52,414 nucleotides of DNA from a virus, in IMG/VR virus record IMGVR_UViG_3300044957_000556, positions 1 through 52,414 of that record. One strand, written 5' to 3'. Positions 1 through 52,414 of this stretch are shown here, one piece after another. The notes beneath the pieces were generated by a model that was not told the origin of the DNA, ran no database searches, and was given only the letters and a program-made list of their open reading frames with translations. The position numbers and the translations under genes are program-made. Within the stretch, counting starts at the first letter, position 1. Each line of letters opens with the position of its first letter.

Positions 1-1
1 G

Positions 2-181
2 GATGATGATAATTTGCCAGAATGGGTTGAATTAAAAATCACATTAGCAGCAGATTATATTGTTACCGCTGCAAATTATTTAGAAAGTGAAATGACTGAA
101 GAAGTTAAAGAAGTTGATGAATATCTTAAGGAAAAACAACAATTGATCGACCTATTGAAACGTGCTGGTATTGCCAAGTAA
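2..181 (+). CDS. C-terminal end of a conserved phage protein (partial)
   Basis: The window opens inside this gene: 59 codons are open from base 2 to a TAA at 179-181. The visible part is acidic and helical, with LPEWVELKITLAADYI near its start and a Lys/Glu-rich end (LIDLLKRAGIAK). The LPEW...KIT.A.DYI pattern resembles small proteins of T4-like cyanophages and pelagiphages, recalled from general knowledge. The function is unknown. The next gene starts 4 bases after the stop, so they are probably co-transcribed. Confidence 0.7.
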   Translation, partial: DDDNLPEWVELKITLAADYIVTAANYLESEMTEEVKEVDEYLKEKQQLIDLLKRAGIAK

Positions 182-185
182 TTTT

Positions 186-1022
186 ATGAAAATAATTGAG
201 TTATTATCTGAGTCAGAACTCAATGAGTATAGAAGCTCATATAGTAATGGTCAAATAAATTTGAAAAAATTTAAACCTGGTGCGAGAGTAAGTCATCCTC
301 TACTAGGCTCCAGTTTGGGGACTATTGTTGATGCTATCACTATACCTATAGAAGATAGAAGAAATACCGGTGTGCCAGTCAAACCAGATAACACTAATAA
401 AATTTATTGGATGAATCCCGGAAGTTTAGAAATTTTGCCTGAAAACACACAATCTAAATACAATAAGCAAGGTGTGGCGGAAGGCAAAATCAAATTATAC
501 ACGGACCCTGATTATTATGGCGCAGAAGTAGATGATGAGGGATTTGATAGTTTACCCATTGTCAACATTCCCATAAATCGTTTGTTAGGATTTGAACCAG
601 ATTCAAAAATGCAACAGCCTGATGCCAGAAAAAACGTTAGGAAGATCCTGGCAGGATTAGAAGCAGGTGATAGTATACCTCCTATCTTGGTTCGTAAATA
701 CAAGAACGGATATCAAGTGTTAGATGGGCATCACAGATTCTATGCCTACAAAATAGCCCAGAAAAACACCGTACCAGCAAGAGTAGTTGACCCCAGGGAC
801 ATCGAGGAAATTGACAAGCAAAGTGTAGCCGAAGGCGTTTGTTCTAAGTGCGGCGGCCCAAGTTTCAGCGATCTCATCCTGGCCGAAAAGCAAGACGCAT
901 GCTATCACAAAGTAAGGAGTCGCTACAAAGTATGGCCATCAGCCTACGCATCAGGTGCCTTGGTGCAGTGTCGTAAAAAAGGTGCGGCAAACTGGGGCAC
1001 AGGTGGAAAGAAGAAAAAATGA
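186..1022 (+). CDS. ParB/sulfiredoxin-like domain protein with Cys-containing C-terminal domain
   Basis: A 278-residue protein. The start at 186 is preferred over one 24 bases upstream, because the shorter form begins MKIIELLSESE, like its neighbours. Three parts can be seen: an N-terminal region of about 95 residues; a middle ParB-like part with IPPILVRKY and LDGHHRFYAYK (the G-H-H-R loop typical of ParB nucleases); and a C-terminal CSKCGG...CYHKVRSRYKVWPSAYASGAL...C domain common in T4-like phages. The parts are separated by QGVAEG and QSVAEG, which resemble prohead-protease sites (inference). It overlaps the next gene by ATGA. The precise role is unknown; it could be a virion-packaged DNA-binding protein. 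Confidence 0.7.
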   Translation: MKIIELLSESELNEYRSSYSNGQINLKKFKPGARVSHPLLGSSLGTIVDAITIPIEDRRNTGVPVKPDNTNKIYWMNPGSLEILPENTQSKYNKQGVAEGKIKLYTDPDYYGAEVDDEGFDSLPIVNIPINRLLGFEPDSKMQQPDARKNVRKILAGLEAGDSIPPILVRKYKNGYQVLDGHHRFYAYKIAQKNTVPARVVDPRDIEEIDKQSVAEGVCSKCGGPSFSDLILAEKQDACYHKVRSRYKVWPSAYASGALVQCRKKGAANWGTGGKKKK

Positions 1023-1549
1023 GATATAGGGAAATTCTTGAAGCCTGTTGGAAAGGCTATCATAAAGAAGGTATGAAAACCATGTTTGGCAAACGTGTGT
1101 CCAACTGTGTGAAAAATACCAATCAAGAACTGGAAGAAGACCTGAAGAAGTGGTTCCGAGAAAAATGGGTGCGTTTTGGCCCCGACGGCAAGATACGTGG
1201 CGCCTGTGCTAGAGGTAAAAGTTCAGAAGGCAAACCTAAATGCTTGCCACAGAGTAAGGCACATGCTCTAGGCAAAAAAGGTCGTGCAAGTGCTGCGGCC
1301 AAAAAACGCAGAGAAGATCCCAATCCCAACCGCCGAGGCGCTGCCAAGAATGTGGCCACTCAAGTGCGTGAAAACGAGGTCAAAGATTTAGTAAAAGTTC
1401 TAAAAAATCCCACTGGTTACGATGCCATTGATCACATGATGCAGTCTATTGCCAAAAAATCAAAAATAACTGCTAAACAGCTACATGATCGGTTCGTAGC
1501 TAAGTACAACAAGACTCCAGATGACTGGATCAAGAACAAAGGAGCATGA
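1019..1549 (+). CDS. Very basic DUF5872-like phage protein
   Basis: A 176-residue Lys/Arg-rich protein. After MRYREILEA come LKKWFREKWVRFG, then a Cys-containing basic stretch (GACARGKSSEGKPKCLP), KKGRASAAAKKRR and a helical C-terminus. This order matches my memory of DUF5872-type phage proteins. Its charge suggests nucleic-acid binding. The first residues resemble the short leader of T4 internal head proteins, so packaging into the capsid is possible (inference). Its ATG overlaps the preceding TGA. Confidence 0.65.
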   Translation: MRYREILEACWKGYHKEGMKTMFGKRVSNCVKNTNQELEEDLKKWFREKWVRFGPDGKIRGACARGKSSEGKPKCLPQSKAHALGKKGRASAAAKKRREDPNPNRRGAAKNVATQVRENEVKDLVKVLKNPTGYDAIDHMMQSIAKKSKITAKQLHDRFVAKYNKTPDDWIKNKGA

Positions 1550-1550
1550 C

Positions 1551-1649
1551 ATGAGAACCTATAACTTTACTGTCAACGGCGTAACTTATATCATACAAGC
1601 AGACAATTTTTCGTCTGCGTTAGACAAACTACGATCTTTGATATCGTAA
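1551..1649 (+). CDS. Small hypothetical protein (32 aa)
   Basis: An ATG follows the previous stop by one base and opens 32 codons, MRTYNFTVNGVTYII..., ending TAA at 1647-1649. GGAG lies in the end of the upstream gene just before the start. The composition (beta-type start, helical end SALDKLRSLIS) is protein-like and it fills an otherwise empty gap in a tightly packed operon. Function unknown. Confidence 0.5.
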   Translation: MRTYNFTVNGVTYIIQADNFSSALDKLRSLIS

Positions 1650-1656
1650 ATACATC

Positions 1657-2064
1657 ATGAGAAATCTTATCAACCGCATAGAAGCTATAGAGCGCGGTTG
1701 CCCGCCAGCTACGCAAAGCATTGACCTTAATCTCAAGAATCGTCAAAAGGCCATAGATGAATATCATTATGGTCCGCTCAATCCCAACAAACCCAATGAG
1801 GAATATTGGCAGGAGTTAGCAGACGAGTGGAACACAGATGATATTGAGTCAGTTAAAAACAATCGCTGTGGCAACTGTGCGGCTTTTGACATTTCAGAAG
1901 ATATGTTAGACTGCATTGCCAAGGGCATTGGCAGTGAACCAGGTTCAGATCCGCACGACACCATAGATGCTGGCAACTTGGGCTACTGTAAGTTTTTGAA
2001 ATTCAAATGTGCGGCCAAACGTACTTGTGATGCTTGGGTCGAAGGCGGACCTGTTACAAAATGA
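1657..2064 (+). CDS. Conserved phage protein with a four-Cys cluster
   Basis: A 135-residue protein. The C-terminal half carries regularly spaced cysteines in RCGNCAAFD, LDCIAKGIG, GYCKFLKFKC and RTCDAWVEGG. This looks like a small metal- or Fe-S-binding domain of the kind often called a hypothetical protein in T4-like phages. The N-terminus is helical. Its stop overlaps the start of the next basic protein (ATGA). Zinc versus Fe-S cannot be decided from sequence. Confidence 0.65.
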   Translation: MRNLINRIEAIERGCPPATQSIDLNLKNRQKAIDEYHYGPLNPNKPNEEYWQELADEWNTDDIESVKNNRCGNCAAFDISEDMLDCIAKGIGSEPGSDPHDTIDAGNLGYCKFLKFKCAAKRTCDAWVEGGPVTK

Positions 2065-2354
2065 GAGCTGAAGAAATCGTCAATGAAAAATGGAGCGCAA
2101 AGTACAAACGCTCTATCAACTGTGCTAATCCCAAAGGATTCAGTCAACGGGCACACTGTCAAGGCCGAAAAAAAAATGAAGACGTGGCAAAAGAACAGTT
2201 AGACGAACTACAGTTCAAAGGTAGCCAGTGTACTAAGGACTGTTCAGGACACCGGGCCGGTTACGAATGGAGTATTCGTAAAGCTGGTCGTGTGCCCAAC
2301 TCACACAGTCCCAGCTTCAACAAAGGCGCGGCTATCCAGCGAGCAGGCTTATGA
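2061..2354 (+). CDS. Basic conserved phage protein (WSAKYKRSI family)
   Basis: A 97-residue protein. The start at 2061 is chosen because it overlaps the upstream TGA and gives MRAEEIVNEKWSAKYKRS. The motifs KRSINCANPKGFSQRAHCQGRKK and CTKDCSGHRAGYEW are typical of a small basic family in marine T4-like phages (recalled, not searched). Four Cys and several His could bind metal. The leader MRAEEIVNE resembles the starts of genes 186 and 1019, which hints at a shared processing or packaging signal. Function unknown. Confidence 0.65.
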   Translation: MRAEEIVNEKWSAKYKRSINCANPKGFSQRAHCQGRKKNEDVAKEQLDELQFKGSQCTKDCSGHRAGYEWSIRKAGRVPNSHSPSFNKGAAIQRAGL

Positions 2355-2437
2355 ATCCTTATCCAGTATATCCTGAAGATGACGGCTCGGACCGGCTTAG
2401 AAACCTCTACAGTCCGGTCATCAAGAACACACCTTAG
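2351..2437 (+). CDS. Small hypothetical protein (28 aa)
   Basis: An ATGA overlap with the previous stop opens 28 codons (MNPYPVYPEDDGSDRLRNLY...), ending TAG at 2435-2437. The translational coupling and the Pro/Asp-rich composition make a real micro-protein plausible, but the reading frame is short and no family is recognised. Confidence 0.4.
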   Translation: MNPYPVYPEDDGSDRLRNLYSPVIKNTP

Positions 2438-2518
2438 GACCGCTATGGTGCGTGGCCGGCTGCTGGCCAGACTGACGGATTCGCTACCCCTAGGTCAAAA
2501 GTGAGCATATATATTGGC

Positions 2519-3610
2519 ATGAAATATTACGTTATGCCAGATCCAGTGTTTGGACCGCTCAACTTTCCGTTGGCTTGGCCCGAACTAGACTGGTTACAAG
2601 ATCTTCCACGAAAAACGTATTTTGCACTGTGGCTTAATATACCAAGCCTATCTAATGTACCTATTGATCTCCCGCAAGGCCATCCATTGTATGTAATTTC
2701 ATTTCACCAGGAAATGTTTGATGTAGATTGGGTTATGTATCAAGCCAAAAACATTGACGCTCCTATCATTGTACTCAATGACGGATCTTGCTATAACATA
2801 CCGTTGCCCAGTAATGTATTTTTTTACAACTATCACAGCTGGCACTATCATTTAGACACTATCATGCGCTGGCACCCAACTCGGCAGTGTAGAAATATCA
2901 AATACAAGGTCAGTAATATTTGTAATCGTGTTAGCCAATCAAAAATGCTGGTATTCACAGCGTTGATCAAACATCTCAATCGCAATGAGTTACTGATAAA
3001 ACTTGGCGACTGGGTAGAAGAAAAAAATGTACATCACTGGACTCCCACTGGCATGATGGAGTTGGATGAGTTAATGGATATTTTCAAAACAAAATATCTG
3101 GGGACCACTATCGTCATAGATGATTTCTGCTACGATACTGGCCGATTTCAAAGTGTAAACAGCAATCCCTGGCAGCCTACCTATCTTGAAGCCGCATTAC
3201 ATTTTACCAGTGAAAGCTATCACTACAGTCTCATGCACAATCACTATGGAAAGGTAATAATGCCAGGCCCGCAGTTCAGCGAAAAAACATGGAAATGCTT
3301 GATTGCTGGTACCCCTTTTATCCCAGTAGGACAGTTTGAATCTTACAAATCTTTGCGCGATCTAGGATTGCGTTTTGACTATGGTGACATAGACATATCT
3401 TGGGACGATGATCCTGGCAATCTTACAAGATTAGATAGTCTTGTAAAAATGATCAAATCTCTGAAAAACTACAGTATCATTGACATAGAGTCAATGACCA
3501 AAGAAAGTACCTCTCACAATACTGATTATATTTGGTCGGGAGATTTCAATCATCGCTGTCAAACACACAACCAATCTATAGTAGAAAACATACTTGATAA
3601 GTTTGCCTGA
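2519..3610 (+). CDS. Fucosyltransferase/exostosin-like glycosyltransferase
   Basis: About 363 residues from the ATG at 2519; a GTG at 2501 would add six. Near residues 240-310 it has HFTSESYH...FSEKTWKCLIAGTPFIPVG...LRDLGLRFDYGDIDISWDD. This follows the 'TEK.(W/F)..L..G.PFI..G....L...GF' pattern of GT-B glycosyltransferases related to bacterial fucosyltransferases. A second protein with the same block lies on the minus strand at 32453-33436. It probably transfers a sugar in a virion or host-surface glycan pathway; donor and acceptor are unknown. It is followed directly by an SGNH-like gene. Confidence 0.55.
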   Translation: MKYYVMPDPVFGPLNFPLAWPELDWLQDLPRKTYFALWLNIPSLSNVPIDLPQGHPLYVISFHQEMFDVDWVMYQAKNIDAPIIVLNDGSCYNIPLPSNVFFYNYHSWHYHLDTIMRWHPTRQCRNIKYKVSNICNRVSQSKMLVFTALIKHLNRNELLIKLGDWVEEKNVHHWTPTGMMELDELMDIFKTKYLGTTIVIDDFCYDTGRFQSVNSNPWQPTYLEAALHFTSESYHYSLMHNHYGKVIMPGPQFSEKTWKCLIAGTPFIPVGQFESYKSLRDLGLRFDYGDIDISWDDDPGNLTRLDSLVKMIKSLKNYSIIDIESMTKESTSHNTDYIWSGDFNHRCQTHNQSIVENILDKFA

Positions 3611-3611
3611 C

Positions 3612-4331
3612 ATGAAAAAGATATACATTTGTGGAGATAGCTTTGGGTGCCCAGACTTTGGCTGGGAGATACAGCCATGGCCTGTAATGTTGCAAAACTT
3701 GCTTGGCAACGACTATCGAGTGGTCAATCTTTCAATTTCCTGCGCATCAAACTTTTTGATACGAGTGCAAGTTGATAAAGCTATCAAGGAATCAGCAGAC
3801 TTTGTGATTTTGTTAGGAACCAGTAGCACAAGAGAACAAGGCAAAGTCAAAAATCGACCTGCGCACTACAGCGATATCTACGATAGATTTAGGAAAATAA
3901 ACCAACAAGATGCTGAACAAGACAACCGAGACCTTGCTTGTTATTCCATGGTATCTCTCAATGATACCTGTGAGTTTGAAGCCAAGGATGTCTCAGTGTT
4001 GCGAGAGTATTACAGTGTGGTGTTTGATCTTGAGTTAGAAATACAAAAAAATCAGTACATCATTGAAAGTTCGTTGTACACTCTTAGAGAGTACAATATA
4101 CCTTTCCTATTTGATCAAGGCGGATTTGAAAATCTAATATTTGGCAACGTGTGCAAGCAAGAATATTTTTCCAACTTTGAGCAATATAAAACCCAGATAA
4201 ATCAGTGGACAGTGGCCAGTAGATTGCCTAACTCTAACAGATATCATTTTCATATCATAGATCAACCCACGCATGAAGATATTGCCAACTACTATTGCCA
4301 AAATATACTTGATTTTTTTAAAAAAACGTAG
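3612..4331 (+). CDS. SGNH/GDSL hydrolase-like protein
   Basis: A 239-residue protein. The ATG at 3612 immediately follows the upstream stop. The start MKKIYICGDSFGCPDFGWE contains the GDS block I of SGNH hydrolases followed by a Trp-rich surface. Near the C-terminus, IIDQPTHEDIANYY supplies an Asp and His in about the right order for block V. Family members are esterases or acyl hydrolases acting on carbohydrates. Two related stretches occur in the window, at 29435 and a broken one at 37385. The substrate cannot be deduced. Confidence 0.5.
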   Translation: MKKIYICGDSFGCPDFGWEIQPWPVMLQNLLGNDYRVVNLSISCASNFLIRVQVDKAIKESADFVILLGTSSTREQGKVKNRPAHYSDIYDRFRKINQQDAEQDNRDLACYSMVSLNDTCEFEAKDVSVLREYYSVVFDLELEIQKNQYIIESSLYTLREYNIPFLFDQGGFENLIFGNVCKQEYFSNFEQYKTQINQWTVASRLPNSNRYHFHIIDQPTHEDIANYYCQNILDFFKKT

Positions 4332-4416
4332 TACACAATCAAGAACTTGTAGTGTCAGATGACTTTTATAATACTTGCCAAAACCTTAATCTGCAGTCTT
4401 TGGAGAGGATTCAACT

Positions 4417-4591
4417 GTGTTTAACTATGTAAATGATTTTGAAAATCAAGTGGCAGAGTTCTATGGCGCTCCGGTTGCAGTGACCACAGTCAGTTGACTC
4501 AGAACTTCGCCAATGGAGTTATCGTGATTATCCATATCTGCCAGATATGCCTGTGTTTAGCAAAGCAGGTATTGACTTTGCAACAAAATAG
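4417..4591 (+). pseudogene. Relic of a DegT-like aminotransferase gene
   Basis: This stretch lies between two intact genes. A GTG at 4417 with GGAGAGG upstream opens FNYVNDFENQVAEFYGAPVAVTT and stops at TGA 4495-4497. That resembles the N-terminus of the DegT-like protein at 18299 (REFEETLAKYTGSPYAIMTDCC). A second fragment, WSYRDYPYLPDMPVFSK, reads open to TAG at 4589-4591. The middle is missing, so this looks like a gene with a large internal deletion. The rest of 4332-4620 holds only a promoter. Confidence 0.45.
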
Positions 4592-4599
4592 TTTATAAT
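4572..4599 (+). promoter_or_regulatory. Sigma70-type promoter upstream of the dsbA-like gene
   Basis: TTGACT (4572-4577), a 16-base spacer and TATAAT (4594-4599). The next gene starts at 4621 behind a strong AAGGAG, giving a short leader of about 15 bases. The match to the consensus is good on both boxes. Confidence 0.6.
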
Positions 4600-4620
4600 C
4601 GTATATCAAAGGAGATCCAC

Positions 4621-4881
4621 ATGGAAACCAAAACTTTTAACAACGAACAAAAAATCAAACTCACCCAAATCATCAACGAAGGCATGCAGGTCATGCACGA
4701 AATTGAAACGCTTAACGGTGGCCTGTCAGACACTATCAAAGCCGTGGCCGAAGAACTGGAAATCAAACCCAGTGTGTTGAAAAAAGCAATCCGGGTAGCA
4801 CACAAAGCTGAATTTGGTAAAACACAGCAAGAACAAGAGTTGCTGGAAACTATTTTGACCACTGTTGGCAAAACCCTCTAA
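4621..4881 (+). CDS. dsbA: DsbA-like dsDNA-binding protein of T4-like phages
   Basis: An 86-residue, mostly helical protein, close to the size of T4 DsbA (about 89), which binds double-stranded DNA at late promoters. The central region (LSDTIKAVAEELEIKPSVL followed by KKAIRVAHKAEFG) matches the DsbA-type helix-turn-helix as I recall it from pelagiphage and cyanophage homologues. It has its own promoter and RBS and lies just before the polymerase gene. The DsbA name rests on motif memory; a generic small HTH protein is the alternative. Confidence 0.55.
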   Translation: METKTFNNEQKIKLTQIINEGMQVMHEIETLNGGLSDTIKAVAEELEIKPSVLKKAIRVAHKAEFGKTQQEQELLETILTTVGKTL

Positions 4882-4958
4882 ATACATGCTCACAACGAGT
4901 CGCCTACGTCACGGGCATGAATCACGGCATGAGCAAGCCATAAGTTGCCAGGAAAACA

Positions 4959-7619
4959 ATGAGTTACGTAGACGCACTTTTTGATCGTGAACACGATCGC
5001 ATACATGTGGTAGAACGTGTTGCAGGACGCAGAGAGTACAAAGAATATCCTGCTACCTACATATTTTACTACGATGATCCCAGAGGAAAGTTCCAATCAA
5101 TCTATGGAAATCCTGTCTCTAGGTTTTCTACCCGCAACAACAAGGAGTTTCGCAAAGAACTTCGTATTCAATCAGGCAAAGGCGTCTACGAGTCAGATAT
5201 AAATCCTGTGTTTCGTTGCTTTGAAGAAAACTACAAAGGTCAAGATGCTCCTAGGTTACAAACAGTATTCTTTGACATTGAAGTAGACTTTGATCCTATA
5301 CGCGGTTTCTCCAAGCCCGAGGATCCCTTTAATCCTATCACTGCCATCTCAGTGTATTTGGATTGGTTAGATCAACTGGTAACCTTGGTCATACCACCCA
5401 AACACATGAGTCGAGAATCAGCCGAAGAGATTGTCAAAGAGTTTGACAATACCTTGATCTTTGATCGCGAAGAGGACATGCTTAAAACGTTCCTTGATCT
5501 CATTGACGATGCAGATGTACTCAGTGGTTGGAACTCCGAAGGTTTTGATATTCCATATACTACCATGCGTATTACTCGTGTGCTCAGTAAGGACGACACA
5601 CGCAGACTGTGTTTGTGGGGGCAACTGCCAAAACAAAGAACATTTGAAAGATTTGGTGCAGTAAACTTGACCTTTGATCTCATTGGTCGAGTACACATGG
5701 ACTATATGCAACTGTACAGGAAGTATACCTATGAAGAACGACACTCCTACTCGTTGGATGCTATCGGCGAGTATGAACTCGGCGAACGAAAGACGCAGTT
5801 TGAAGGAACGCTTGATCAACTCTACAATCAAAACTTCAAAACGTTCATTGACTACAACCGTCAGGATACAATGCTCCTTGCAAGGTTGGACAAAAAACTC
5901 CAATTCTTAGATTTGGCCAACGAACTAGCACATGCCAACACTGTATTGCTACAGACCACAATGGGTGCTGTGGCAGTGACAGAACAGGCCATCATCAATG
6001 AAGCCCACGAACGTGGCATGGTAGTTCCTAATCGCAAAGAGAGACTCACAGATGAAGACACGCAAGCTGCAGGTGCCTATGTTGCTTATCCCAAAAAAGG
6101 CATCCACGAATGGGTCGGTGCTATCGACATCAACTCGCTGTATCCCTCGGCTATTCGTGCCCTCAACATGGCGCCAGAAAGTATTGTTGGGCAACTCCGA
6201 CCCATCATGACTGATCGTTATATCCGGGACAAAATGAACTCAGGTGCCAGCTTTGCGGCTGCCTGGGAAGGCTTGTTTGGCAGTCTTGAATATACCGCTG
6301 TAATGGAACAAAAGCCTGGCACAGAAATAACCATTGATTGGCAGGACGGTGAAGAAACAGTACACAGTGCCGCAGAAATATGGCACATGGTGTTTGATTC
6401 AAACCAGCCTTGGATCTTATCGGCCAATGGCACTATCTTCACTTATGAAAAAGAAGGAGTGATTCCCGGCTTGCTGGCACGTTGGTACAGAGAGCGTAAA
6501 GAGCTACAGGCCAAACTTAGGGAAGTCACTGGCAAACAAGACCAAGAGTTTTGGGATAAACGTCAGTTGGTCAAGAAGATTAATCTAAATAGTTTGTATG
6601 GTGCTATTCTTAACCCTGGTTGTAGATTCTTTGACAAGCGCATTGGTCAGAGTACTACTCTTACTGGTCGTGCGATCGCATTTCACATGGACAGTTTTGT
6701 AAACGAATGTATTACCGGCAAATATGATCACACAGGCGAAAGTATCATCTACGGTGATACAGATTCTGTATACTTTTCCGCTTGGCCTGTACTCAAAAAA
6801 GAAGTTGAAGAAGGTCGTATGGAGTGGAACAAACAAATCTGCGTTGAACTTTATGATTCTATTGCAGAGCAAGTAAACTTGAGTTTTCCGGGATTCATGG
6901 AACGTGCTTTTCATTGCCCACGTGACATGGGGGCAATCATCAAAGGTGGACGGGAACTGGTAGCTGATCGCAGTTTGTTCATTACCAAGAAGCGTTACGC
7001 TGTAAACATCTACGACAAAGAAGGCAAACGCAAAGACGTTGAAGGTAAGACAGGATCAATCAAGGCCATGGGGTTGGATTTGAAACGGTCAGACACACCC
7101 AAAGTTATTCAAGACTTTCTGTGGGACTTGTTAGAACGTGTTCTCACAGGCAGTCAACGAGAGGAAATCATTGAACAGATTAGAGAGTTTAAATACGAGT
7201 TCAAAGAACGACCAGGTTGGGAAAAAGGATCACCCAAGCGTGTGAACAACCTCACCATGTATGCTAAGAAAGAAGAGCGTGAAGGCAAAGCCAACATGCC
7301 TGGGCATGTGAGAGCAGCCATGAACTGGAACAACATGCGGCGAATGAACTCTGACAACTATTCTTTGCAAATAGTTGATGGCATGAAGACTATTGTGTGC
7401 AAACTGAAATCAAATGCTCTGGGGTGGACATCAATCGGTTATCCCACTGACGAGATGCATTTGCCACAGTGGTTCAAGGAACTGCCATTTGATGATGCAG
7501 AAATGGAACAGACTGTGGTAGATCAAAAGATAGAAAACTTGTTGGGTGTGTTGGGTTGGGATTTGGTCAGTGAAACCAAAACTACCAATACATTTCAATC
7601 ATTGTTTACATTTGAATGA
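4959..7619 (+). CDS. 43: Family B replicative DNA polymerase (T4 gp43 type)
   Basis: 886 residues, near the 898 of T4 gp43. The 3'-5' exonuclease domain comes first: FFDIEVDF with D106 and E108, then NSEGFDIPY and YNRQDTMLLA. The polymerase domain has motif A DINSLYPS (about 390-397), motif B KKINLNSLYG (about 540-550) and motif C YGDTDS (about 598-603). All catalytic carboxylates are present, so proofreading and synthesis should both work. It should act with the sliding clamp encoded at 8572. Its stop overlaps the start of a methyltransferase gene (ATGA). Confidence 0.97.
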   Translation: MSYVDALFDREHDRIHVVERVAGRREYKEYPATYIFYYDDPRGKFQSIYGNPVSRFSTRNNKEFRKELRIQSGKGVYESDINPVFRCFEENYKGQDAPRLQTVFFDIEVDFDPIRGFSKPEDPFNPITAISVYLDWLDQLVTLVIPPKHMSRESAEEIVKEFDNTLIFDREEDMLKTFLDLIDDADVLSGWNSEGFDIPYTTMRITRVLSKDDTRRLCLWGQLPKQRTFERFGAVNLTFDLIGRVHMDYMQLYRKYTYEERHSYSLDAIGEYELGERKTQFEGTLDQLYNQNFKTFIDYNRQDTMLLARLDKKLQFLDLANELAHANTVLLQTTMGAVAVTEQAIINEAHERGMVVPNRKERLTDEDTQAAGAYVAYPKKGIHEWVGAIDINSLYPSAIRALNMAPESIVGQLRPIMTDRYIRDKMNSGASFAAAWEGLFGSLEYTAVMEQKPGTEITIDWQDGEETVHSAAEIWHMVFDSNQPWILSANGTIFTYEKEGVIPGLLARWYRERKELQAKLREVTGKQDQEFWDKRQLVKKINLNSLYGAILNPGCRFFDKRIGQSTTLTGRAIAFHMDSFVNECITGKYDHTGESIIYGDTDSVYFSAWPVLKKEVEEGRMEWNKQICVELYDSIAEQVNLSFPGFMERAFHCPRDMGAIIKGGRELVADRSLFITKKRYAVNIYDKEGKRKDVEGKTGSIKAMGLDLKRSDTPKVIQDFLWDLLERVLTGSQREEIIEQIREFKYEFKERPGWEKGSPKRVNNLTMYAKKEEREGKANMPGHVRAAMNWNNMRRMNSDNYSLQIVDGMKTIVCKLKSNALGWTSIGYPTDEMHLPQWFKELPFDDAEMEQTVVDQKIENLLGVLGWDLVSETKTTNTFQSLFTFE

Positions 7620-8560
7620 AGCTCAGTAGATTAATCACATACAAGCACATGGTTGACGGATTGTCCGTCAACCATGTCCACGACGAGATAGAACGTTTGC
7701 TTCAGCATGTAGAAACCGACTTAGCCATACAAAACATAGATTTTGAAAACATCAAGCAAAAAGTCAGTGCCAACAAAAAGATTGTGTTAAACACGCTGGA
7801 TGCCATTGACACAGATTTACAAAGTTTCAAGAAAGAGCTCACTAAGTTTTTAGAGGATATCGAGCGTCCATACTATAGCAAGAGCACAGCTATGTATCAA
7901 GAAGGGATCAACGATACCGCAGATTATATCCTGGATCGGTACAGTTTTAAAAAACTGTTGTATGAATCCGAAACCTTTGATTTCTTTTGCAACAGAGTAA
8001 GAGGGCATGCCAGTTGGCAATGGCCTGCTATGGAAATCAGGCCGGCTCACTGCGATGTTACTGAATCTTTAACTGCGTGTGATCCTTTATATCTAGTTGA
8101 CTTAGATGAGAAGTTGTTCAAGATAGCCAAAACCAAATGGACTCCTGAATACCAACGCAGGTTGAGATATTATACCGTCGACAAGCAAGAGAAAAAGATA
8201 TTTCATCAGTTGCCACAAGCCCAGTTTGGATTGATAGTGGCAGTGGATTTCTTTAACTTTCGCCCATTGGAGTTGATCGAACGCTATCTCAAAGAAATAC
8301 ATGGTCTGTTGCGACCCGGAGGCATGGCCATTTTTACTTATAACAACTGCGACTTTCCAATAGGAGTTGACAACTTTGAAAATTTGTATTATTGTTATAC
8401 ACCCGGGCGGGAAGTCAAAGAAATCAGCACACGCATAGGATTCAAAATCGCATCAAGTTTTGATTTGGAGAACAACGTCAGTTGGTTAGAGCTTAGAAAA
8501 CCTGGTACACGATCTAGTCTGAGAGGCGGACAAACATTGGGCAGAGTTGAAAACATTTAA
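7616..8560 (+). CDS. SAM-dependent class I methyltransferase with helical N-terminus
   Basis: A 314-residue protein. The first 120 residues are helical, probably coiled coil (ENIKQKVSANKKIV...). A Rossmann-like methyltransferase part follows: LYLVDLDEKLFKIAK for the acidic end of strand 2, then FGLIVAVDFFNFRP and a typical LKEIHGLLRPGGMAIFTY. The canonical glycine-rich motif I is weak. The position between polymerase and clamp suggests a role in DNA or replication, but small molecules or glycans are equally possible targets. Confidence 0.6.
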   Translation: MKLSRLITYKHMVDGLSVNHVHDEIERLLQHVETDLAIQNIDFENIKQKVSANKKIVLNTLDAIDTDLQSFKKELTKFLEDIERPYYSKSTAMYQEGINDTADYILDRYSFKKLLYESETFDFFCNRVRGHASWQWPAMEIRPAHCDVTESLTACDPLYLVDLDEKLFKIAKTKWTPEYQRRLRYYTVDKQEKKIFHQLPQAQFGLIVAVDFFNFRPLELIERYLKEIHGLLRPGGMAIFTYNNCDFPIGVDNFENLYYCYTPGREVKEISTRIGFKIASSFDLENNVSWLELRKPGTRSSLRGGQTLGRVENI

Positions 8561-8571
8561 ATGGAGAAAAT

Positions 8572-9303
8572 ATGAGAGATTACTTATTAGATTTAGTAGA
8601 ACACAGTTATGACCTAGGATGCATTGAACTGGTCAAGATCACGGGCACAGATCAAAGCACACAAGTAGATGCCATTGCCACAGACAAGAGTGTGGTGTTG
8701 CGAACCAAGTTTCACACACCAGTGGCCGAGTTTATTGGCACGTTTGGCATGCCAAACCTTAGCAAACTAAAAATCTTGCTGAACTTGCAGGAGTACAAAG
8801 AAGATGCACAAATCACTGTCACCCGACAGAACCGCAATGGTGTTGACAGTCCAGTAGGTTTGCACTTTGAAAACAAGGCCAGCGACTTTAAAAATGACTA
8901 TCGCTTCATGGTTACAGAAGTTGTTGCTGAACAACTCAAGCAGTTTAAGATGAAACCTGTTCCTTGGTCAGTTGAGTTTGAGCCCACTGTGGCTGCAATC
9001 CAGCGACTGAAGATGCAGGCACAGGCCAACGCAGAAACACCCAACTTCATGGCCAAGACAGAAAATGGTAACTTGAAATTTTTCTTTGGTGATCATTCTA
9101 CCCACGCCGGTGACTTTGTGTTCCAGGCCGGCGTAGCAGGCAAGCTCACTCGCCCATGGCTATGGCCAGTGTCACAGTTTATTTCTATCATGAATCTCAC
9201 AGGTGACAAAACTGTGCGCATCAGTGATGATGGTGCTACCATGATCACAGTAGACAGTGGCATTGCTGTGTATGAATATATCTTGCCAGCACTGAGCAAG
9301 TGA
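8572..9303 (+). CDS. 45: Sliding clamp (T4 gp45-like)
   Basis: 243 residues, close to T4 gp45 (228), behind GGAGAAA. It shows the two-domain beta-rich layout of DNA clamps: a first half with MPNLSKLKILLNL and VTRQNRNG, a middle linker, and a second half beginning KFFFGDHSTHAGDFVFQAG and ending VDSGIAVYEYILPALSK. As a trimeric ring it would tether the polymerase encoded just upstream and, in T4-like phages, also help late transcription. The family is called from overall pattern and context rather than a single motif. Confidence 0.75.
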   Translation: MRDYLLDLVEHSYDLGCIELVKITGTDQSTQVDAIATDKSVVLRTKFHTPVAEFIGTFGMPNLSKLKILLNLQEYKEDAQITVTRQNRNGVDSPVGLHFENKASDFKNDYRFMVTEVVAEQLKQFKMKPVPWSVEFEPTVAAIQRLKMQAQANAETPNFMAKTENGNLKFFFGDHSTHAGDFVFQAGVAGKLTRPWLWPVSQFISIMNLTGDKTVRISDDGATMITVDSGIAVYEYILPALSK

Positions 9304-9309
9304 TCAGTC

Positions 9310-10833
9310 ATGGACTTTGAACAAGACAACCTGACAGCAAAACAAAGCGACTACGCTATATTCCTTCCTGCTATTTCCAGTTTCTATGCAGGATACATTG
9401 GAAGAGAACGGCACGGAGCAGAACTAGATGCTGGTAGGTTGCCTCAGGCCATTGGCGACATGGAGGCAATGAACTGGCTTAATCCTCACAAGGCCTTGTT
9501 TCCTTACCGGTGGTCACTGTACTCAGCAGGACATGCCAACTTAGATTTGTCCAAGTTTGATGCCAAGGAAGACATAATTCGAGCTAGAGATCCAGGATCT
9601 ACTATGTTGGCAGACTCGGGTGGTTTTCAAATCGCCAAAGGTGTGTGGTCAGGTCGTTGGGCAGATCTCACAGACAAAAAGTCTGAAGCACAGCGAGAAA
9701 AAGTGCTCAAGTGGCAGATGGGCATTGCCACATATGGTATGACCATGGACATACCCACATGGACATTCCGTGATCCCAAGGCCGCAGAAGTGTCAGGCAT
9801 CCACAGTTACGATGATGCTGTCACAGCCACACAATACAACAACGAGTTCTGGATTTCTAATCGCTACGGCGATACAAAGATCTTAAACGTGTTGCAAGGC
9901 GGTAATCATACCGAAGCTGATCACTGGTACGATCTCATGAAACACTACTCGGATCCCTACCGGTACCCCGACCGGCATTTCAATGGCTGGGGCATGGGTG
10001 GTCAGAACATGTGTGATGCACACTTGGTGCTCAAACGCTTGGTACATTTGATCCATGATGGCTTGTTAGAAAAGGGTGTGCATGACTGGATGCACTTCTT
10101 AGGTACTTCTAAACTAGAGTGGGCAGTGTTGCTCACAGACATCCAACGTGCCGTGCGCAAGTATCACAATGCCAACTTCACTATCAGCTTTGACTGCGCT
10201 AGTCCGTTCTTGGCCACGGCCAATGGACAGATCTACACACAGTTGAGAACAGCCAATCGTGGCAAGTGGTCGTACATGATGAGTCCCACAGCTGACGATA
10301 AAAAGTATGCCACTGACACACGCTCATTCCGTGATGCTGTATTACAAGATGGCATTCACGATGTGTTTGAAGACAGCCCCGTATCTGCAAGAATGGCTAT
10401 CAAGGACGTGTGTATCTACCGCCCAGGCGATCTCAACAAGATTGGCAAAGAAGGGCGTACCTCTTGGGACTCGTTCTCTTATGCACTAATGATGGGTCAC
10501 AATGTTTGGCATCATATCCGTGCTGTACAAGAAGCCAACAGACGCTATGATGCTGGCGAATCACCAGATATGATGGTACACCCGATCAACCCAGATTTTG
10601 ATGTACGTCCGCTGATCGATCGAGTGTTTGCCGCACAAGATCGCCAAAAGAGCTTGGCCATAACCGATGAGTATGCTACAATATGGGAAAGAGTAGTGGG
10701 CACACGTGGTTTTACCGGAAAACGTGCTACCAATGCTCATACCATGTTTAACAGTTTGTTCGAAGTTGAAGACCAAGAATCGCAGACTGAAGAGTTTGAT
10801 ACAGCCCTACTAGACCAACTTGAGGCCCAATGA
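9310..10833 (+). CDS. dpdA: DpdA-like 7-deazaguanine DNA transglycosylase
   Basis: A 507-residue protein of the tRNA-guanine transglycosylase superfamily. LADSGGFQ at about 101-107 holds the Asp and the SGGFQ substrate loop of TGTs. NVLQGG (near 195) and GWGMGGQ (near 230) match the base-binding loops, and FTISFDCASPF supplies a candidate nucleophile Asp. Phage members (DpdA) exchange guanine in DNA for a 7-deazaguanine that blocks restriction. FolE, QueD and QueE for precursor synthesis are encoded at 18957, 22804 and 26608, which supports a DNA rather than tRNA role. The zinc-site cysteines of bacterial Tgt are not evident. Confidence 0.8.
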   Translation: MDFEQDNLTAKQSDYAIFLPAISSFYAGYIGRERHGAELDAGRLPQAIGDMEAMNWLNPHKALFPYRWSLYSAGHANLDLSKFDAKEDIIRARDPGSTMLADSGGFQIAKGVWSGRWADLTDKKSEAQREKVLKWQMGIATYGMTMDIPTWTFRDPKAAEVSGIHSYDDAVTATQYNNEFWISNRYGDTKILNVLQGGNHTEADHWYDLMKHYSDPYRYPDRHFNGWGMGGQNMCDAHLVLKRLVHLIHDGLLEKGVHDWMHFLGTSKLEWAVLLTDIQRAVRKYHNANFTISFDCASPFLATANGQIYTQLRTANRGKWSYMMSPTADDKKYATDTRSFRDAVLQDGIHDVFEDSPVSARMAIKDVCIYRPGDLNKIGKEGRTSWDSFSYALMMGHNVWHHIRAVQEANRRYDAGESPDMMVHPINPDFDVRPLIDRVFAAQDRQKSLAITDEYATIWERVVGTRGFTGKRATNAHTMFNSLFEVEDQESQTEEFDTALLDQLEAQ

Positions 10834-11227
10834 AGTCAGAACTAGATGCACAGTTGTGCCAAAACTATTCAAGATATTTACAGATCGAAATCTGCCTATG
10901 ACTGAAACTGCCATGTGTTGGGGCTTTGAACACGGCGATGGTTGGTTCAATATCATCAACCAACTGTGCGGAAACATCCAGAATCATGCTGATTGGCCAA
11001 CCAGACAGGGGTACAATGTATCCCAGGTGGTAGCACAGCAGGTCAAAGAAAAGTTTGACACACTACGATTCTACTATCGTGGTGGCGACGATGTGATCGA
11101 TGGCATGGTTCGTATGACCGAATCTATGAGCAGTGTGACCTGCGAAGTGTGCGGGGCGCCAGGCAAAACAGACGGTCAAGGATGGATTTCTACTCGTTGT
11201 GAAACTCATAGGAAAAAACATGAATAG
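10830..11227 (+). pseudogene. Conserved phage protein with Zn-type C-terminus, frameshifted near its start
   Basis: The natural start overlaps the dpdA stop (ATGA at 10830) and reads MKSELDAQLCQNYS. The conserved body (KIFTDRNLP...MCWGFEHGDGWFNIINQL, then KEKFDTLRFYY and CEVCGAPGK...CETH) lies in another frame that joins at about 10868. One missing base in TATTCAAG would explain this. If the sequence is correct, the gene is broken or shifts frame; a TTG start at 10820 could also yield a product. The CxxC...CxxH end suggests a zinc knuckle. The family is common in T4-like phages; function unknown. Confidence 0.6.
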
Positions 11228-11735
11228 ACCCGGACACAAAGCAGTAAAAACATTCATAGGCACTGAAGTAGAACACACTCCAGCGTTTGGTCTTATAACT
11301 CTGTTTGTTGTAGGTGTGCAGGATTCTACTGTGATCGTGCAACAGGCTAAGTTCCATAAATGTTCACACATTTATTTTGGTGCCAATCAGAGCTTTCCTA
11401 GATTGGATGTCAACGACAGCGATGGTTGGAGGCCTTGGGAAACTATGATACAAGACTGTCTAGATGCAGGCTATCTGTGTACACTGGATCTGGACGTTAG
11501 CTGTGCCGAAGGTTTGCTCGAAAGCGCCTTGGTCGAGCACGATCTATTCATTCCAATGATTTCGGTAAAGTTACCGTACATTCGGCAGTTTGGGTATAAC
11601 GCTACTCTGAAGATTGATGATCGAGATTTCCAAGCAACCAATCCAGGAGTGTGGTGCCATAGTTTACATACACTGCAAAAAAGATCAGTATTTACAGACT
11701 GGTCTAAATATACCCAAGACAAGGTGCTAGATTAA
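11220..11735 (+). CDS. Conserved phage protein of unknown function (FIGTEVEHTP family)
   Basis: A 171-residue protein; the ATG at 11220 overlaps the end of the previous gene by 8 bases. Conserved-looking blocks are TFIGTEVEHTPAFG, HIYFGANQSF, TLDLDVSCAEG, FIPMISVKLPYI and NPGVWCHSLH. I recall very similar proteins in cyanophages of the P-SSM2 type, always as hypothetical. The mixed alpha/beta pattern and acidic patches could fit an enzyme, but no catalytic motif is recognised. It lies beside dpdA and a possible T-fold protein, so a link to deazapurine metabolism is conceivable. Confidence 0.6.
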   Translation: MNRPGHKAVKTFIGTEVEHTPAFGLITLFVVGVQDSTVIVQQAKFHKCSHIYFGANQSFPRLDVNDSDGWRPWETMIQDCLDAGYLCTLDLDVSCAEGLLESALVEHDLFIPMISVKLPYIRQFGYNATLKIDDRDFQATNPGVWCHSLHTLQKRSVFTDWSKYTQDKVLD

Positions 11736-11736
11736 A

Positions 11737-12267
11737 ATGGCTCCACTGTATCGCATCACTCCTTTGGAAAAAAAATCAGTAGAATATTTCGTAGACGTCT
11801 ACAAAAAACCGCCAGACAGCAGAATCCGTGGCTTTGATGTCACAGCAACTTGGCGGTGGGGTCAGGCTTTTAGAGAGGAAGACGAATCTCTATATGAGAA
11901 CGAAGGCACTGTATTTTGTCGTCCCGATGTGGGTTGGGGATGCGAACTAGATGATTTAGTTGCTGTACATGTGAACTTTGGTTGCTGGGACATGGACGGC
12001 AATCATTATGATGATGGATTTACCAAAGAAGAAAAAGCTCGCATCGAAGCACTGTTAAGGTGGGAAACCGAAGACGAAGATGGACGATGCGGCACAGGGT
12101 GGATCTATGATGGCGACCATAACTGGTCTGTAGAAGATGAGCATGTTGCTATCCTGGAGCCTTACAAGGTTGATCTTGTTGACGAAGATTCGTATAATGA
12201 GATCATGGAAGAAAATGTACAACCCACTAAACTAGAACCATCAACCGATTGGCCATTTAAATCATGA
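11737..12267 (+). CDS. Acidic hypothetical protein
   Basis: A 176-residue acidic protein starting 1 base after the upstream stop. It contains FDVTATWRWGQAF, a Trp/Gly/Asp-rich middle (FGCWDMDGNHYDDGF) and an acidic C-terminus. Coding is supported by the ATGA-type overlap with the next gene (12264) and good operon spacing. No family is recognised. Confidence 0.55.
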   Translation: MAPLYRITPLEKKSVEYFVDVYKKPPDSRIRGFDVTATWRWGQAFREEDESLYENEGTVFCRPDVGWGCELDDLVAVHVNFGCWDMDGNHYDDGFTKEEKARIEALLRWETEDEDGRCGTGWIYDGDHNWSVEDEHVAILEPYKVDLVDEDSYNEIMEENVQPTKLEPSTDWPFKS

Positions 12268-12713
12268 ATCAAGAACAAAGAGCACAAGTAGATAGGATCA
12301 TGCAGAGTGCAGATCGTAAAATCTGGGTCACATTCCGCAAAGAAGGGATACATAAGTATCCAGCCGCTGCCACTGATCCGGCGCTGGCAACAGGAGACGA
12401 ATATGATGTATCGTTTTTGGGCTACCCTCATCGCCATATCTTTCATTTTAGGGTTTGGATTGACGTATTCCACAACGATCGAGACGTGGAATTCATTCAG
12501 TTCAAACGATGGTTGGAAAAACTGTATCATAGCGACCAAGGTGTACTGTCGCTAGATTACAAGTCTTGCGAGATGATCGCAGACGATCTATATCTACAAA
12601 TAGCAGACCGTTATCCAGGTCGTGCTGTGTGGATTGAAGTGGCCGAAGATGGTGAGAACGGCTGCCTTATTAAGTATGAAACTCATCGTCCCTATAATTC
12701 AATCGTTATCTAA
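12264..12713 (+). CDS. Conserved phage protein, possible T-fold (QueD/QueF-like) member
   Basis: A 149-residue protein with FRKEGIHKYPAAATDP, VSFLGYPHRHIFHFRVWI, DRDVEFIQFKRWL, SCEMIADDLYLQI and WIEVAEDGENG. The His-rich strand followed by a helix with S-C-E and a late acidic strand is reminiscent of tunnelling-fold enzymes of the QueD/QueF group. The similarity is loose and inferred by eye. It is a conserved hypothetical in T4-like marine phages. Context with dpdA supports, but does not prove, a role in deazapurine chemistry. Confidence 0.5.
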   Translation: MNQEQRAQVDRIMQSADRKIWVTFRKEGIHKYPAAATDPALATGDEYDVSFLGYPHRHIFHFRVWIDVFHNDRDVEFIQFKRWLEKLYHSDQGVLSLDYKSCEMIADDLYLQIADRYPGRAVWIEVAEDGENGCLIKYETHRPYNSIVI

Positions 12714-12724
12714 AGGAAATCAAA

Positions 12725-12997
12725 ATGGGTAAGCAACTATTCAAACCCAATCCCCGTAGTCGTGCTGTGTGGGAGGATTTGGATCGCTATCTCAGCTTCT
12801 GTGTGGATTATGGCTATCGCTATGATCCTGCGGATCTTTACAACAACAAAAGCTATCCCTTCCAGCAGTATCGCAAGCTAGAAGGTGGCAAAGAACCCAA
12901 GGACATGTGGGCCGAAGACACTCGTCGAATGTCAGGATGGCGTCCGGACTTCAAGCGTGATGACCGTAGACCATCACGTGGTCCACGACCATATTAA
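12725..12997 (+). CDS. Small basic hypothetical protein
   Basis: A 90-residue protein behind AAGGAAAT. The N-terminus KQLFKPNPRSRAVWEDLDRYL and a Tyr-rich middle (YGYRYDPADLYNN) precede a highly basic, Pro/Arg-rich tail (DDRRPSRGPRPY) that could touch nucleic acid. No family is recognised. Confidence 0.6.
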   Translation: MGKQLFKPNPRSRAVWEDLDRYLSFCVDYGYRYDPADLYNNKSYPFQQYRKLEGGKEPKDMWAEDTRRMSGWRPDFKRDDRRPSRGPRPY

Positions 12998-13000
12998 TCA

Positions 13001-13666
13001 ATGAAGAATCAGCCCGCAGAAATCAAAGTCTCAGAAAACTTAACTTGGGAATCTGCTCTAGTTGATAGTTTTTTGCAAGACTTTGACTGCGGGCCTCCAA
13101 GTCCTATAAAAGAGTTTGTACCGCAATGGTATAGAGAACTCAAAGGCGATCTATGTACCTATCAAAATGATAGTTGGAGATACGATCACACTGCAAAATA
13201 TTGCAAAGGACTGCAAGGTCTACGCAACATAGGTTAGACTATACTGTTGCCAGTTGATATCACGCAGGAACAAAATGTGATCAGCCGTCGTAAAGCTGTG
13301 CCAGAAATGCTGTATAGTACACACTGGAATGATCGTGATGCCAACGGTGAACACATATGGGATCTCACTGTGATATTTTGGCCTTGGCGAGCCAGATTAT
13401 CTAAAGGATGGCAGATGATGACATCGGCATATCATCTAGATTGGAGCCCTGATTGGTTTGGTTTTGCTGGCATGCCTGCAGCAAACTACAGCATCAACCA
13501 AGATAAAAACAGTATAGATAACATGTACCAGTGGGAGAAACTACTAGACACAGATCAGTTTGACTACTATAATATAGAAACTGTGCATGCCTTTCGCCAA
13601 GGAACATGCATACCCAAGGATACCGTAACGTTTAGTTTTGTAATCATACCCAAAGGAAAACAATGA
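13001..13666 (+). pseudogene. Conserved phage protein interrupted by an in-frame TAG
   Basis: One reading frame runs from ATG 13001 to 13666, broken only by TAG at 13235-13237. The first part (VPQWYRELKGD...TAKYCKGLQGL) and the second (LLPVDIT, PWRARLSKGWQMM, YHLDWSPDWFGFAG, ETVHAFRQGT, TVTFSFVIIPKG) are the two halves of a protein that is continuous in related T4-like phages, as far as I recall. TAG probably replaces a Tyr codon (IG-Tyr-TILLPVD). Either a nonsense mutation, suppression, or a sequence error is possible. Function unknown. Confidence 0.65.
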
Positions 13667-14868
13667 GAAAACTTTTTTATATGGGGCTCGAAAGTTACGA
13701 AGCCCGCTATACACTACAACTCACAGAGTGGAATCGTCGTGTGTTTGACCGACGAGACCTTGATGTAGTCTATATACCAGGCAACACCATCGATAACACC
13801 AAGAGTATTTCAGTGGGGCAAGTATTGGATGCACATGGCCGTAGTTATTTTTCAATGAGCCAGTTGATGAATCTTGTGCAAATGATGAGAAACGGAGAAG
13901 TTACCAGTGAAGACGTTATCTACTTTGAAGACATGTTTCAGCCCGGTATCGAGAGCTTGCCTTATATTCTTGATCAGATTCCTGCTAGTGACCGTCCCCG
14001 TGTGTTTGTTAGGTGCCTTGCTCAATCCATTGATCCTGATGACTTTGTACATGTATGGGGTATGGGCAAATGGATGGGCCTCTACGAACACATGGTTAAT
14101 GACTTTGTGAACGGAGTTCTCGCCACCAACGAAGAAATGGTGGCTCATATGCGTATTGCTGGATGGAGTGCTCCTATCTATAATATTTCTGGCCTAGCAT
14201 TTGGCAAAGAGGAAGTGCTAGAGCGCATCGGTGGCGCACAAAACATTCGCCCGTTCAATAAACGTAAAATGCGTGTGGGCTTTGCCGCCAGATTTGACCA
14301 AGAGAAACAACCTGACTTCTACATGGATCTCATTGAGATGTATTGCAGTCAAGGTTGCCACAAGCGTACAGAGTTTGCAATCTTCCAAGGCGGCCCATTG
14401 CGTAGTAACAATACTCGATATATTGAACGTGCTCGGCAAATGGAACGAGATGGCAAGTTAAAAATCTACGAAAATCTAAACAAGAATGACTACTATGCTC
14501 TCCTTAACGATACTCGGGTGTTGTTTAACTGTGCTCTTCAAGACTGGGTCTCCAACACAGTTTCCGAGGCTGACACTCTTGGCGCTAATGTTCTTTACCC
14601 TGCCTATCGTAGTTTCCCCGAAACTTTTGCAAACGATCCAAACCGCCTTTATGTTCCATGGTCAATAGACGATGCATTTACCAAGTTAGAAATGCTGTTG
14701 ACCGAGCCGCATCACAACATGGGATTGATCAGTGATTGGAACAATGGCACTGTGGATCGTATTGTTGATATTATCACAGGAGTGGGCGAAAAATGGAATC
14801 GATCAGGCAATCGCTATCGCGACCATGTGCCACATGAAAAATATCAAGTTGTGAAAGTGGAAGGATGA
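13663..14868 (+). CDS. GT-B glycosyltransferase (GT4-like)
   Basis: A 401-residue protein. The C-terminal half holds the nucleotide-sugar domain: RKMRVGFAARFDQEKQPDFY, KIYENLNKNDYYALLNDTRVLFNCALQDWVSNTVSEADTLG. The last block is the GT4-type sequence around the conserved Glu (usually E-x7-E), here with Ser-Glu-Ala. The N-terminal half reads as a second Rossmann-like domain. Glycosyltransfer to DNA, virion proteins or a surface glycan are all possible. It opens a run of overlapping sugar genes (SDR, GalE). Confidence 0.7.
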   Translation: MRKLFYMGLESYEARYTLQLTEWNRRVFDRRDLDVVYIPGNTIDNTKSISVGQVLDAHGRSYFSMSQLMNLVQMMRNGEVTSEDVIYFEDMFQPGIESLPYILDQIPASDRPRVFVRCLAQSIDPDDFVHVWGMGKWMGLYEHMVNDFVNGVLATNEEMVAHMRIAGWSAPIYNISGLAFGKEEVLERIGGAQNIRPFNKRKMRVGFAARFDQEKQPDFYMDLIEMYCSQGCHKRTEFAIFQGGPLRSNNTRYIERARQMERDGKLKIYENLNKNDYYALLNDTRVLFNCALQDWVSNTVSEADTLGANVLYPAYRSFPETFANDPNRLYVPWSIDDAFTKLEMLLTEPHHNMGLISDWNNGTVDRIVDIITGVGEKWNRSGNRYRDHVPHEKYQVVKVEG

Positions 14869-15482
14869 CCTTGAATGTGTTGGTGCTAGGTGCTACCGGT
14901 GGTGTTGGCTCAGCCTGCTGTAAGATATTGCGACAAGAAAAAAAATACCATGTTACTGCATGGGGATCCTGCAACCTGGACTTAGACTTTCCTGAACAGA
15001 TCTTTGTCAAAGATTTCAGCAAGTTTGACATTGTGATAAACTGTGCGGCACATAACCAAGGAACTTATAGAGGTTTTTTGCAAAATGATTGGCACAACCA
15101 ACTGAGCCAAATCATGGTTAACTATGCTGCCAACTTGTTCTTGTTCAAACATTATGCTTGCTCAAGATCTCAAGGCAAATATGTTTGGTGTAACACCGAC
15201 TTCTCAACCGGAATCACTCCTTATAAAAGTGTGTATCTGAGTACCAAGTTGGCCAGTCAATACGCTATAGATTTAGCAAAACAAGAGGTCACACACATTT
15301 CTGTGCTTGAAGCACAGTTTGGTGCAGTCAAAACCAATCTCAGATATCGTAACTTTGAAGGAACACTGACGCAGGAACAAGTCAGAGATACCTACGACAC
15401 GGACCCTATGGATCCCAGCTACGTGGCAACTTTCATGATAGAAGCCATTGACAAAAACTTAGAAAAGGTGATAATAAAATGA
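14865..15482 (+). CDS. Short-chain dehydrogenase/reductase
   Basis: A 205-residue protein with the N-terminal cofactor loop VLGATGGVGSACC (GxxGxxG), INCAAHNQG after strand 4, a Ser region (CNTDFSTG) and YLSTK as the Tyr-x3-Lys catalytic pair. The length fits a classical SDR lacking a long C-terminal extension. It overlaps the upstream glycosyltransferase and downstream galE by ATGA, so it probably reduces or oxidises a sugar intermediate in the same pathway. The substrate is not deducible. Confidence 0.75.
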   Translation: MTLNVLVLGATGGVGSACCKILRQEKKYHVTAWGSCNLDLDFPEQIFVKDFSKFDIVINCAAHNQGTYRGFLQNDWHNQLSQIMVNYAANLFLFKHYACSRSQGKYVWCNTDFSTGITPYKSVYLSTKLASQYAIDLAKQEVTHISVLEAQFGAVKTNLRYRNFEGTLTQEQVRDTYDTDPMDPSYVATFMIEAIDKNLEKVIIK

Positions 15483-16420
15483 AAGTAATAGTTACCGGTG
15501 CCGCCGGATATATTGGTGGGCAGACAGTGCTTCATCTGCTTGATCAAGGGCACGAAGTGCATGGACTAGATCGTAGGACTTTGCCTGACAATCTCAAGTC
15601 ATTGACTAACTTTCTACAAGCCGACTTTTTCAGCGATCAGGCGTTGAACTGGATGGTAAAGGTAGAGGCTGATGCCATCATACACTGTGCTGGTACCAGT
15701 CTTGTTGGCCCCAGTGTGATGAACCCATCTGAATATTACTACAACAACTTTATCAAAACCTTTCAGATGTTGACTTGGATGATCGGGCCCAAGCGTGCTC
15801 GAATCATCTTCAGTTCCAGTGCCGCAACCTACGGTGATCCTGTGATGTCTCCTTGCAGTGAACTGGATCCTCCCCTGCCAATCAGTCCCTACGGCCAGTC
15901 TAAGCTCATGGTTGAATGGATGCTGGAGGCCTATCATCATGCCTATGGACTTGATTATGTAAGTTTCCGCTATTTCAATGCCTGTGGCGCAGATCCCAAA
16001 GGTCGTCATGGTCAAGAGCCTGGTGCCACACACATCATTGCTAGGTTATTAGAAAGTGTTCGCAATGGCGAAAGTTTTACTCTGTACGGCGACAACTATC
16101 CTACTCTCGATGGAACATGTATCAGAGATTACATCCATGTAGATGACATAGCACGAGCTCACTGCATGGCCTTGGATGCCACTGTTCCTGCAGGTGTGTA
16201 CAATCTTGGTACCAGTTCAGGGCACAGCAACAGAGAGATTGTTTCAGTAGCAGAAAAAGTCACTGGTCAACAAATAGATCTTCATCATGGGCCAATACGT
16301 GCAGGAGATCCAGCTTTGCTTACTGCAACAGCTGATAAGTTTCACAGCATCACAGGCTGGGTTCCTCGTTACAACATTGAAGAAATAATAACTCACGCAT
16401 GGGCATGGTACAATAAGTAA
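15479..16420 (+). CDS. galE: UDP-glucose 4-epimerase-like NAD-dependent sugar epimerase
   Basis: A 313-residue extended SDR. TGAAGYIGG binds NAD; SSSAATYGDP carries the catalytic Ser/Thr; YGQSK gives Tyr-x3-Lys; RYFNACGADP, GTCIRDYIHVDD and YNLGTSSGHS are GalE hallmarks. The length is slightly below E. coli GalE (338). It should interconvert UDP-glucose and UDP-galactose (or the N-acetyl forms) and feed the neighbouring glycosyltransferases. Confidence 0.88.
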   Translation: MKVIVTGAAGYIGGQTVLHLLDQGHEVHGLDRRTLPDNLKSLTNFLQADFFSDQALNWMVKVEADAIIHCAGTSLVGPSVMNPSEYYYNNFIKTFQMLTWMIGPKRARIIFSSSAATYGDPVMSPCSELDPPLPISPYGQSKLMVEWMLEAYHHAYGLDYVSFRYFNACGADPKGRHGQEPGATHIIARLLESVRNGESFTLYGDNYPTLDGTCIRDYIHVDDIARAHCMALDATVPAGVYNLGTSSGHSNREIVSVAEKVTGQQIDLHHGPIRAGDPALLTATADKFHSITGWVPRYNIEEIITHAWAWYNK

Positions 16421-16423
16421 TGT

Positions 16424-17452
16424 ATGTATCATACTGCTGAACTTGTACACTGGATGCAAAATCAAGATACCAAGGCCATACTTCCGGCGCAGGTAGATAT
16501 TGATTTAACCAATATTTGTAACCAAGATTGTTATTATTGCAACAGTGCAGACCATAGGTTGGCTTCGCCTGTACAAAAAAAATACACTGAATACATTGAA
16601 CTCTTAGACAAACTGGCCACTTGGCGAGCTCATACTCCCAACAGCTATGGAACCACGCATACCATCACCTATCCAGGTGGAGGAGAACCCACTGTACTGG
16701 CAGGGTATGAGCATGTGATAGAACATACCATTGATCTTGGATTTCTTACTTCCATTACAACCAATGGGTCTAAGCTAGATAGATTGTTAGACAGCGTATC
16801 TGTAAGTAAACTACAGAAAATGGCCTGGGTAGGCATTGACATTGACGCTGGTACCGAAGATCTATATGAAAAAATTCGCAGAAGTTTGACCTCTAAAAGT
16901 CTGTTTCAAAGAGTAAAATCTAATGCCAAGGAACTTATTGCCGCAGATGTCAATGTAGATTTCAAGTGCTTGATCAATCCCTACAACGACAATCAAGAAG
17001 CCATTGATGAGTTATTTGACTATGTTAAAGAAGTACAAGGTCGTATGTTGTATTTCCGCCCCGTGATTTATAATAACAAAGCACACCCAATAACCAATGA
17101 ACTAAAATATTGGATATCTCAAGCCAGTGAACGCACAGGCGTTCCGTATTGGATCAATGAAAACAAAACACAACCAAGACAATACAAACGCTGTCATCAA
17201 ATGTATCACTTCCCTGTGTTTTGTGCCGAAGGATACATTTATGTTTGTTGTGATAACAAAGGAAACTCCCAGTTCAGTATAGGTCGTTGGGACCAGGGAG
17301 ACTTTCGAGACCTGTGGCTGAATCAGCGCCATCATGACATTTACAATAAAACCAACGTGTCATTGTGTAGACCTTGCCGACCCAACGCCACTAACAATGA
17401 TATCCAATCCATAATAGATAATCCAAAAACTATCGAACAACTATATCTATGA
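16424..17452 (+). CDS. Radical SAM/SPASM-type protein
   Basis: A 342-residue protein. CNQDCYYC (C32, C36, C39) is the CxxxCxxC 4Fe-4S site; YPGGGEPT is the SAM-binding GGE motif. The C-terminal half has CHQMYHFPVFCAEGYIYVCCDN...CRPCRP, the Cys-rich SPASM layout that binds auxiliary clusters. Such enzymes often modify peptides or sugars. The overlap with a DUF6165-like and a dioxygenase-like gene suggests a joint tailoring pathway; no precursor peptide was found next to it. Confidence 0.8.
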   Translation: MYHTAELVHWMQNQDTKAILPAQVDIDLTNICNQDCYYCNSADHRLASPVQKKYTEYIELLDKLATWRAHTPNSYGTTHTITYPGGGEPTVLAGYEHVIEHTIDLGFLTSITTNGSKLDRLLDSVSVSKLQKMAWVGIDIDAGTEDLYEKIRRSLTSKSLFQRVKSNAKELIAADVNVDFKCLINPYNDNQEAIDELFDYVKEVQGRMLYFRPVIYNNKAHPITNELKYWISQASERTGVPYWINENKTQPRQYKRCHQMYHFPVFCAEGYIYVCCDNKGNSQFSIGRWDQGDFRDLWLNQRHHDIYNKTNVSLCRPCRPNATNNDIQSIIDNPKTIEQLYL

Positions 17453-17808
17453 CACCACAGTTTCCTATCATTGAACTTCTAGATCGTCTGGCAATAGCAA
17501 GAGTCAAGCACCAACGCATTGGTAATAATCAAGTTGAACTTGACTTTTATAATCAGCAGGCACAGCATCTAGATTTGTCACTGGTTCGGCAAGAACTTGA
17601 ACAACTGCAACAGATACACAATGAAATATGGGAGTTAGAAAAAGAACTTAAAAGCGGTAAAGAAAGCCAGCTACCACTGGAAGAGATTGGACGCAGAGCC
17701 ATTAAAATCAGAGATTGGAATAACAAGCGTATTGGTATTAAAAATGTCATGGCTGAGAAACTATCTTGTCCAGTTAGAGAGCTAAAAAAAGAACATCTGT
17801 CAGAATGA
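17449..17808 (+). CDS. DUF6165-like helical protein
   Basis: A 119-residue, nearly all-helical protein: PIIELLDRLAIARVKHQRI, a Leu/Gln coiled coil, IHNEIWELEKELKSGKE and a final IRDWNNKRIGIKN. The pattern 'ELLDR..I...K..R' plus 'N..LW.LE..LR' is what I recall for DUF6165, which occurs in LPS and sugar clusters. It overlaps radical SAM and dioxygenase-like genes, consistent with a glycan setting. The molecular role is unknown. Confidence 0.55.
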   Translation: MTPQFPIIELLDRLAIARVKHQRIGNNQVELDFYNQQAQHLDLSLVRQELEQLQQIHNEIWELEKELKSGKESQLPLEEIGRRAIKIRDWNNKRIGIKNVMAEKLSCPVRELKKEHLSE

Positions 17809-18302
17809 AATATAGATTAGGTCACATTGAGCCATGGTGGAATGATGATTTCAAAAGTTTTGAGTATCAGTATCTTCCACACAAAGATCAGGTTATGGTT
17901 GCAGAATGGCAAGCGCAAGGATATAGAAATCTAAATCTCAATGGAGGAATATATCACCTTAACGATACAGAGTATGCACAGCCGTTTTTCCAGCAGTTTT
18001 CGTGGACCAATCAAGGTGCTTGTTTGTTCCGTATGAACACTGGAGATATCACTCCCAATCACAAGGATCATTACATCACATACAAACGTGTATTTGATAT
18101 CAAAGATAATAGCAAAATATGGCGGGCTATTGTATTCATGGAAGACTGGAAGTCAGGCCACTACTTTGAGATAGATGGAAAACCATTGGTGAATTGGCAA
18201 CGTGGAGATTATGTTGCATGGAACTATGATGTTTGGCACATGGCGTTTAACATGGGTATTGAGCCAAGATACACCATGCAGATCACTGGAGTACAAAAAT
18301 GA
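17805..18302 (+). CDS. Asp/Asn beta-hydroxylase-like 2-oxoglutarate/Fe(II) oxygenase
   Basis: A 165-residue protein. PNHKDHYITYKRV provides the first His and Asp of an HxD-type iron site; VWHMAFNMGIEPRYTMQITG provides the distal His and an Arg for 2-oxoglutarate about 70 residues later, in a double-stranded beta-helix pattern. The size matches small phage dioxygenases. The target may be the product of the adjacent radical SAM or aminotransferase. The iron ligands are clear enough for the fold; the substrate is not known. Confidence 0.6.
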   Translation: MKYRLGHIEPWWNDDFKSFEYQYLPHKDQVMVAEWQAQGYRNLNLNGGIYHLNDTEYAQPFFQQFSWTNQGACLFRMNTGDITPNHKDHYITYKRVFDIKDNSKIWRAIVFMEDWKSGHYFEIDGKPLVNWQRGDYVAWNYDVWHMAFNMGIEPRYTMQITGVQK

Positions 18303-18889
18303 ACCTAAGTATCATCAGAGAGTTTGAAGAGACACTGGCCAAATACACTGGGTCACCGTATGCTATAATGACTGATTGTTGTACACATGCCATTGAACTA
18401 TGTCTGCGCTATGAGCGGGTCAAGGAATGTCAGTTTACTCCTTACACCTATATCAGCGTACCAATGACCATGCACAAACTTGATATTGAGTTCACTTATA
18501 TTGAACAAGACACCCAACAATGGGTCGGGGAATACCAGTTTATCAACACCAGAGTTTGGGACAGTGCCCGCAGATTAGAGCCCGGAATGTATCGTGCAGG
18601 GTCAATGATGTGTTTGAGTTTTGGATATTCTAAACCATTGGAGATTATGCACGGTGGAGCCATATTGCTAGATGACACAACGGCATACCAAACTATTCTA
18701 CGTCAACGCTCTGATGGCAGAGACCTATCTATCAGTCCATGGCAAGAACAGCAGGAGTTTGAAGTTGGCTACCATTACAGACCTACCATAGAAGATGCTG
18801 TCAAAGGATTGGAAATGTTGCCCACCATCAAACCTCAATCACAATATGTCGCTTATCCAGATTGCCGCAAAATCCATATAAAAACTTGA
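18299..18889 (+). CDS. DegT/DnrJ-type aminotransferase-like protein, short
   Basis: A 196-residue protein, about half the usual length of this family. FEETLAKYTGSPYAIMTDCCTHAIELCL is the PLP-phosphate loop region; CLSFGYSKPLEIMHGGAILLDD matches 'SF...K.L..G.GG.I' with the PLP Lys in SKP. The usual C-terminal small domain is missing, yet the catalytic core is present, and in phages such short versions recur. It would aminate a keto-sugar if active. A relic of a similar gene lies at 4417. Confidence 0.6.
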   Translation: MNLSIIREFEETLAKYTGSPYAIMTDCCTHAIELCLRYERVKECQFTPYTYISVPMTMHKLDIEFTYIEQDTQQWVGEYQFINTRVWDSARRLEPGMYRAGSMMCLSFGYSKPLEIMHGGAILLDDTTAYQTILRQRSDGRDLSISPWQEQQEFEVGYHYRPTIEDAVKGLEMLPTIKPQSQYVAYPDCRKIHIKT

Positions 18890-18914
18890 CACAGGTCATA
18901 ATAACAGTTACAAT
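18886..18914 (+). promoter_or_regulatory. Strong sigma70-type promoter before folE
   Basis: TTGACA (18886-18891), a spacer of exactly 17 and TACAAT (18909-18914). It begins inside the last codons of the upstream gene. The leader to folE is about 35 bases and carries CGGAGAAAC as RBS. This is one of the best promoter matches in the window and starts the queuosine-precursor segment. Confidence 0.7.
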
Positions 18915-18956
18915 AACAACAAGACAGGTCATCCTCGACCCTAACTCGGAGAAACA

Positions 18957-19700
18957 ATGACAACTAAAGAAACAGCACTAGATGCCATGAATGGCAACTT
19001 CGAATACCAAGAATCATACTTAGGTGACACGATTCGATTTCAAATGAAACGTGACGGGAAACGTTTCTGGGCAGGCGATAATATTAGTGATTACTTGCAT
19101 GATGGGGACAAAGACCGTCTGATCGACGAAGCAACAGAAGCATTTGAAACAGTGCTTGACCGTTTGCTGATTGATCGTGACAACGACCCTAATTCAAAAG
19201 GCACAGCTCGCAGACTGGCCAAGATGTACTTTAACGAAATAATGGCAGGACGTTATGAACCAGCACCAGACACAACAGCATTTCCAAACGACAATGACGA
19301 CCGCTATGAAGGCATGTTGGTTGTTCGCAGTGAGCTTCGTAGCATATGTAGTCATCATCATCAGCCCGTTGCTGGTGTTGCTTACATTGGCATTATTGCG
19401 GCTAAGAAACTTATTGGCTTATCAAAGTACACAAGAATTGCTCAATGGTGTGCCCGGCGTGGTACTCTCCAGGAGGAACTTTGTAATGACATTGCTCGGG
19501 AGATCTCCAAAGCCACAGGGTCAAAGAACGTAGGTGTGTATATCCAAGCCACGCATGGTTGCTGTGAGAATCGCGGCATCATGGCACATAGCTCTTTAAC
19601 TCAGACTACTGTACTCACGGGTGCTTTCAAAACTGATTCCAGTGTTAAAAAAGAGTTCATGGACAATATCAAACTGCAACAAGAGTTTGCTCCTCGATGA
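18957..19700 (+). CDS. folE: GTP cyclohydrolase I
   Basis: A 247-residue protein. SICSHHHQPVAGVAYIGII carries zinc ligands C131 and H134; the third ligand comes from HGCCENRGI (C202/C203). LIGLSKYTRIAQWCARR is the GTP-binding region. The enzyme converts GTP to dihydroneopterin triphosphate, first step to tetrahydrofolate and to 7-deazaguanines. With QueD and QueE encoded nearby, the phage purpose is most likely deazaguanine for DNA modification. It has its own promoter. Confidence 0.93.
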   Translation: MTTKETALDAMNGNFEYQESYLGDTIRFQMKRDGKRFWAGDNISDYLHDGDKDRLIDEATEAFETVLDRLLIDRDNDPNSKGTARRLAKMYFNEIMAGRYEPAPDTTAFPNDNDDRYEGMLVVRSELRSICSHHHQPVAGVAYIGIIAAKKLIGLSKYTRIAQWCARRGTLQEELCNDIAREISKATGSKNVGVYIQATHGCCENRGIMAHSSLTQTTVLTGAFKTDSSVKKEFMDNIKLQQEFAPR

Positions 19701-19807
19701 CATCTTGTCTCAAGCCAATGACTGTTGATGAAATCAGAACCCTAGTTGGTCCTGGTTTTGTTAACAGCTTTCAACAGGAAATGACTACAACAGCAAAACT
19801 AGGGTAG
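19697..19807 (+). CDS. Small hypothetical protein (36 aa)
   Basis: An ATGA overlap with the folE stop opens 36 codons, MTSCLKPMTVDEIRTLVGPG..., ending TAG at 19805-19807. Coupling to folE and a plausible helical sequence favour a real micro-gene. The remaining bases to 19954 hold no clear gene. Confidence 0.4.
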   Translation: MTSCLKPMTVDEIRTLVGPGFVNSFQQEMTTTAKLG

Positions 19808-19954
19808 AAATCAAGTTATAAAGCAAATGTTGGACAGACCCAAAATACCATTTACCGATCTATAAGTTCTAATAGGTAAGTGGTTACTATCCCGCTAGAC
19901 CAGAAAACCAGATGCAGTTACAATATTATCATTACAACTCTTCTAGGTTTTTTT

Positions 19955-22324
19955 ATGCAGTTCAAAAAAAATGTTTTATCAGTTTCCATAGCGGCCATAG
20001 CCTTTAACCTGTCAGGTTGTGGCGGTGGGGGCGGTGGTAGCGGGTCATCTGCTACCCTAGGCGGCTTTGTTCGAAGTGAAGTTCCTTTCCATACCCCAGT
20101 ACGCATTGCTAGCGCAGTTGATCCATTGGTCAAAACCGACGGGTCAGCACCGGTGTTTGACATATTCAACGCTAACATCACAGGCAGTGGCAATGATGTT
20201 ATTTTGGCAGGACGACAAACACAATATGCCACACCCGAAACATGGAGTAACAGCAGATTGAGTTTGTTGGCGTGGGAAGGTGGCACCTTGGTGGACCGTA
20301 CGGCGCAGTGGTTTCCTGGCGGAATCAATGAAATCTTGGGCACTGAGCCCAGTGTGAAGTTCGCTGACTTGTTTAACACAGGTCGTCAAGACATGCTGGT
20401 AGCCCCTAGCACTGATATGCAACATTATGGACCAGGCTATGTGTTTTCTAATCAAGGTACACATTTTAATCGTATATCGATACCGCTGAACAATGTATGG
20501 GCACATGACAGCGCCATAGCCGACATGGACAACGACGGTTACAAAGATCTATTGTTTGTTGACTATGGACCCAACACTACCTTGGCCATCAACAACAGAG
20601 TCAACAACTTTACTACCTATACCGATCCTAGAGGCCATGCAGGAGATTTGCGTTGGGGTGGATCCAGTGTAGTAGCTGATGATTTTTTGGGCAATGGACA
20701 AAAACAAATCATTGTCACAGACAACTCTTGTAATGTTACCAATCCGGCCTGTAGTATCGCTCGCACCACCAAGATGTATACCTATACTATCACAGGAGGT
20801 CAGCTGAACTATCATTATACAGGCGATTTGCCTGCACCACTGCTAGACCATAATGTACGTGTGGTATCGCATGATTTCAACTCAGACGGTAGACCCGACG
20901 TCATTGTGTTTAGTAGGCCAAGCAACTATACTATCAAACAAAGCGCCATACAGTTTTTGAGCAATCAAGGCGGTGGTTCATTCACTGATGTTACCTCAAC
21001 TACCTTGGTCGGCTATGATACCAACACCTACTCTACTTACAATCCTCGATTCCTGGATGTCAACGGTGACGGACGCACTGACATCTTGGTCAGCGCATGG
21101 GATTTCTCCGGCAATCACAGTAGCACACAGGTCTTATTAAAAAGCTCCGATGGAAAGTTTGTGGCGGCCCACCAAAAGATTTTCACAGACTTCTTGAAAC
21201 AAGCCGCATCAATGACCAACAGTCTCGGTGCTGGGGCCAACGAAGCCAACAGCACAGTGAACATTTTCCAGGCGCCCGATGGCAAACTATATCTGGTAAC
21301 AATGATTATGTACGAAACCAACAATGATAAGAAGATGGCTGTTTACATGAGTCAGATGGGCACACAGACCACAATGACAGCACAGGCCGCTGTGGACTTG
21401 ATCCGACAGAAATGGCCTTACATGAGTGTGCCCCAAGCCAATCGAGTGTTGGCACAAACCGCGTCTACTTATTGGAATGGTAGCGTGATAGATCTTGATG
21501 CCGCACTAAGACCAGTGGGAGCACTCAGCATTGGAGCAAAGATTTTATCGGGACATATCAGTGGGGTTGACATAGGGTCCGGACAAATGATGGCCATGGA
21601 TGCGCTACAAAGACCATTTATGGTCAATGCAAAACCAATGAATGTGTCTATGTTGAATGCTTTCCAACGCAACAACTTTGGCGGAGTAGATCACGATATG
21701 ACCTCGCCCACAGAATATTTGACCGGAGCCAGAGGTTATTTGGTTAATGGCATGCGTATCGCCAGTGATCAACAGTCAGGAGAGTACAGCATTGGTATAC
21801 CTGCGGTATGGCGCCGAAACTCATGGAGTTTCGGCACACAATACACCAGCTTAAACTTCAATCCATGGGTGTCATTCAGCGGAGTATGGGGCAACGTTCG
21901 TACCAGTTCTGTGTTTGACAATGTGTTATCTTATCAAAATAGCGGATTTGTAGCTCGAGCCAGTGTGATGTACGTGACCACTGATATTAATCCCGGACTA
22001 ATTACTCGTGTGAGCCCTATCCTAGGCACTTGGGCAGAGACCGGCTACCGCTGGGGTGACCGACGCAATGACATAGGGCTTTATTTTGGTCAGGTACCGC
22101 GTGTGCTAAGTGGTCGGATTGAGGCCAATGTGCCCACTTCGTTTGACAACGCAGGTCAGTTAGTTTACACTAAACAGAACCTTGATATCATGCAAACAGC
22201 AACGTATTATGTGCGTGGCGTATACAGCAAACGTATCGATAAGAATACCCAGTTTAGATTCAATGCCGCTGTGAGTTCGGTGGGGCAACATAGAATCATG
22301 AACGAAATACTTTGGAGTTTTTAA
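19955..22324 (+). CDS. Large surface lipoprotein: FG-GAP/VCBS beta-propeller plus barrel-like C-terminus
   Basis: A 789-residue protein. MQFKKNVLSVSIAAIAFNLSGC is a lipoprotein signal with lipobox LSGC (Cys22), followed by a Gly/Ser linker. Residues about 110-400 carry at least five 'D.(N/D)GD G..D(I/L)(L/I)V' repeats (IADMDNDGYKDLLFVD, FLDVNGDGRTDILV), a Ca-binding propeller pattern. A stretch like the end of a subtilase domain follows (PQANRVLAQTASTYWNGSVIDLDAAL), without catalytic residues in view. The last 170 residues alternate as beta strands and end in Phe, as in outer-membrane barrels. Probably exported to the host surface; superinfection exclusion or adhesion are guesses. Confidence 0.75.
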   Translation: MQFKKNVLSVSIAAIAFNLSGCGGGGGGSGSSATLGGFVRSEVPFHTPVRIASAVDPLVKTDGSAPVFDIFNANITGSGNDVILAGRQTQYATPETWSNSRLSLLAWEGGTLVDRTAQWFPGGINEILGTEPSVKFADLFNTGRQDMLVAPSTDMQHYGPGYVFSNQGTHFNRISIPLNNVWAHDSAIADMDNDGYKDLLFVDYGPNTTLAINNRVNNFTTYTDPRGHAGDLRWGGSSVVADDFLGNGQKQIIVTDNSCNVTNPACSIARTTKMYTYTITGGQLNYHYTGDLPAPLLDHNVRVVSHDFNSDGRPDVIVFSRPSNYTIKQSAIQFLSNQGGGSFTDVTSTTLVGYDTNTYSTYNPRFLDVNGDGRTDILVSAWDFSGNHSSTQVLLKSSDGKFVAAHQKIFTDFLKQAASMTNSLGAGANEANSTVNIFQAPDGKLYLVTMIMYETNNDKKMAVYMSQMGTQTTMTAQAAVDLIRQKWPYMSVPQANRVLAQTASTYWNGSVIDLDAALRPVGALSIGAKILSGHISGVDIGSGQMMAMDALQRPFMVNAKPMNVSMLNAFQRNNFGGVDHDMTSPTEYLTGARGYLVNGMRIASDQQSGEYSIGIPAVWRRNSWSFGTQYTSLNFNPWVSFSGVWGNVRTSSVFDNVLSYQNSGFVARASVMYVTTDINPGLITRVSPILGTWAETGYRWGDRRNDIGLYFGQVPRVLSGRIEANVPTSFDNAGQLVYTKQNLDIMQTATYYVRGVYSKRIDKNTQFRFNAAVSSVGQHRIMNEILWSF

Positions 22325-22720
22325 ATGGCAACCACACTAAAACAAGCACAACAAGCAGGAATCGCACCTTGGGATGATGTTTATTTTGAAGACAAGACTT
22401 TGTGGATTTTCAGAGACCAATATCCCGTAAGTCCCGGGCACTTATTGTTCGTTCCCAAAGTTGACAATGCCGACGGTATCATGGATTGTTTTCGTACCGC
22501 ACACAGATATGGTGAATGGGTAGTGCTCAAAGGTGATGCTGACGGTTACAACATTGGTTTAAATATAGGATCGGCAGCTGGTCAAACAGTAATGTATCCA
22601 CACATACACATGATTCCTAGAAGCACTGGAGATTGTGCCGACCCTGTGGGCGGTGTGCGTGGAGTAATCGCCGGTCAGGCCAACTACAAAACTACAGGTT
22701 ATAAAAACCCTACTAAATAA
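22325..22720 (+). CDS. HIT-family nucleotide hydrolase/transferase
   Basis: A 131-residue protein starting right after the lipoprotein stop. QYPVSPGHLLFVPK and the late YPHIHMIPRSTGD give the HIT signature His-x-His-x-(hydrophobic), although the third His is replaced by the Pro-Arg region. Length and layout fit HIT proteins that cleave dinucleoside polyphosphates or AMP/GMP conjugates. Whether it acts in the phage deazapurine or nucleotide pathway is unknown. Confidence 0.75.
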   Translation: MATTLKQAQQAGIAPWDDVYFEDKTLWIFRDQYPVSPGHLLFVPKVDNADGIMDCFRTAHRYGEWVVLKGDADGYNIGLNIGSAAGQTVMYPHIHMIPRSTGDCADPVGGVRGVIAGQANYKTTGYKNPTK

Positions 22721-22803
22721 TGATCTCGATAGCGGCCTTCCGGCATTCATCCCGCTATACAAATTCTGCAGGCCTATGCTAAACTTTACATAGGAGAATA
22801 GTA

Positions 22804-23361
22804 ATGGCAAAATTTTACTCTACAAAAACATATGGCAACGACCGAGGGCTGAGCTGTTGTTTTAGACAATGGCGTGCCACACACAGTCATTGTTCGACCT
22901 TACACGGTTATTCCATTGGCATCAAACTTGTATTTGAATGTGACACACTAGATGACAAGAACTGGTGCATGGACTTTGGCGGTCTCAAGGAGTTCAAGGC
23001 CTGGGCTGACCACATGTTTGATCACACCCTGGTTATTGCTGAAGATGATCCAATGCTAGATCGTTTTAAACTGATGAGTGGTTGGAGTTCAAATCCAGTG
23101 TACGACGGCAGACCAGAACGTGTACAAATAGAACCATATCGTCGACAAGGCATCTGCGATCTACGTATTGTACCTGCTGTGGGCTGTGAGATGTTTGCCA
23201 AGATGTGCTACGACAAAATGACTGAACTATTAGCCGGTGGCAATATGCGTTATCCTATCAATCCCAGTGTGCGTGTAAGAAGTGTTGAAGTTTTTGAACA
23301 CGGTGCTAACTCCGCAACTTACGAAGGGGATTTTCCTGTCATGAGAAAAATAAATGGATAA
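22804..23361 (+). CDS. queD: 6-carboxytetrahydropterin synthase (QueD-like)
   Basis: A 185-residue T-fold protein behind TAGGAGAA. C30-S-T-L-H34-G-Y carries the catalytic Cys and one zinc His; the second zinc His of E. coli QueD (HGH) is Tyr here, as I recall in other phage QueDs. MDFGGLKEFKAW and FDHTL follow the family pattern, and VFEHGANSATYEG near the end holds the catalytic Glu. It should turn dihydroneopterin triphosphate into carboxytetrahydropterin for QueE. The protein has an insertion of about 50 residues relative to short QueDs. Confidence 0.85.
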   Translation: MAKFYSTKTYGNDRGLSCCFRQWRATHSHCSTLHGYSIGIKLVFECDTLDDKNWCMDFGGLKEFKAWADHMFDHTLVIAEDDPMLDRFKLMSGWSSNPVYDGRPERVQIEPYRRQGICDLRIVPAVGCEMFAKMCYDKMTELLAGGNMRYPINPSVRVRSVEVFEHGANSATYEGDFPVMRKING

Positions 23362-24211
23362 AACACCACATGTTGGTCTAAACAAGATCTGGAGCCAACC
23401 GCCCAGTCATGGCCTATCAGTGCTGTTACCCACTAGAGGCCGCACTGACATGCTGAAGCGTAGTTTGTTGAGCCTGTTTGATCAGGCCAACGACCCCACT
23501 GACATTGAGTTGATGCTGGCTTTTGACAACGATGACAAACAATCGTTGAAATGGTGTCAACAAAATGTGTTTCCTGAGTTGGAACAACGTGGAGTTGATG
23601 CTATTGTAGTAGAGTTTACCCCTCTAGGCTATCTCAGACTGCATGAGTATCTCAATACATTGGCTGGGATGGCCAACGGTAACTGGTTGATGTTCTGGAA
23701 CGATGATGCTGTAATGCAGACTAAGGACTGGGATCTACGCATCAGAGAGTACGATGGCAGATTTCTGTGTTTGCGTATGCCTACACACAATCAACATCCC
23801 TATGCTATCTTTCCCATCGTACCCAGAGACTGGTTTTACTTGTTGGGGCACCTCAGCAATCATCAGCTCACAGATGCTACTATCAGTCAGATATCATATA
23901 TCTTGGGCATCATGCAGAACATTGACGTAGAAGTCTTACACGATCGTTTTGATATCACCGGCAACAATCACGATGCAACTTTTAAAGACCGTCCCATGTT
24001 GGAAGGCAATCACAATCATCCGGCTGACTTTAATCATTTCACATTCCGTAACAAAAGATTGATAGATGCCAACAAACTTGCCTGGCATCTTGATCGCATT
24101 GGTCAGCCCAGTGAATGGTTCCGTCAAGTGGTATTGGAAAACAAAGACCCGTGGGCACATATGCTCAGTAAAGAGCAAGATCCCAATAGACAGGTAAGGA
24201 TACATGAATAA
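23354..24211 (+). CDS. GT-A type glycosyltransferase (GT2-like)
   Basis: A 285-residue protein. LSVLLPTRGRTDMLKRSLLSL is the GT2 N-terminal nucleotide-binding strand; NWLMFWNDDAVMQTKDWD carries the metal-binding Asp pair. The C-terminal half is His-rich and unassigned. It overlaps queD and a methyltransferase gene. Sugar transfer to a surface glycan or to modified DNA bases is possible. Confidence 0.7.
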   Translation: MDKTPHVGLNKIWSQPPSHGLSVLLPTRGRTDMLKRSLLSLFDQANDPTDIELMLAFDNDDKQSLKWCQQNVFPELEQRGVDAIVVEFTPLGYLRLHEYLNTLAGMANGNWLMFWNDDAVMQTKDWDLRIREYDGRFLCLRMPTHNQHPYAIFPIVPRDWFYLLGHLSNHQLTDATISQISYILGIMQNIDVEVLHDRFDITGNNHDATFKDRPMLEGNHNHPADFNHFTFRNKRLIDANKLAWHLDRIGQPSEWFRQVVLENKDPWAHMLSKEQDPNRQVRIHE

Positions 24212-24995
24212 CGCTGATCAACATCTACTTGATAAAATCAAAGCCTATTGGAACAGGCAGCCATGCAACATACTCCACGGTCGCAGTGAACTAGGAACCC
24301 CGGAGTTCTATCAAGAAGTTTCTAAACGTCGCTACAGAGTAGAACCACATATCCGCGAGTTTGCTGGCTTCCATCTCTGGGCAGGCAAGCGTGTGTTAGA
24401 GATTGGGTCAGGTATCGGCAGTGATGCCGAAGAGTTTGCCAAACGTGGTGCTGAATATGTAGGTGTAGATTATAGTGATCAAAGTGTTGAAATTGCACGT
24501 CAAAGATTTAACGTTTTCAAACTTGAAGGAGAGTTTCATAACATTGATGCCAGTGACATTGAAGCTCTCCGTGCGTTAGGACAGTTTGATCTCGTTTACA
24601 GTTACGGAGTGATACATCACTTTCCTGCCATTGACACCATCATCCGCAACGTGCATCAGGTGCTTAAACCTGATGGCGAGTTTCGCTTCATGGTCTATAC
24701 TAAAAACTCTTGGAAGTATGCCATGATTCAAAAGGGGCTGGATCAGTTTGAAGCACAAAGTGGATGCCCGTATGCGCAGGCATACACAAGAGAAGACATC
24801 TACCGCATGCTGAATGGTCAGTTCCACATTGAACGCCTGCGTCAGGATCATTGTTTCATGTACAACGTACCTGCCTACAAATCCGGACACTATGAACTAG
24901 AGCCGTGGTTTGAAAGTATGCCAGAGGATGTGCGTCAAGCTGTGCGTGAGTACCTAGGATGGCATTTATTGGTAAAGTCTAGAAAGATACAATGA
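24204..24995 (+). CDS. SAM-dependent methyltransferase
   Basis: A 263-residue class I methyltransferase. VLEIGSGIGSDAEEFAKRGAEYVGVDYSD gives motif I and the acidic end of strand 2; FDLVYSYGVIHHFPAID is motif IV, and VLKPDGEFRFMVYT motif VI. This Methyltransf_11-like layout is usual for small molecules and sugars. It is coupled by overlap to glycosyltransferase and FkbM-like genes, suggesting O-methylation of a glycan. Confidence 0.82.
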   Translation: MNNADQHLLDKIKAYWNRQPCNILHGRSELGTPEFYQEVSKRRYRVEPHIREFAGFHLWAGKRVLEIGSGIGSDAEEFAKRGAEYVGVDYSDQSVEIARQRFNVFKLEGEFHNIDASDIEALRALGQFDLVYSYGVIHHFPAIDTIIRNVHQVLKPDGEFRFMVYTKNSWKYAMIQKGLDQFEAQSGCPYAQAYTREDIYRMLNGQFHIERLRQDHCFMYNVPAYKSGHYELEPWFESMPEDVRQAVREYLGWHLLVKSRKIQ

Positions 24996-25735
24996 GAAAT
25001 CTACAACGCTATCTACAAGATGTAGCCAACGCTCGGCGTCATGAACTATTGCCCTATGTATTCTATATGACCGGAGCCAAGGTACAATCGGGCCCATTCG
25101 CTGGCACGATGTTGATTCCAAGATACATGTGGGGCGATGGAGATACTGCGGCCAAGCTCATGGGTGTTTATGAGGATGAGCTACATGATTTTGTTGAACA
25201 GGCGATTGCACAAGATCCCGACCTGGTGATCAATGTTGGCAGTGCTGAAGGATATTACAGTGTTGGATTTGCACGTAGGTTACCTAATACCAAAGTCATA
25301 GCAGTAGATGTTGATCTCCGGGCCGCGGGCATTGTAAAAGACACAGGTGCAGCCAACCAACTGTTGAATCTTGAAGCTATCACTCAACTGGTAGATCATG
25401 CATGGCTAGAACAGTATTGCCAGACGTCTGGTAACCCGCTGTTGATATTTGATTGTGAAGGTGCCGAACTAGAGCTATTGGATCCTACCAAGGTTAACGC
25501 ACTATCAAAATGTTCTGTTATAGTAGAATGTCACGACTGCATGAATCCCGTGATTACTGATACATTGGTTTATAGATTTCAATCAACACATGACATACAA
25601 CAAGTATCACAAACCTATAAAGATTCTTATCAATTTGATTTTTTACATCAACTCAGTGACTGTGACAAGTGGGCCTTGGTACATGAAGGACGTCCCAGTG
25701 CTATGAGTTGGTTATACATGATACCCAAACAATGA
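24992..25735 (+). CDS. FkbM-like methyltransferase
   Basis: A 247-residue protein. VINVGSAEGYYSVGFARRLPNTKVIAVDVD is a clear SAM-binding motif I with its acidic loop. LLIFDCEGAELELLDP is the D-x-E-G-x-E block of FkbM-family sugar O-methyltransferases. The N-terminal part describes entry into the fold. Together with the preceding methyltransferase and following glycosyltransferase it fits a glycan-decorating operon. Confidence 0.7.
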   Translation: MRNLQRYLQDVANARRHELLPYVFYMTGAKVQSGPFAGTMLIPRYMWGDGDTAAKLMGVYEDELHDFVEQAIAQDPDLVINVGSAEGYYSVGFARRLPNTKVIAVDVDLRAAGIVKDTGAANQLLNLEAITQLVDHAWLEQYCQTSGNPLLIFDCEGAELELLDPTKVNALSKCSVIVECHDCMNPVITDTLVYRFQSTHDIQQVSQTYKDSYQFDFLHQLSDCDKWALVHEGRPSAMSWLYMIPKQ

Positions 25736-26457
25736 AAAACTATCTAGTCAAAAGTCTGTTCCAAGTAAAGGATTCAAACTGGCACTTCCGAGATCGCAGT
25801 GATGAAACTGACCTGCATAAAAAATATATCGAAATGCACCAACTCAGTGTAGGTAGTTTCGGCCAGCATCTCAAAGGTGAGTGGGAGTTGAAGTTTATAC
25901 AAGGCACTGTAGACAATATTAATGATGCGTTCAAGCAAACGTTCCGGGCTATCTATGCTTTATGGCGCCAAGGCAATGTCAATATCTTCTACACTGACCC
26001 TGACACTATTGCCATCAAGAACATGAATCCATGGCAAATATCCAATCAGTTTCTGATGTTTAACTTCACCGATCCCAAGAGTTTGGAAACTGAAAATACC
26101 TATGGTCGAAAGTTTCCGCATTTTTTCAATGCCGGCGTAAGATACTTCCCAGCAGGCATGGATCAAAGAATTTGGGACATAGGACTTGGCATGCTAGACC
26201 AGTGGGAAGAAGGCACTTACAACACAGAACAAATCATACTCAATGCCATGCTATGGGATCAAGGAGTTACACTGGATCAAGTGCTACGACCCGAGTGGGC
26301 GTATCAAGCACAGTGGTTGCCAAATCAAGCACCGCTATGGTCGCAAGACATTTGGAATGGTATTGATATCAATCGAGCCATGATCCTACATCTTCATAGC
26401 AGTAGGAACATAGACGAAAAACTAGCGTTTATGAAGCAACTTTCTGGGCAAACATGA
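25732..26457 (+). CDS. Glycosyltransferase-like protein with DxD motif
   Basis: 241 residues from the ATG that overlaps the upstream TGA. NVNIFYTDPDTIAIK contains a D-P-D metal-binding motif after a hydrophobic strand; FFNAGVRYFPAGMD is the substrate-side loop of GT8/GT32-like enzymes, and ILHLHSSRN near the end supplies a final His for metal. The donor sugar is unknown. Confidence 0.6.
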   Translation: MKNYLVKSLFQVKDSNWHFRDRSDETDLHKKYIEMHQLSVGSFGQHLKGEWELKFIQGTVDNINDAFKQTFRAIYALWRQGNVNIFYTDPDTIAIKNMNPWQISNQFLMFNFTDPKSLETENTYGRKFPHFFNAGVRYFPAGMDQRIWDIGLGMLDQWEEGTYNTEQIILNAMLWDQGVTLDQVLRPEWAYQAQWLPNQAPLWSQDIWNGIDINRAMILHLHSSRNIDEKLAFMKQLSGQT

Positions 26458-26642
26458 AAGACATATTCACTTACATAGTCAATCGAGGTGAATTGCGTTC
26501 GGGCAACACTGTGTGTGGCAATGGTAGCACAATGTACTACACTGACTATCTTAGAAAAAGGCTAGTCGGATTTTTAACTGCGTATTTGATCAAAAGAGAA
26601 ATCACTAATGGAAAAAATAACATATACAGAAATATTCTATAG
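26454..26642 (+). CDS. Small hypothetical protein (62 aa)
   Basis: An ATGA overlap with the preceding gene opens 62 codons starting MKDIFTYIVNRGEL. The last 35 bases overlap queE. The first two thirds look protein-like (Gly/Thr-rich then helical RKRLVGFLTAYLIKRE), while the tail reads through the queE RBS. Possibly a real coupled gene; otherwise the interval is an untranslated leader of queE. Confidence 0.4.
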   Translation: MKDIFTYIVNRGELRSGNTVCGNGSTMYYTDYLRKRLVGFLTAYLIKREITNGKNNIYRNIL

Positions 26643-27489
26643 TTTACAAGGCGAAGGCAAGTGGGCAGGTGTGTCGTCAGTGTTCTTCCGTACATATGGA
26701 TGTAACTTCCGTTGTAGAAAGTTTGGTTGGCCGCGAGACAAAGTAATCGAAGGACACAATCCTGAAGTCATTGAAATCATCAAGAACATTGACCGGTACA
26801 ACAAGTTTGAAGACTTGCCCTTGGCCAAAACAGGATGTGACAGCTATGCCAGTATCTATCCTGAATTCAAACGTTTCAACGAACAAGACTCAGTGAAAAC
26901 AATCGTAGACAAAATGCACGATTTGATCCCCAACAATCGCTGGGATCAAGACATTGGTGATGATGTACATCTCGTGATTACTGGTGGTGAACCACTGCTG
27001 GGATACCAACAACTGTATCCAGATCTGTTAGAATACTGCCGTCAACGCGGCCTACGCAATCTCACATTTGAAACCAACGGTAGCCAGCTTTTGCACCCAG
27101 AAGTTTATAAATACTTGTTTGAAGAGTTTACAAGGCACGGTCGAGATTATGAAAAACTGACATTCAGTGTTAGTCCCAAGCTGCCTTGCTCGGGCGAAGC
27201 GTGGGAGTCAGCAATCAATCCCAAGATTGTAAAATCATATGAGATGGTAGGTTATACCTATCTCAAGTTTGTGGTGGCCACTGAACAAGATGTCAAAGAT
27301 GCTGAACGTGCAGTGGAAGAATATCGTGAAGCGGGCTTTGGTGGCCCTGTATATCTCATGCCACAGGGTGGTATTCCAGATGTGTATAATCTTAATACAC
27401 AACAGGTAGCTAGTTTGGCCATGAAACGTGGCTGGAGATATAGCCCAAGACTGCAAGTGGATATCTGGCGCAACGCCTGGGGCACTTAA
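26608..27489 (+). CDS. queE: 7-carboxy-7-deazaguanine synthase (QueE-like radical SAM)
   Basis: A 293-residue protein. EIFYSLQGEGKWAGVSSVFFR is the QueE substrate/SAM entry, and LVITGGEPLLGYQQ the GGE motif. The cluster motif reads C32-NFR-C36-RKF39, so the third Cys of CxxxCxxC is Phe; C77 in KTGCDSYAS may be the missing ligand. ETNGSQ and SVSPKLPCSGE match QueE. It should form CDG from carboxytetrahydropterin. It is longer than cellular QueE (about 220) because of an insertion after the Cys motif. Confidence 0.85.
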   Translation: MEKITYTEIFYSLQGEGKWAGVSSVFFRTYGCNFRCRKFGWPRDKVIEGHNPEVIEIIKNIDRYNKFEDLPLAKTGCDSYASIYPEFKRFNEQDSVKTIVDKMHDLIPNNRWDQDIGDDVHLVITGGEPLLGYQQLYPDLLEYCRQRGLRNLTFETNGSQLLHPEVYKYLFEEFTRHGRDYEKLTFSVSPKLPCSGEAWESAINPKIVKSYEMVGYTYLKFVVATEQDVKDAERAVEEYREAGFGGPVYLMPQGGIPDVYNLNTQQVASLAMKRGWRYSPRLQVDIWRNAWGT

Positions 27490-27740
27490 TGAGCTTGAGT
27501 CCTATGAGCGACGAAGTACAATGCTCACCCCCAGAAGAAGACTGCGGATTAAATAAGGTCAAACACTGGCGACTAAAACTGTGTTGGCTACGCCAGACTT
27601 GTTTCTTAACAGATAAACAACTGTGGGGGCGTCAAGCCTATTATGGTGTGCGCATAATCACAGGTCTAGGTACCCCAGTGTATGATCATTATTGGATTGA
27701 ACGCAATGAATTTTTAGTGTGGCAACTGAAACGTGGATAA
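27489..27740 (+). CDS. Small hypothetical protein (83 aa)
   Basis: Starts on the last base of the queE stop (TAATG). It has Cys/Trp-rich sequence (EDCGLNKVKHWRLKLCWLRQTCFL) and ends YWIERNEFLVWQLKRG. It overlaps the next gene by 8 bases. The spacing supports coding; no family is recognised. Confidence 0.5.
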   Translation: MSLSPMSDEVQCSPPEEDCGLNKVKHWRLKLCWLRQTCFLTDKQLWGRQAYYGVRIITGLGTPVYDHYWIERNEFLVWQLKRG

Positions 27741-28215
27741 TAACGGCGCCAAAGGTCGAAATAGTTTTGATGTGACCACAGGTAACGTGGTCGTTGAATT
27801 TTTCAATCGTAACATCACTTCCTACCCTACCGAAGCAGGTGGTCCCAAGTTTGAACTCATTGCCGTAGAAAAGCAAAAAGACATCATGGTCAATGTGGCC
27901 AGGATGCATGCTCAACAAGAATATGATCGTATACTTGAGCTAGTAGAAGTTTTACAACGCCAGGCAGCTGGAATCAAGCGTCGACTGGATATCACAGATA
28001 TGGTACACAGTGCGCATTATCAGTTTCAAACCTATCACGGACAGATTTACTGGTTGGTACAAGACACACAAAAAAATCGTGTGATACTTGTAAATCTAGG
28101 TCCGTCTGACTGGAGCACTGGTGCACCTGATTATTATCAGTACATCGCTAGAGTCAAGTGGATGGGCGATTATACCTGGTGTGAAATAGACGACCAAGGA
28201 AACATAGTAGAGTGA
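27733..28215 (+). CDS. DUF2452-like phage protein
   Basis: 160 residues from a GTG start. Blocks GGPKFELIAVEKQKDIM, ILELVEVLQRQAAGIKRRL and HYQFQTYHGQIYWLVQD...LVNLGPSDW follow the DUF2452 layout that I recall from phage and bacterial proteins (helical middle then a beta-rich Tyr/Trp half). Function unknown. It overlaps both neighbours, indicating one translation unit. Confidence 0.6.
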   Translation: MDNNGAKGRNSFDVTTGNVVVEFFNRNITSYPTEAGGPKFELIAVEKQKDIMVNVARMHAQQEYDRILELVEVLQRQAAGIKRRLDITDMVHSAHYQFQTYHGQIYWLVQDTQKNRVILVNLGPSDWSTGAPDYYQYIARVKWMGDYTWCEIDDQGNIVE

Positions 28216-28577
28216 CCAAAGTTTATATAGAACCACCTGACACACGAGCTAAGATAGTTTATGAAATCACCGAGCCTGACGGTGGATGGCGCAGAGTGTT
28301 TGACGATGAAACCAAACAAAAACTTCGCCCCATAGCTGAAACCTTGGCCATGCTAGATGGAAATGCATTCTTTGGTATTGACCCAGATCATTATGAGGAC
28401 TATCTTACTGAGGCTGATGCTGTGTATCGTAACAATGGTGGCGATGATGGATGGGCAAGCACAGCTAGCTGGGTGCAGGACTTAAAAATCATACAAGAAG
28501 ATGCCACGCTCAAAGATGCCTACGATAAATTACAAGTGCTATTGGCATTGAAAAGGAAAGAAAATGGGAATATTTAA
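28212..28577 (+). CDS. Hypothetical acidic protein (121 aa)
   Basis: GTG start overlapping the upstream TGA (GTGA). Sequence VYIEPPDTRAKIVYEI, then an acidic middle (FGIDPDHYEDYLTEADAVY) and a helical Lys-rich end. No recognised domain. Overlap of 14 bases with the next gene. Confidence 0.55.
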   Translation: MTKVYIEPPDTRAKIVYEITEPDGGWRRVFDDETKQKLRPIAETLAMLDGNAFFGIDPDHYEDYLTEADAVYRNNGGDDGWASTASWVQDLKIIQEDATLKDAYDKLQVLLALKRKENGNI

Positions 28578-28980
28578 TCTGTTTCAAAGAAAAGAAAAAG
28601 TTAACGAAACCACGGTTTCTAAAGAAAATGTCACGGAAGATAATAAAAAGTCTGCGGAGCCAGCAAAAAGTAAAAAAAAGTCTGAGAAAGAACTGGCCAC
28701 AGAACGTGGAGAGCCCTACATTGCCATACTCAGCATGGATGTAGATCTCAACGACATCAACTCGGGTGCATTTGAGTTTGATTGGAACGACAAGTTCATT
28801 GCCAACTTGTCACGTGCAGGATATCAAGGCAAGACTGATGCTGACCTAGTAGATCAATGGTTCCAAAATGTCTGCCGCAATGTAGTGTTAGAAACCTACG
28901 AACAATACGAAGCTATAAACAACGACAGTCGTTACATGCAAAGCCGCAATCTAGGCAACGGTAGGAGAGAAATAGGATGA
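28564..28980 (+). CDS. Conserved T4-like phage protein with Lys-rich linker
   Basis: A 138-residue protein. MGIFNLFQRKEKV is followed by a Lys/Glu-rich low-complexity linker to about residue 43, then a conserved domain ELATERGEPYIAILSMDVDLND...FEFDWNDKFIANLSRAGYQGKTD...VDQWFQNVCRNV. I recall the same domain in many cyanophages and pelagiphages as a hypothetical protein. RBS GGAAAG precedes the ATG. Function unknown. Confidence 0.6.
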   Translation: MGIFNLFQRKEKVNETTVSKENVTEDNKKSAEPAKSKKKSEKELATERGEPYIAILSMDVDLNDINSGAFEFDWNDKFIANLSRAGYQGKTDADLVDQWFQNVCRNVVLETYEQYEAINNDSRYMQSRNLGNGRREIG

Positions 28981-29438
28981 TTTTTAATCACATCAAAGAA
29001 CTAAAACAACAAGGTAAAAAAGTGGGTATCACCTTTAGTACCTTTGACATGTTGCATGCCGGGCACATTGCCATGCTGAGCGAAGCCAAAAATCACTGCG
29101 ATTATCTTATCGCTGGCTTGCAGACTGATCCTACCATTGATAGACCAGACACAAAAAATCCGCCAGTGCAGAGCATCGTAGAACGACAGATACAGTTGGC
29201 AGCCTGTCGCTATGTGGACGAGGTTGTGGTATATTCTACAGAACAAGACCTACGAGATTTACTGTTGATACTACCGGTAGATGTGCGTGTGCTAGGTGTG
29301 GAGTATGTAGACAAAGAGTTCAGCGGCAAAGCAGAATGTAAAAAACGCAACATCCAAATCATATTCAACGGACGTGATCATTCTTTCAGTTCCAGCACTC
29401 TACGCAAACGTGTAGCAGAATCAGAAAACAAACGATGA
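28977..29438 (+). CDS. Cytidylyltransferase-like nucleotidyltransferase
   Basis: A 153-residue protein. VGITFSTFDMLHAGHIAMLSEAK carries the HxGH motif of the cytidylyltransferase superfamily (H-A-G-H). LIAGLQTDPTIDRPDTKNPPVQSIVERQ fits the nucleotide and substrate loop, and the end FSSSTLRKRV matches the usual (S/T)S-x-L-(K/R) signature. Relatives are glycerol-3-phosphate cytidylyltransferase and the HldE adenylyl domain. It would activate a sugar or polyol phosphate for the glycan genes. Confidence 0.8.
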   Translation: MIFNHIKELKQQGKKVGITFSTFDMLHAGHIAMLSEAKNHCDYLIAGLQTDPTIDRPDTKNPPVQSIVERQIQLAACRYVDEVVVYSTEQDLRDLLLILPVDVRVLGVEYVDKEFSGKAECKKRNIQIIFNGRDHSFSSSTLRKRVAESENKR

Positions 29439-30145
29439 TACTTTATATCAACGGTGACAGTCATACCGCGGCTGCCGAAGCGGTAAATTCTCATGCCTTT
29501 GCCGAAGACGATGGCAGACTAGCACATCTAGGACGATTACCACACCCAGCCAATCTTGAAGTCAGCTGGGGTCGGCAGTTGGCTGATATCCTAAAAACTA
29601 TTTTTGTGTGTGATGCAGAATCGGCCGCCAGTAACGATCGTATCCTGCGTACCACGAGATCCTGGATAGAATCCAGACCACAGAATTGGTACCGTATGTT
29701 AGTGATCATACAATGGTCGACCTGGGAACGGGAAGAATGGTTACACAATGGTATCTTTTATCAAGTAGGAAGCAGTGGACTTGATCATGTGCCCGCTGAT
29801 CTACAAGAACGCTATCGTCAATATGTGATTAATGCAGATTGGAAACACAAGACTGAACAAGCACACGATCAGATCTGGCAGTTACATCAAGAGCTTGAAG
29901 AGAAAAAGATTCGACACATATTTTTCAACGGCAATAACCATTTTGGAGAGATTGGCAAAACGCACAGACACGATTGGAATGGTAGCTATTTGGGACCATA
30001 CGACTCCGAACAAACCTTTGATAGCATAGTTAGAGCCAATGGACATGACACAGTTACACCCAAATCTTGGCATTTTGGTAAAGATGCCCATAGATTTTGG
30101 GCACGTTTTATGTTACAATACTGTATCGCCAACAAACTCTGGTAA
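29435..30145 (+). CDS. SGNH hydrolase-like protein
   Basis: A 236-residue protein. MILYINGDSHTAAAEA provides GDS block I; SWGRQLADIL and SNDRILRTT follow as in other phage SGNH proteins (block III Asn/Asp). IQWSTWEREEW is conserved around the middle, and the end SWHFGKDAHRFWARFM supplies an Asp-x-x-His-like block V (KDAH). An esterase or deacetylase for glycans is likely. Paralogous in type to 3612-4331. Confidence 0.6.
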   Translation: MILYINGDSHTAAAEAVNSHAFAEDDGRLAHLGRLPHPANLEVSWGRQLADILKTIFVCDAESAASNDRILRTTRSWIESRPQNWYRMLVIIQWSTWEREEWLHNGIFYQVGSSGLDHVPADLQERYRQYVINADWKHKTEQAHDQIWQLHQELEEKKIRHIFFNGNNHFGEIGKTHRHDWNGSYLGPYDSEQTFDSIVRANGHDTVTPKSWHFGKDAHRFWARFMLQYCIANKLW

Positions 30146-30147
30146 CT

Positions 30148-31149
30148 ATGAAATATCTCTTGATCGACACTGCCAATATGTTTTTCCGCGCACGACACGT
30201 GGCCTTTCGTGCCAAAGATCCTTGGGAGAAAGTTGGCTATGCTCTGCACATTACACTCAGTGCTGTAAACAAAGTATTCAACAAGTTCCAAGCCGACCAC
30301 GTGGTATTCTGCTTGGAAGGTCGTAGCTGGCGCAAAGATTACTACGAACCCTACAAAAAGAATCGCGCTGTGGCCCGTGCCGCGCTGACTGAAAAAGAAC
30401 AAGAAGAAGATAAACTGTTTTGGGAAACCTTTGACTCACTCAAAGACTATCTCAATGACAAGACCAACTGTTCGGTGATTCGCGAACCCAACGCCGAAGC
30501 CGATGATATCATTGCACGTTGGATTGCCCTACATCCACAAGACGAACATGTGATTGTGAGTTCAGACACAGATTTTGTACAACTGTTGGCCGAAAATGTA
30601 CAACAGTACAATGGTATCACCGACGAGCTACTCACTGTGAACGGTATTTTTGATGCCAAAGGCAAACAGGTCATTGACAAAAAAACCAAAGAACCCAAAA
30701 CTATTCCAGACCCACAGTGGCTCTTGTTTGAAAAATGTATGCGTGGTGATACCAGTGATAATGTCTTCTCAGCGTATCCGGGTGTGCGTACTCGAGGCAC
30801 AAAAAACAAAGTGGGTCTTACAGAAACGTTCCAAGATCGTACCAGCAAAGGATTTGCGTGGAACAATCTCATGCTTCAGAGATGGACTGACCACAACGGA
30901 GTAGAGCATCGTGTTCTGGATGACTACAACCGTAATCGCAGTTTGATTGATTTAACAGCACAGCCCGATACTGTAAAGCAGGCAGTAGATTCTGCTATCC
31001 GTGGGCAAATCAGCCACAAAGACGTGGGCCAAGTTGGTAGCCACTTCATGAAATTCTGCGGTAAATATCAACTTAATCGGGCCAGCGAAAATGCCGAGCA
31101 GTTTGGGCGTTGGTTAAATAAAACATATCAGGGAGCATTGAACACATGA
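30148..31149 (+). CDS. rnh: 5'-3' exonuclease/RNase H (T4 Rnh type, FEN family)
   Basis: 333 residues from the ATG at 30148 (a longer frame start at 30097 runs through the previous gene). LLIDTANMFFRARH gives the first metal Asp; VVFCLEGRSWRKDYYEPYKKNR the second Asp/Glu region with conserved RxxxYxxYKxxR; EADDIIARWIA and SSDTDFVQLL the central acidic cluster; CMRGDTSDNVFSAYPG the helix-hairpin DNA-binding Asp pair. In T4 this enzyme removes RNA primers behind the clamp. All metal ligands appear present. Confidence 0.88.
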   Translation: MKYLLIDTANMFFRARHVAFRAKDPWEKVGYALHITLSAVNKVFNKFQADHVVFCLEGRSWRKDYYEPYKKNRAVARAALTEKEQEEDKLFWETFDSLKDYLNDKTNCSVIREPNAEADDIIARWIALHPQDEHVIVSSDTDFVQLLAENVQQYNGITDELLTVNGIFDAKGKQVIDKKTKEPKTIPDPQWLLFEKCMRGDTSDNVFSAYPGVRTRGTKNKVGLTETFQDRTSKGFAWNNLMLQRWTDHNGVEHRVLDDYNRNRSLIDLTAQPDTVKQAVDSAIRGQISHKDVGQVGSHFMKFCGKYQLNRASENAEQFGRWLNKTYQGALNT

Positions 31150-31589
31150 TTTTAGCAAAACCTGTCATAGCAAACAAATACTGGATCTTAAAAGAAAATG
31201 ATCAAAAAATAGGTGCAGTAGAAGCCAGCGACGATGGCTTCACTGTGCGCATGTACAATGATCAGCAACAGTTCAAAACAATAAAAACATTAAAGAACGA
31301 AATAACGATCATTTTTGAAGAGCCGCCAGCTCGAAAGAAACAAAATAAAGAACATGCAGTAAATGGCTTTGCCACCACAGGCACACCTTACAATGCCATT
31401 TACGATGTACAACGACGACTGCCCATTTACACCAAGAAAAAGAAATCCAAATCATGGTTTGCGGCCGGGCATTATCAGATCAAAATCAACGGACGCTGGG
31501 AAACACATTTTTGCCCCAAGTTGATTCTGTTGCAACGATATGATTATCGTGGTCCGGTACACATGCCAGACGCATTCTCGTTCCAGTAA
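31146..31589 (+). CDS. Conserved phage protein (AKPVIANKYWIL family)
   Basis: A 147-residue beta-rich protein overlapping rnh (ATGA). Blocks ILAKPVIANKYWILKEN, KIGAVEASDDGFTVRMY, IIFEEPPARK and KSKSWFAAGHYQIKINGRW recur in T4-like marine phages next to rnh as far as I remember. No catalytic motif. Function unknown. Confidence 0.6.
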   Translation: MILAKPVIANKYWILKENDQKIGAVEASDDGFTVRMYNDQQQFKTIKTLKNEITIIFEEPPARKKQNKEHAVNGFATTGTPYNAIYDVQRRLPIYTKKKKSKSWFAAGHYQIKINGRWETHFCPKLILLQRYDYRGPVHMPDAFSFQ

Positions 31590-31795
31590 TGAGCAATCTC
31601 TATATCAAAAAGTTCGTGGATCGCCTCCAGCATTTTGAGATGAGAGGCGCCAAGGACTTCTGTTGTCCTTTGCAAGACGCCAAGATGCTACACACAGAGA
31701 TCACACGTCTGTTGTTGGACATTGAGCAGTTACGTTCCCAACCTCAACCAACAGCTGATGTAGTCACTGTGGAGATGCGAGGAGGATCATTTTAG
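31589..31795 (+). CDS. Small conserved hypothetical protein (68 aa)
   Basis: Starts on the last base of the previous stop (TAATG). Helical: YIKKFVDRLQHFEMRGAKDFCCPLQDAKMLHTEITRLLLDIEQL. The Leu pattern suggests a short coiled coil; two adjacent Cys are present. No function known. Confidence 0.55.
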   Translation: MSNLYIKKFVDRLQHFEMRGAKDFCCPLQDAKMLHTEITRLLLDIEQLRSQPQPTADVVTVEMRGGSF

Positions 31796-31833
31796 TCTAA
31801 GTAGTTTATCATAAATAAACTGGAGAGATTATT

Positions 31834-32133
31834 ATGAGCCGACCAAAACCCCGAGTTCTCGTTGAACTCACAAACAAATCAACTTACAAGACCGAGCAAG
31901 TGCTGGCGTCGGAAGGTATCTGGGCTGTATTCTTTGACAATGCTCCTATCAACTTGAAAAACTCCAACTTCTTGGTGCAATACCCTGGCCCCAAGTACAA
32001 AAAGGCCTCGTTCTCCAATCCTGGCCATGCCATTAACTTGGCCAAGAAACTCAACTCACAGTTTAAAACAGACAAGTTCTCTGTGGTGCTACTGAAATCG
32101 GGAGATAGGATCTATCCCGATGGCAAACAATAA
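31834..32133 (+). CDS. Conserved phage protein (PGPKYKK family)
   Basis: A 99-residue basic protein behind GGAGAG. Blocks PKPRVLVELTNKSTYKTEQVL, GIWAVFFDNAPINLK, YPGPKYKKASFSNPGHAINLAKKLN and FSVVLLKSGD are typical of a small T4-like phage family of unknown role. It overlaps the next gene by 14 bases. Confidence 0.6.
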   Translation: MSRPKPRVLVELTNKSTYKTEQVLASEGIWAVFFDNAPINLKNSNFLVQYPGPKYKKASFSNPGHAINLAKKLNSQFKTDKFSVVLLKSGDRIYPDGKQ

Positions 32134-32482
32134 GCGCGAACTCACCCAACGATTGTTGGATCTTCTAGAGGACGATCATGATCTTGATCTTTATCAAGCA
32201 CTACGTTCTTGGTATGTAAACATCCGACCCACTGGTGGGCTCAGACTCACTGGCATTGGGTACACTGTGCTGAAAACTCTAGATCTTGAAAGTTGGAGTG
32301 TGGATCTAAGTGCGAACAAGCCTATGATGAGCAAGCGCCTGCTGTTGGAGTTGGATCACAAACTGCAATGGCCTTACTATATTGATAGTAAAAAGAAACA
32401 GCTGATCTTCTTTAGCAGCCGTGAAGCCATGTTGGCCACACTGTACGGTGACTTACAGACTTTTCTCAAACAGTATTCGTAG
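32120..32482 (+). CDS. Conserved phage protein (GGLRLTGIGY family)
   Basis: A 120-residue protein with WYVNIRPTGGLRLTGIGYTVLK and LQWPYYIDSKKKQLIFFSSREAMLATLYG. A winged-helix-like alpha/beta order is possible. It is common in cyanophages as a hypothetical. Its end overlaps, tail to tail, the minus-strand gene at 32453-33436 by 30 bases. Confidence 0.6.
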   Translation: MANNKRELTQRLLDLLEDDHDLDLYQALRSWYVNIRPTGGLRLTGIGYTVLKTLDLESWSVDLSANKPMMSKRLLLELDHKLQWPYYIDSKKKQLIFFSSREAMLATLYGDLQTFLKQYS

Positions 32483-33436
32483 ATCTTGTCTGGCACGATC
32501 CTCTATGCTTTCAGCATAACCTTCTATGAGCCATTCAAAGTTTGCCTTGACTTTTTCTTCAACAGCATCTAGGTCCACTGGTTGTCTTAACCGTGAGAGA
32601 TTACGTTCAACGGCAGAATACATGCGAGTAGTACAATCTTCACCATCGTAGCTGAGATCAAACAATTCGTTGTAGTTTTGAAATCCTAGACGAACTACGT
32701 CGTCATGACAGAACCTATGTCCTATACACATAAATGGATGTCTTGCGGCAATGGCCAGCAAGGTTTTTTCTGTGACAATACCACCTACATCTTGGTATAA
32801 ACTTTCTGTGATAATGGACATTCTTGCGCTCTGATACACAGGCATGAGATGTATAAAGTTTTGTACGTTGTCAAAATCATACTGCTGGTAAGGTCTGATG
32901 CTAATAGGATTGAACACACTGTGACTCACAAAGCCCGACGGCTCATGTCGTAGCAGATTATAAACTTCTTGACGATATGCTCTTGCACGACCGTTGAGAC
33001 AGATCCAGTTGTGTTGGATGGATTTTTTATGTACATCACGCCATTCTGGCCAACGCTGTTTGAGTTGCAACATCAACTCATAACTGTGGCTGGCAAAGTT
33101 TACTATTTTGATGTTGCCTTGATATGTTTCGCCTAAACGATGATCCCAAGCCACAAAGATAATCTTGCTCTGTTGCTCAGGAGTAAACTGCTGTTCCAAC
33201 CAATGCAACTCTACACAGAGGTTGCCATAAAAATGAACAAAATCCTGGGCATGTATAACCAAGCGGAAGTTTCTATTACGCCACCGATGTTCAGGAATAT
33301 CGGGCAAAGGTATGTGCCAACGCTGTTCACGGTGCGGCTTGCCCAGAGCGCAGGGCATGAAATGGTAGTCTATGCTGTGGCTTTTAAGCAACAACTCCAT
33401 GGCACGGTTGAAGTTGGGTTCTGTATAACTGGGCAT
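32453..33436 (-). CDS. Fucosyltransferase/exostosin-like glycosyltransferase (minus strand)
   Basis: A 327-residue protein, one of few minus-strand genes. MSIITESLYQDVGGIVTEKTLLAIAARHPFMCIG...VRLGFQNYNELFDLSYD is the same 'TEK...A...PF...G......GF...F' block as in 2519-3610, so the two are paralogues of one GT-B group. The N-terminal half has Trp/His-rich sequence. Its start lies about 10 bases from a plus-strand promoter at 33445, making this a divergent control region. Confidence 0.55.
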   Translation of the reverse strand: MPSYTEPNFNRAMELLLKSHSIDYHFMPCALGKPHREQRWHIPLPDIPEHRWRNRNFRLVIHAQDFVHFYGNLCVELHWLEQQFTPEQQSKIIFVAWDHRLGETYQGNIKIVNFASHSYELMLQLKQRWPEWRDVHKKSIQHNWICLNGRARAYRQEVYNLLRHEPSGFVSHSVFNPISIRPYQQYDFDNVQNFIHLMPVYQSARMSIITESLYQDVGGIVTEKTLLAIAARHPFMCIGHRFCHDDVVRLGFQNYNELFDLSYDGEDCTTRMYSAVERNLSRLRQPVDLDAVEEKVKANFEWLIEGYAESIEDRARQDLRILFEKSL

Positions 33437-33444
33437 TTTGGCGG

Positions 33445-33473
33445 TTGACCAAAAACGCCATTTCTGCTACACT
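33445..33473 (+). promoter_or_regulatory. Promoter P1 of a tandem pair before the GIY-YIG gene
   Basis: TTGACC (33445-33450), 17-base spacer and TACACT (33468-33473). The spacer begins AAAAACGCCATTT, nearly the same as in the second promoter 102 bases downstream, so more than the core boxes is conserved. Confidence 0.55.
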
Positions 33474-33520
33474 TGTTTTAAAAATACAACAGCCAAATCC
33501 GCTTAAATACTAGGTAAGTT

Positions 33521-33537
33521 TGCACTAACTTAGTGCA
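33521..33537. promoter_or_regulatory. Perfect inverted repeat between tandem promoters (possible operator)
   Basis: TGCACTA-act-TAGTGCA, 7+3+7 bases, ends 9 bases before the -35 box of promoter P2. Position and symmetry suit a dimeric regulator, but there is no T run, so a terminator is unlikely. Confidence 0.45.
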
Positions 33538-33546
33538 TCCTGCTGA

Positions 33547-33575
33547 TTGACCAGAAACGACATTTAGGTTATAAT
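33547..33575 (+). promoter_or_regulatory. Promoter P2 with likely leaderless transcript
   Basis: TTGACC (33547-33552), 17-base spacer and a perfect TATAAT (33570-33575). The gene ATG is at 33582, about where transcription should begin, and no RBS fits between, so the mRNA would be leaderless. Confidence 0.6.
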
Positions 33576-33581
33576 ATATGT

Positions 33582-33944
33582 ATGGAAAGTAAAAAAGCAA
33601 CCCGCAAAAAACGAGTAGATCGTACCCACATCATCTACATGCTGGAATCTGGCGATGACTTCTACATTGGAGTCACTGCAAAGACTGAACACACTGTAGA
33701 CAAGTCAGTGCTGGTGCGCTATAATAAACACGTTTATCGTAGCCGCTCTGAGAACAAGAGTTGGTTGCTGTATGAAGCCATGCGTGAGCGTGGTATGGAT
33801 GCTTTCACTGTCAGCGTCATTGACGTGGTGCGCGGTAAGGCCGAAGCCCATACTTGTGAACGAGCACTTATCCGTAAGTATCGTCCTAATCTTAACACTG
33901 ATGTTCGTGAAAGAAAACGTAATGTCCAAAGACATCAAATATGA
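33582..33944 (+). CDS. GIY-YIG nuclease domain protein
   Basis: A 120-residue protein. THIIYMLESGDDFYIGVTA contains the IY...YIG core; KHVYRSRSENKSWLLYEAMRERG and VIDVVRGKAEAHTCERALIRKYRPNLN supply the family's Arg and Glu (E in AHTCERALI). A stand-alone GIY-YIG module may be a homing or DNA-processing nuclease. It is not inside an obvious intron or split gene here. Transcribed from the tandem promoters upstream. Confidence 0.75.
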   Translation: MESKKATRKKRVDRTHIIYMLESGDDFYIGVTAKTEHTVDKSVLVRYNKHVYRSRSENKSWLLYEAMRERGMDAFTVSVIDVVRGKAEAHTCERALIRKYRPNLNTDVRERKRNVQRHQI

Positions 33945-34189
33945 CCAGAGACATTGTAGGCCATTTGATTGTGGCTCAGTAGACAGTTATTACAATCGCC
34001 CACGCTGCCCTCATATGTATGTCGGCGGAACTGGCAATAGTCCAGAACTTCTTGCAGATGTCATGAGTGACGAAGACATCTCGGCCTACCGATGGAGGCA
34101 CACGATATATTTGTCGTGGTGCTGGAGATTTAAACAACATTATTGATCTTAGTGAATACGAACTCAAGGAGCTAAACCATGGAGTATAA
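33922..34189 (+). pseudogene. Conserved small phage protein, frameshifted
   Basis: ATG at 33922 reads MSKDIKYDQRHCRPFDCGSVDSYYNRP, HMYVGGTGNSPELLADVM and SDEDISAY, then loses its pattern. Skipping one base at 34090 continues DGGTRYICRGAGDLNNIIDLSEYELKEL to TAA 34187-34189, overlapping the next gene. The first part resembles the 'PFDRGSADSYY.RP..PHYY.G' family of T4-like phages. One extra C (TACC before GATGG) would explain the break. Without the shift the frame runs to 34146. Confidence 0.5.
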
Positions 34190-34409
34190 CATTGAAGGAC
34201 TTACCAAAAAACAAGTGGCCATACTAGATATCATGTGGAGCTTGGAAGATCACGATTCAGTGTTGAACTTTGTTCGTAGCTTGCCCAAAGCAGATCGGAT
34301 ACAAGCACAAGGCCTGATGACTCTTCTGTTGCACGAAGTTCTTGAAAAGTGGTTAGATGGTGTCACAGAGTTTCCTGAAGCAATGGCAGTGATTGATCGG
34401 GTACAATAA
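34179..34409 (+). CDS. Small helical conserved phage protein
   Basis: A 76-residue helical protein: LTKKQVAILDIMWSLEDHDSVLNFVRSLPKADRIQAQGLMTLLLHEVLEKWL. I recall such 'LTKKQ..ILD.MW' proteins in cyanophages. AAGGAG lies 11 bases upstream. Function unknown. Confidence 0.6.
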   Translation: MEYNIEGLTKKQVAILDIMWSLEDHDSVLNFVRSLPKADRIQAQGLMTLLLHEVLEKWLDGVTEFPEAMAVIDRVQ

Positions 34410-35080
34410 TGCTGACCTATCAAAACATCTACGCTGTTCAATCAGCGCAAGAACGATTACGTCAAGGATATCGTTGGGGGTTTGGGCATCACACCAAAGA
34501 CAGCGATGCTCTTTTGGTGTTTACTCAAGGACAAGAAGCTAAACAAGACGCTCAACGCAATCTAGATTTTTGTTTGGACACAGGCCGTCGTTACCACGCT
34601 GACTATCTTGTGCTACACAACAACATGATACAGTTTGTTGGACAGCGTATCCGCGAGGGTGTCATGGATGCCTTGGCGCCTGGCGCTTGGCGGCAGGAAT
34701 ACATGACTTGGAGCGATAGTCGTGGCATTGACTCAAGCACTGACTATTCTGGGCGTGGCGAACTTTACAGTCTGCGTCCTTGGCGCAAGGCTTTTGCCGA
34801 TAGTTCAACCCGTGGCATATACGAAGTAGCCACAGGTAAACGAATCAAGAATCGTCAAGATATCATTGAACGTTTTTGGTCCTTGGGCTATGCTACCTGG
34901 CGTGGTCGTCCACCCAGGGTAGCTTCGGTGCGTTGGTCTGGCAATCGTGAAGAACTGGAAATGCTGACCAGCATGGCTGAAAAATATTGGTATCGTCGAC
35001 ATCAAAGTAACGTGGCCAAAAAGATGTGTTCAGCCTATACTTCTATCAACCGTTATGCGGCCTGGCCAGGAGCCTGGTAA
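34409..35080 (+). CDS. Hypothetical protein (223 aa)
   Basis: Starts on the last base of the upstream TAA. It has RQGYRWGFGHHTKDSDALLVF, a Tyr/His-containing helix and a basic C-terminal half (GKRIKNRQDIIERFWSLGYATWRGRPPRVASVRW). Good coding context, no family recognised. Confidence 0.55.
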   Translation: MLTYQNIYAVQSAQERLRQGYRWGFGHHTKDSDALLVFTQGQEAKQDAQRNLDFCLDTGRRYHADYLVLHNNMIQFVGQRIREGVMDALAPGAWRQEYMTWSDSRGIDSSTDYSGRGELYSLRPWRKAFADSSTRGIYEVATGKRIKNRQDIIERFWSLGYATWRGRPPRVASVRWSGNREELEMLTSMAEKYWYRRHQSNVAKKMCSAYTSINRYAAWPGAW

Positions 35081-35334
35081 TGGTGAATATAGCACGAACC
35101 TTAAATCAAGAGCTGGCCGCACAAGAAAATACCATACCTGCCTGGCAGCCGGTAAGGAAATGTTGCGTGTGGGCCCAGACGGATTTTTGGGTACGTGGAA
35201 AAAAGTTTCCCCAGGATGACAGAGAGGCTGAAATCGTGTATAATAAAAGCACAGCAAATAAAAGAAATACGACAAGGTTGTTTTGTGGGACCCACAAAAC
35301 AACCTATCCCACCATTTTTAAGGATCGAACATGA
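35080..35334 (+). CDS. Small hypothetical protein ending across a regulatory hairpin
   Basis: 84 residues from an ATG that overlaps the previous stop. NIARTLNQELAAQENTIPAWQPVRKC and WVRGKKFPQDDREAEIVYNKS look conserved and phage-like. The last 30 residues run through a promoter and a 15-bp perfect hairpin, so they are less protein-like. The stop overlaps the next ATG. Confidence 0.5.
   Translation: MVNIARTLNQELAAQENTIPAWQPVRKCCVWAQTDFWVRGKKFPQDDREAEIVYNKSTANKRNTTRLFCGTHKTTYPTIFKDRT
35216..35244 (+). promoter_or_regulatory. Promoter inside the upstream gene, driving the BPSL0761-like gene
   Basis: ATGACA (35216-35221), 17-base spacer and TATAAT (35239-35244). Transcription from about 35251 would place a strong hairpin (35275-35305) in the 5' leader of the gene at 35331. 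Confidence 0.55.
35275..35305. repeat. Perfect 15-bp inverted repeat in a 5' leader
   Basis: AGGTTGTTTTGTGGG, one A, then its exact reverse complement. The RBS region AAGG lies 16 bases further, before the ATG at 35331. No long T run follows, so a leader hairpin, RNase site or protein-binding palindrome is likelier than a terminator. Confidence 0.6.
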
Positions 35335-35588
35335 CATTGCCAGACGAACGATTTAGAGCAGTGATAGACGCTAAAATCTTCATGCACGATCTCTTGGATC
35401 CTAAAAAAACTTCTCGAGTACCTAAGGAGATTCGACACAGGGCATACTCTGTGCTACGGCATTATCCCAGTTACTGGGATCTAGAACGTGTAAGTGAGCG
35501 TTCGCCAGAAGTTTTTCAACCCCAGATCGAACCATTGACTCGTATGGTCATGCAGTACGATCAAGATAAGAAAGAACCTAATGTCTGA
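35331..35588 (+). CDS. BPSL0761-family-like protein
   Basis: An 85-residue protein. MTLPDERFRAVIDAKIFMHDL, then SRVPKEIRHRAYSVLRHYPSYWDLE closely follow the 'M..P.ER.RA...T..FL..L...VP..VR..A..LLRHYP...D(L/M)' pattern that I know from betaproteobacterial BPSL0761-type proteins. This suggests acquisition from the host. The role is unknown. It has its own promoter and leader hairpin. Confidence 0.6.
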   Translation: MTLPDERFRAVIDAKIFMHDLLDPKKTSRVPKEIRHRAYSVLRHYPSYWDLERVSERSPEVFQPQIEPLTRMVMQYDQDKKEPNV

Positions 35589-35892
35589 AGAAGATAACAA
35601 ACTCAAACTCGTTGCCACTGACAAACTTGAAGATACTAACGATGGTAAACTCAAGGTAGTATTCCAGCCCGGATGCTTTGATTACGTTGATGTAAAAAGC
35701 CAGGAAGAACTGAACGCTCTCATGGCAGAGATCACCAACATGTATGCCAATCTAACCCCGGAAGAACTGGCAGCTCAGAGTCGTCCTATCACTGATGAAA
35801 TGATTGATGAGATGGAGCCTGAAGAACGAGAGGTCTTGCTTCGAGCCCTGGAAGAATCTAACACAGATGATAGAAAGAGTCGATTGCAATGA
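35581..35892 (+). CDS. Acidic conserved phage protein (FQPGCFD motif)
   Basis: A 103-residue acidic protein. LKVVFQPGCFDYVDVKSQEELNALMAEITNMYANLTPEEL is the conserved core; the C-terminus is helical and Glu-rich. The FQPGCFD motif is frequent in T4-like marine phages. Function unknown. Confidence 0.6.
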   Translation: MSEEDNKLKLVATDKLEDTNDGKLKVVFQPGCFDYVDVKSQEELNALMAEITNMYANLTPEELAAQSRPITDEMIDEMEPEEREVLLRALEESNTDDRKSRLQ

Positions 35893-36158
35893 GCAAACTC
35901 AGCTACTGTGGTCGCCCTTGGCTAGTATTTGATCCGTCAAACAAACAACACCGTCGTTGGTTTGCTGAATTCCAAAAAAAAAGAACCTGGGGCAACTGTC
36001 CAGTGCGATTTGTAGTCGACGAAACCGAAGGTGAGTTGATTGCTATAATGCAACGTCAGTTGGTTGATCATTACGTTAATAAAGAATTCAAGAACATAGA
36101 TGGACCAAAAAGTTCCAAAACTCAGCGTAAGCCCCAAAAGAAACACATTTCAAAGTGA
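35889..36158 (+). CDS. Small basic conserved phage protein
   Basis: 89 residues: KLSYCGRPWLVFDPSNKQHRRWFAEF, TWGNCPVRFVVDE and a basic tail KTQRKPQKKHISK. It overlaps the next gene by 59 bases in another frame. The family 'W.FDP.N..HR.(W/Y)F..F....TWG.CP.RF' is familiar from T4-like phages. Confidence 0.6.
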   Translation: MSKLSYCGRPWLVFDPSNKQHRRWFAEFQKKRTWGNCPVRFVVDETEGELIAIMQRQLVDHYVNKEFKNIDGPKSSKTQRKPQKKHISK

Positions 36159-36693
36159 TGGCTATATTCAACGTCAACTGGAAGAGGGCAAGAGTCTTGA
36201 CGACCCTGAAGTCAAAGCCATGATCGAATGGTACGATTCCTGGAGCACAGAATCTGCCAAACGTGAGGCTGATCCTAAGTGGCAGGAAAATAATCTTGAG
36301 TACGATCTTAGAAGCACAGAGTGGATTGTTGACAAGGTTCGTGCCAGTGAGTCTTATGCTCAAAATCTCTATGCGGCCATGTGCAACAATGATTTTCAAC
36401 GCATTGATGTTTGGCCTGTGCTAAAAAATGAAATCTGGTATTGCAGTTGGCGCAGTGCCGGTGGTATTGTTGCCAACATGCGAGGTGAAGGTGACTACAT
36501 TGATTGGTACTGTAGTGGCATCAAAGGTGGCACTGACAACGATGAACTATCTAAAATGACCCAAGAACAGCGCAATAGATACCAATGGCTTCAGGACAAC
36601 TTTGTCGGTGAGAGCGTGGTCACCGACGAAATCCGTGAGGATCTAAAAAGATTAGGATGGTCTGTGATCACCAATTCTGACGAGTCTTATTGA
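36100..36693 (+). CDS. Conserved phage protein (YAQNLYAAMCNN family)
   Basis: A 197-residue protein. RASESYAQNLYAAMCNNDFQRIDVWPVLKNEIWYCSWRSAGGIVANMRGEGDYIDWYCSG is a strongly conserved block in marine T4-like phages as I recall. The N-terminal 50 residues are helical; the end is VTDEIREDLKRLGW. Last gene before a real intergenic region. Function unknown. Confidence 0.6.
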   Translation: MDQKVPKLSVSPKRNTFQSDGYIQRQLEEGKSLDDPEVKAMIEWYDSWSTESAKREADPKWQENNLEYDLRSTEWIVDKVRASESYAQNLYAAMCNNDFQRIDVWPVLKNEIWYCSWRSAGGIVANMRGEGDYIDWYCSGIKGGTDNDELSKMTQEQRNRYQWLQDNFVGESVVTDEIREDLKRLGWSVITNSDESY

Positions 36694-36746
36694 TTTTTTT
36701 CAATGAGCGTTATTAAAAAATATTTGCAAAAAAACTATTTAAATCG

Positions 36747-36775
36747 TTGATTTAGTAGATATATACTATTAAAAT
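36747..36775 (+). promoter_or_regulatory. AT-rich promoter before the peroxiredoxin gene
   Basis: TTGATT (36747-36752), 17-base spacer, TAAAAT (36770-36775), in an A/T-rich stretch that begins right after the upstream stop and may act as an UP element. Confidence 0.5.
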
Positions 36776-36777
36776 AA

Positions 36778-36811
36778 CGTATCAGTACAAACACTGACAC
36801 GTTTTCTTTTT
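36778..36811 (+). promoter_or_regulatory. Leader hairpin followed by a T tract
   Basis: CGTATCAGT-acaaac-ACTGACACG forms a 9-bp stem with one A-C mismatch, followed by TTTTCTTTTTT. It starts at the expected transcription start of the peroxiredoxin gene, so it may protect the 5' end or attenuate; it could also be a weak terminator. Confidence 0.45.
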
Positions 36812-36829
36812 TACTTTAAGGAGATTTGC

Positions 36830-37363
36830 ATGAAAACAGTAGGACAAAAACTAGAAAAATTCGCCATCACTGGCGTGAACCCAGGTAAAGATGATTTCTT
36901 TACCATCACAAAAGAATCATTTACAGGCAAGTGGAAAGTAATCGTTTATTATCCAAAGGACTTTACATTTGTATGCCCAACAGAAATCGTTGCGTATGAC
37001 AAACTTCACAGTGATTTTGCTGACCGTGATGCAGTTTTGCTAACAGGTAGCACAGATAATGAGTTCTGTAAACTTGCATGGCAAGCCGCACACGAAGATC
37101 TCAAGAAGATCAAGCATATTCAGTTTGCTGACACACAGCGTGGTGAGTGGAGCTTGATCGAGCAGTTGGGTGTATTCTATGCTCCGGCAGGTGCCGCACT
37201 TCGTGCAACATTCATTGTTGACCCAGACAATGTTATCCAGCATGTTACCGTCAATAACTTGAACGTTGGTCGTAGCCCAGAAGAAACTCTACGAGTTCTG
37301 GACGCTCTTCAAACTGGCGAGAAGTGTGCATGTAACCGTGCTGTTGGTGGCGAGACACTCTAA
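36830..37363 (+). CDS. ahpC: AhpC-type 2-Cys peroxiredoxin
   Basis: A 177-residue protein. DFTFVCPTE carries the peroxidatic C49 in the standard PxxxTxxC context; the C-terminal KCACNRAVGGETL gives a resolving Cys (C166 or C168), where cellular AhpC has CPA.W. It reduces hydrogen peroxide and organic peroxides with an external reductant; no AhpF/thioredoxin reductase is encoded in this window, so a host one would be used. It has its own promoter and AAGGAG. Probably host-derived, helping the infected cell tolerate oxidative stress. Confidence 0.9.
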   Translation: MKTVGQKLEKFAITGVNPGKDDFFTITKESFTGKWKVIVYYPKDFTFVCPTEIVAYDKLHSDFADRDAVLLTGSTDNEFCKLAWQAAHEDLKKIKHIQFADTQRGEWSLIEQLGVFYAPAGAALRATFIVDPDNVIQHVTVNNLNVGRSPEETLRVLDALQTGEKCACNRAVGGETL

Positions 37364-37384
37364 AAGTAGAGTGTGTTAGACTGC

Positions 37385-37540
37385 ATGATCATAGGTGATA
37401 GCATTACTGTAGGGACTGCCATGGCTCGTCCTGAATGTGTAAGCTATTCCAAGGGCGGCTGGAACAGTTGGCAATGAAACAAAGATTATTTGTCCAAGGC
37501 TACTGAAAAACCCGCTCGAAATGTTATCAGAGCTGAATAA
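37385..37540 (+). pseudogene. Relic of an SGNH hydrolase N-terminus
   Basis: One frame reads MIIGDSITVGTAMARPECVSYSKGGWNSWQ, TGA (37475-37477), NKDYLSKATEKPARNVIRAE, TAA. GDSITVG is a classical SGNH block I. The TGA stands where Trp would be natural (WNSWQ-W-NKDY). The remaining two thirds of the gene are absent. It fills the space between ahpC and the PP-loop gene. Confidence 0.55.
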
Positions 37541-37560
37541 AGTATTTAAATACACCGCTC

Positions 37561-38745
37561 ATGGAACTTCTCGAACAAAATCCCAAACTTGGTTTTTACA
37601 CAGTAAACGGTAAAAACTTCTATTCAAAACCTCAGGCTCTCTTAGAGGCCACTGCCACTGGACAGTTCCCTACCTGGAACTTCAATCGTGAAGTATTTTC
37701 TTGCATCAACACTACTATCGAGCCCCAACTCAGCTTGCGAGAGCTATATCGCATGCGAGCACAGCAGTTAAGAGATCGATACGATTACATACGCCTTGAG
37801 TTTTCTGGTGGATCTGATTCGGCCACTGTGTTGTACTCATTTATCAACAATAACATACATCTAGACGAAGTGGTGTTTCGTTATCCGGCACAGGGTGACA
37901 AAAATCTTGGCCCTGATGCCAAGAACATGAAAGCAGAGAACACATTGAGTGAATGGCATTTTGCAGCCAAACCTATTTTACAAAAACTTGCTGTTACACA
38001 TCCCACAATCAAGATCACCATGCATGACTTTTCGGACAACATCCTAAAATACACCGGTGATGAATCATGGGTCAACAATGCCAAAGATTATCTACACCCT
38101 GAGCACACATTCAAACACGATCCATTGGGCATGGACAGTCACAAGGCACTAGCTGAATCGGGCAAAAAGATCTGCATACTTTACGGCGTTGACAAGCCCA
38201 AGGTCTGTATCCAAGACGGGCGTTGGTACATGTACTTCTTAGACATTCAAGCCAACCACAGCCAAAATCAACGTGGACCTTACAACAACATCACCACAGA
38301 ATATTTTTACTGGCAGGCTGATTTGCCTGAACTCATAATCAAACAAGCACATACCATACGCAACTGGTTCATGAGCGATCATGCCAAACATTTGCAGTTT
38401 TTAGTGCGGTGGCCCAATCACAGTGTGGCACAGCGTGGTGCTTATGAGCAGTTGGCCAAGCCGCTGATCTATCCAGACTACGATCCCACCACATGGCAGA
38501 CCACCAAGTCAACCAATAACTTCTATTCGGAAATGACCTGGTGGTTCTTCAAAAACTTCAAAGATACACGATTCTACCAAGTATGGGAAGCCGGCCTGGC
38601 TCACATGGTCAACGCCATTGATCCCAAGTTCTTTACCTATGAACAAGGTCGTGCTGTGGGCTTTGTTGGGTTCATGGATCAGTTTTATGATCTGGGACCT
38701 ACCGACTACGTAAATACCGACATCATACAAGGATTACTCAAATGA
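37561..38745 (+). CDS. PP-loop (N-type) ATP pyrophosphatase-like protein
   Basis: A 394-residue protein. DYIRLEFSGGSDSATVLYSF at about 75-95 carries the SGGxDS P-loop of ATP pyrophosphatases (asparagine synthase, GMP synthase, QueC, TilS). HLDEVVFRYPAQGDKN follows as in the second nucleotide strand. The C-terminal 200 residues are Trp/Tyr-rich and unassigned. It adenylates a substrate before amidation, thiolation or ligation; the target is unknown. Since queC is not otherwise seen, a preQ0-like step is one hypothesis, but the length is far above QueC (about 230). Confidence 0.65.
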   Translation: MELLEQNPKLGFYTVNGKNFYSKPQALLEATATGQFPTWNFNREVFSCINTTIEPQLSLRELYRMRAQQLRDRYDYIRLEFSGGSDSATVLYSFINNNIHLDEVVFRYPAQGDKNLGPDAKNMKAENTLSEWHFAAKPILQKLAVTHPTIKITMHDFSDNILKYTGDESWVNNAKDYLHPEHTFKHDPLGMDSHKALAESGKKICILYGVDKPKVCIQDGRWYMYFLDIQANHSQNQRGPYNNITTEYFYWQADLPELIIKQAHTIRNWFMSDHAKHLQFLVRWPNHSVAQRGAYEQLAKPLIYPDYDPTTWQTTKSTNNFYSEMTWWFFKNFKDTRFYQVWEAGLAHMVNAIDPKFFTYEQGRAVGFVGFMDQFYDLGPTDYVNTDIIQGLLK

Positions 38746-39641
38746 AAAAACTGCTAATGGCCGGTGCTCTTGTATTGGCATCACTATCATCACAAGCACA
38801 ACAAACTATTTCTATTGTTTGGCCATTTGGCATGGGCGATACCCAGGCTCAGTATAGCCGTAGCCTAGTTGAAGAACTCAACAAGAATCAACGAACCTAC
38901 ACTTTTATTTTAGAAAACAAACCAGGAGCAGGTGCAACCATTGGTGCCAAGCACGTGGCAGGCATGCCTAACTCTGTGTTGTCAGCATCTACTGCCTTTT
39001 TTGTGCGTCCCAACTTCTATCCCGAAGAAAGCCACAAAGTAATCGATTTCCGTCCACTAATGACACAGTGTGCCGCGCCCATGGTCATTGTGAGCAAGAA
39101 GTATCGCAACTGGAATGAAGTTGACAAGTCAAAGCCTATCAATATTGGTATTTCAGGACTGGGTGCTACATCACATCTAATGGCCATGGAGATTGTCAAA
39201 CGCTATCCCAATGCACAACCTGTGCCCTATAAAGGTACCCGCGAAGCCAGCATGGATGTGATTGCAGGAAACATTGAACTCAGCGTGGCGTTTTTAGGCG
39301 AAGTTGAAGGGTTCTTGGACAAAGGCGACTTATTTGCACTTGGTATTTCTGGACGCAAACTAGTACGTGGTGTTCCCACACTGGAAAGTCAAGGATTTGC
39401 TGGTGTTGGAGAAGTAGTAAACATGCACAGTCTGCAAGTTCCCAAGACCATGCCTGAGGCGCAATATGCAGAACTACGTGACATGGTTATGCAAGCCGCA
39501 CGAGCAGACAGTGTACAGCGGGCCTATGCAGTAGATTACTGCGAACCCAGCAACCTTGATGCCGCGGCTACACAGCGTTGGTTTGACGGGCAAGTTGCAT
39601 TGTGGAAACGACTAAGCCAAGGTGTTAAACTGGCTAAATAA
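38742..39641 (+). CDS. Bug/TctC-family periplasmic substrate-binding protein
   Basis: A 299-residue protein with a signal peptide (MKKLLMAGALVLASLSSQA, cut before QQT). IVWPFGMGDTQAQYSRSL, ENKPGAGATIGAKHVA, INIGISGLGATSHLMA, PVPYKGTREASMDVIAGNIELSV and GVPTLESQGF follow the Bug family of tripartite tricarboxylate transporter receptors, which are abundant in Burkholderiales. A phage copy could change which carboxylates the infected host imports. The membrane partners TctA and TctB are not in the window. It overlaps the PP-loop gene. Confidence 0.85.
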   Translation: MKKLLMAGALVLASLSSQAQQTISIVWPFGMGDTQAQYSRSLVEELNKNQRTYTFILENKPGAGATIGAKHVAGMPNSVLSASTAFFVRPNFYPEESHKVIDFRPLMTQCAAPMVIVSKKYRNWNEVDKSKPINIGISGLGATSHLMAMEIVKRYPNAQPVPYKGTREASMDVIAGNIELSVAFLGEVEGFLDKGDLFALGISGRKLVRGVPTLESQGFAGVGEVVNMHSLQVPKTMPEAQYAELRDMVMQAARADSVQRAYAVDYCEPSNLDAAATQRWFDGQVALWKRLSQGVKLAK

Positions 39642-39779
39642 CAATGGCAGCGCCAACCAAGGGGTTGACGCCGGTTACAACGACGCCTAGGGTCTAGCTC
39701 TTTTACTGCTTCAAACGCAGAACGCCGAACCGTAGCGAGCAATCGCAAGCACATTGATTATCAATATTGGATATAAAAA

Positions 39780-40739
39780 ATGAAAAAAACTACTAAGATT
39801 CGTTGGGTTATTGCCCATGAGCCTTTGAACCTTTTCCTTCGTGCCGCCAAAGATTTTGAGCGTCGTGTAAACGAACAACAAAGCGAGCACATGATTGAAG
39901 TTGAAATCATGACTCTAACAGAGTACAGCCAGCGTTACAACGATGGTGTTGTTGTTACCAAGCATGATCTGCTAGATCTAATGGAAGCAGGCAAGATTGA
40001 AATGAGCCAGATGTACACAACATGGCTTGCTGAGAAGTATGAACAAGACTTCTTGGTATTTGATCTACCATTCCTGTTCAAAGACCATGAGCATGCTACC
40101 CGTGTGCTTGAAGGTGAAGTTGGCGAGACTCTGCTCTCTAAACTCACAGACAAGTCAAATGTACGTGGACTCAGCTTCACATACTCGGGCGGTTTCCGTC
40201 AGATGATTGCCAACAAGAAAGTTTCTACTCTAGAAGAACTTGTTGGCACTCCTGTGCGTTCAAACCGTAATCCTGTTGCACAAGCAACTATTTCTGCACT
40301 GGGCATGAAGCCTGTTGTGGCCGAAGTAGAAGATCTGCGCCGGGTAGTGGTAGAAGGTCAAGCCGAAGGTGGCGAAACCAACTATCCGCGTATGTACCCA
40401 CTGCGCCAAAACGAAGTTACCAAGTCAGTGATTGACACTGGTCACAGCTTGTTCTTGACAAGCATGATCATTGGTGACCAGTTCTGGAACAGCTTGAGTG
40501 CTGAAGTTCAGGCAGTTATCAAGCAAGCCGCTGTTGCTGCAGGCCGTGAAGAACGTGCTGAAACCATTCGTGACGGTGCTCGTGCCGAACAGCGTTTGGT
40601 TGCAGAAGAAGGTGCCAACATTGTCAAGTGGACACAAGAACAACGCGAAGCCGCCAAGGCCGCATTGTCAGATGTTTACAATCAGTTCCGTGATTCATTC
40701 ACACCTGGTCTGATCGAGGCAATCGAAAAGAAGGCTTGA
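39780..40739 (+). CDS. DctP-type TRAP substrate-binding protein without signal peptide
   Basis: A 319-residue protein. FLVFDLPFLFKDHEHATRVLEG, GLSFTYSGGFRQMIANKKVSTLEELVGTPVRSNRNPVA, EGGETNYPRM and ITGDQ-like DTGHSLFLTSMIIGDQFWNSL follow the DctP family of TRAP transporters. The start MKKTTKIRWVIAHEPLNLF begins directly with the first beta strand, so export is not indicated. A cytoplasmic ligand-binding or sequestering role is possible. A T4-like pelagiphage precedent exists as I recall. The 138 bases before it hold no gene. A terminator follows. Confidence 0.8.
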   Translation: MKKTTKIRWVIAHEPLNLFLRAAKDFERRVNEQQSEHMIEVEIMTLTEYSQRYNDGVVVTKHDLLDLMEAGKIEMSQMYTTWLAEKYEQDFLVFDLPFLFKDHEHATRVLEGEVGETLLSKLTDKSNVRGLSFTYSGGFRQMIANKKVSTLEELVGTPVRSNRNPVAQATISALGMKPVVAEVEDLRRVVVEGQAEGGETNYPRMYPLRQNEVTKSVIDTGHSLFLTSMIIGDQFWNSLSAEVQAVIKQAAVAAGREERAETIRDGARAEQRLVAEEGANIVKWTQEQREAAKAALSDVYNQFRDSFTPGLIEAIEKKA

Positions 40740-40761
40740 TAGGTACGCATAACCACAAGAA

Positions 40762-40785
40762 ACCCTACCAAGTGTAGGGTTTTTT
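40762..40785 (+). terminator. Rho-independent terminator after the DctP-like gene
   Basis: ACCCTAC-caagt-GTAGGGT followed by TTTTT; a 7-bp GC-containing stem with a 5-base loop, 22 bases after the stop codon. Confidence 0.85.
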
Positions 40786-40868
40786 GTTGACCTGTAAAAG
40801 AAAAACGCATGCAATCACTACTGAGATACAAATATCTTCACAAGATTAACTTTTTGGACTACCAGGGG

Positions 40869-40897
40869 TTGACAAAATATAAATAAACATATAAAAT
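40869..40897 (+). promoter_or_regulatory. Sigma70-type promoter at the entry of the tRNA island
   Basis: A perfect TTGACA (40869-40874), 17-base spacer and TAAAAT (40892-40897), preceded by CAGGGG. It lies just past the terminator at 40762 and could start the transcript of the small genes and tRNAs. Confidence 0.65.
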
Positions 40898-40937
40898 GAG
40901 TACATGTTGTAAAAAACAACAAGGATAAACAAAGCTA

Positions 40938-41075
40938 ATGAAAACGCAATCTTTACATAGACTAAACTCATACATAGCCAAACAGGCAGGCTTTATGCCT
41001 ACCTATTGGTCTGTGATTAGTCTATTTAATGATCGCACACCAGAGGGAACCAGGGTCCAGGAGACCATGACGTAA
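40938..41075 (+). CDS. Small hypothetical protein (45 aa)
   Basis: ATG at 40938 behind AAGGAT opens MKTQSLHRLNSYIAKQAGFM...TPEGTRVQETMT, stop TAA 41073-41075. It sits between a strong promoter and a strong terminator, which supports a dedicated short transcript. It may be a peptide or a small structured RNA instead. Confidence 0.5.
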   Translation: MKTQSLHRLNSYIAKQAGFMPTYWSVISLFNDRTPEGTRVQETMT

Positions 41076-41100
41076 ACAAAAGTTTAACCAAACTCCAAGG

Positions 41101-41133
41101 ACCCTAGGACTTAAAACCCTAGGGTTTTTTTTT
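41101..41133 (+). terminator. Rho-independent terminator
   Basis: ACCCTAGG-acttaaaac-CCTAGGGT and nine T in a row: an 8-bp stem with an ideal U tract. It ends the short transcription unit that begins at the promoter near 40869. Confidence 0.9.
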
Positions 41134-41158
41134 GCTTTAAACACAAGGAAAAAACAGA

Positions 41159-41338
41159 TTGAAAGAAAAAATAGATTACAGTACAATTGCCGATCGTATT
41201 GTTGAACAAGTAGTCGAGCATTCCAGATTCGTATTAAGAAAGGATGAGAAGCAAAAACTATTTCAAAGCAAGATAGATCAAGCTCGACAAGAGATCGAAG
41301 ACAGGGCAACATGCCCTATATGGCACACAGATCGCTAG
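41159..41338 (+). CDS. Small charged protein, TTG start (59 aa)
   Basis: AAGGAAAAAACAGA precedes a TTG at 41159 that opens KEKIDYSTIADRIVEQVVE..., RFVLRKDEKQKLFQSKIDQARQEIEDRA, ending TAG 41336-41338. The even helical pattern and lack of stops in 180 bases support coding. No family is recognised. Confidence 0.55.
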   Translation: MKEKIDYSTIADRIVEQVVEHSRFVLRKDEKQKLFQSKIDQARQEIEDRATCPIWHTDR

Positions 41339-41549
41339 GTTGAGCACAGTGGACGTAGGCAACGAGGGCCATGAGACCACTATAAAAAATCTCTAGACGG
41401 GCGGACAGTAGGATGAACTCCTAGGCAATAACTAGGATTGTAAAAATACTGGGTAGGGTATAACCCTATCTACAGAGTAGCAATACTCTGTATCTTAAAA
41501 CACATTGCCGAGCAGTCAAGTTAATGAGTAGTGTGTTTTAAGATACAAT
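41339..41549 (+). other. Gene-free structured leader of the tRNA array
   Basis: No open frame is convincing. Several hairpins follow each other: TCCTAG-gcaataa-CTAGGA, TAGGGT-ata-ACCCTA, CAGAGTA-gcaa-TACTCTG (7 bp with a GCAA tetraloop), and a 15-bp long-range stem (separate entry). It may be a noncoding RNA or a processing leader for the tRNAs that start at 41550. Confidence 0.5.
41490..41546. repeat. 15-bp perfect inverted repeat before the tRNA array
   Basis: GTATCTTAAAACACA (41490-41504) pairs exactly with TGTGTTTTAAGATAC (41532-41546) around a 27-base loop. It ends 3 bases before the first tRNA. A similar 16-bp stem lies between two tRNAs at 47241-47323. Confidence 0.75.
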
Positions 41550-41636
41550 GGAGGTGTAGAAAAATTGTTAACCCCAGTGGACTGTAAATCCGCCGCCCGC
41601 AAGGTACTGCTGGTTCAACTCCAGCCGCCTCCACCA
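41550..41636 (+). tRNA. tRNA-Tyr (anticodon GTA)
   Basis: GGAGGTG/CGCCTCC acceptor stem, discriminator A, encoded CCA. Anticodon loop CTGTAAA gives GTA. The long variable arm fits the class II structure of bacterial tRNA-Tyr. Confidence 0.9.
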
Positions 41637-41712
41637 AGAATGCATACCGTCGCTTTACGGTGTGGCAGGACGGCTTCCCCAGTCATGACTGGATCCACGA
41701 AGTGGGCTTACG

Positions 41713-41760
41713 AGTGCTCCCAAACTCCGACTAGAGTTCTTCGCAAAAGAACATAGCACT
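41713..41760 (+). other. Small structured element between tRNA-Tyr and tRNA-Asp
   Basis: AGTGCT (41713-41718) can close with AGCACT (41755-41760) around two internal hairpins, AACTC-cgacta-GAGTT and GTTCT-tcgcaaa-AGAAC (mutually exclusive in part). No tRNA fits the interval 41637-41766. Possibly a tRNA remnant or a small RNA. Confidence 0.35.
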
Positions 41761-41766
41761 AATTTT

Positions 41767-41841
41767 GGTCTCAAAGTGTTCATGGACGCACACGAGCCTG
41801 TCACGCTCGAAGAAGGGGATCGTTACCCCTTGGGACCGCCA
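41767..41841 (+). tRNA. tRNA-Asp (anticodon GTC)
   Basis: Acceptor GGTCTCA/TGGGACC, discriminator G, CCA encoded. Anticodon stem CGAGC/GCTCG with loop CTGTCAC. The T loop is ATCGTTA rather than the usual TTCRANY. Confidence 0.88.
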
Positions 41842-41847
41842 AATAAT

Positions 41848-41921
41848 ATTGCGTTGGATTTCTGGTAGATCCTTAGCTCTTCAAGCTAATGAGACGGGTT
41901 CGATTCCCGTACGCGATGCCA
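41848..41921 (+). tRNA. tRNA-Glu (anticodon TTC), odd loop
   Basis: Acceptor ATTGCGT/ACGCGAT, discriminator G, CCA. Stem TTAGC/GCTAA encloses loop TCTTCAA, so position 33 is C instead of the nearly universal U. A second tRNA-Glu with a normal loop is at 47168. Confidence 0.75.
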
Positions 41922-41928
41922 AGTTTAT

Positions 41929-42003
41929 TCCAGAGTAGCACAGCGGTAGTGCAGTTGACTGTTAATCAATTGGTCGTTGGTTCGATCCCTGCCTCTGGAG
42001 CCA
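41929..42003 (+). tRNA. tRNA-Asn (anticodon GTT)
   Basis: Acceptor TCCAGAG/CTCTGGA, discriminator G, CCA. Anticodon arm GTTGA-CTGTTAA-TCAAT gives GTT. Confidence 0.9.
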
Positions 42004-42008
42004 AATAT

Positions 42009-42098
42009 GCTCCTATAGTTTAATGGTAAAACGGCGGGCTTATACCCCTTAGCAACAAATAATTGGCTGATGCAGGATCGAATCCTGCTAGGGTACCA
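42009..42098 (+). tRNA. Atypical tRNA, anticodon TAT by position (Ile, AUA)
   Basis: D arm GTTTAATGGTAAAAC and T arm GCAGG-ATCGAAT-CCTGC are clear and CCA is encoded. The anticodon loop CTTATAC gives TAT. The acceptor stem needs a bulge, the anticodon stem pairs only partly, and an unusually long variable segment (AGC...GCT) separates the arms. It may be an Ile tRNA for AUA or a decaying gene. Confidence 0.55.
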
Positions 42099-42103
42099 AA
42101 CAT

Positions 42104-42180
42104 GTATCGGTAGTTCCAACTGGCAGAACGACAGTCTCCAAAACTGTATGCTGGGGGTTCGAATCCCTCCCGGTACGCCA
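42104..42180 (+). tRNA. tRNA-Trp (anticodon CCA)
   Basis: Acceptor GTATCGG/CCGGTAC, discriminator G, CCA. Anticodon arm ACAGT-CTCCAAA-ACTGT. It reads UGG only, so it gives no support for UGA as Trp. Confidence 0.92.
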
Positions 42181-42186
42181 AACAAT

Positions 42187-42264
42187 GCAACGGTGGCAGA
42201 GTGGCCCAATGCAACGGATTGCAAATCCGTAAAACCGTAGGTTCAAATCCTACCCGTTGCTCCA
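42187..42264 (+). tRNA. tRNA-Cys (anticodon GCA)
   Basis: Acceptor GCAACGG/CCGTTGC, discriminator T as usual for Cys, CCA. Anticodon arm ACGGA-TTGCAAA-TCCGT. Confidence 0.92.
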
Positions 42265-42269
42265 AATAT

Positions 42270-42359
42270 CGAAGAGTGGTAGAGCCCGGTTTAATGCACC
42301 TGTCTTGAAAACAGACGATCGGAAACGGTCTGTGAGTTCGAATCTCACCTCTTCGGCCA
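42270..42359 (+). tRNA. tRNA-Ser (anticodon TGA)
   Basis: Acceptor CGAAGAG/CTCTTCG, discriminator G, CCA. Loop CTTGAAA gives TGA; a long variable arm (GATCGGAAACGGTC) is present as expected for Ser. Confidence 0.92.
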
Positions 42360-42365
42360 TATAAT

Positions 42366-42457
42366 AGTGAGTTGGATGAGAGGTTTAAATCGGCACCCTG
42401 CTAAGGTGTTGTCTTGGGAAACCAGGGCCGTGGGTTCGAATCCCACACTCACTGCCA
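42366..42457 (+). tRNA. tRNA-Ser (anticodon GCT)
   Basis: Acceptor AGTGAGT/ACTCACT, discriminator G, CCA. Anticodon arm CACC-CTGCTAA-GGTG; long class II variable arm. Confidence 0.92.
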
Positions 42458-42458
42458 T

Positions 42459-42535
42459 GCGCCTTTAGCTCAGTGGATTAAAGTATCACGCTACGAACGT
42501 GAGGGTCGGAGGTTCAAGTCCTTCAAGGCGTGCCA
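42459..42535 (+). tRNA. tRNA-Arg (anticodon ACG)
   Basis: Acceptor GCGCCTT/AAGGCGT, discriminator G, CCA. Anticodon arm TCACG-CTACGAA-CGTGA. A34 is normal here: host TadA makes inosine in this tRNA. Confidence 0.92.
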
Positions 42536-42541
42536 TTTAAT

Positions 42542-42617
42542 GGTATCCGTAGTGTAGTGGCCTGTACCCTGATCTATGAAAGCAGTAGAACCGGATCGAT
42601 ACCGGTCGGATACCCCA
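42542..42617 (+). tRNA. tRNA-His-like (G-1, anticodon ATG)
   Basis: Eight acceptor pairs GGTATCCG/CGGATACC, that is, the extra G-1:C73 pair that identifies tRNA-His, then CCA. The anticodon loop CTATGAA reads ATG rather than the usual GTG, and the anticodon stem has one A-G mismatch. A34 in a His tRNA is very unusual. Confidence 0.8.
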
Positions 42618-42625
42618 AAGATTTT

Positions 42626-42702
42626 GCCCCGGTGACGGAATTGGTATACGTGTTGGTCTTAGAAGCCAAATTTTAGGAGTTCGAGTCTCCTCTGGGGCAC
42701 CA
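42626..42702 (+). tRNA. tRNA-Leu (anticodon TAG) with short variable loop
   Basis: Acceptor GCCCCGG/CTGGGGC, discriminator A, CCA; Leu-type D arm (TGACGGAATTGGTATACG). Anticodon arm TTGGT-CTTAGAA-GCCAA. The variable region is only about five bases (ATTTT), not the long arm of normal tRNA-Leu. Confidence 0.82.
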
Positions 42703-42710
42703 AATACAAT

Positions 42711-42785
42711 GGGCTGTTAGTGATAACGGGAGCACGCTGCCTTTGCACGGCGAAGGTAAGAGTTCGATTTTCTTACGGTCCACCA
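42711..42785 (+). tRNA. tRNA-Ala (anticodon TGC)
   Basis: Acceptor GGGCTGT/ACGGTCC, discriminator A, CCA. Loop TTTGCAC gives TGC; the anticodon stem has four pairs. A second tRNA-Ala(TGC) is at 45657. Confidence 0.82.
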
Positions 42786-42790
42786 AGTCT

Positions 42791-42870
42791 GATGCGGATG
42801 TGACGGAATAGTTATACGTATCGGACTTTAAATCCGAGTTTTGAGGGTTCGAGTCGGACCGCTACTACCA
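42791..42870 (+). tRNA. Degenerate tRNA-Leu (anticodon TAA)
   Basis: The anticodon arm TCGGA-CTTTAAA-TCCGA is perfect and the D arm matches the neighbouring tRNA-Leu(TAG). CCA is encoded. However the acceptor (GATGCGG against CCGCTAC) and the T stem (GAGGG against CGGAC) contain several mismatches. The variable loop is again short (GTTTT). Possibly a pseudo-tRNA. Confidence 0.55.
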
Positions 42871-42875
42871 ACTTT

Positions 42876-42951
42876 CCGCCTGTAGTCTAATGGATAAGGC
42901 AACGGTCTTCTACACCGTCAGATGTGGGTTCGAATCCTGCCAGGCGGGCCA
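42876..42951 (+). tRNA. tRNA-Arg (anticodon TCT)
   Basis: Acceptor CCGCCTG/CAGGCGG, discriminator G, CCA. Anticodon arm ACGGT-CTTCTAC-ACCGT. Confidence 0.92.
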
Positions 42952-42967
42952 AGCATTAAATAGTCAT

Positions 42968-43894
42968 ATGAAAACTATTTTAGTGACAGGTGGCGCAGGT
43001 TTTTTGGGCAGCCATCTCTGCGACAGGCTCATAAAAAACGGCAACAAGATCATATGTGTGGACAATCTCAGCACTGGATCTGCCCGCAATATTGAACATC
43101 TTCAAAATCATCCCAACTTTGTATTTGTTGAGCATGACATACGCCGTTATCAAAAATGGGCAGTGGATGAGATATATAATCTTGCTTGTCCTGCCAGCCC
43201 TGAGCAGTATCAGAAAAAACCAGCATACACTATAGAAACCTGTGTGTTGGGCATACTCAACATGCTAGAGCTCGTACGAGAAACTGGGGCTCGCATACTA
43301 CAAGCCAGTACCAGTGAAATATATGGCGATCCTTTGCAACATCCGCAAACAGAATCCTACTGGGGTAACGTGAATACGCTGGGTCCAAGAGGCTGTTACG
43401 ATGAAGGCAAACGCTGTGCCGAAAGCATGTTAATCGCCTATAGAGATCAGTATCATTGCCAGATAAAAATAGCTAGAATATTCAATACCTATGGCCCTAG
43501 AATGCAACATCATGATGGGCGTGTGGTCAGCAACTTTATCGTGCAGGCTTTGCAAGGCAGCGACATAACCTTTTACGGAACAGGTCGGCAGACCAGGAGT
43601 TTCTGTTATGTGTCAGACACTGTGGAAGCCTTGGTAAGACTAATGGCCACTGTGGATTTTGAAGGCCCTGTAAACATAGGTAATCCCGCAGAAATCACTT
43701 TGCTGGAGTTGGCTGATGTTATTTTGACCAAAACCCAAAGTTCAAGCCAAAAGATATTTCTTGCTCCGGTACGCGATGACCCTGCCAAACGCCAGCCAGA
43801 TATTACTCTGGCCAAACAGATGTTGGGCTGGAGTCCACAAGTCACTATAGATCAAGGTCTAGATCAGACCATACATTGGTTTTCCGGCTCTTAA
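42968..43894 (+). CDS. UDP-glucuronate decarboxylase-like NAD-dependent epimerase
   Basis: 308 residues from the ATG at 42968; a longer frame from 42890 would run through tRNA-Arg and is rejected. TGGAGFLGSHLCDRLI binds NAD; YNLACPASPEQYQ, GPRGCYDEGKR (Tyr-x3-Lys), IFNTYGPRMQHHDGRVVSNF and GTGRQTRSFCYVSD are the signature of UDP-xylose synthase type enzymes. It would make UDP-xylose or a related sugar for the glycosyltransferases. It lies inside the tRNA array, and its stop codon falls within the next tRNA. Confidence 0.85.
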   Translation: MKTILVTGGAGFLGSHLCDRLIKNGNKIICVDNLSTGSARNIEHLQNHPNFVFVEHDIRRYQKWAVDEIYNLACPASPEQYQKKPAYTIETCVLGILNMLELVRETGARILQASTSEIYGDPLQHPQTESYWGNVNTLGPRGCYDEGKRCAESMLIAYRDQYHCQIKIARIFNTYGPRMQHHDGRVVSNFIVQALQGSDITFYGTGRQTRSFCYVSDTVEALVRLMATVDFEGPVNIGNPAEITLLELADVILTKTQSSSQKIFLAPVRDDPAKRQPDITLAKQMLGWSPQVTIDQGLDQTIHWFSGS

Positions 43895-43961
43895 CTCAGT
43901 TGGATAGAGTGCCAGTCTTCGAAACTGGAGGTCGTGGGTTCGAATCCTGCAGAGCCGGCCA
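43885..43961 (+). tRNA. tRNA-Arg (anticodon TCG)
   Basis: Acceptor CGGCTCT/AGAGCCG, discriminator G, CCA. Anticodon arm CCAGT-CTTCGAA-ACTGG. The first 10 bases overlap the 3' end of the upstream CDS. Confidence 0.92.
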
Positions 43962-43966
43962 GATTT

Positions 43967-44040
43967 TCCCGGATAGTTAAATGGTATAACGGTCGGCTGA
44001 TAACTGGCTATTACAAGTTCAATTCTTGTTCTGGAAACCA
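43967..44040 (+). tRNA. tRNA-Ile (anticodon GAT)
   Basis: D arm GTTAAATGGTATAAC, anticodon arm GTCGG-CTGATAA-CTGGC, T arm ACAAG-TTCAATT-CTTGT, CCA encoded. The acceptor stem pairs with one mismatch. Confidence 0.82.
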
Positions 44041-44134
44041 TTTTTACCAAATGTTTAAACGCAAGTGTGCTGTAAGGCGTTATATAAGTAACACAGACAC
44101 ATTTCTGTGTTAGTTTCTAACCAAAGGAGAACTT

Positions 44135-44332
44135 ATGAAACTTGTAGCTACCCTAATCGCATCGTTGTTTGCAGTATCTGCTTTTGCACAGTCTCCAGCA
44201 GCCCCTACAAAGAAAGAAGAAGCCAAGCCTGCCGCTTCTGCGCCTGCTGCCATGCCAGCTGAAAAGAAAGCCGACGCTCTTAAAAGCGACGCTAAGAAAG
44301 ACGACAAAAAAGCTGAACCTGCTAAAAAGTAA
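44135..44332 (+). CDS. Small secreted Lys/Ala/Pro-rich protein
   Basis: A 65-residue protein. MKLVATLIASLFAVSAFAQ is a clean signal peptide (cut after AFA); the mature part is low complexity (PAAPTKKEEAKPAASAPAAMP..., then KKADALKSDAKKDDKK). Strong RBS AAGGAGAAC. Such periplasmic peptides are common in Burkholderiales genomes, so this gene probably came from the host. A role in the envelope during infection is conceivable but unproven. Confidence 0.7.
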   Translation: MKLVATLIASLFAVSAFAQSPAAPTKKEEAKPAASAPAAMPAEKKADALKSDAKKDDKKAEPAKK

Positions 44333-44528
44333 TCCGGCGCCAACTATCGTACTCACCTTTGATGACAGTGAGTACGAAATAGAAGGAACGGATTCTTTAC
44401 ATGTAGGATATTGCAGACCTGAATTAGTACACGACACAGTTGACATAGAGCTCAGTGATTATGATAAGTTTAGGTTGTGGTTGGCCAGGCAACTGGCGCT
44501 AAAGAAGTATGAAGAAACCTGGGGTTGA
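44313..44528 (+). CDS. Conserved phage protein (YDKFRLWLARQLA motif), start uncertain
   Basis: The frame ends at TGA 44526-44528 and contains TIVLTFDDSEYEIEGTDSLHVGYCRPELVHDTVDIELSDYDKFRLWLARQLALKKY, a pattern familiar from T4-like phages. No ATG lies close: the frame stays open back to 44169 through the preceding gene, where the sequence is not protein-like. A non-ATG start (CTG near 44313 or 44319) or frameshift fusion with the secreted peptide gene are the options. Confidence 0.5.
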   Translation: MNLLKSNPAPTIVLTFDDSEYEIEGTDSLHVGYCRPELVHDTVDIELSDYDKFRLWLARQLALKKYEETWG

Positions 44529-44529
44529 C

Positions 44530-45645
44530 TCAGGTTTCTTTTATTATATCCTTAGCAAGATCAGTGAGCTCCCCTAGATGCTTGGTCACAGTTTCCGCTG
44601 GTATATTGCGCAGGGTCAGTATGCTTTGCATTTTCTTTACAAAATCTTTTCGAAAATCTTGATTGTAGTTTACAGATCCCATGGTCAGCTTGAACTGAGA
44701 TAACATATTTTTTTGTGCAGTGGTAAGTTGATACTGCACACAGTGCTGGTCCAAAATATCGGCAATCACTTGTTTTTCATCAGCAGTAAGTATGCGCCAT
44801 TCTAACCAGGATGGTGCCTGAAGATTGACCAATACTGTTTGTAAACGATTTTTATTGCACCATTCCATCAAGGCAGCAATATATTGTATGTTTAAAGGCT
44901 GTACCACTGTGTTTACGTGAATGTGTTGATTGGGCAAAGTTTTTTTCAACATCACAATGTTTGCCTGCACAGTATCCCACTGCGCTGGATATCTCATAAA
45001 GTTATATGAGCTTTCGATTCCATCTAGGCTCACTTGAATGTCAACATGAGCTGCCTGTTTCAGCAAGGCCAACTGCGTTGGAAGCAAGATTGTTGCATTG
45101 GTCACAATGTTTATTTTTAGTTTTCGCTCTATGGCTTTTTCTAACAGCAAAATATTTTCCTTGGCAAAGAAAAACTCGCCGCCGATAAAACTAACTGATT
45201 CAAGATCAGACAACTGCTCCAAGGCTTCCTGCACTTGTTGGTTGTGATTGATCACAGGATAAGATTCTATCCAGCCCAATGTCCGACGTTCGCTGCCCAG
45301 AGCAGTGCTATAAGTTGGGTCGCACATGAAACATTTGAGATTGCAGGTGTTATTGACCAAGATTTCAAGATGTATTATTTTTGATCTGTTGTCAGATTGA
45401 AAAAAATGATTGTAACGTTGTCTAAAACTGGGCTGTCCTTTGAGTTCTTGATTGGCACAAAGTCTGCAACCTAAAGGCAAAGGCTTTTCAGACTGTAGAT
45501 GTTGTTTCAGTTCCTGTAACTCAGTGCTGGCTAGATACTGAGAAATTGATTGCGCAGGCATAGGCTCTTTATAATGACAACAGGGTTTGTATTCAGGGCC
45601 CGAATCAATACGAATGTTGATAAATGGTTGTATGCAATAAGGCAT
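44530..45645 (-). CDS. Radical SAM protein with N-terminal Cys segment (minus strand)
   Basis: 371 residues from the ATG at 45645; an upstream start would cross tRNA-Ala. NNTCNLKCFMCDP (C101, C105, C108) is the CxxxCxxC site, and SFIGGEFFFAKE the GGE motif. Upstream, YKPCCHYKEP and LGCRLCANQEL resemble the twitch-type auxiliary Cys found in SPASM relatives, placed N-terminally. VTNATILL and SLDGIESSYNFMR follow the family order. The substrate is unknown. It runs against its neighbours. Confidence 0.75.
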   Translation of the reverse strand: MPYCIQPFINIRIDSGPEYKPCCHYKEPMPAQSISQYLASTELQELKQHLQSEKPLPLGCRLCANQELKGQPSFRQRYNHFFQSDNRSKIIHLEILVNNTCNLKCFMCDPTYSTALGSERRTLGWIESYPVINHNQQVQEALEQLSDLESVSFIGGEFFFAKENILLLEKAIERKLKINIVTNATILLPTQLALLKQAAHVDIQVSLDGIESSYNFMRYPAQWDTVQANIVMLKKTLPNQHIHVNTVVQPLNIQYIAALMEWCNKNRLQTVLVNLQAPSWLEWRILTADEKQVIADILDQHCVQYQLTTAQKNMLSQFKLTMGSVNYNQDFRKDFVKKMQSILTLRNIPAETVTKHLGELTDLAKDIIKET

Positions 45646-45656
45646 AAGATATTTAA

Positions 45657-45731
45657 GGGGAGTTAGTATAGTTGGGAAAACATTGCGCTTGCACCGCAAA
45701 GTCAGGGGTTCGACTCCCCTACTCTCCACCA
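45657..45731 (+). tRNA. tRNA-Ala (anticodon TGC), second copy
   Basis: Acceptor GGGGAGT/ACTCTCC, discriminator A, CCA; anticodon arm TTGCG-CTTGCAC-CGCAA; T arm AGGGG-TTCGACT-CCCCT. Better paired than the copy at 42711. Confidence 0.9.
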
Positions 45732-45771
45732 AATACAATGTTGTAAGATCATTTAGATAAGTAAAAATACT

Positions 45772-45945
45772 ATGCGAGAGTATGCACCCAGCGGCGCTCC
45801 TGGATCTGCTGGCAATGATGATAGGGTGAGAGGCCCTAGGCCACGCGAGGGCTATACATGTCTCGATAGGCTCGTGAAAGTATTGCTGTATGAAGCCGAG
45901 AGAAAAGTGTTTTGGATGCGGGTTCGATTCCCGCCAGGTCCACCA
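45772..45945 (+). ncRNA. ssrA: Permuted tmRNA, acceptor (3') half
   Basis: The 3' end GATGCGGGTTCGATTCCCGC (T arm) then CAGGTCC-A-CCA is that of a tmRNA tRNA-like domain. CAGGTCC pairs with GGGCCTG at 46031-46037. TGCTGT (45884-45889) pairs with ACAGCA (46074-46079) to form helix 2. Upstream, GAGA/TCTC encloses GCCCT/AGGGC. The gene order 3' half, spacer, 5' half is that of circularly permuted two-piece tmRNAs. The upstream limit is uncertain. Confidence 0.82.
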
Positions 45946-45957
45946 TAAGAGGATTGT

Positions 45958-46029
45958 ATGGATGACATAACTAGATTCGCTATTGGATTTATTGTAGCAA
46001 CCGTGGTCATGCTGTTAGTCCTTTTATAA
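45958..46029 (+). CDS. 23-residue hydrophobic peptide in the tmRNA intervening segment
   Basis: Between the CCA end (45945) and the 5' half (46031) an ORF reads MDDITRFAIGFIVATVVMLL then VLL and TAA. AAGAGGA lies just upstream at good spacing. Residues 6-23 form one transmembrane segment after an acidic start, like a tiny holin-type or regulatory membrane peptide. The ORF fills almost the entire intervening segment. Confidence 0.5.
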   Translation: MDDITRFAIGFIVATVVMLLVLL

Positions 46030-46030
46030 T

Positions 46031-46195
46031 GGGCCTGCATTGGATTTTGACAGGGCAAAGAGTAACAGAGTGGACAGCACGACAGGAGTAGTCGTTAAAA
46101 GCAAAACAACGTAAACGCAAACGACGAACAGTTTGTATTGGCCGCCTAAACTTGGTCTAGGGTTTGCCGGGTTCCTCGTAACAGAATACCCGGTC
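46031..46195 (+). ncRNA. ssrA: Permuted tmRNA, coding (5') half with tag ORF
   Basis: It starts GGGCCTGCATTGGATTTTGA, matching the 5' end of tmRNAs, and holds the resume codon GCA at 46117. The tag reads ANDEQFVLAA, stop TAA 46147-46149, ending in the LAA degron recognised by ClpXP. A hairpin CCGGGT/ACCCGG (46167-46193) closes the 3' side. tmRNA rescues stalled ribosomes; a phage copy may serve when host mRNAs are degraded. The 3' end touches the convergent gene at 46194. Confidence 0.85.
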
Positions 46196-47090
46196 AAAAT
46201 TCTCGAGAATAATCAGCAGTTGAGATTTCAGCAAGATGTTGCGTTTTCCAGCGATCAATCACTGATTGTTCTATGCCATATTTTTTAAGAACTTGCTCTG
46301 TGATTTCAACTTTTTGAGGAGTCGAATCTTTTCTAGTGTGTTTCCAGATGCGCATAGAATCCCAGCAATCAAACAAACTGGCTTGTTGTTGTATCTCTTC
46401 AAGACTCAGTGTTTGCCAGATTCCGCAAAAGTTTACAAATTCGTACTCATCATCGGTCATTGGCATCACTGATTCAGCATCGCAGTAGTTGAAGATATAA
46501 AAGTTTGACCATTCTGTAGCACCCGGAAAAGTTTTCCATGTTTGATATGGGCCAAATCTTGCTTGCATATGAGTCCAAAACTTTTCAAGTTCGGCTGTGG
46601 CCCATATCCAAGGAGTGGTATTAAAAGGTGTAGGAACGCCATCTGGCACGTGGTCCAGTATGTCAAGGGCAGGCACGTATTGTTGCCGGAATGTGTTTCC
46701 ATTTTTAAAATATGCAACACGATACCTGTCACCAGGTTTGAAGAAATCAATGTCTGTTGGTTTGAGCAAAAAATCTTTACAATCAAATACTATGGTATCT
46801 TGGAATCTAGGATCTATAGAAAATCGAACTTTGTTGACTTGTTGTTCGCAGTATCCTGCCATTCCGTGCATAGCACCATCTACTACTTCTACTTGCCATG
46901 AACTATCAAAGATATCCTTTACTAGGTTTGTAAATGATCCTATGTCCGACGTCTCTGTGTGCAACGGGTTTGGTTGCCCCCAGGAAATTGTGATGGCCTG
47001 ATTTCCCAGCCAGTTCTTATTAAGACAATGGCAACACAGTTCAAACTGGGCAAGATCTCCTGAGTAAGTGGCAATAAAAAGTTTGTGCAT
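46194..47090 (-). CDS. DUF6492-like putative glycosyltransferase (minus strand)
   Basis: 298 residues from the ATG at 47090. HKLFIATYSGDLAQFELCCHCLNKNW is the N-terminal block of DUF6492-like proteins (LF..TY..D...F..L..SL). DTIVFDCKDFLLKP may be the metal-binding acidic strand of a GT-A fold, and WSNFYIFNYCDAESVMP follows. A sugar-transfer role is inferred only. Its 3' end is directly against the tmRNA. Confidence 0.5.
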   Translation of the reverse strand: MHKLFIATYSGDLAQFELCCHCLNKNWLGNQAITISWGQPNPLHTETSDIGSFTNLVKDIFDSSWQVEVVDGAMHGMAGYCEQQVNKVRFSIDPRFQDTIVFDCKDFLLKPTDIDFFKPGDRYRVAYFKNGNTFRQQYVPALDILDHVPDGVPTPFNTTPWIWATAELEKFWTHMQARFGPYQTWKTFPGATEWSNFYIFNYCDAESVMPMTDDEYEFVNFCGIWQTLSLEEIQQQASLFDCWDSMRIWKHTRKDSTPQKVEITEQVLKKYGIEQSVIDRWKTQHLAEISTADYSREF

Positions 47091-47167
47091 GGAGCTATTT
47101 ACAGGTTGACAACAAAGTTGTAAATATAATACAATAGCATAGTTCATTAAAAATCTATTTGGTCTGT

Positions 47168-47242
47168 GCTCGGTTTGTCTATGGGTTAGAACACACGCCT
47201 TTCACGCATGTAAGAGGGGTTCGATTCCCCTACCGAGTACCA
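47168..47242 (+). tRNA. tRNA-Glu (anticodon TTC), second copy
   Basis: Acceptor GCTCGGT/ACCGAGT, discriminator A, CCA. Loop CTTTCAC with normal U33; anticodon stem with one mismatch. T arm AGGGG-TTCGATT-CCCCT. Confidence 0.85.
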
Positions 47243-47323
47243 TATAAAAACATATTTTGATGCCTATTAGATTATCTAGTTGATCGCAGAAAATACGGTG
47301 CGAGATGAATATGTTTTTATATG
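47241..47323. repeat. 16-bp perfect inverted repeat between two tRNAs
   Basis: CATATAAAAACATATT (47241-47256) and its exact reverse complement (47308-47323), separated by 51 bases. It begins within the CCA of tRNA-Glu. It could fold into a long processing stem in the precursor RNA. Confidence 0.75.
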
Positions 47324-47399
47324 GTAAGTAATGTGAGAGAAAGTGCCCAGTCAGCGCCCCGATTCACAGACTCCGCATAATCGTAAGCGGAACCTACAT

Positions 47400-47476
47400 G
47401 CGGGTAGATAGGACAAGGGGCGTCCAGCAGCCTTCCAAGCTGACAATGCGGAGTTCGACTCTCCCTACCCGCTCCA
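47400..47476 (+). tRNA. tRNA-Gly (anticodon TCC)
   Basis: Acceptor GCGGGTA/TACCCGC, discriminator T, CCA. Anticodon arm CAGC-CTTCCAA-GCTG. T arm CGGAG-TTCGACT-CTCCC. Confidence 0.88.
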
Positions 47477-47736
47477 GAACGTTCCGGCGACGACGGATAG
47501 TGCGACCCGCACGATGAGAAGTGGTGTAACAACCACGGGTGGTCCCAGTCTTACCTAACTGGCGCTGGCAATGCGACAACGGATCCTGCGTGTAGCGGGA
47601 ACATTAACGACCTTAGATTATCCTGCTTAGGAACCGGAAGCCGATGGGTGGATGGTAGTAATAGAAACCAACCAGGATGTCGTTGTGTGGCGACCGCCGA
47701 GGGTCGCAGAGCATTTTTTTCAACAAGGAGAATAGC
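47477..47736 (+). other. Gene-free, hairpin-rich interval before rpoZ (candidate ncRNA)
   Basis: No coding frame is convincing. Successive small hairpins occur: GTGCG-acc-CGCAC, GTGGT-gtaaca-ACCAC, CCAGT-cttaccta-ACTGG, and near the end GCGACC-gccgag-GGTCGC (47690s-47710) followed after six bases by TTTTTTT. The last may end a small RNA or the tRNA transcript. AAGGAG for rpoZ follows. Confidence 0.45.
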
Positions 47737-47964
47737 ATGGCACAAATCACAAGTGAAAAAGCAGTAGAAGCAATAGGTAATCGTTACGATTTAGTCCTGA
47801 TCGCTAGCCGTAGAGCTCGTGAACTCACACACGGTCATGCTCCGCATATCAACACAAAAGATACTACAACGGTCAAAGCCATTCGCGAGATTGAACAAGG
47901 TCATATTGGTAGAGATTACCTTTATAAATCTCAAGACATTAACCGCAAGCGGCCAAAATCGTAG
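47737..47964 (+). CDS. rpoZ: RNA polymerase omega subunit homologue
   Basis: 75 residues from the ATG behind AAGGAG (a longer frame start at 47677 lacks an RBS). MAQITSEKAVEAIGNRYDLVLIASRRARELTHG follows bacterial RpoZ ([27 protein letters not shown]) almost throughout, and TTVKAIREIEQGHI matches the second helix. Omega helps assemble RNA polymerase and binds ppGpp together with beta prime. A phage copy could replace host omega to change promoter choice or ppGpp response. I know of no standard T4-like gene of this kind. Confidence 0.88.
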   Translation: MAQITSEKAVEAIGNRYDLVLIASRRARELTHGHAPHINTKDTTTVKAIREIEQGHIGRDYLYKSQDINRKRPKS

Positions 47965-47995
47965 ATTTTTAACAAAAAAGATATATACACATATT

Positions 47996-48391
47996 ATGCT
48001 GTCATTCATTCGAGAACTCACCGATCCATTGCTGGAATACCTTAAAGACGATCCTGTTCGCCCAGAGATTCCTCGCGAGTTTCGTGTGAGCGGCCAGCGT
48101 TTTGTCAGCGCCTTGGTCGAAGACCAACCCAAAGCCATGGTCTGTGTGAGCTTGCATGATTTTGTTCCCGAAACTGTGGAAGATCTGGCACGTAATCCTG
48201 ACCAGCCTACCACTGCTATATTCTACACCATCTGGAGTTATGTACCTGGCGCAGCCGGTGAACTGTTGTTTGCTACAGTGAATGAAATACGCAGACAGTT
48301 TCCTACTGTCACCCGTTTTGTCACCCTGAGTCCAAAAACTGAAATGGCTCGCAAGTTCCATATCCAAAATGGTGCACAGGTATTGAGATAA
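47996..48391 (+). CDS. GNAT-like hypothetical protein
   Basis: 131 residues from the ATG at 47996. AMVCVSLHDFVPETVEDL, TTAIFYTIWSYVPGAAGELLFATVNEIRRQFPTVTRFVTLSPKTEMARKFHIQNGAQVL has the alternation of a GNAT acyltransferase second half (strand, loop with PGAAG, helix, final 'A..F....GA.'). Acetyl-CoA binding is not certain. Located in the translation island after rpoZ. Confidence 0.5.
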   Translation: MLSFIRELTDPLLEYLKDDPVRPEIPREFRVSGQRFVSALVEDQPKAMVCVSLHDFVPETVEDLARNPDQPTTAIFYTIWSYVPGAAGELLFATVNEIRRQFPTVTRFVTLSPKTEMARKFHIQNGAQVLR

Positions 48392-48426
48392 AACGACAGC
48401 ACTGTGAACTACGAATATATACTTGC

Positions 48427-48594
48427 ATGAGTAAATTCACAGACACTCTAAAGGCCGCGCTAGAGAAAAAACATGCCGCGGCTCATTCTGACACCAAATG
48501 GGATGACAAAGATGAAGGTAAATCCAAATCTAAAAAACCCGTACCTGTGATCACAGGCAAACCTGTTAAAAAAGTAACAGGTCGCGGACGTTAA
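48427..48594 (+). CDS. Small basic protein (55 aa) ending GRGR
   Basis: ATG at 48427 opens MSKFTDTLKAALEKKHAAAH, SDTKWDDKDEGKSKSKKPVP, VITGKPVKKVTGRGR, stop TAA. Helical N-terminus and basic disordered tail suggest ribosome or nucleic-acid contact. It directly precedes the release-factor relic with a shared GGAGAA, so the two likely form one unit. Confidence 0.55.
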   Translation: MSKFTDTLKAALEKKHAAAHSDTKWDDKDEGKSKSKKPVPVITGKPVKKVTGRGR

Positions 48595-48604
48595 GGAGAA
48601 CTTT

Positions 48605-48856
48605 ATGAAACGTATGATCGAAATCCGCGCCGCAGAAGGCGGGGAAGATAGCAAACTATTTGTCAGTGACCTTGCTGACGCATATCAACGACTTGGAAAT
48701 AAACTTGGCTGAACTACCCGCCTGATAGATGTGTGTCTTGGCGAGTGTTCGATACTTGTTGAAGGCGCAGACACAGCCGAACAAGCTCGAAGGCTGCTCC
48801 AGAAACGTCATGGTCCCAGAGCAGTACCTTATATTCCACACATGATACTCAACTAG
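48605..48856 (+). pseudogene. Release-factor-like domain with in-frame TGA, truncated
   Basis: GGAGAAC precedes ATG 48605, which reads MKRMIEIRAAEGGEDSKLFV then SDLADAYQRLGNKLG. This matches the start of the class I release factor core (E-x-R-A-x-x-G-G-x-x-A). TGA at 48710-48712 replaces an expected aromatic (probably Trp), after which the same frame continues TTRLIDVCLGECSILVEGADTAEQARRLL to TAG 48854. The GGQ domain is absent. Either a relic, a readthrough product, or a small RF-like regulator. 48857-48995 holds no gene. Confidence 0.55.
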
Positions 48857-48995
48857 GTGACTGTCAGCCTTGCTCACTTGGCCAACGTCAATAAGTGCCG
48901 ATAGCAAAATGACCGGGTGACGATTATCGCGAGGTAACAAGAGCCGCAGAAACCAAATGTCTGCGCCGGACTGGGTAACCGGCATACATATTTCC

Positions 48996-50168
48996 ATGTC
49001 CAAGATTATTTCCATAGAACCTGCGATAGATCCTACAGCAAGACCAACATTTTTATTGGATTGGGAGTTAACTTTAAAATGCAATCTTGATTGTAGTTAT
49101 TGTCCTTCTGAAGGACCTTGGCGATCACACGACAACAAAAGCCCTCATCCGCCATTGGATGAATGTTTGGCTTCTATTGATTTTATGTACACATATGTTG
49201 ACTTGTACATGGCAAAGAAACCACGTTGGAGTCGTGCTGTAGTGTTAAACATCTACGGAGGCGAAAGTCTATTTCATCCTAACATAGTTGAAGTGCTGGA
49301 ACAGGTCAAAGAGCGTCACAAATCTTATCAAGATCGATGGCCTTTGACTGTAACTTGCACCACCAATGCCGTAGTGGGGCCATCATTGATGTCTCGTATA
49401 GCAGATTTCATTGATGAGTTCACAGTCAGTTATCACTGCGAAAATCTAGTAAAACAGAAACAGCAAGTTTTAAAAAATATGTTGTTGCTCAAAGAAAAAA
49501 ATCGAAGATTGAAATGCATTGTGCTCATGCACGGTAACTACGATTACTGGCCCGAGCTTGAAGAAGTAATAAGTTTTTGTCAAGCCAATGATATAAAATA
49601 TCTGCCACGGCAACTTGACGGAGATGTAAACTCAAACTATGGTCAAAAACAAATCACATGGTTTCAAAATCTCTGGCAGACTCGCAGTCCTCAAAAATCT
49701 AAACTCAGACAAACAGAACTCACAGATGGTCAAGTCACTGACAGTCAGTTAAGCCGTGTTGGTAGAGCCTGCTGTGGTGGCAGATTGATGTGTACCAACA
49801 GTGATTTTAGGCAGCCAATATTTTATGTTCCTAACAATCATTTTGAAGGATGGAGCTGTAGTGTGAACTGGTTTTTTCTAGCCATACGTCAAAGCACCGG
49901 AGAAATATTTGTAAACAAAGATTGCCGAATGAACTTTGATGGAACAATGAGTCCATTGGGGTTTCTCAAGAATTCAGCCCATTTGTTGACACAAACACAG
50001 CAACAGCTAGAACAAGGTGTTCCATTTATGATCTGTGCCAGAGAACGGTGCTATTGCGGCTTGTGCGCACCCAAGGCTCAGACCCCTGAACAACTTTTGG
50101 ATATCATGAAAAAACATGTAGCAGACGGCCATGTTGAGTCTTGTAAATCAACCAACCCTAGTGTATAA
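48996..50168 (+). CDS. Radical SAM protein with Cys-rich C-terminus
   Basis: 390 residues from the ATG at 48996 (an upstream ATG at 48957 is possible). LDWELTLKCNLDCSYCPSEG carries C29, C33, C36; LNIYGGESLFHPN is the GGE motif; TCTTNAVV and VSYHCE follow. C-terminal ACCGGRLMC, GWSCSVNWFFLAI...NKDC and CARERCYCGLC give an auxiliary cluster-binding region as in SPASM enzymes. A peptide- or sugar-modifying role is likely; no substrate gene is recognised. Confidence 0.78.
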   Translation: MSKIISIEPAIDPTARPTFLLDWELTLKCNLDCSYCPSEGPWRSHDNKSPHPPLDECLASIDFMYTYVDLYMAKKPRWSRAVVLNIYGGESLFHPNIVEVLEQVKERHKSYQDRWPLTVTCTTNAVVGPSLMSRIADFIDEFTVSYHCENLVKQKQQVLKNMLLLKEKNRRLKCIVLMHGNYDYWPELEEVISFCQANDIKYLPRQLDGDVNSNYGQKQITWFQNLWQTRSPQKSKLRQTELTDGQVTDSQLSRVGRACCGGRLMCTNSDFRQPIFYVPNNHFEGWSCSVNWFFLAIRQSTGEIFVNKDCRMNFDGTMSPLGFLKNSAHLLTQTQQQLEQGVPFMICARERCYCGLCAPKAQTPEQLLDIMKKHVADGHVESCKSTNPSV

Positions 50169-50177
50169 TCACAGTAT

Positions 50178-50252
50178 GCCGGATTAGCTCAGGGGTAGAG
50201 CAACCGCCTTGTAAGCGGTAGGTCGTCAGTTCAAATCCGACATCCGGCACCA
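50178..50252 (+). tRNA. tRNA-Thr (anticodon TGT)
   Basis: Acceptor GCCGGAT/ATCCGGC, discriminator A, CCA. Anticodon arm ACCGC-CTTGTAA-GCGGT. Well paired in all arms. Confidence 0.93.
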
Positions 50253-50279
50253 TCTTTTTACAACTCTACAAAGGCATCT

Positions 50280-50438
50280 ATGAAATCAGGATCCAACTAC
50301 CGAATGAGCAAGCAATCTAAACGCTATCTAGCCACTATCATTGATCCGCATCGTCGCGGCGAAATCAAACGTGGTACTGTTCAAGCCGAAATAACCAGCC
50401 AATACCAAGTTTGTCATCCTCGTGGTGATAAGAAATAA
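50280..50438 (+). CDS. Small basic hypothetical protein (52 aa)
   Basis: ATG at 50280 behind AAAGG reads MKSGSNYRMSKQSKRYLATI, IDPHRRGEIKRGTVQAEITS, QYQVCHPRGDKK, TAA. A start at MSKQ (50304) is also possible. Its high Lys/Arg content suggests RNA or DNA contact. No family recognised. Confidence 0.5.
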   Translation: MKSGSNYRMSKQSKRYLATIIDPHRRGEIKRGTVQAEITSQYQVCHPRGDKK

Positions 50439-50439
50439 G

Positions 50440-50982
50440 TTACTCTTGATCTAAATAAACCAACTCGCCAGATTCTGGATTATAGTAAACTGGCACAAAT
50501 CCCGGTTCAGCATGTTTGACAACCCTTAGTGGTTTGATAACTGTTGTTCCGGGATTTCTATTTTCTAGTTCTTGACCAGAAGCATTGAGAACGATAGAGT
50601 TTGGTGCTTGATTATTGCGTCCAGCTCTTCGTCCTACCGCGATAGCATGATGGCCTTGATTAAATTCTCCTGACCCTACACCAATGGCAATGGCATCTAG
50701 CTCTTGATTGTCTTGGCCCGCACGATGTCCAATAGCCACGGCATCTTTGGTCTGATTGTTCAATCCTGCATTCCACCCCATGGCCACAGCGCCCCATCCT
50801 TGTGTATTGGCTCCGGCTCCGTAGCCCACAGCCACAGCGTATTCAGATTGATTGATTATGCCCGCGGCCGGGCCTACTCGCGTGGTACCAAACGAAGGTT
50901 TGGTGTTTGATACGTCGTTGACTATGGGTATTTTTTTATATGGCGCACAGTCTCCAACCAACAGATAGAGTTTATTTTCCAT
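50440..50982 (-). CDS. YadA-head-like repeat protein (minus strand)
   Basis: A 180-residue protein with at least four repeats of about 17-18 residues: AVAVGYGAGANTQGWG, AVAMGWNAGLNNQTKD, AVAIGHRAGQDNQELD, AIAIGVGSGEFNQGHH, AIAVGRRAGRNNQAPN. The 'A(I/V)A(I/V)G..AG..NQ' pattern is that of left-handed beta-roll heads of trimeric autotransporter adhesins, also used in phage fibres. The end (VPVYYNPESGELVYLDQE) resembles a fibre tip. It may be a fibre-associated adhesin; no signal peptide is seen. Confidence 0.65.
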   Translation of the reverse strand: MENKLYLLVGDCAPYKKIPIVNDVSNTKPSFGTTRVGPAAGIINQSEYAVAVGYGAGANTQGWGAVAMGWNAGLNNQTKDAVAIGHRAGQDNQELDAIAIGVGSGEFNQGHHAIAVGRRAGRNNQAPNSIVLNASGQELENRNPGTTVIKPLRVVKHAEPGFVPVYYNPESGELVYLDQE

Positions 50983-51011
50983 ACTGTTACTTAACTGATC
51001 TTAAATACTGA

Positions 51012-51584
51012 ATGTTAATTTTAGATCATGTTCAAAATCTTGGGCCGGGGCTTTGGTATCTGTCACAGGTTTTTGATGATTGTACCTATCGTGAACTGCG
51101 TCGTTGTTACAGAGAGACAGCGACTGAGTGGCAATGTCTTGTGCCCAATAGACTGATGAGCTTGCCAAATAATCCAGACTACAGCTATCTTGCTGAAGTG
51201 GCCCTGGATATCAATCTCGCTGTGAGTGAACTTACCGGACACACGTTACGTCCACTCAATCAAGAAATATTCATTGATCTGCCCGGGCATCAACTAACCT
51301 GGCATTTTGACAACAATAACTACAAAGTTCTTTTGCAAGTGTACTGTGGTGATATTGCTCAACCTAACATGGGAACAAAATGGTATGTAGGTGATAAAAA
51401 TCCTGATTTGTTCTCTCAGTATGGATCCAATGCTATTGTAGATGTCGGCGGACTAGACATCATAGAAACTGCTTATGCCCCCAACGCAGGTTATATTAAC
51501 AATAATGCTATTAAAAAAGCGCATGGTACATACCGCGTAATGGCTGGACTCAGCAGGGAGAGTGTATTGTTTACTTTTGGATAA
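51012..51584 (+). CDS. 2-oxoglutarate/Fe(II) oxygenase-like protein
   Basis: A 190-residue protein. LTWHFDNNNYKVLLQVYCGD carries an H-x-D pair in a beta strand; KKAHGTYRVMAGLSRESVLFTFG near the C-terminus supplies the distal His and an Arg for 2-oxoglutarate. This is the phage 2OG oxygenase layout. Hydroxylation of a protein or glycan is possible. Divergent from the preceding minus-strand gene. Confidence 0.5.
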   Translation: MLILDHVQNLGPGLWYLSQVFDDCTYRELRRCYRETATEWQCLVPNRLMSLPNNPDYSYLAEVALDINLAVSELTGHTLRPLNQEIFIDLPGHQLTWHFDNNNYKVLLQVYCGDIAQPNMGTKWYVGDKNPDLFSQYGSNAIVDVGGLDIIETAYAPNAGYINNNAIKKAHGTYRVMAGLSRESVLFTFG

Positions 51585-51617
51585 ATTTTTGCAGTACCGC
51601 TTAAGTTATTTAATATC

Positions 51618-52253
51618 TTGCGGTTGGCAAACTCAGACAACTTTCAAAATAAAAATAAAATACGCATGAATCTGTTACAAGACAAGAATCCTTATTGGGG
51701 CTACCCCCCAGACAAGAATCAAAGTTATTATGGTCTTTGGTGTCCAGTCTTCAACTGCTTTGTTTTTACACATTATAATGCCAATTTACTACAGAGAATT
51801 AGATGGATATTGACTTCAAAAATATTAACGGTGATCATTAAATTTGAAGATCATGTAGCAGAACAGAATTTAATAGATAACACATGTTGTCAAAATTGGA
51901 CTTTGGAAACTATACACAAACAACTTTTTGCTACGGCTTTCAAGACCAGTGATATAAACATTTATGCCATAAAGGCAGCGGCACCAATCTCAAACCTGGA
52001 TGATATAATCTATGTCACAAAATACTGTGATTTATGTACTGATTGGTATCAAATATTAGAAGAGGGCCCGAAACCCGACCCTATGAAAGATATGACTGAG
52101 ACTATGCTTGGCACCAATAAATTGGCACAAAAGCAATGGATTTATAAAACTCTTTGGTTGGCTAATTTTGGCACGGCCAATGACCTGGAAGCATTAAATC
52201 AAACACTATATGACTACTATACTCTTATTAAATCAAGCACTGCTCAACAATGA
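51618..52253 (+). CDS. Hypothetical protein
   Basis: Up to 211 residues; an ATG at 51666 (MNLLQDKNPYWGYPPDKN) is the more likely start than TTG at 51618. Trp/Tyr-rich beginning, a middle with WTLETIHKQLFATAFK and a helical end (MLGTNKLAQKQWIYKTLWLANFG). No family recognised. Confidence 0.5.
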   Translation: MRLANSDNFQNKNKIRMNLLQDKNPYWGYPPDKNQSYYGLWCPVFNCFVFTHYNANLLQRIRWILTSKILTVIIKFEDHVAEQNLIDNTCCQNWTLETIHKQLFATAFKTSDINIYAIKAAAPISNLDDIIYVTKYCDLCTDWYQILEEGPKPDPMKDMTETMLGTNKLAQKQWIYKTLWLANFGTANDLEALNQTLYDYYTLIKSSTAQQ

Positions 52254-52414
52254 CAAAATCAAAGATGTAGTGGGTTGTGGCCAAGATATTGATATGTTGG
52301 CTAAGTTTTCTACCACAGGTTATTTTTCTTCAAGCGCCCAGTTAGGACTCATGCCCAGACACGGAGTCAATAACTTACCATTCAGCAATCATGCTGTAGA
52401 GTCATTAAAGATAC
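52210..52414 (+). CDS. Start of a gene running off the window (partial)
   Basis: ATG at 52210, inside the end of the previous gene, reads MTTILLLNQALLNNDKIKDV, then GCGQDIDMLAKFSTTGYFSS, SAQLGLMPRHGVNNLPFSNH to the window edge without a stop. The overlap of 44 bases is long for this genome, so the true start may lie slightly later. Function unknown. Confidence 0.4.
   Translation, partial: MTTILLLNQALLNNDKIKDVVGCGQDIDMLAKFSTTGYFSSSAQLGLMPRHGVNNLPFSNHAVESLKI

Follow-up and report, generated by a model that had tools for sequence, protein, structure and literature searches.

Tail processing after the CCA and RNase P cleavage at G1 are established steps in the maturation of permuted tmRNAs. Such tmRNAs are also encoded by phages: Buchholz et al. 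(2022) described one in phage Melnitz and reported 53 two-piece molecules among 133 phage tmRNA structures (PMC9004378), and the 2025 tmRNA database contains 79 bacteriophage sequences (PMC11915505). The tmRNA described here is therefore by itself a further case of a known type, and the view taken in the original prediction, that a permuted arrangement is notable in a phage, had been overtaken by that publication. For the internal transcribed spacer (ITS) that lies between the encoded CCA and G1, the nearest precedents are single tmRNA spacers that contain a tRNA gene or a repetitive element (PMC11915505). A literature search, which did not cover subscription papers, brought up no description of a protein gene in such a spacer.

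Judged by analogy, the closest counterpart to such a gene is the S23p reading frame in intervening sequences of 23S rRNA. In Coxiella this is also a protein ORF in a segment that is cut from a stable RNA to leave a fragmented RNA (PMC4990558), but the host gene is 23S rRNA, excision is by RNase III, and there is only one protein family. The Coxiella Shine-Dalgarno sequence is lost on excision, and the ORF is seemingly unexpressed and decaying (PMC4990558), whereas in the ITS the Shine-Dalgarno sequence stays in the spacer and the ORFs are under purifying selection. The locus reported here does not meet S23p membership, as it is a tmRNA and not a 23S rRNA locus, and none of the representative cargos scanned against Pfam matched S23. 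In tmRNA genes, group I introns that carry homing endonucleases likewise place a protein gene in a segment absent from the mature RNA (PMC11915505); however, these are self-splicing, are in the T loop and have an endonuclease as cargo, whereas the ITS has no intron, is at the permutation joint, and mostly carries genes that are not endonucleases.

Permuted tmRNAs of the Rfam families RF01850 and RF04321 share with the window (the whole stretch of 52,414 nt analysed here) the gene order, both halves, the acceptor stem, the tag and a spacer between the CCA and G1. The bacterial spacers differ in being short (36 nt in Thauera, 69 nt in Novimethylophilus) and without a filling gene, although few were examined; only five permuted genes were over the cut-off in 150 bacterial genomes, and the comparison is thus small. 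Among cultured phages, a first DNA search gave no convincing Shine-Dalgarno-led spacer ORF in Mendera, X1, Rb1, QDWS595 or BUCT-ZZ01. The permuted tmRNA of Sinorhizobium phage Phosso (PV764938.1, 349596–350198) is of the alpha type, and no ORF is evident in its spacer of about 460 nt. The Melnitz two-piece ssrA resembles the window in being a phage-encoded permuted tmRNA with a Shine-Dalgarno-led spacer frame, which in Melnitz runs on into the coding piece, and departs from it in being of the alpha type. We report here that the beta-type two-piece tmRNA of the window very probably has an ITS that acts as a slot for exchangeable protein genes.

A complete permuted tmRNA

The window encodes a genuine beta-type circularly permuted tmRNA (Table 1); that it yields two mature pieces, is charged, binds SmpB and acts in trans-translation is inferred. 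The Rfam models beta_tmRNA (RF01850; 45839–46215, 130.2 bits, E 1.8e-39) and tmRNA_permuted (RF04321; 45884–46149, 123.8 bits) span both halves and are well over their cut-offs of 84 and 47 bits, and ARAGORN calls a tmRNA* at 45853–46240. The two-piece tmRNA predicted at 45772–46195 is thus real in its permuted architecture, although its ends need trimming, with 45772 taking in an upstream element of the closest relatives only and 46195 lying before the ends given by ARAGORN and Rfam. Nor did the tmRNA escape existing models, as the prediction had suggested it might for standard one-piece ones: the permuted models and ARAGORN all detect it.

Both the 3′ tRNA-like half with its CCA and the 5′ tag half are present, in that order, so the gene is permuted. 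The acceptor strands GGGCCTG and CAGGTCC form seven of seven pairs with a single G-U at pair 3-70, helix 2 is intact between TGCTGT in the acceptor piece and ACAGCA (46074–46079) in the coding piece, and ARAGORN gives the same tag peptide, ANDEQFVLAA, a short frame with a hydrophobic degron-like terminus. The G3-U70 pair, the established alanine identity element, is invariant in all 41 sequences compared, and the tag frame, acceptor stem and helix 2 are complete in the window and in most cargo-bearing loci. No intron model was matched in the Rfam scan and the T arm of the window is uninterrupted, so the locus is not a group I intron case. Permuted tmRNAs are at the syntenic position in relatives L011 and L012.

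A search of viral contigs with the exact tag-region pattern gave no match. We note that ARAGORN assigns tags of 24–31 aa to L137, L159, L181 and L211 (also L112, L131, L146 and L150), several of which share a FDFSAMSFTGNTV-like sequence; these could be either truly long tags or the result of a mis-set resume codon.

Table 1. Coordinates of the tmRNA locus and associated features in the window
Feature	Position	Strand	Basis or note
Leader directly upstream of acceptor piece, ~115 nt	45768–45883	+	76–85% identity in relatives
tmRNA locus, both pieces and spacer	45884–46240	+	Rfam, ARAGORN
Acceptor (3′) piece core, with helix-2 strand TGCTGT	45884–45945	+	RF04321 and RF01850 alignments, ARAGORN
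T arm, acceptor piece	about 45918–45934	+	
Acceptor strand CAGGTCC	45935–45941	+	
Discriminator A	45942	+	
Encoded CCA	45943–45945	+	
ITS, 85 nt; removal in mature tmRNA inferred	45946–46030	+	Between encoded CCA and G1
5′ strand of 11-bp ITS helix; contains Shine-Dalgarno-like AAGAGGA	45946–45956	+	Fixed-register pairing, covariation
Small ORF within the ITS, 23 aa, MDDITRFAIGFIVATVVMLLVLL, with one predicted hydrophobic segment	45958–46029	+	ITS peptide family
3′ strand of ITS helix; codes last residues of nested ORF	46016–46026	+	Pairing, covariation
Coding (5′) piece: acceptor strand, helix-2 strand, tag, 3′ region	46031–46240	+	ARAGORN, Rfam
G1 (46031) and acceptor strand GGGCCTG	46031–46037	+	
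Tag reading frame ANDEQFVLAA and stop	46117–46149	+	ARAGORN

Phage and genomic context

The window is a 52-kb virus record fragment with a family-B DNA polymerase and 20 tRNAs predicted by ARAGORN. Relatives with 80–93% identical polymerases are common among viral contigs, some of more than 300 kb, and the closest polymerases of cultured phages are those of the jumbo phages Phosso (50%) and Agrobacterium phage Atu_ph07 (46%). No SmpB gene could be identified in the 12 records checked, one of which was the window, and SmpB is therefore presumed to come from the host. The tmRNA region lies between two radical SAM proteins (44530–45738, minus strand; 48957–50168, plus strand), and the predicted start of the first overlaps a tRNA-Ala (45657–45731).

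The leader immediately upstream of the acceptor piece is conserved in L011, L012 and L103/L382/L383 and is absent from other phage tmRNAs. It matches no Rfam family over the cut-off, and could either belong to the precursor or be an RNA in its own right. In L383, at about 4879–5050, there is a tRNA-Glu just past the tmRNA with a long hairpin at its CCA (TAAGCAAACATA ... TATGTTTGCTTA), which resembles the tmRNA spacer helix.

A nested reading frame in the window spacer

The sequence AAGAGGA is positioned right after the CCA, and an ATG 12 nt past the CCA opens a frame of 23 sense codons whose TAA stop ends 1 nt before G1. This meets the layout of ITS cargos, which are Shine-Dalgarno-led, start 7–18 nt past the CCA and fill the spacer inside a conserved helix. 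The predicted product has a mean hydropathy of 3.0 from residue 7 onward and is probably a membrane peptide, although its translation and function are inferred without RNA or protein data. As far as sequence comparison can indicate, support for a frame of only 23 codons comes from its family and not from its own length. The window peptide belongs to a family of 11 ITS peptides and is 57–61% identical to those of L131, L139, L150 and L154, with changes mostly at third codon positions. When the window peptide is clustered with 12 others, all 13 have an open coding frame, whereas the two alternative frames are open in 0 and 2 of them. Loci L005 and L011 have a like layout with other sequences, as does L012, with a 59-aa product.

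Reading frames in the spacers of phage tmRNAs

A first scan of viral contigs for tRNA-like ends followed by NAAGR gave at least 119 stretches, with 95 distinct spacers among the matches listed. We scored a spacer as filled if an ORF starting 7–18 nt past the CCA occupied at least 60% of it, and 54 of the 95 were filled (among the matches listed). Full shuffles gave 4.7 ± 1.9 (maximum 10), and shuffles in which head and tail were kept gave 13.4 ± 3.1 (maximum 25). The stop codon is 1 nt before G1 in 40 of the 54 filled spacers (among the matches listed).

Because the purine-rich spacer start in this pattern favours Shine-Dalgarno-like sequences, a second sample was picked only by the 5′ half, ignoring the start of the ITS, and provided 71 distinct spacers among the matches listed. 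Eleven of these are filled, compared to 3.4 (maximum 8) and 4.5 (maximum 10) in the two types of shuffle, and there are five ORFs of more than 35 codons where 0.25 are expected; a purine-rich Shine-Dalgarno strand is associated with the presence of an ORF (Fisher p 8e-6), all among the matches listed. The overall excess is smaller in this sample, which is the only one free of the Shine-Dalgarno selection bias, and a fair first estimate is that about one in six phage permuted tmRNAs has an ITS gene.

The combined set has 177 permuted tmRNA loci among the matches listed, of which 85 have an ITS ORF (65 ending inside the spacer, four with two ORFs and 16 that read through) and 92 have none. Over 13 disjoint pairs, substitutions at codon positions 1, 2 and 3 number 96, 53 and 173 (p 4e-14), and frames +1 and +2 are closed in nearly all members of two peptide families. 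These patterns show purifying selection on the ITS ORFs, as read from codon changes alone and with no transcript, ribosome-profiling or protein data. One further locus (L244/L386) has a spacer ORF and is on a contig binned in an Alteromonadales MAG; we suspect that this is a phage contig, but this is unproven.

A conserved spacer helix

Of the cells that match spacer positions 1–11 to positions −5 to −15, 94% are paired, in ORF-bearing and ORF-less spacers alike, and other registers are 0.39–0.63 paired. Compensatory changes on both sides are observed for nine of the 11 pairs (41 distinct sequences), with a covariation of 0.571 versus 0.184 for shuffled and at most 0.142 for slid alignments. 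The predicted fold of the window has an energy of −36.5 kcal/mol (z −4.05) and keeps the Shine-Dalgarno strand paired, and the average paired probability of the Shine-Dalgarno sequence is 0.92 in the predicted helix, which could hide it and possibly block translation.

The helix also leaves its mark on the proteins. The C-terminus VSL is common to nine cargo families that are not otherwise related, because the 3′ end of the helix provides the last codons and the stop. A single register is kept over 32 families, and the genes and processing signals are thus at least structurally locked together.

Cargo families and their turnover

The 32 families into which the ITS cargos cluster (among the matches listed) include hydrophobic peptides of 22–27 aa, coiled-coil-like proteins of 52 aa and a 123-aa protein of unknown family, as well as a thioredoxin (L202; Pfam 4e-21) and a CxxCxxCC protein (L151). 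In addition, and outside of the 177-locus count, the 531-nt spacer of L142 contains a gene for a 152-aa HNH homing endonuclease (phrog_655, 2.6e-15), which has its own Shine-Dalgarno sequence and ends in HVSL 1 nt before G1. That the small membrane cargos act on the host membrane is no more than a guess. The spacers of L106, L184 and L223 are long; L106, L107 and L184 have two consecutive small hydrophobic ORFs, the first of which is conserved in L223.

Cargos change frequently. Parsimony on a quick tree of the tmRNA halves requires at least 65 cargo changes (loci among the matches listed), although this count is approximate, given the shortness and poor resolution of the tree. One example is the pair L138 and L159, which have near-identical halves and different cargos; in a second example, the halves of the window and its nearest relative L012 are 87% identical and the cargo differs. 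Near-identical halves with different cargos indicate that genes have been swapped in the ITS. In other phages, homologues of several cargos are encoded elsewhere than in the ITS, in some instances no more than ~100 nt away. The simplest inferred route for exchange is homologous recombination across the conserved halves, and the HNH gene of L142 suggests homing as a possible additional one.

Read-through reading frames and Melnitz

In 13 of the 16 read-through loci (among the matches listed) the end of the spacer coincides with a codon boundary and no stop precedes it, so cleavage at G1 would make a nonstop message; frames of this kind are present in L110, L115, L126, L129, L133, L138, L141, L160, L207, L320 and Melnitz. 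In Melnitz (MZ577097) the spacer has GGAGAAG, an ATG and an open frame, MFKWLSKTRLVVITRDYFRERNRKADAKIPKYLSGTRSVYD, with a codon boundary at G1 and its stop in the coding piece; no CDS is annotated inside SsrA in the record. A glutamine riboswitch was considered as an element of the Melnitz spacer and rejected, since it is downstream of the tmRNA.

A model and its alternatives

In the precursor, the acceptor stem would extend via the CCA and a complementary UGAU (UAAU in the window) into the 11-bp spacer helix, and tail processing after the CCA together with RNase P cleavage at G1 is inferred to free two tmRNA pieces plus the spacer. In the window and many relatives the 5′ strand of the helix doubles as the Shine-Dalgarno sequence and the 3′ end gives the stop codon, so that the spacer would constitute a complete minimal message, which in the window would encode a membrane peptide of 23 aa. 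Since the Shine-Dalgarno sequence is paired in the helix, translation is inferred to start most likely either during transcription, ahead of synthesis of the 3′ strand, or once the spacer has been freed; in the commonest class, the freed spacer would be a complete message with one base past the stop. As conserved halves flank the slot, homologous recombination (and in one instance an HNH homing endonuclease) could swap the cargo with the tmRNA unharmed.

A simple objection is that the ORFs are coincidental, with the processing helix supplying a purine-rich strand and a TGA, and a T-rich spacer reading as hydrophobic. Short ORF-less bacterial spacers such as that of Thauera do have both a TGA before G1 and AAGG after the CCA, about 13 of 95 spacers (among the matches listed) are filled even in shuffles with head and tail preserved, and a 23-codon frame is easily open by chance. 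We nonetheless regard coincidence as very unlikely, given that the fill is far over both types of shuffle in both samples, that substitutions are in excess at third positions (p 4e-14), that the +1 and +2 frames are closed in nearly all members of two peptide families, and that thioredoxin and HNH domains are recognisable. We attach just as little weight to the proposal that the tmRNA is not functional in rescue and is a decoy titrating host SmpB, with the cargo as the selected part: the window and most cargo-bearing loci retain an intact tag frame, helix 2 and an acceptor stem with its G3-U70 pair, which does not fit it, even though no SmpB gene was found in the 12 records and a phage tRNA-like domain without a tag (DS6A) is similar to a demonstrated inhibitor of tmRNA (PMC4131195).

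It is harder to set aside the possibility that the nested genes are real and unrelated to tmRNA maturation, the spacer being a tolerated insertion site in a compact genome that is expressed from ordinary read-through transcripts. Cargo homologues do occur just outside tmRNA genes, the cargos have no common function, and the ITS of many phages are without an ORF. However, the start signal is within the processing helix, the stop is mostly 1 nt before G1 (40 of 54, among the matches listed) and the register is constant over 32 families, and we consider this alternative possible but somewhat doubtful. The reading that we prefer remains that of the ITS as a slot for exchangeable protein genes. An extended version, in which the spacer is a regulated second maturation product, is speculative and in our judgement unlikely; here a helix switch would hide the Shine-Dalgarno sequence, cleavage at the CCA and G1 would free the minimal message, and the read-through class would give a nonstop message that is tagged and rescued by the phage tmRNA in a feedback loop.

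Implications

Annotation pipelines miss real phage genes of this type, as illustrated by the unannotated spacer frame of the published Melnitz genome, and Melnitz offers a ready cultured experimental system. The small membrane peptides constitute a compact list of candidate host-takeover factors. In these loci one sequence serves both RNA processing and translation, which makes them a new natural system of this kind, with a possible direct link between production of tmRNA and production of a tmRNA substrate. With expression inferred, a supposedly discarded part of a housekeeping RNA gene can be an expressed and exchangeable gene slot.
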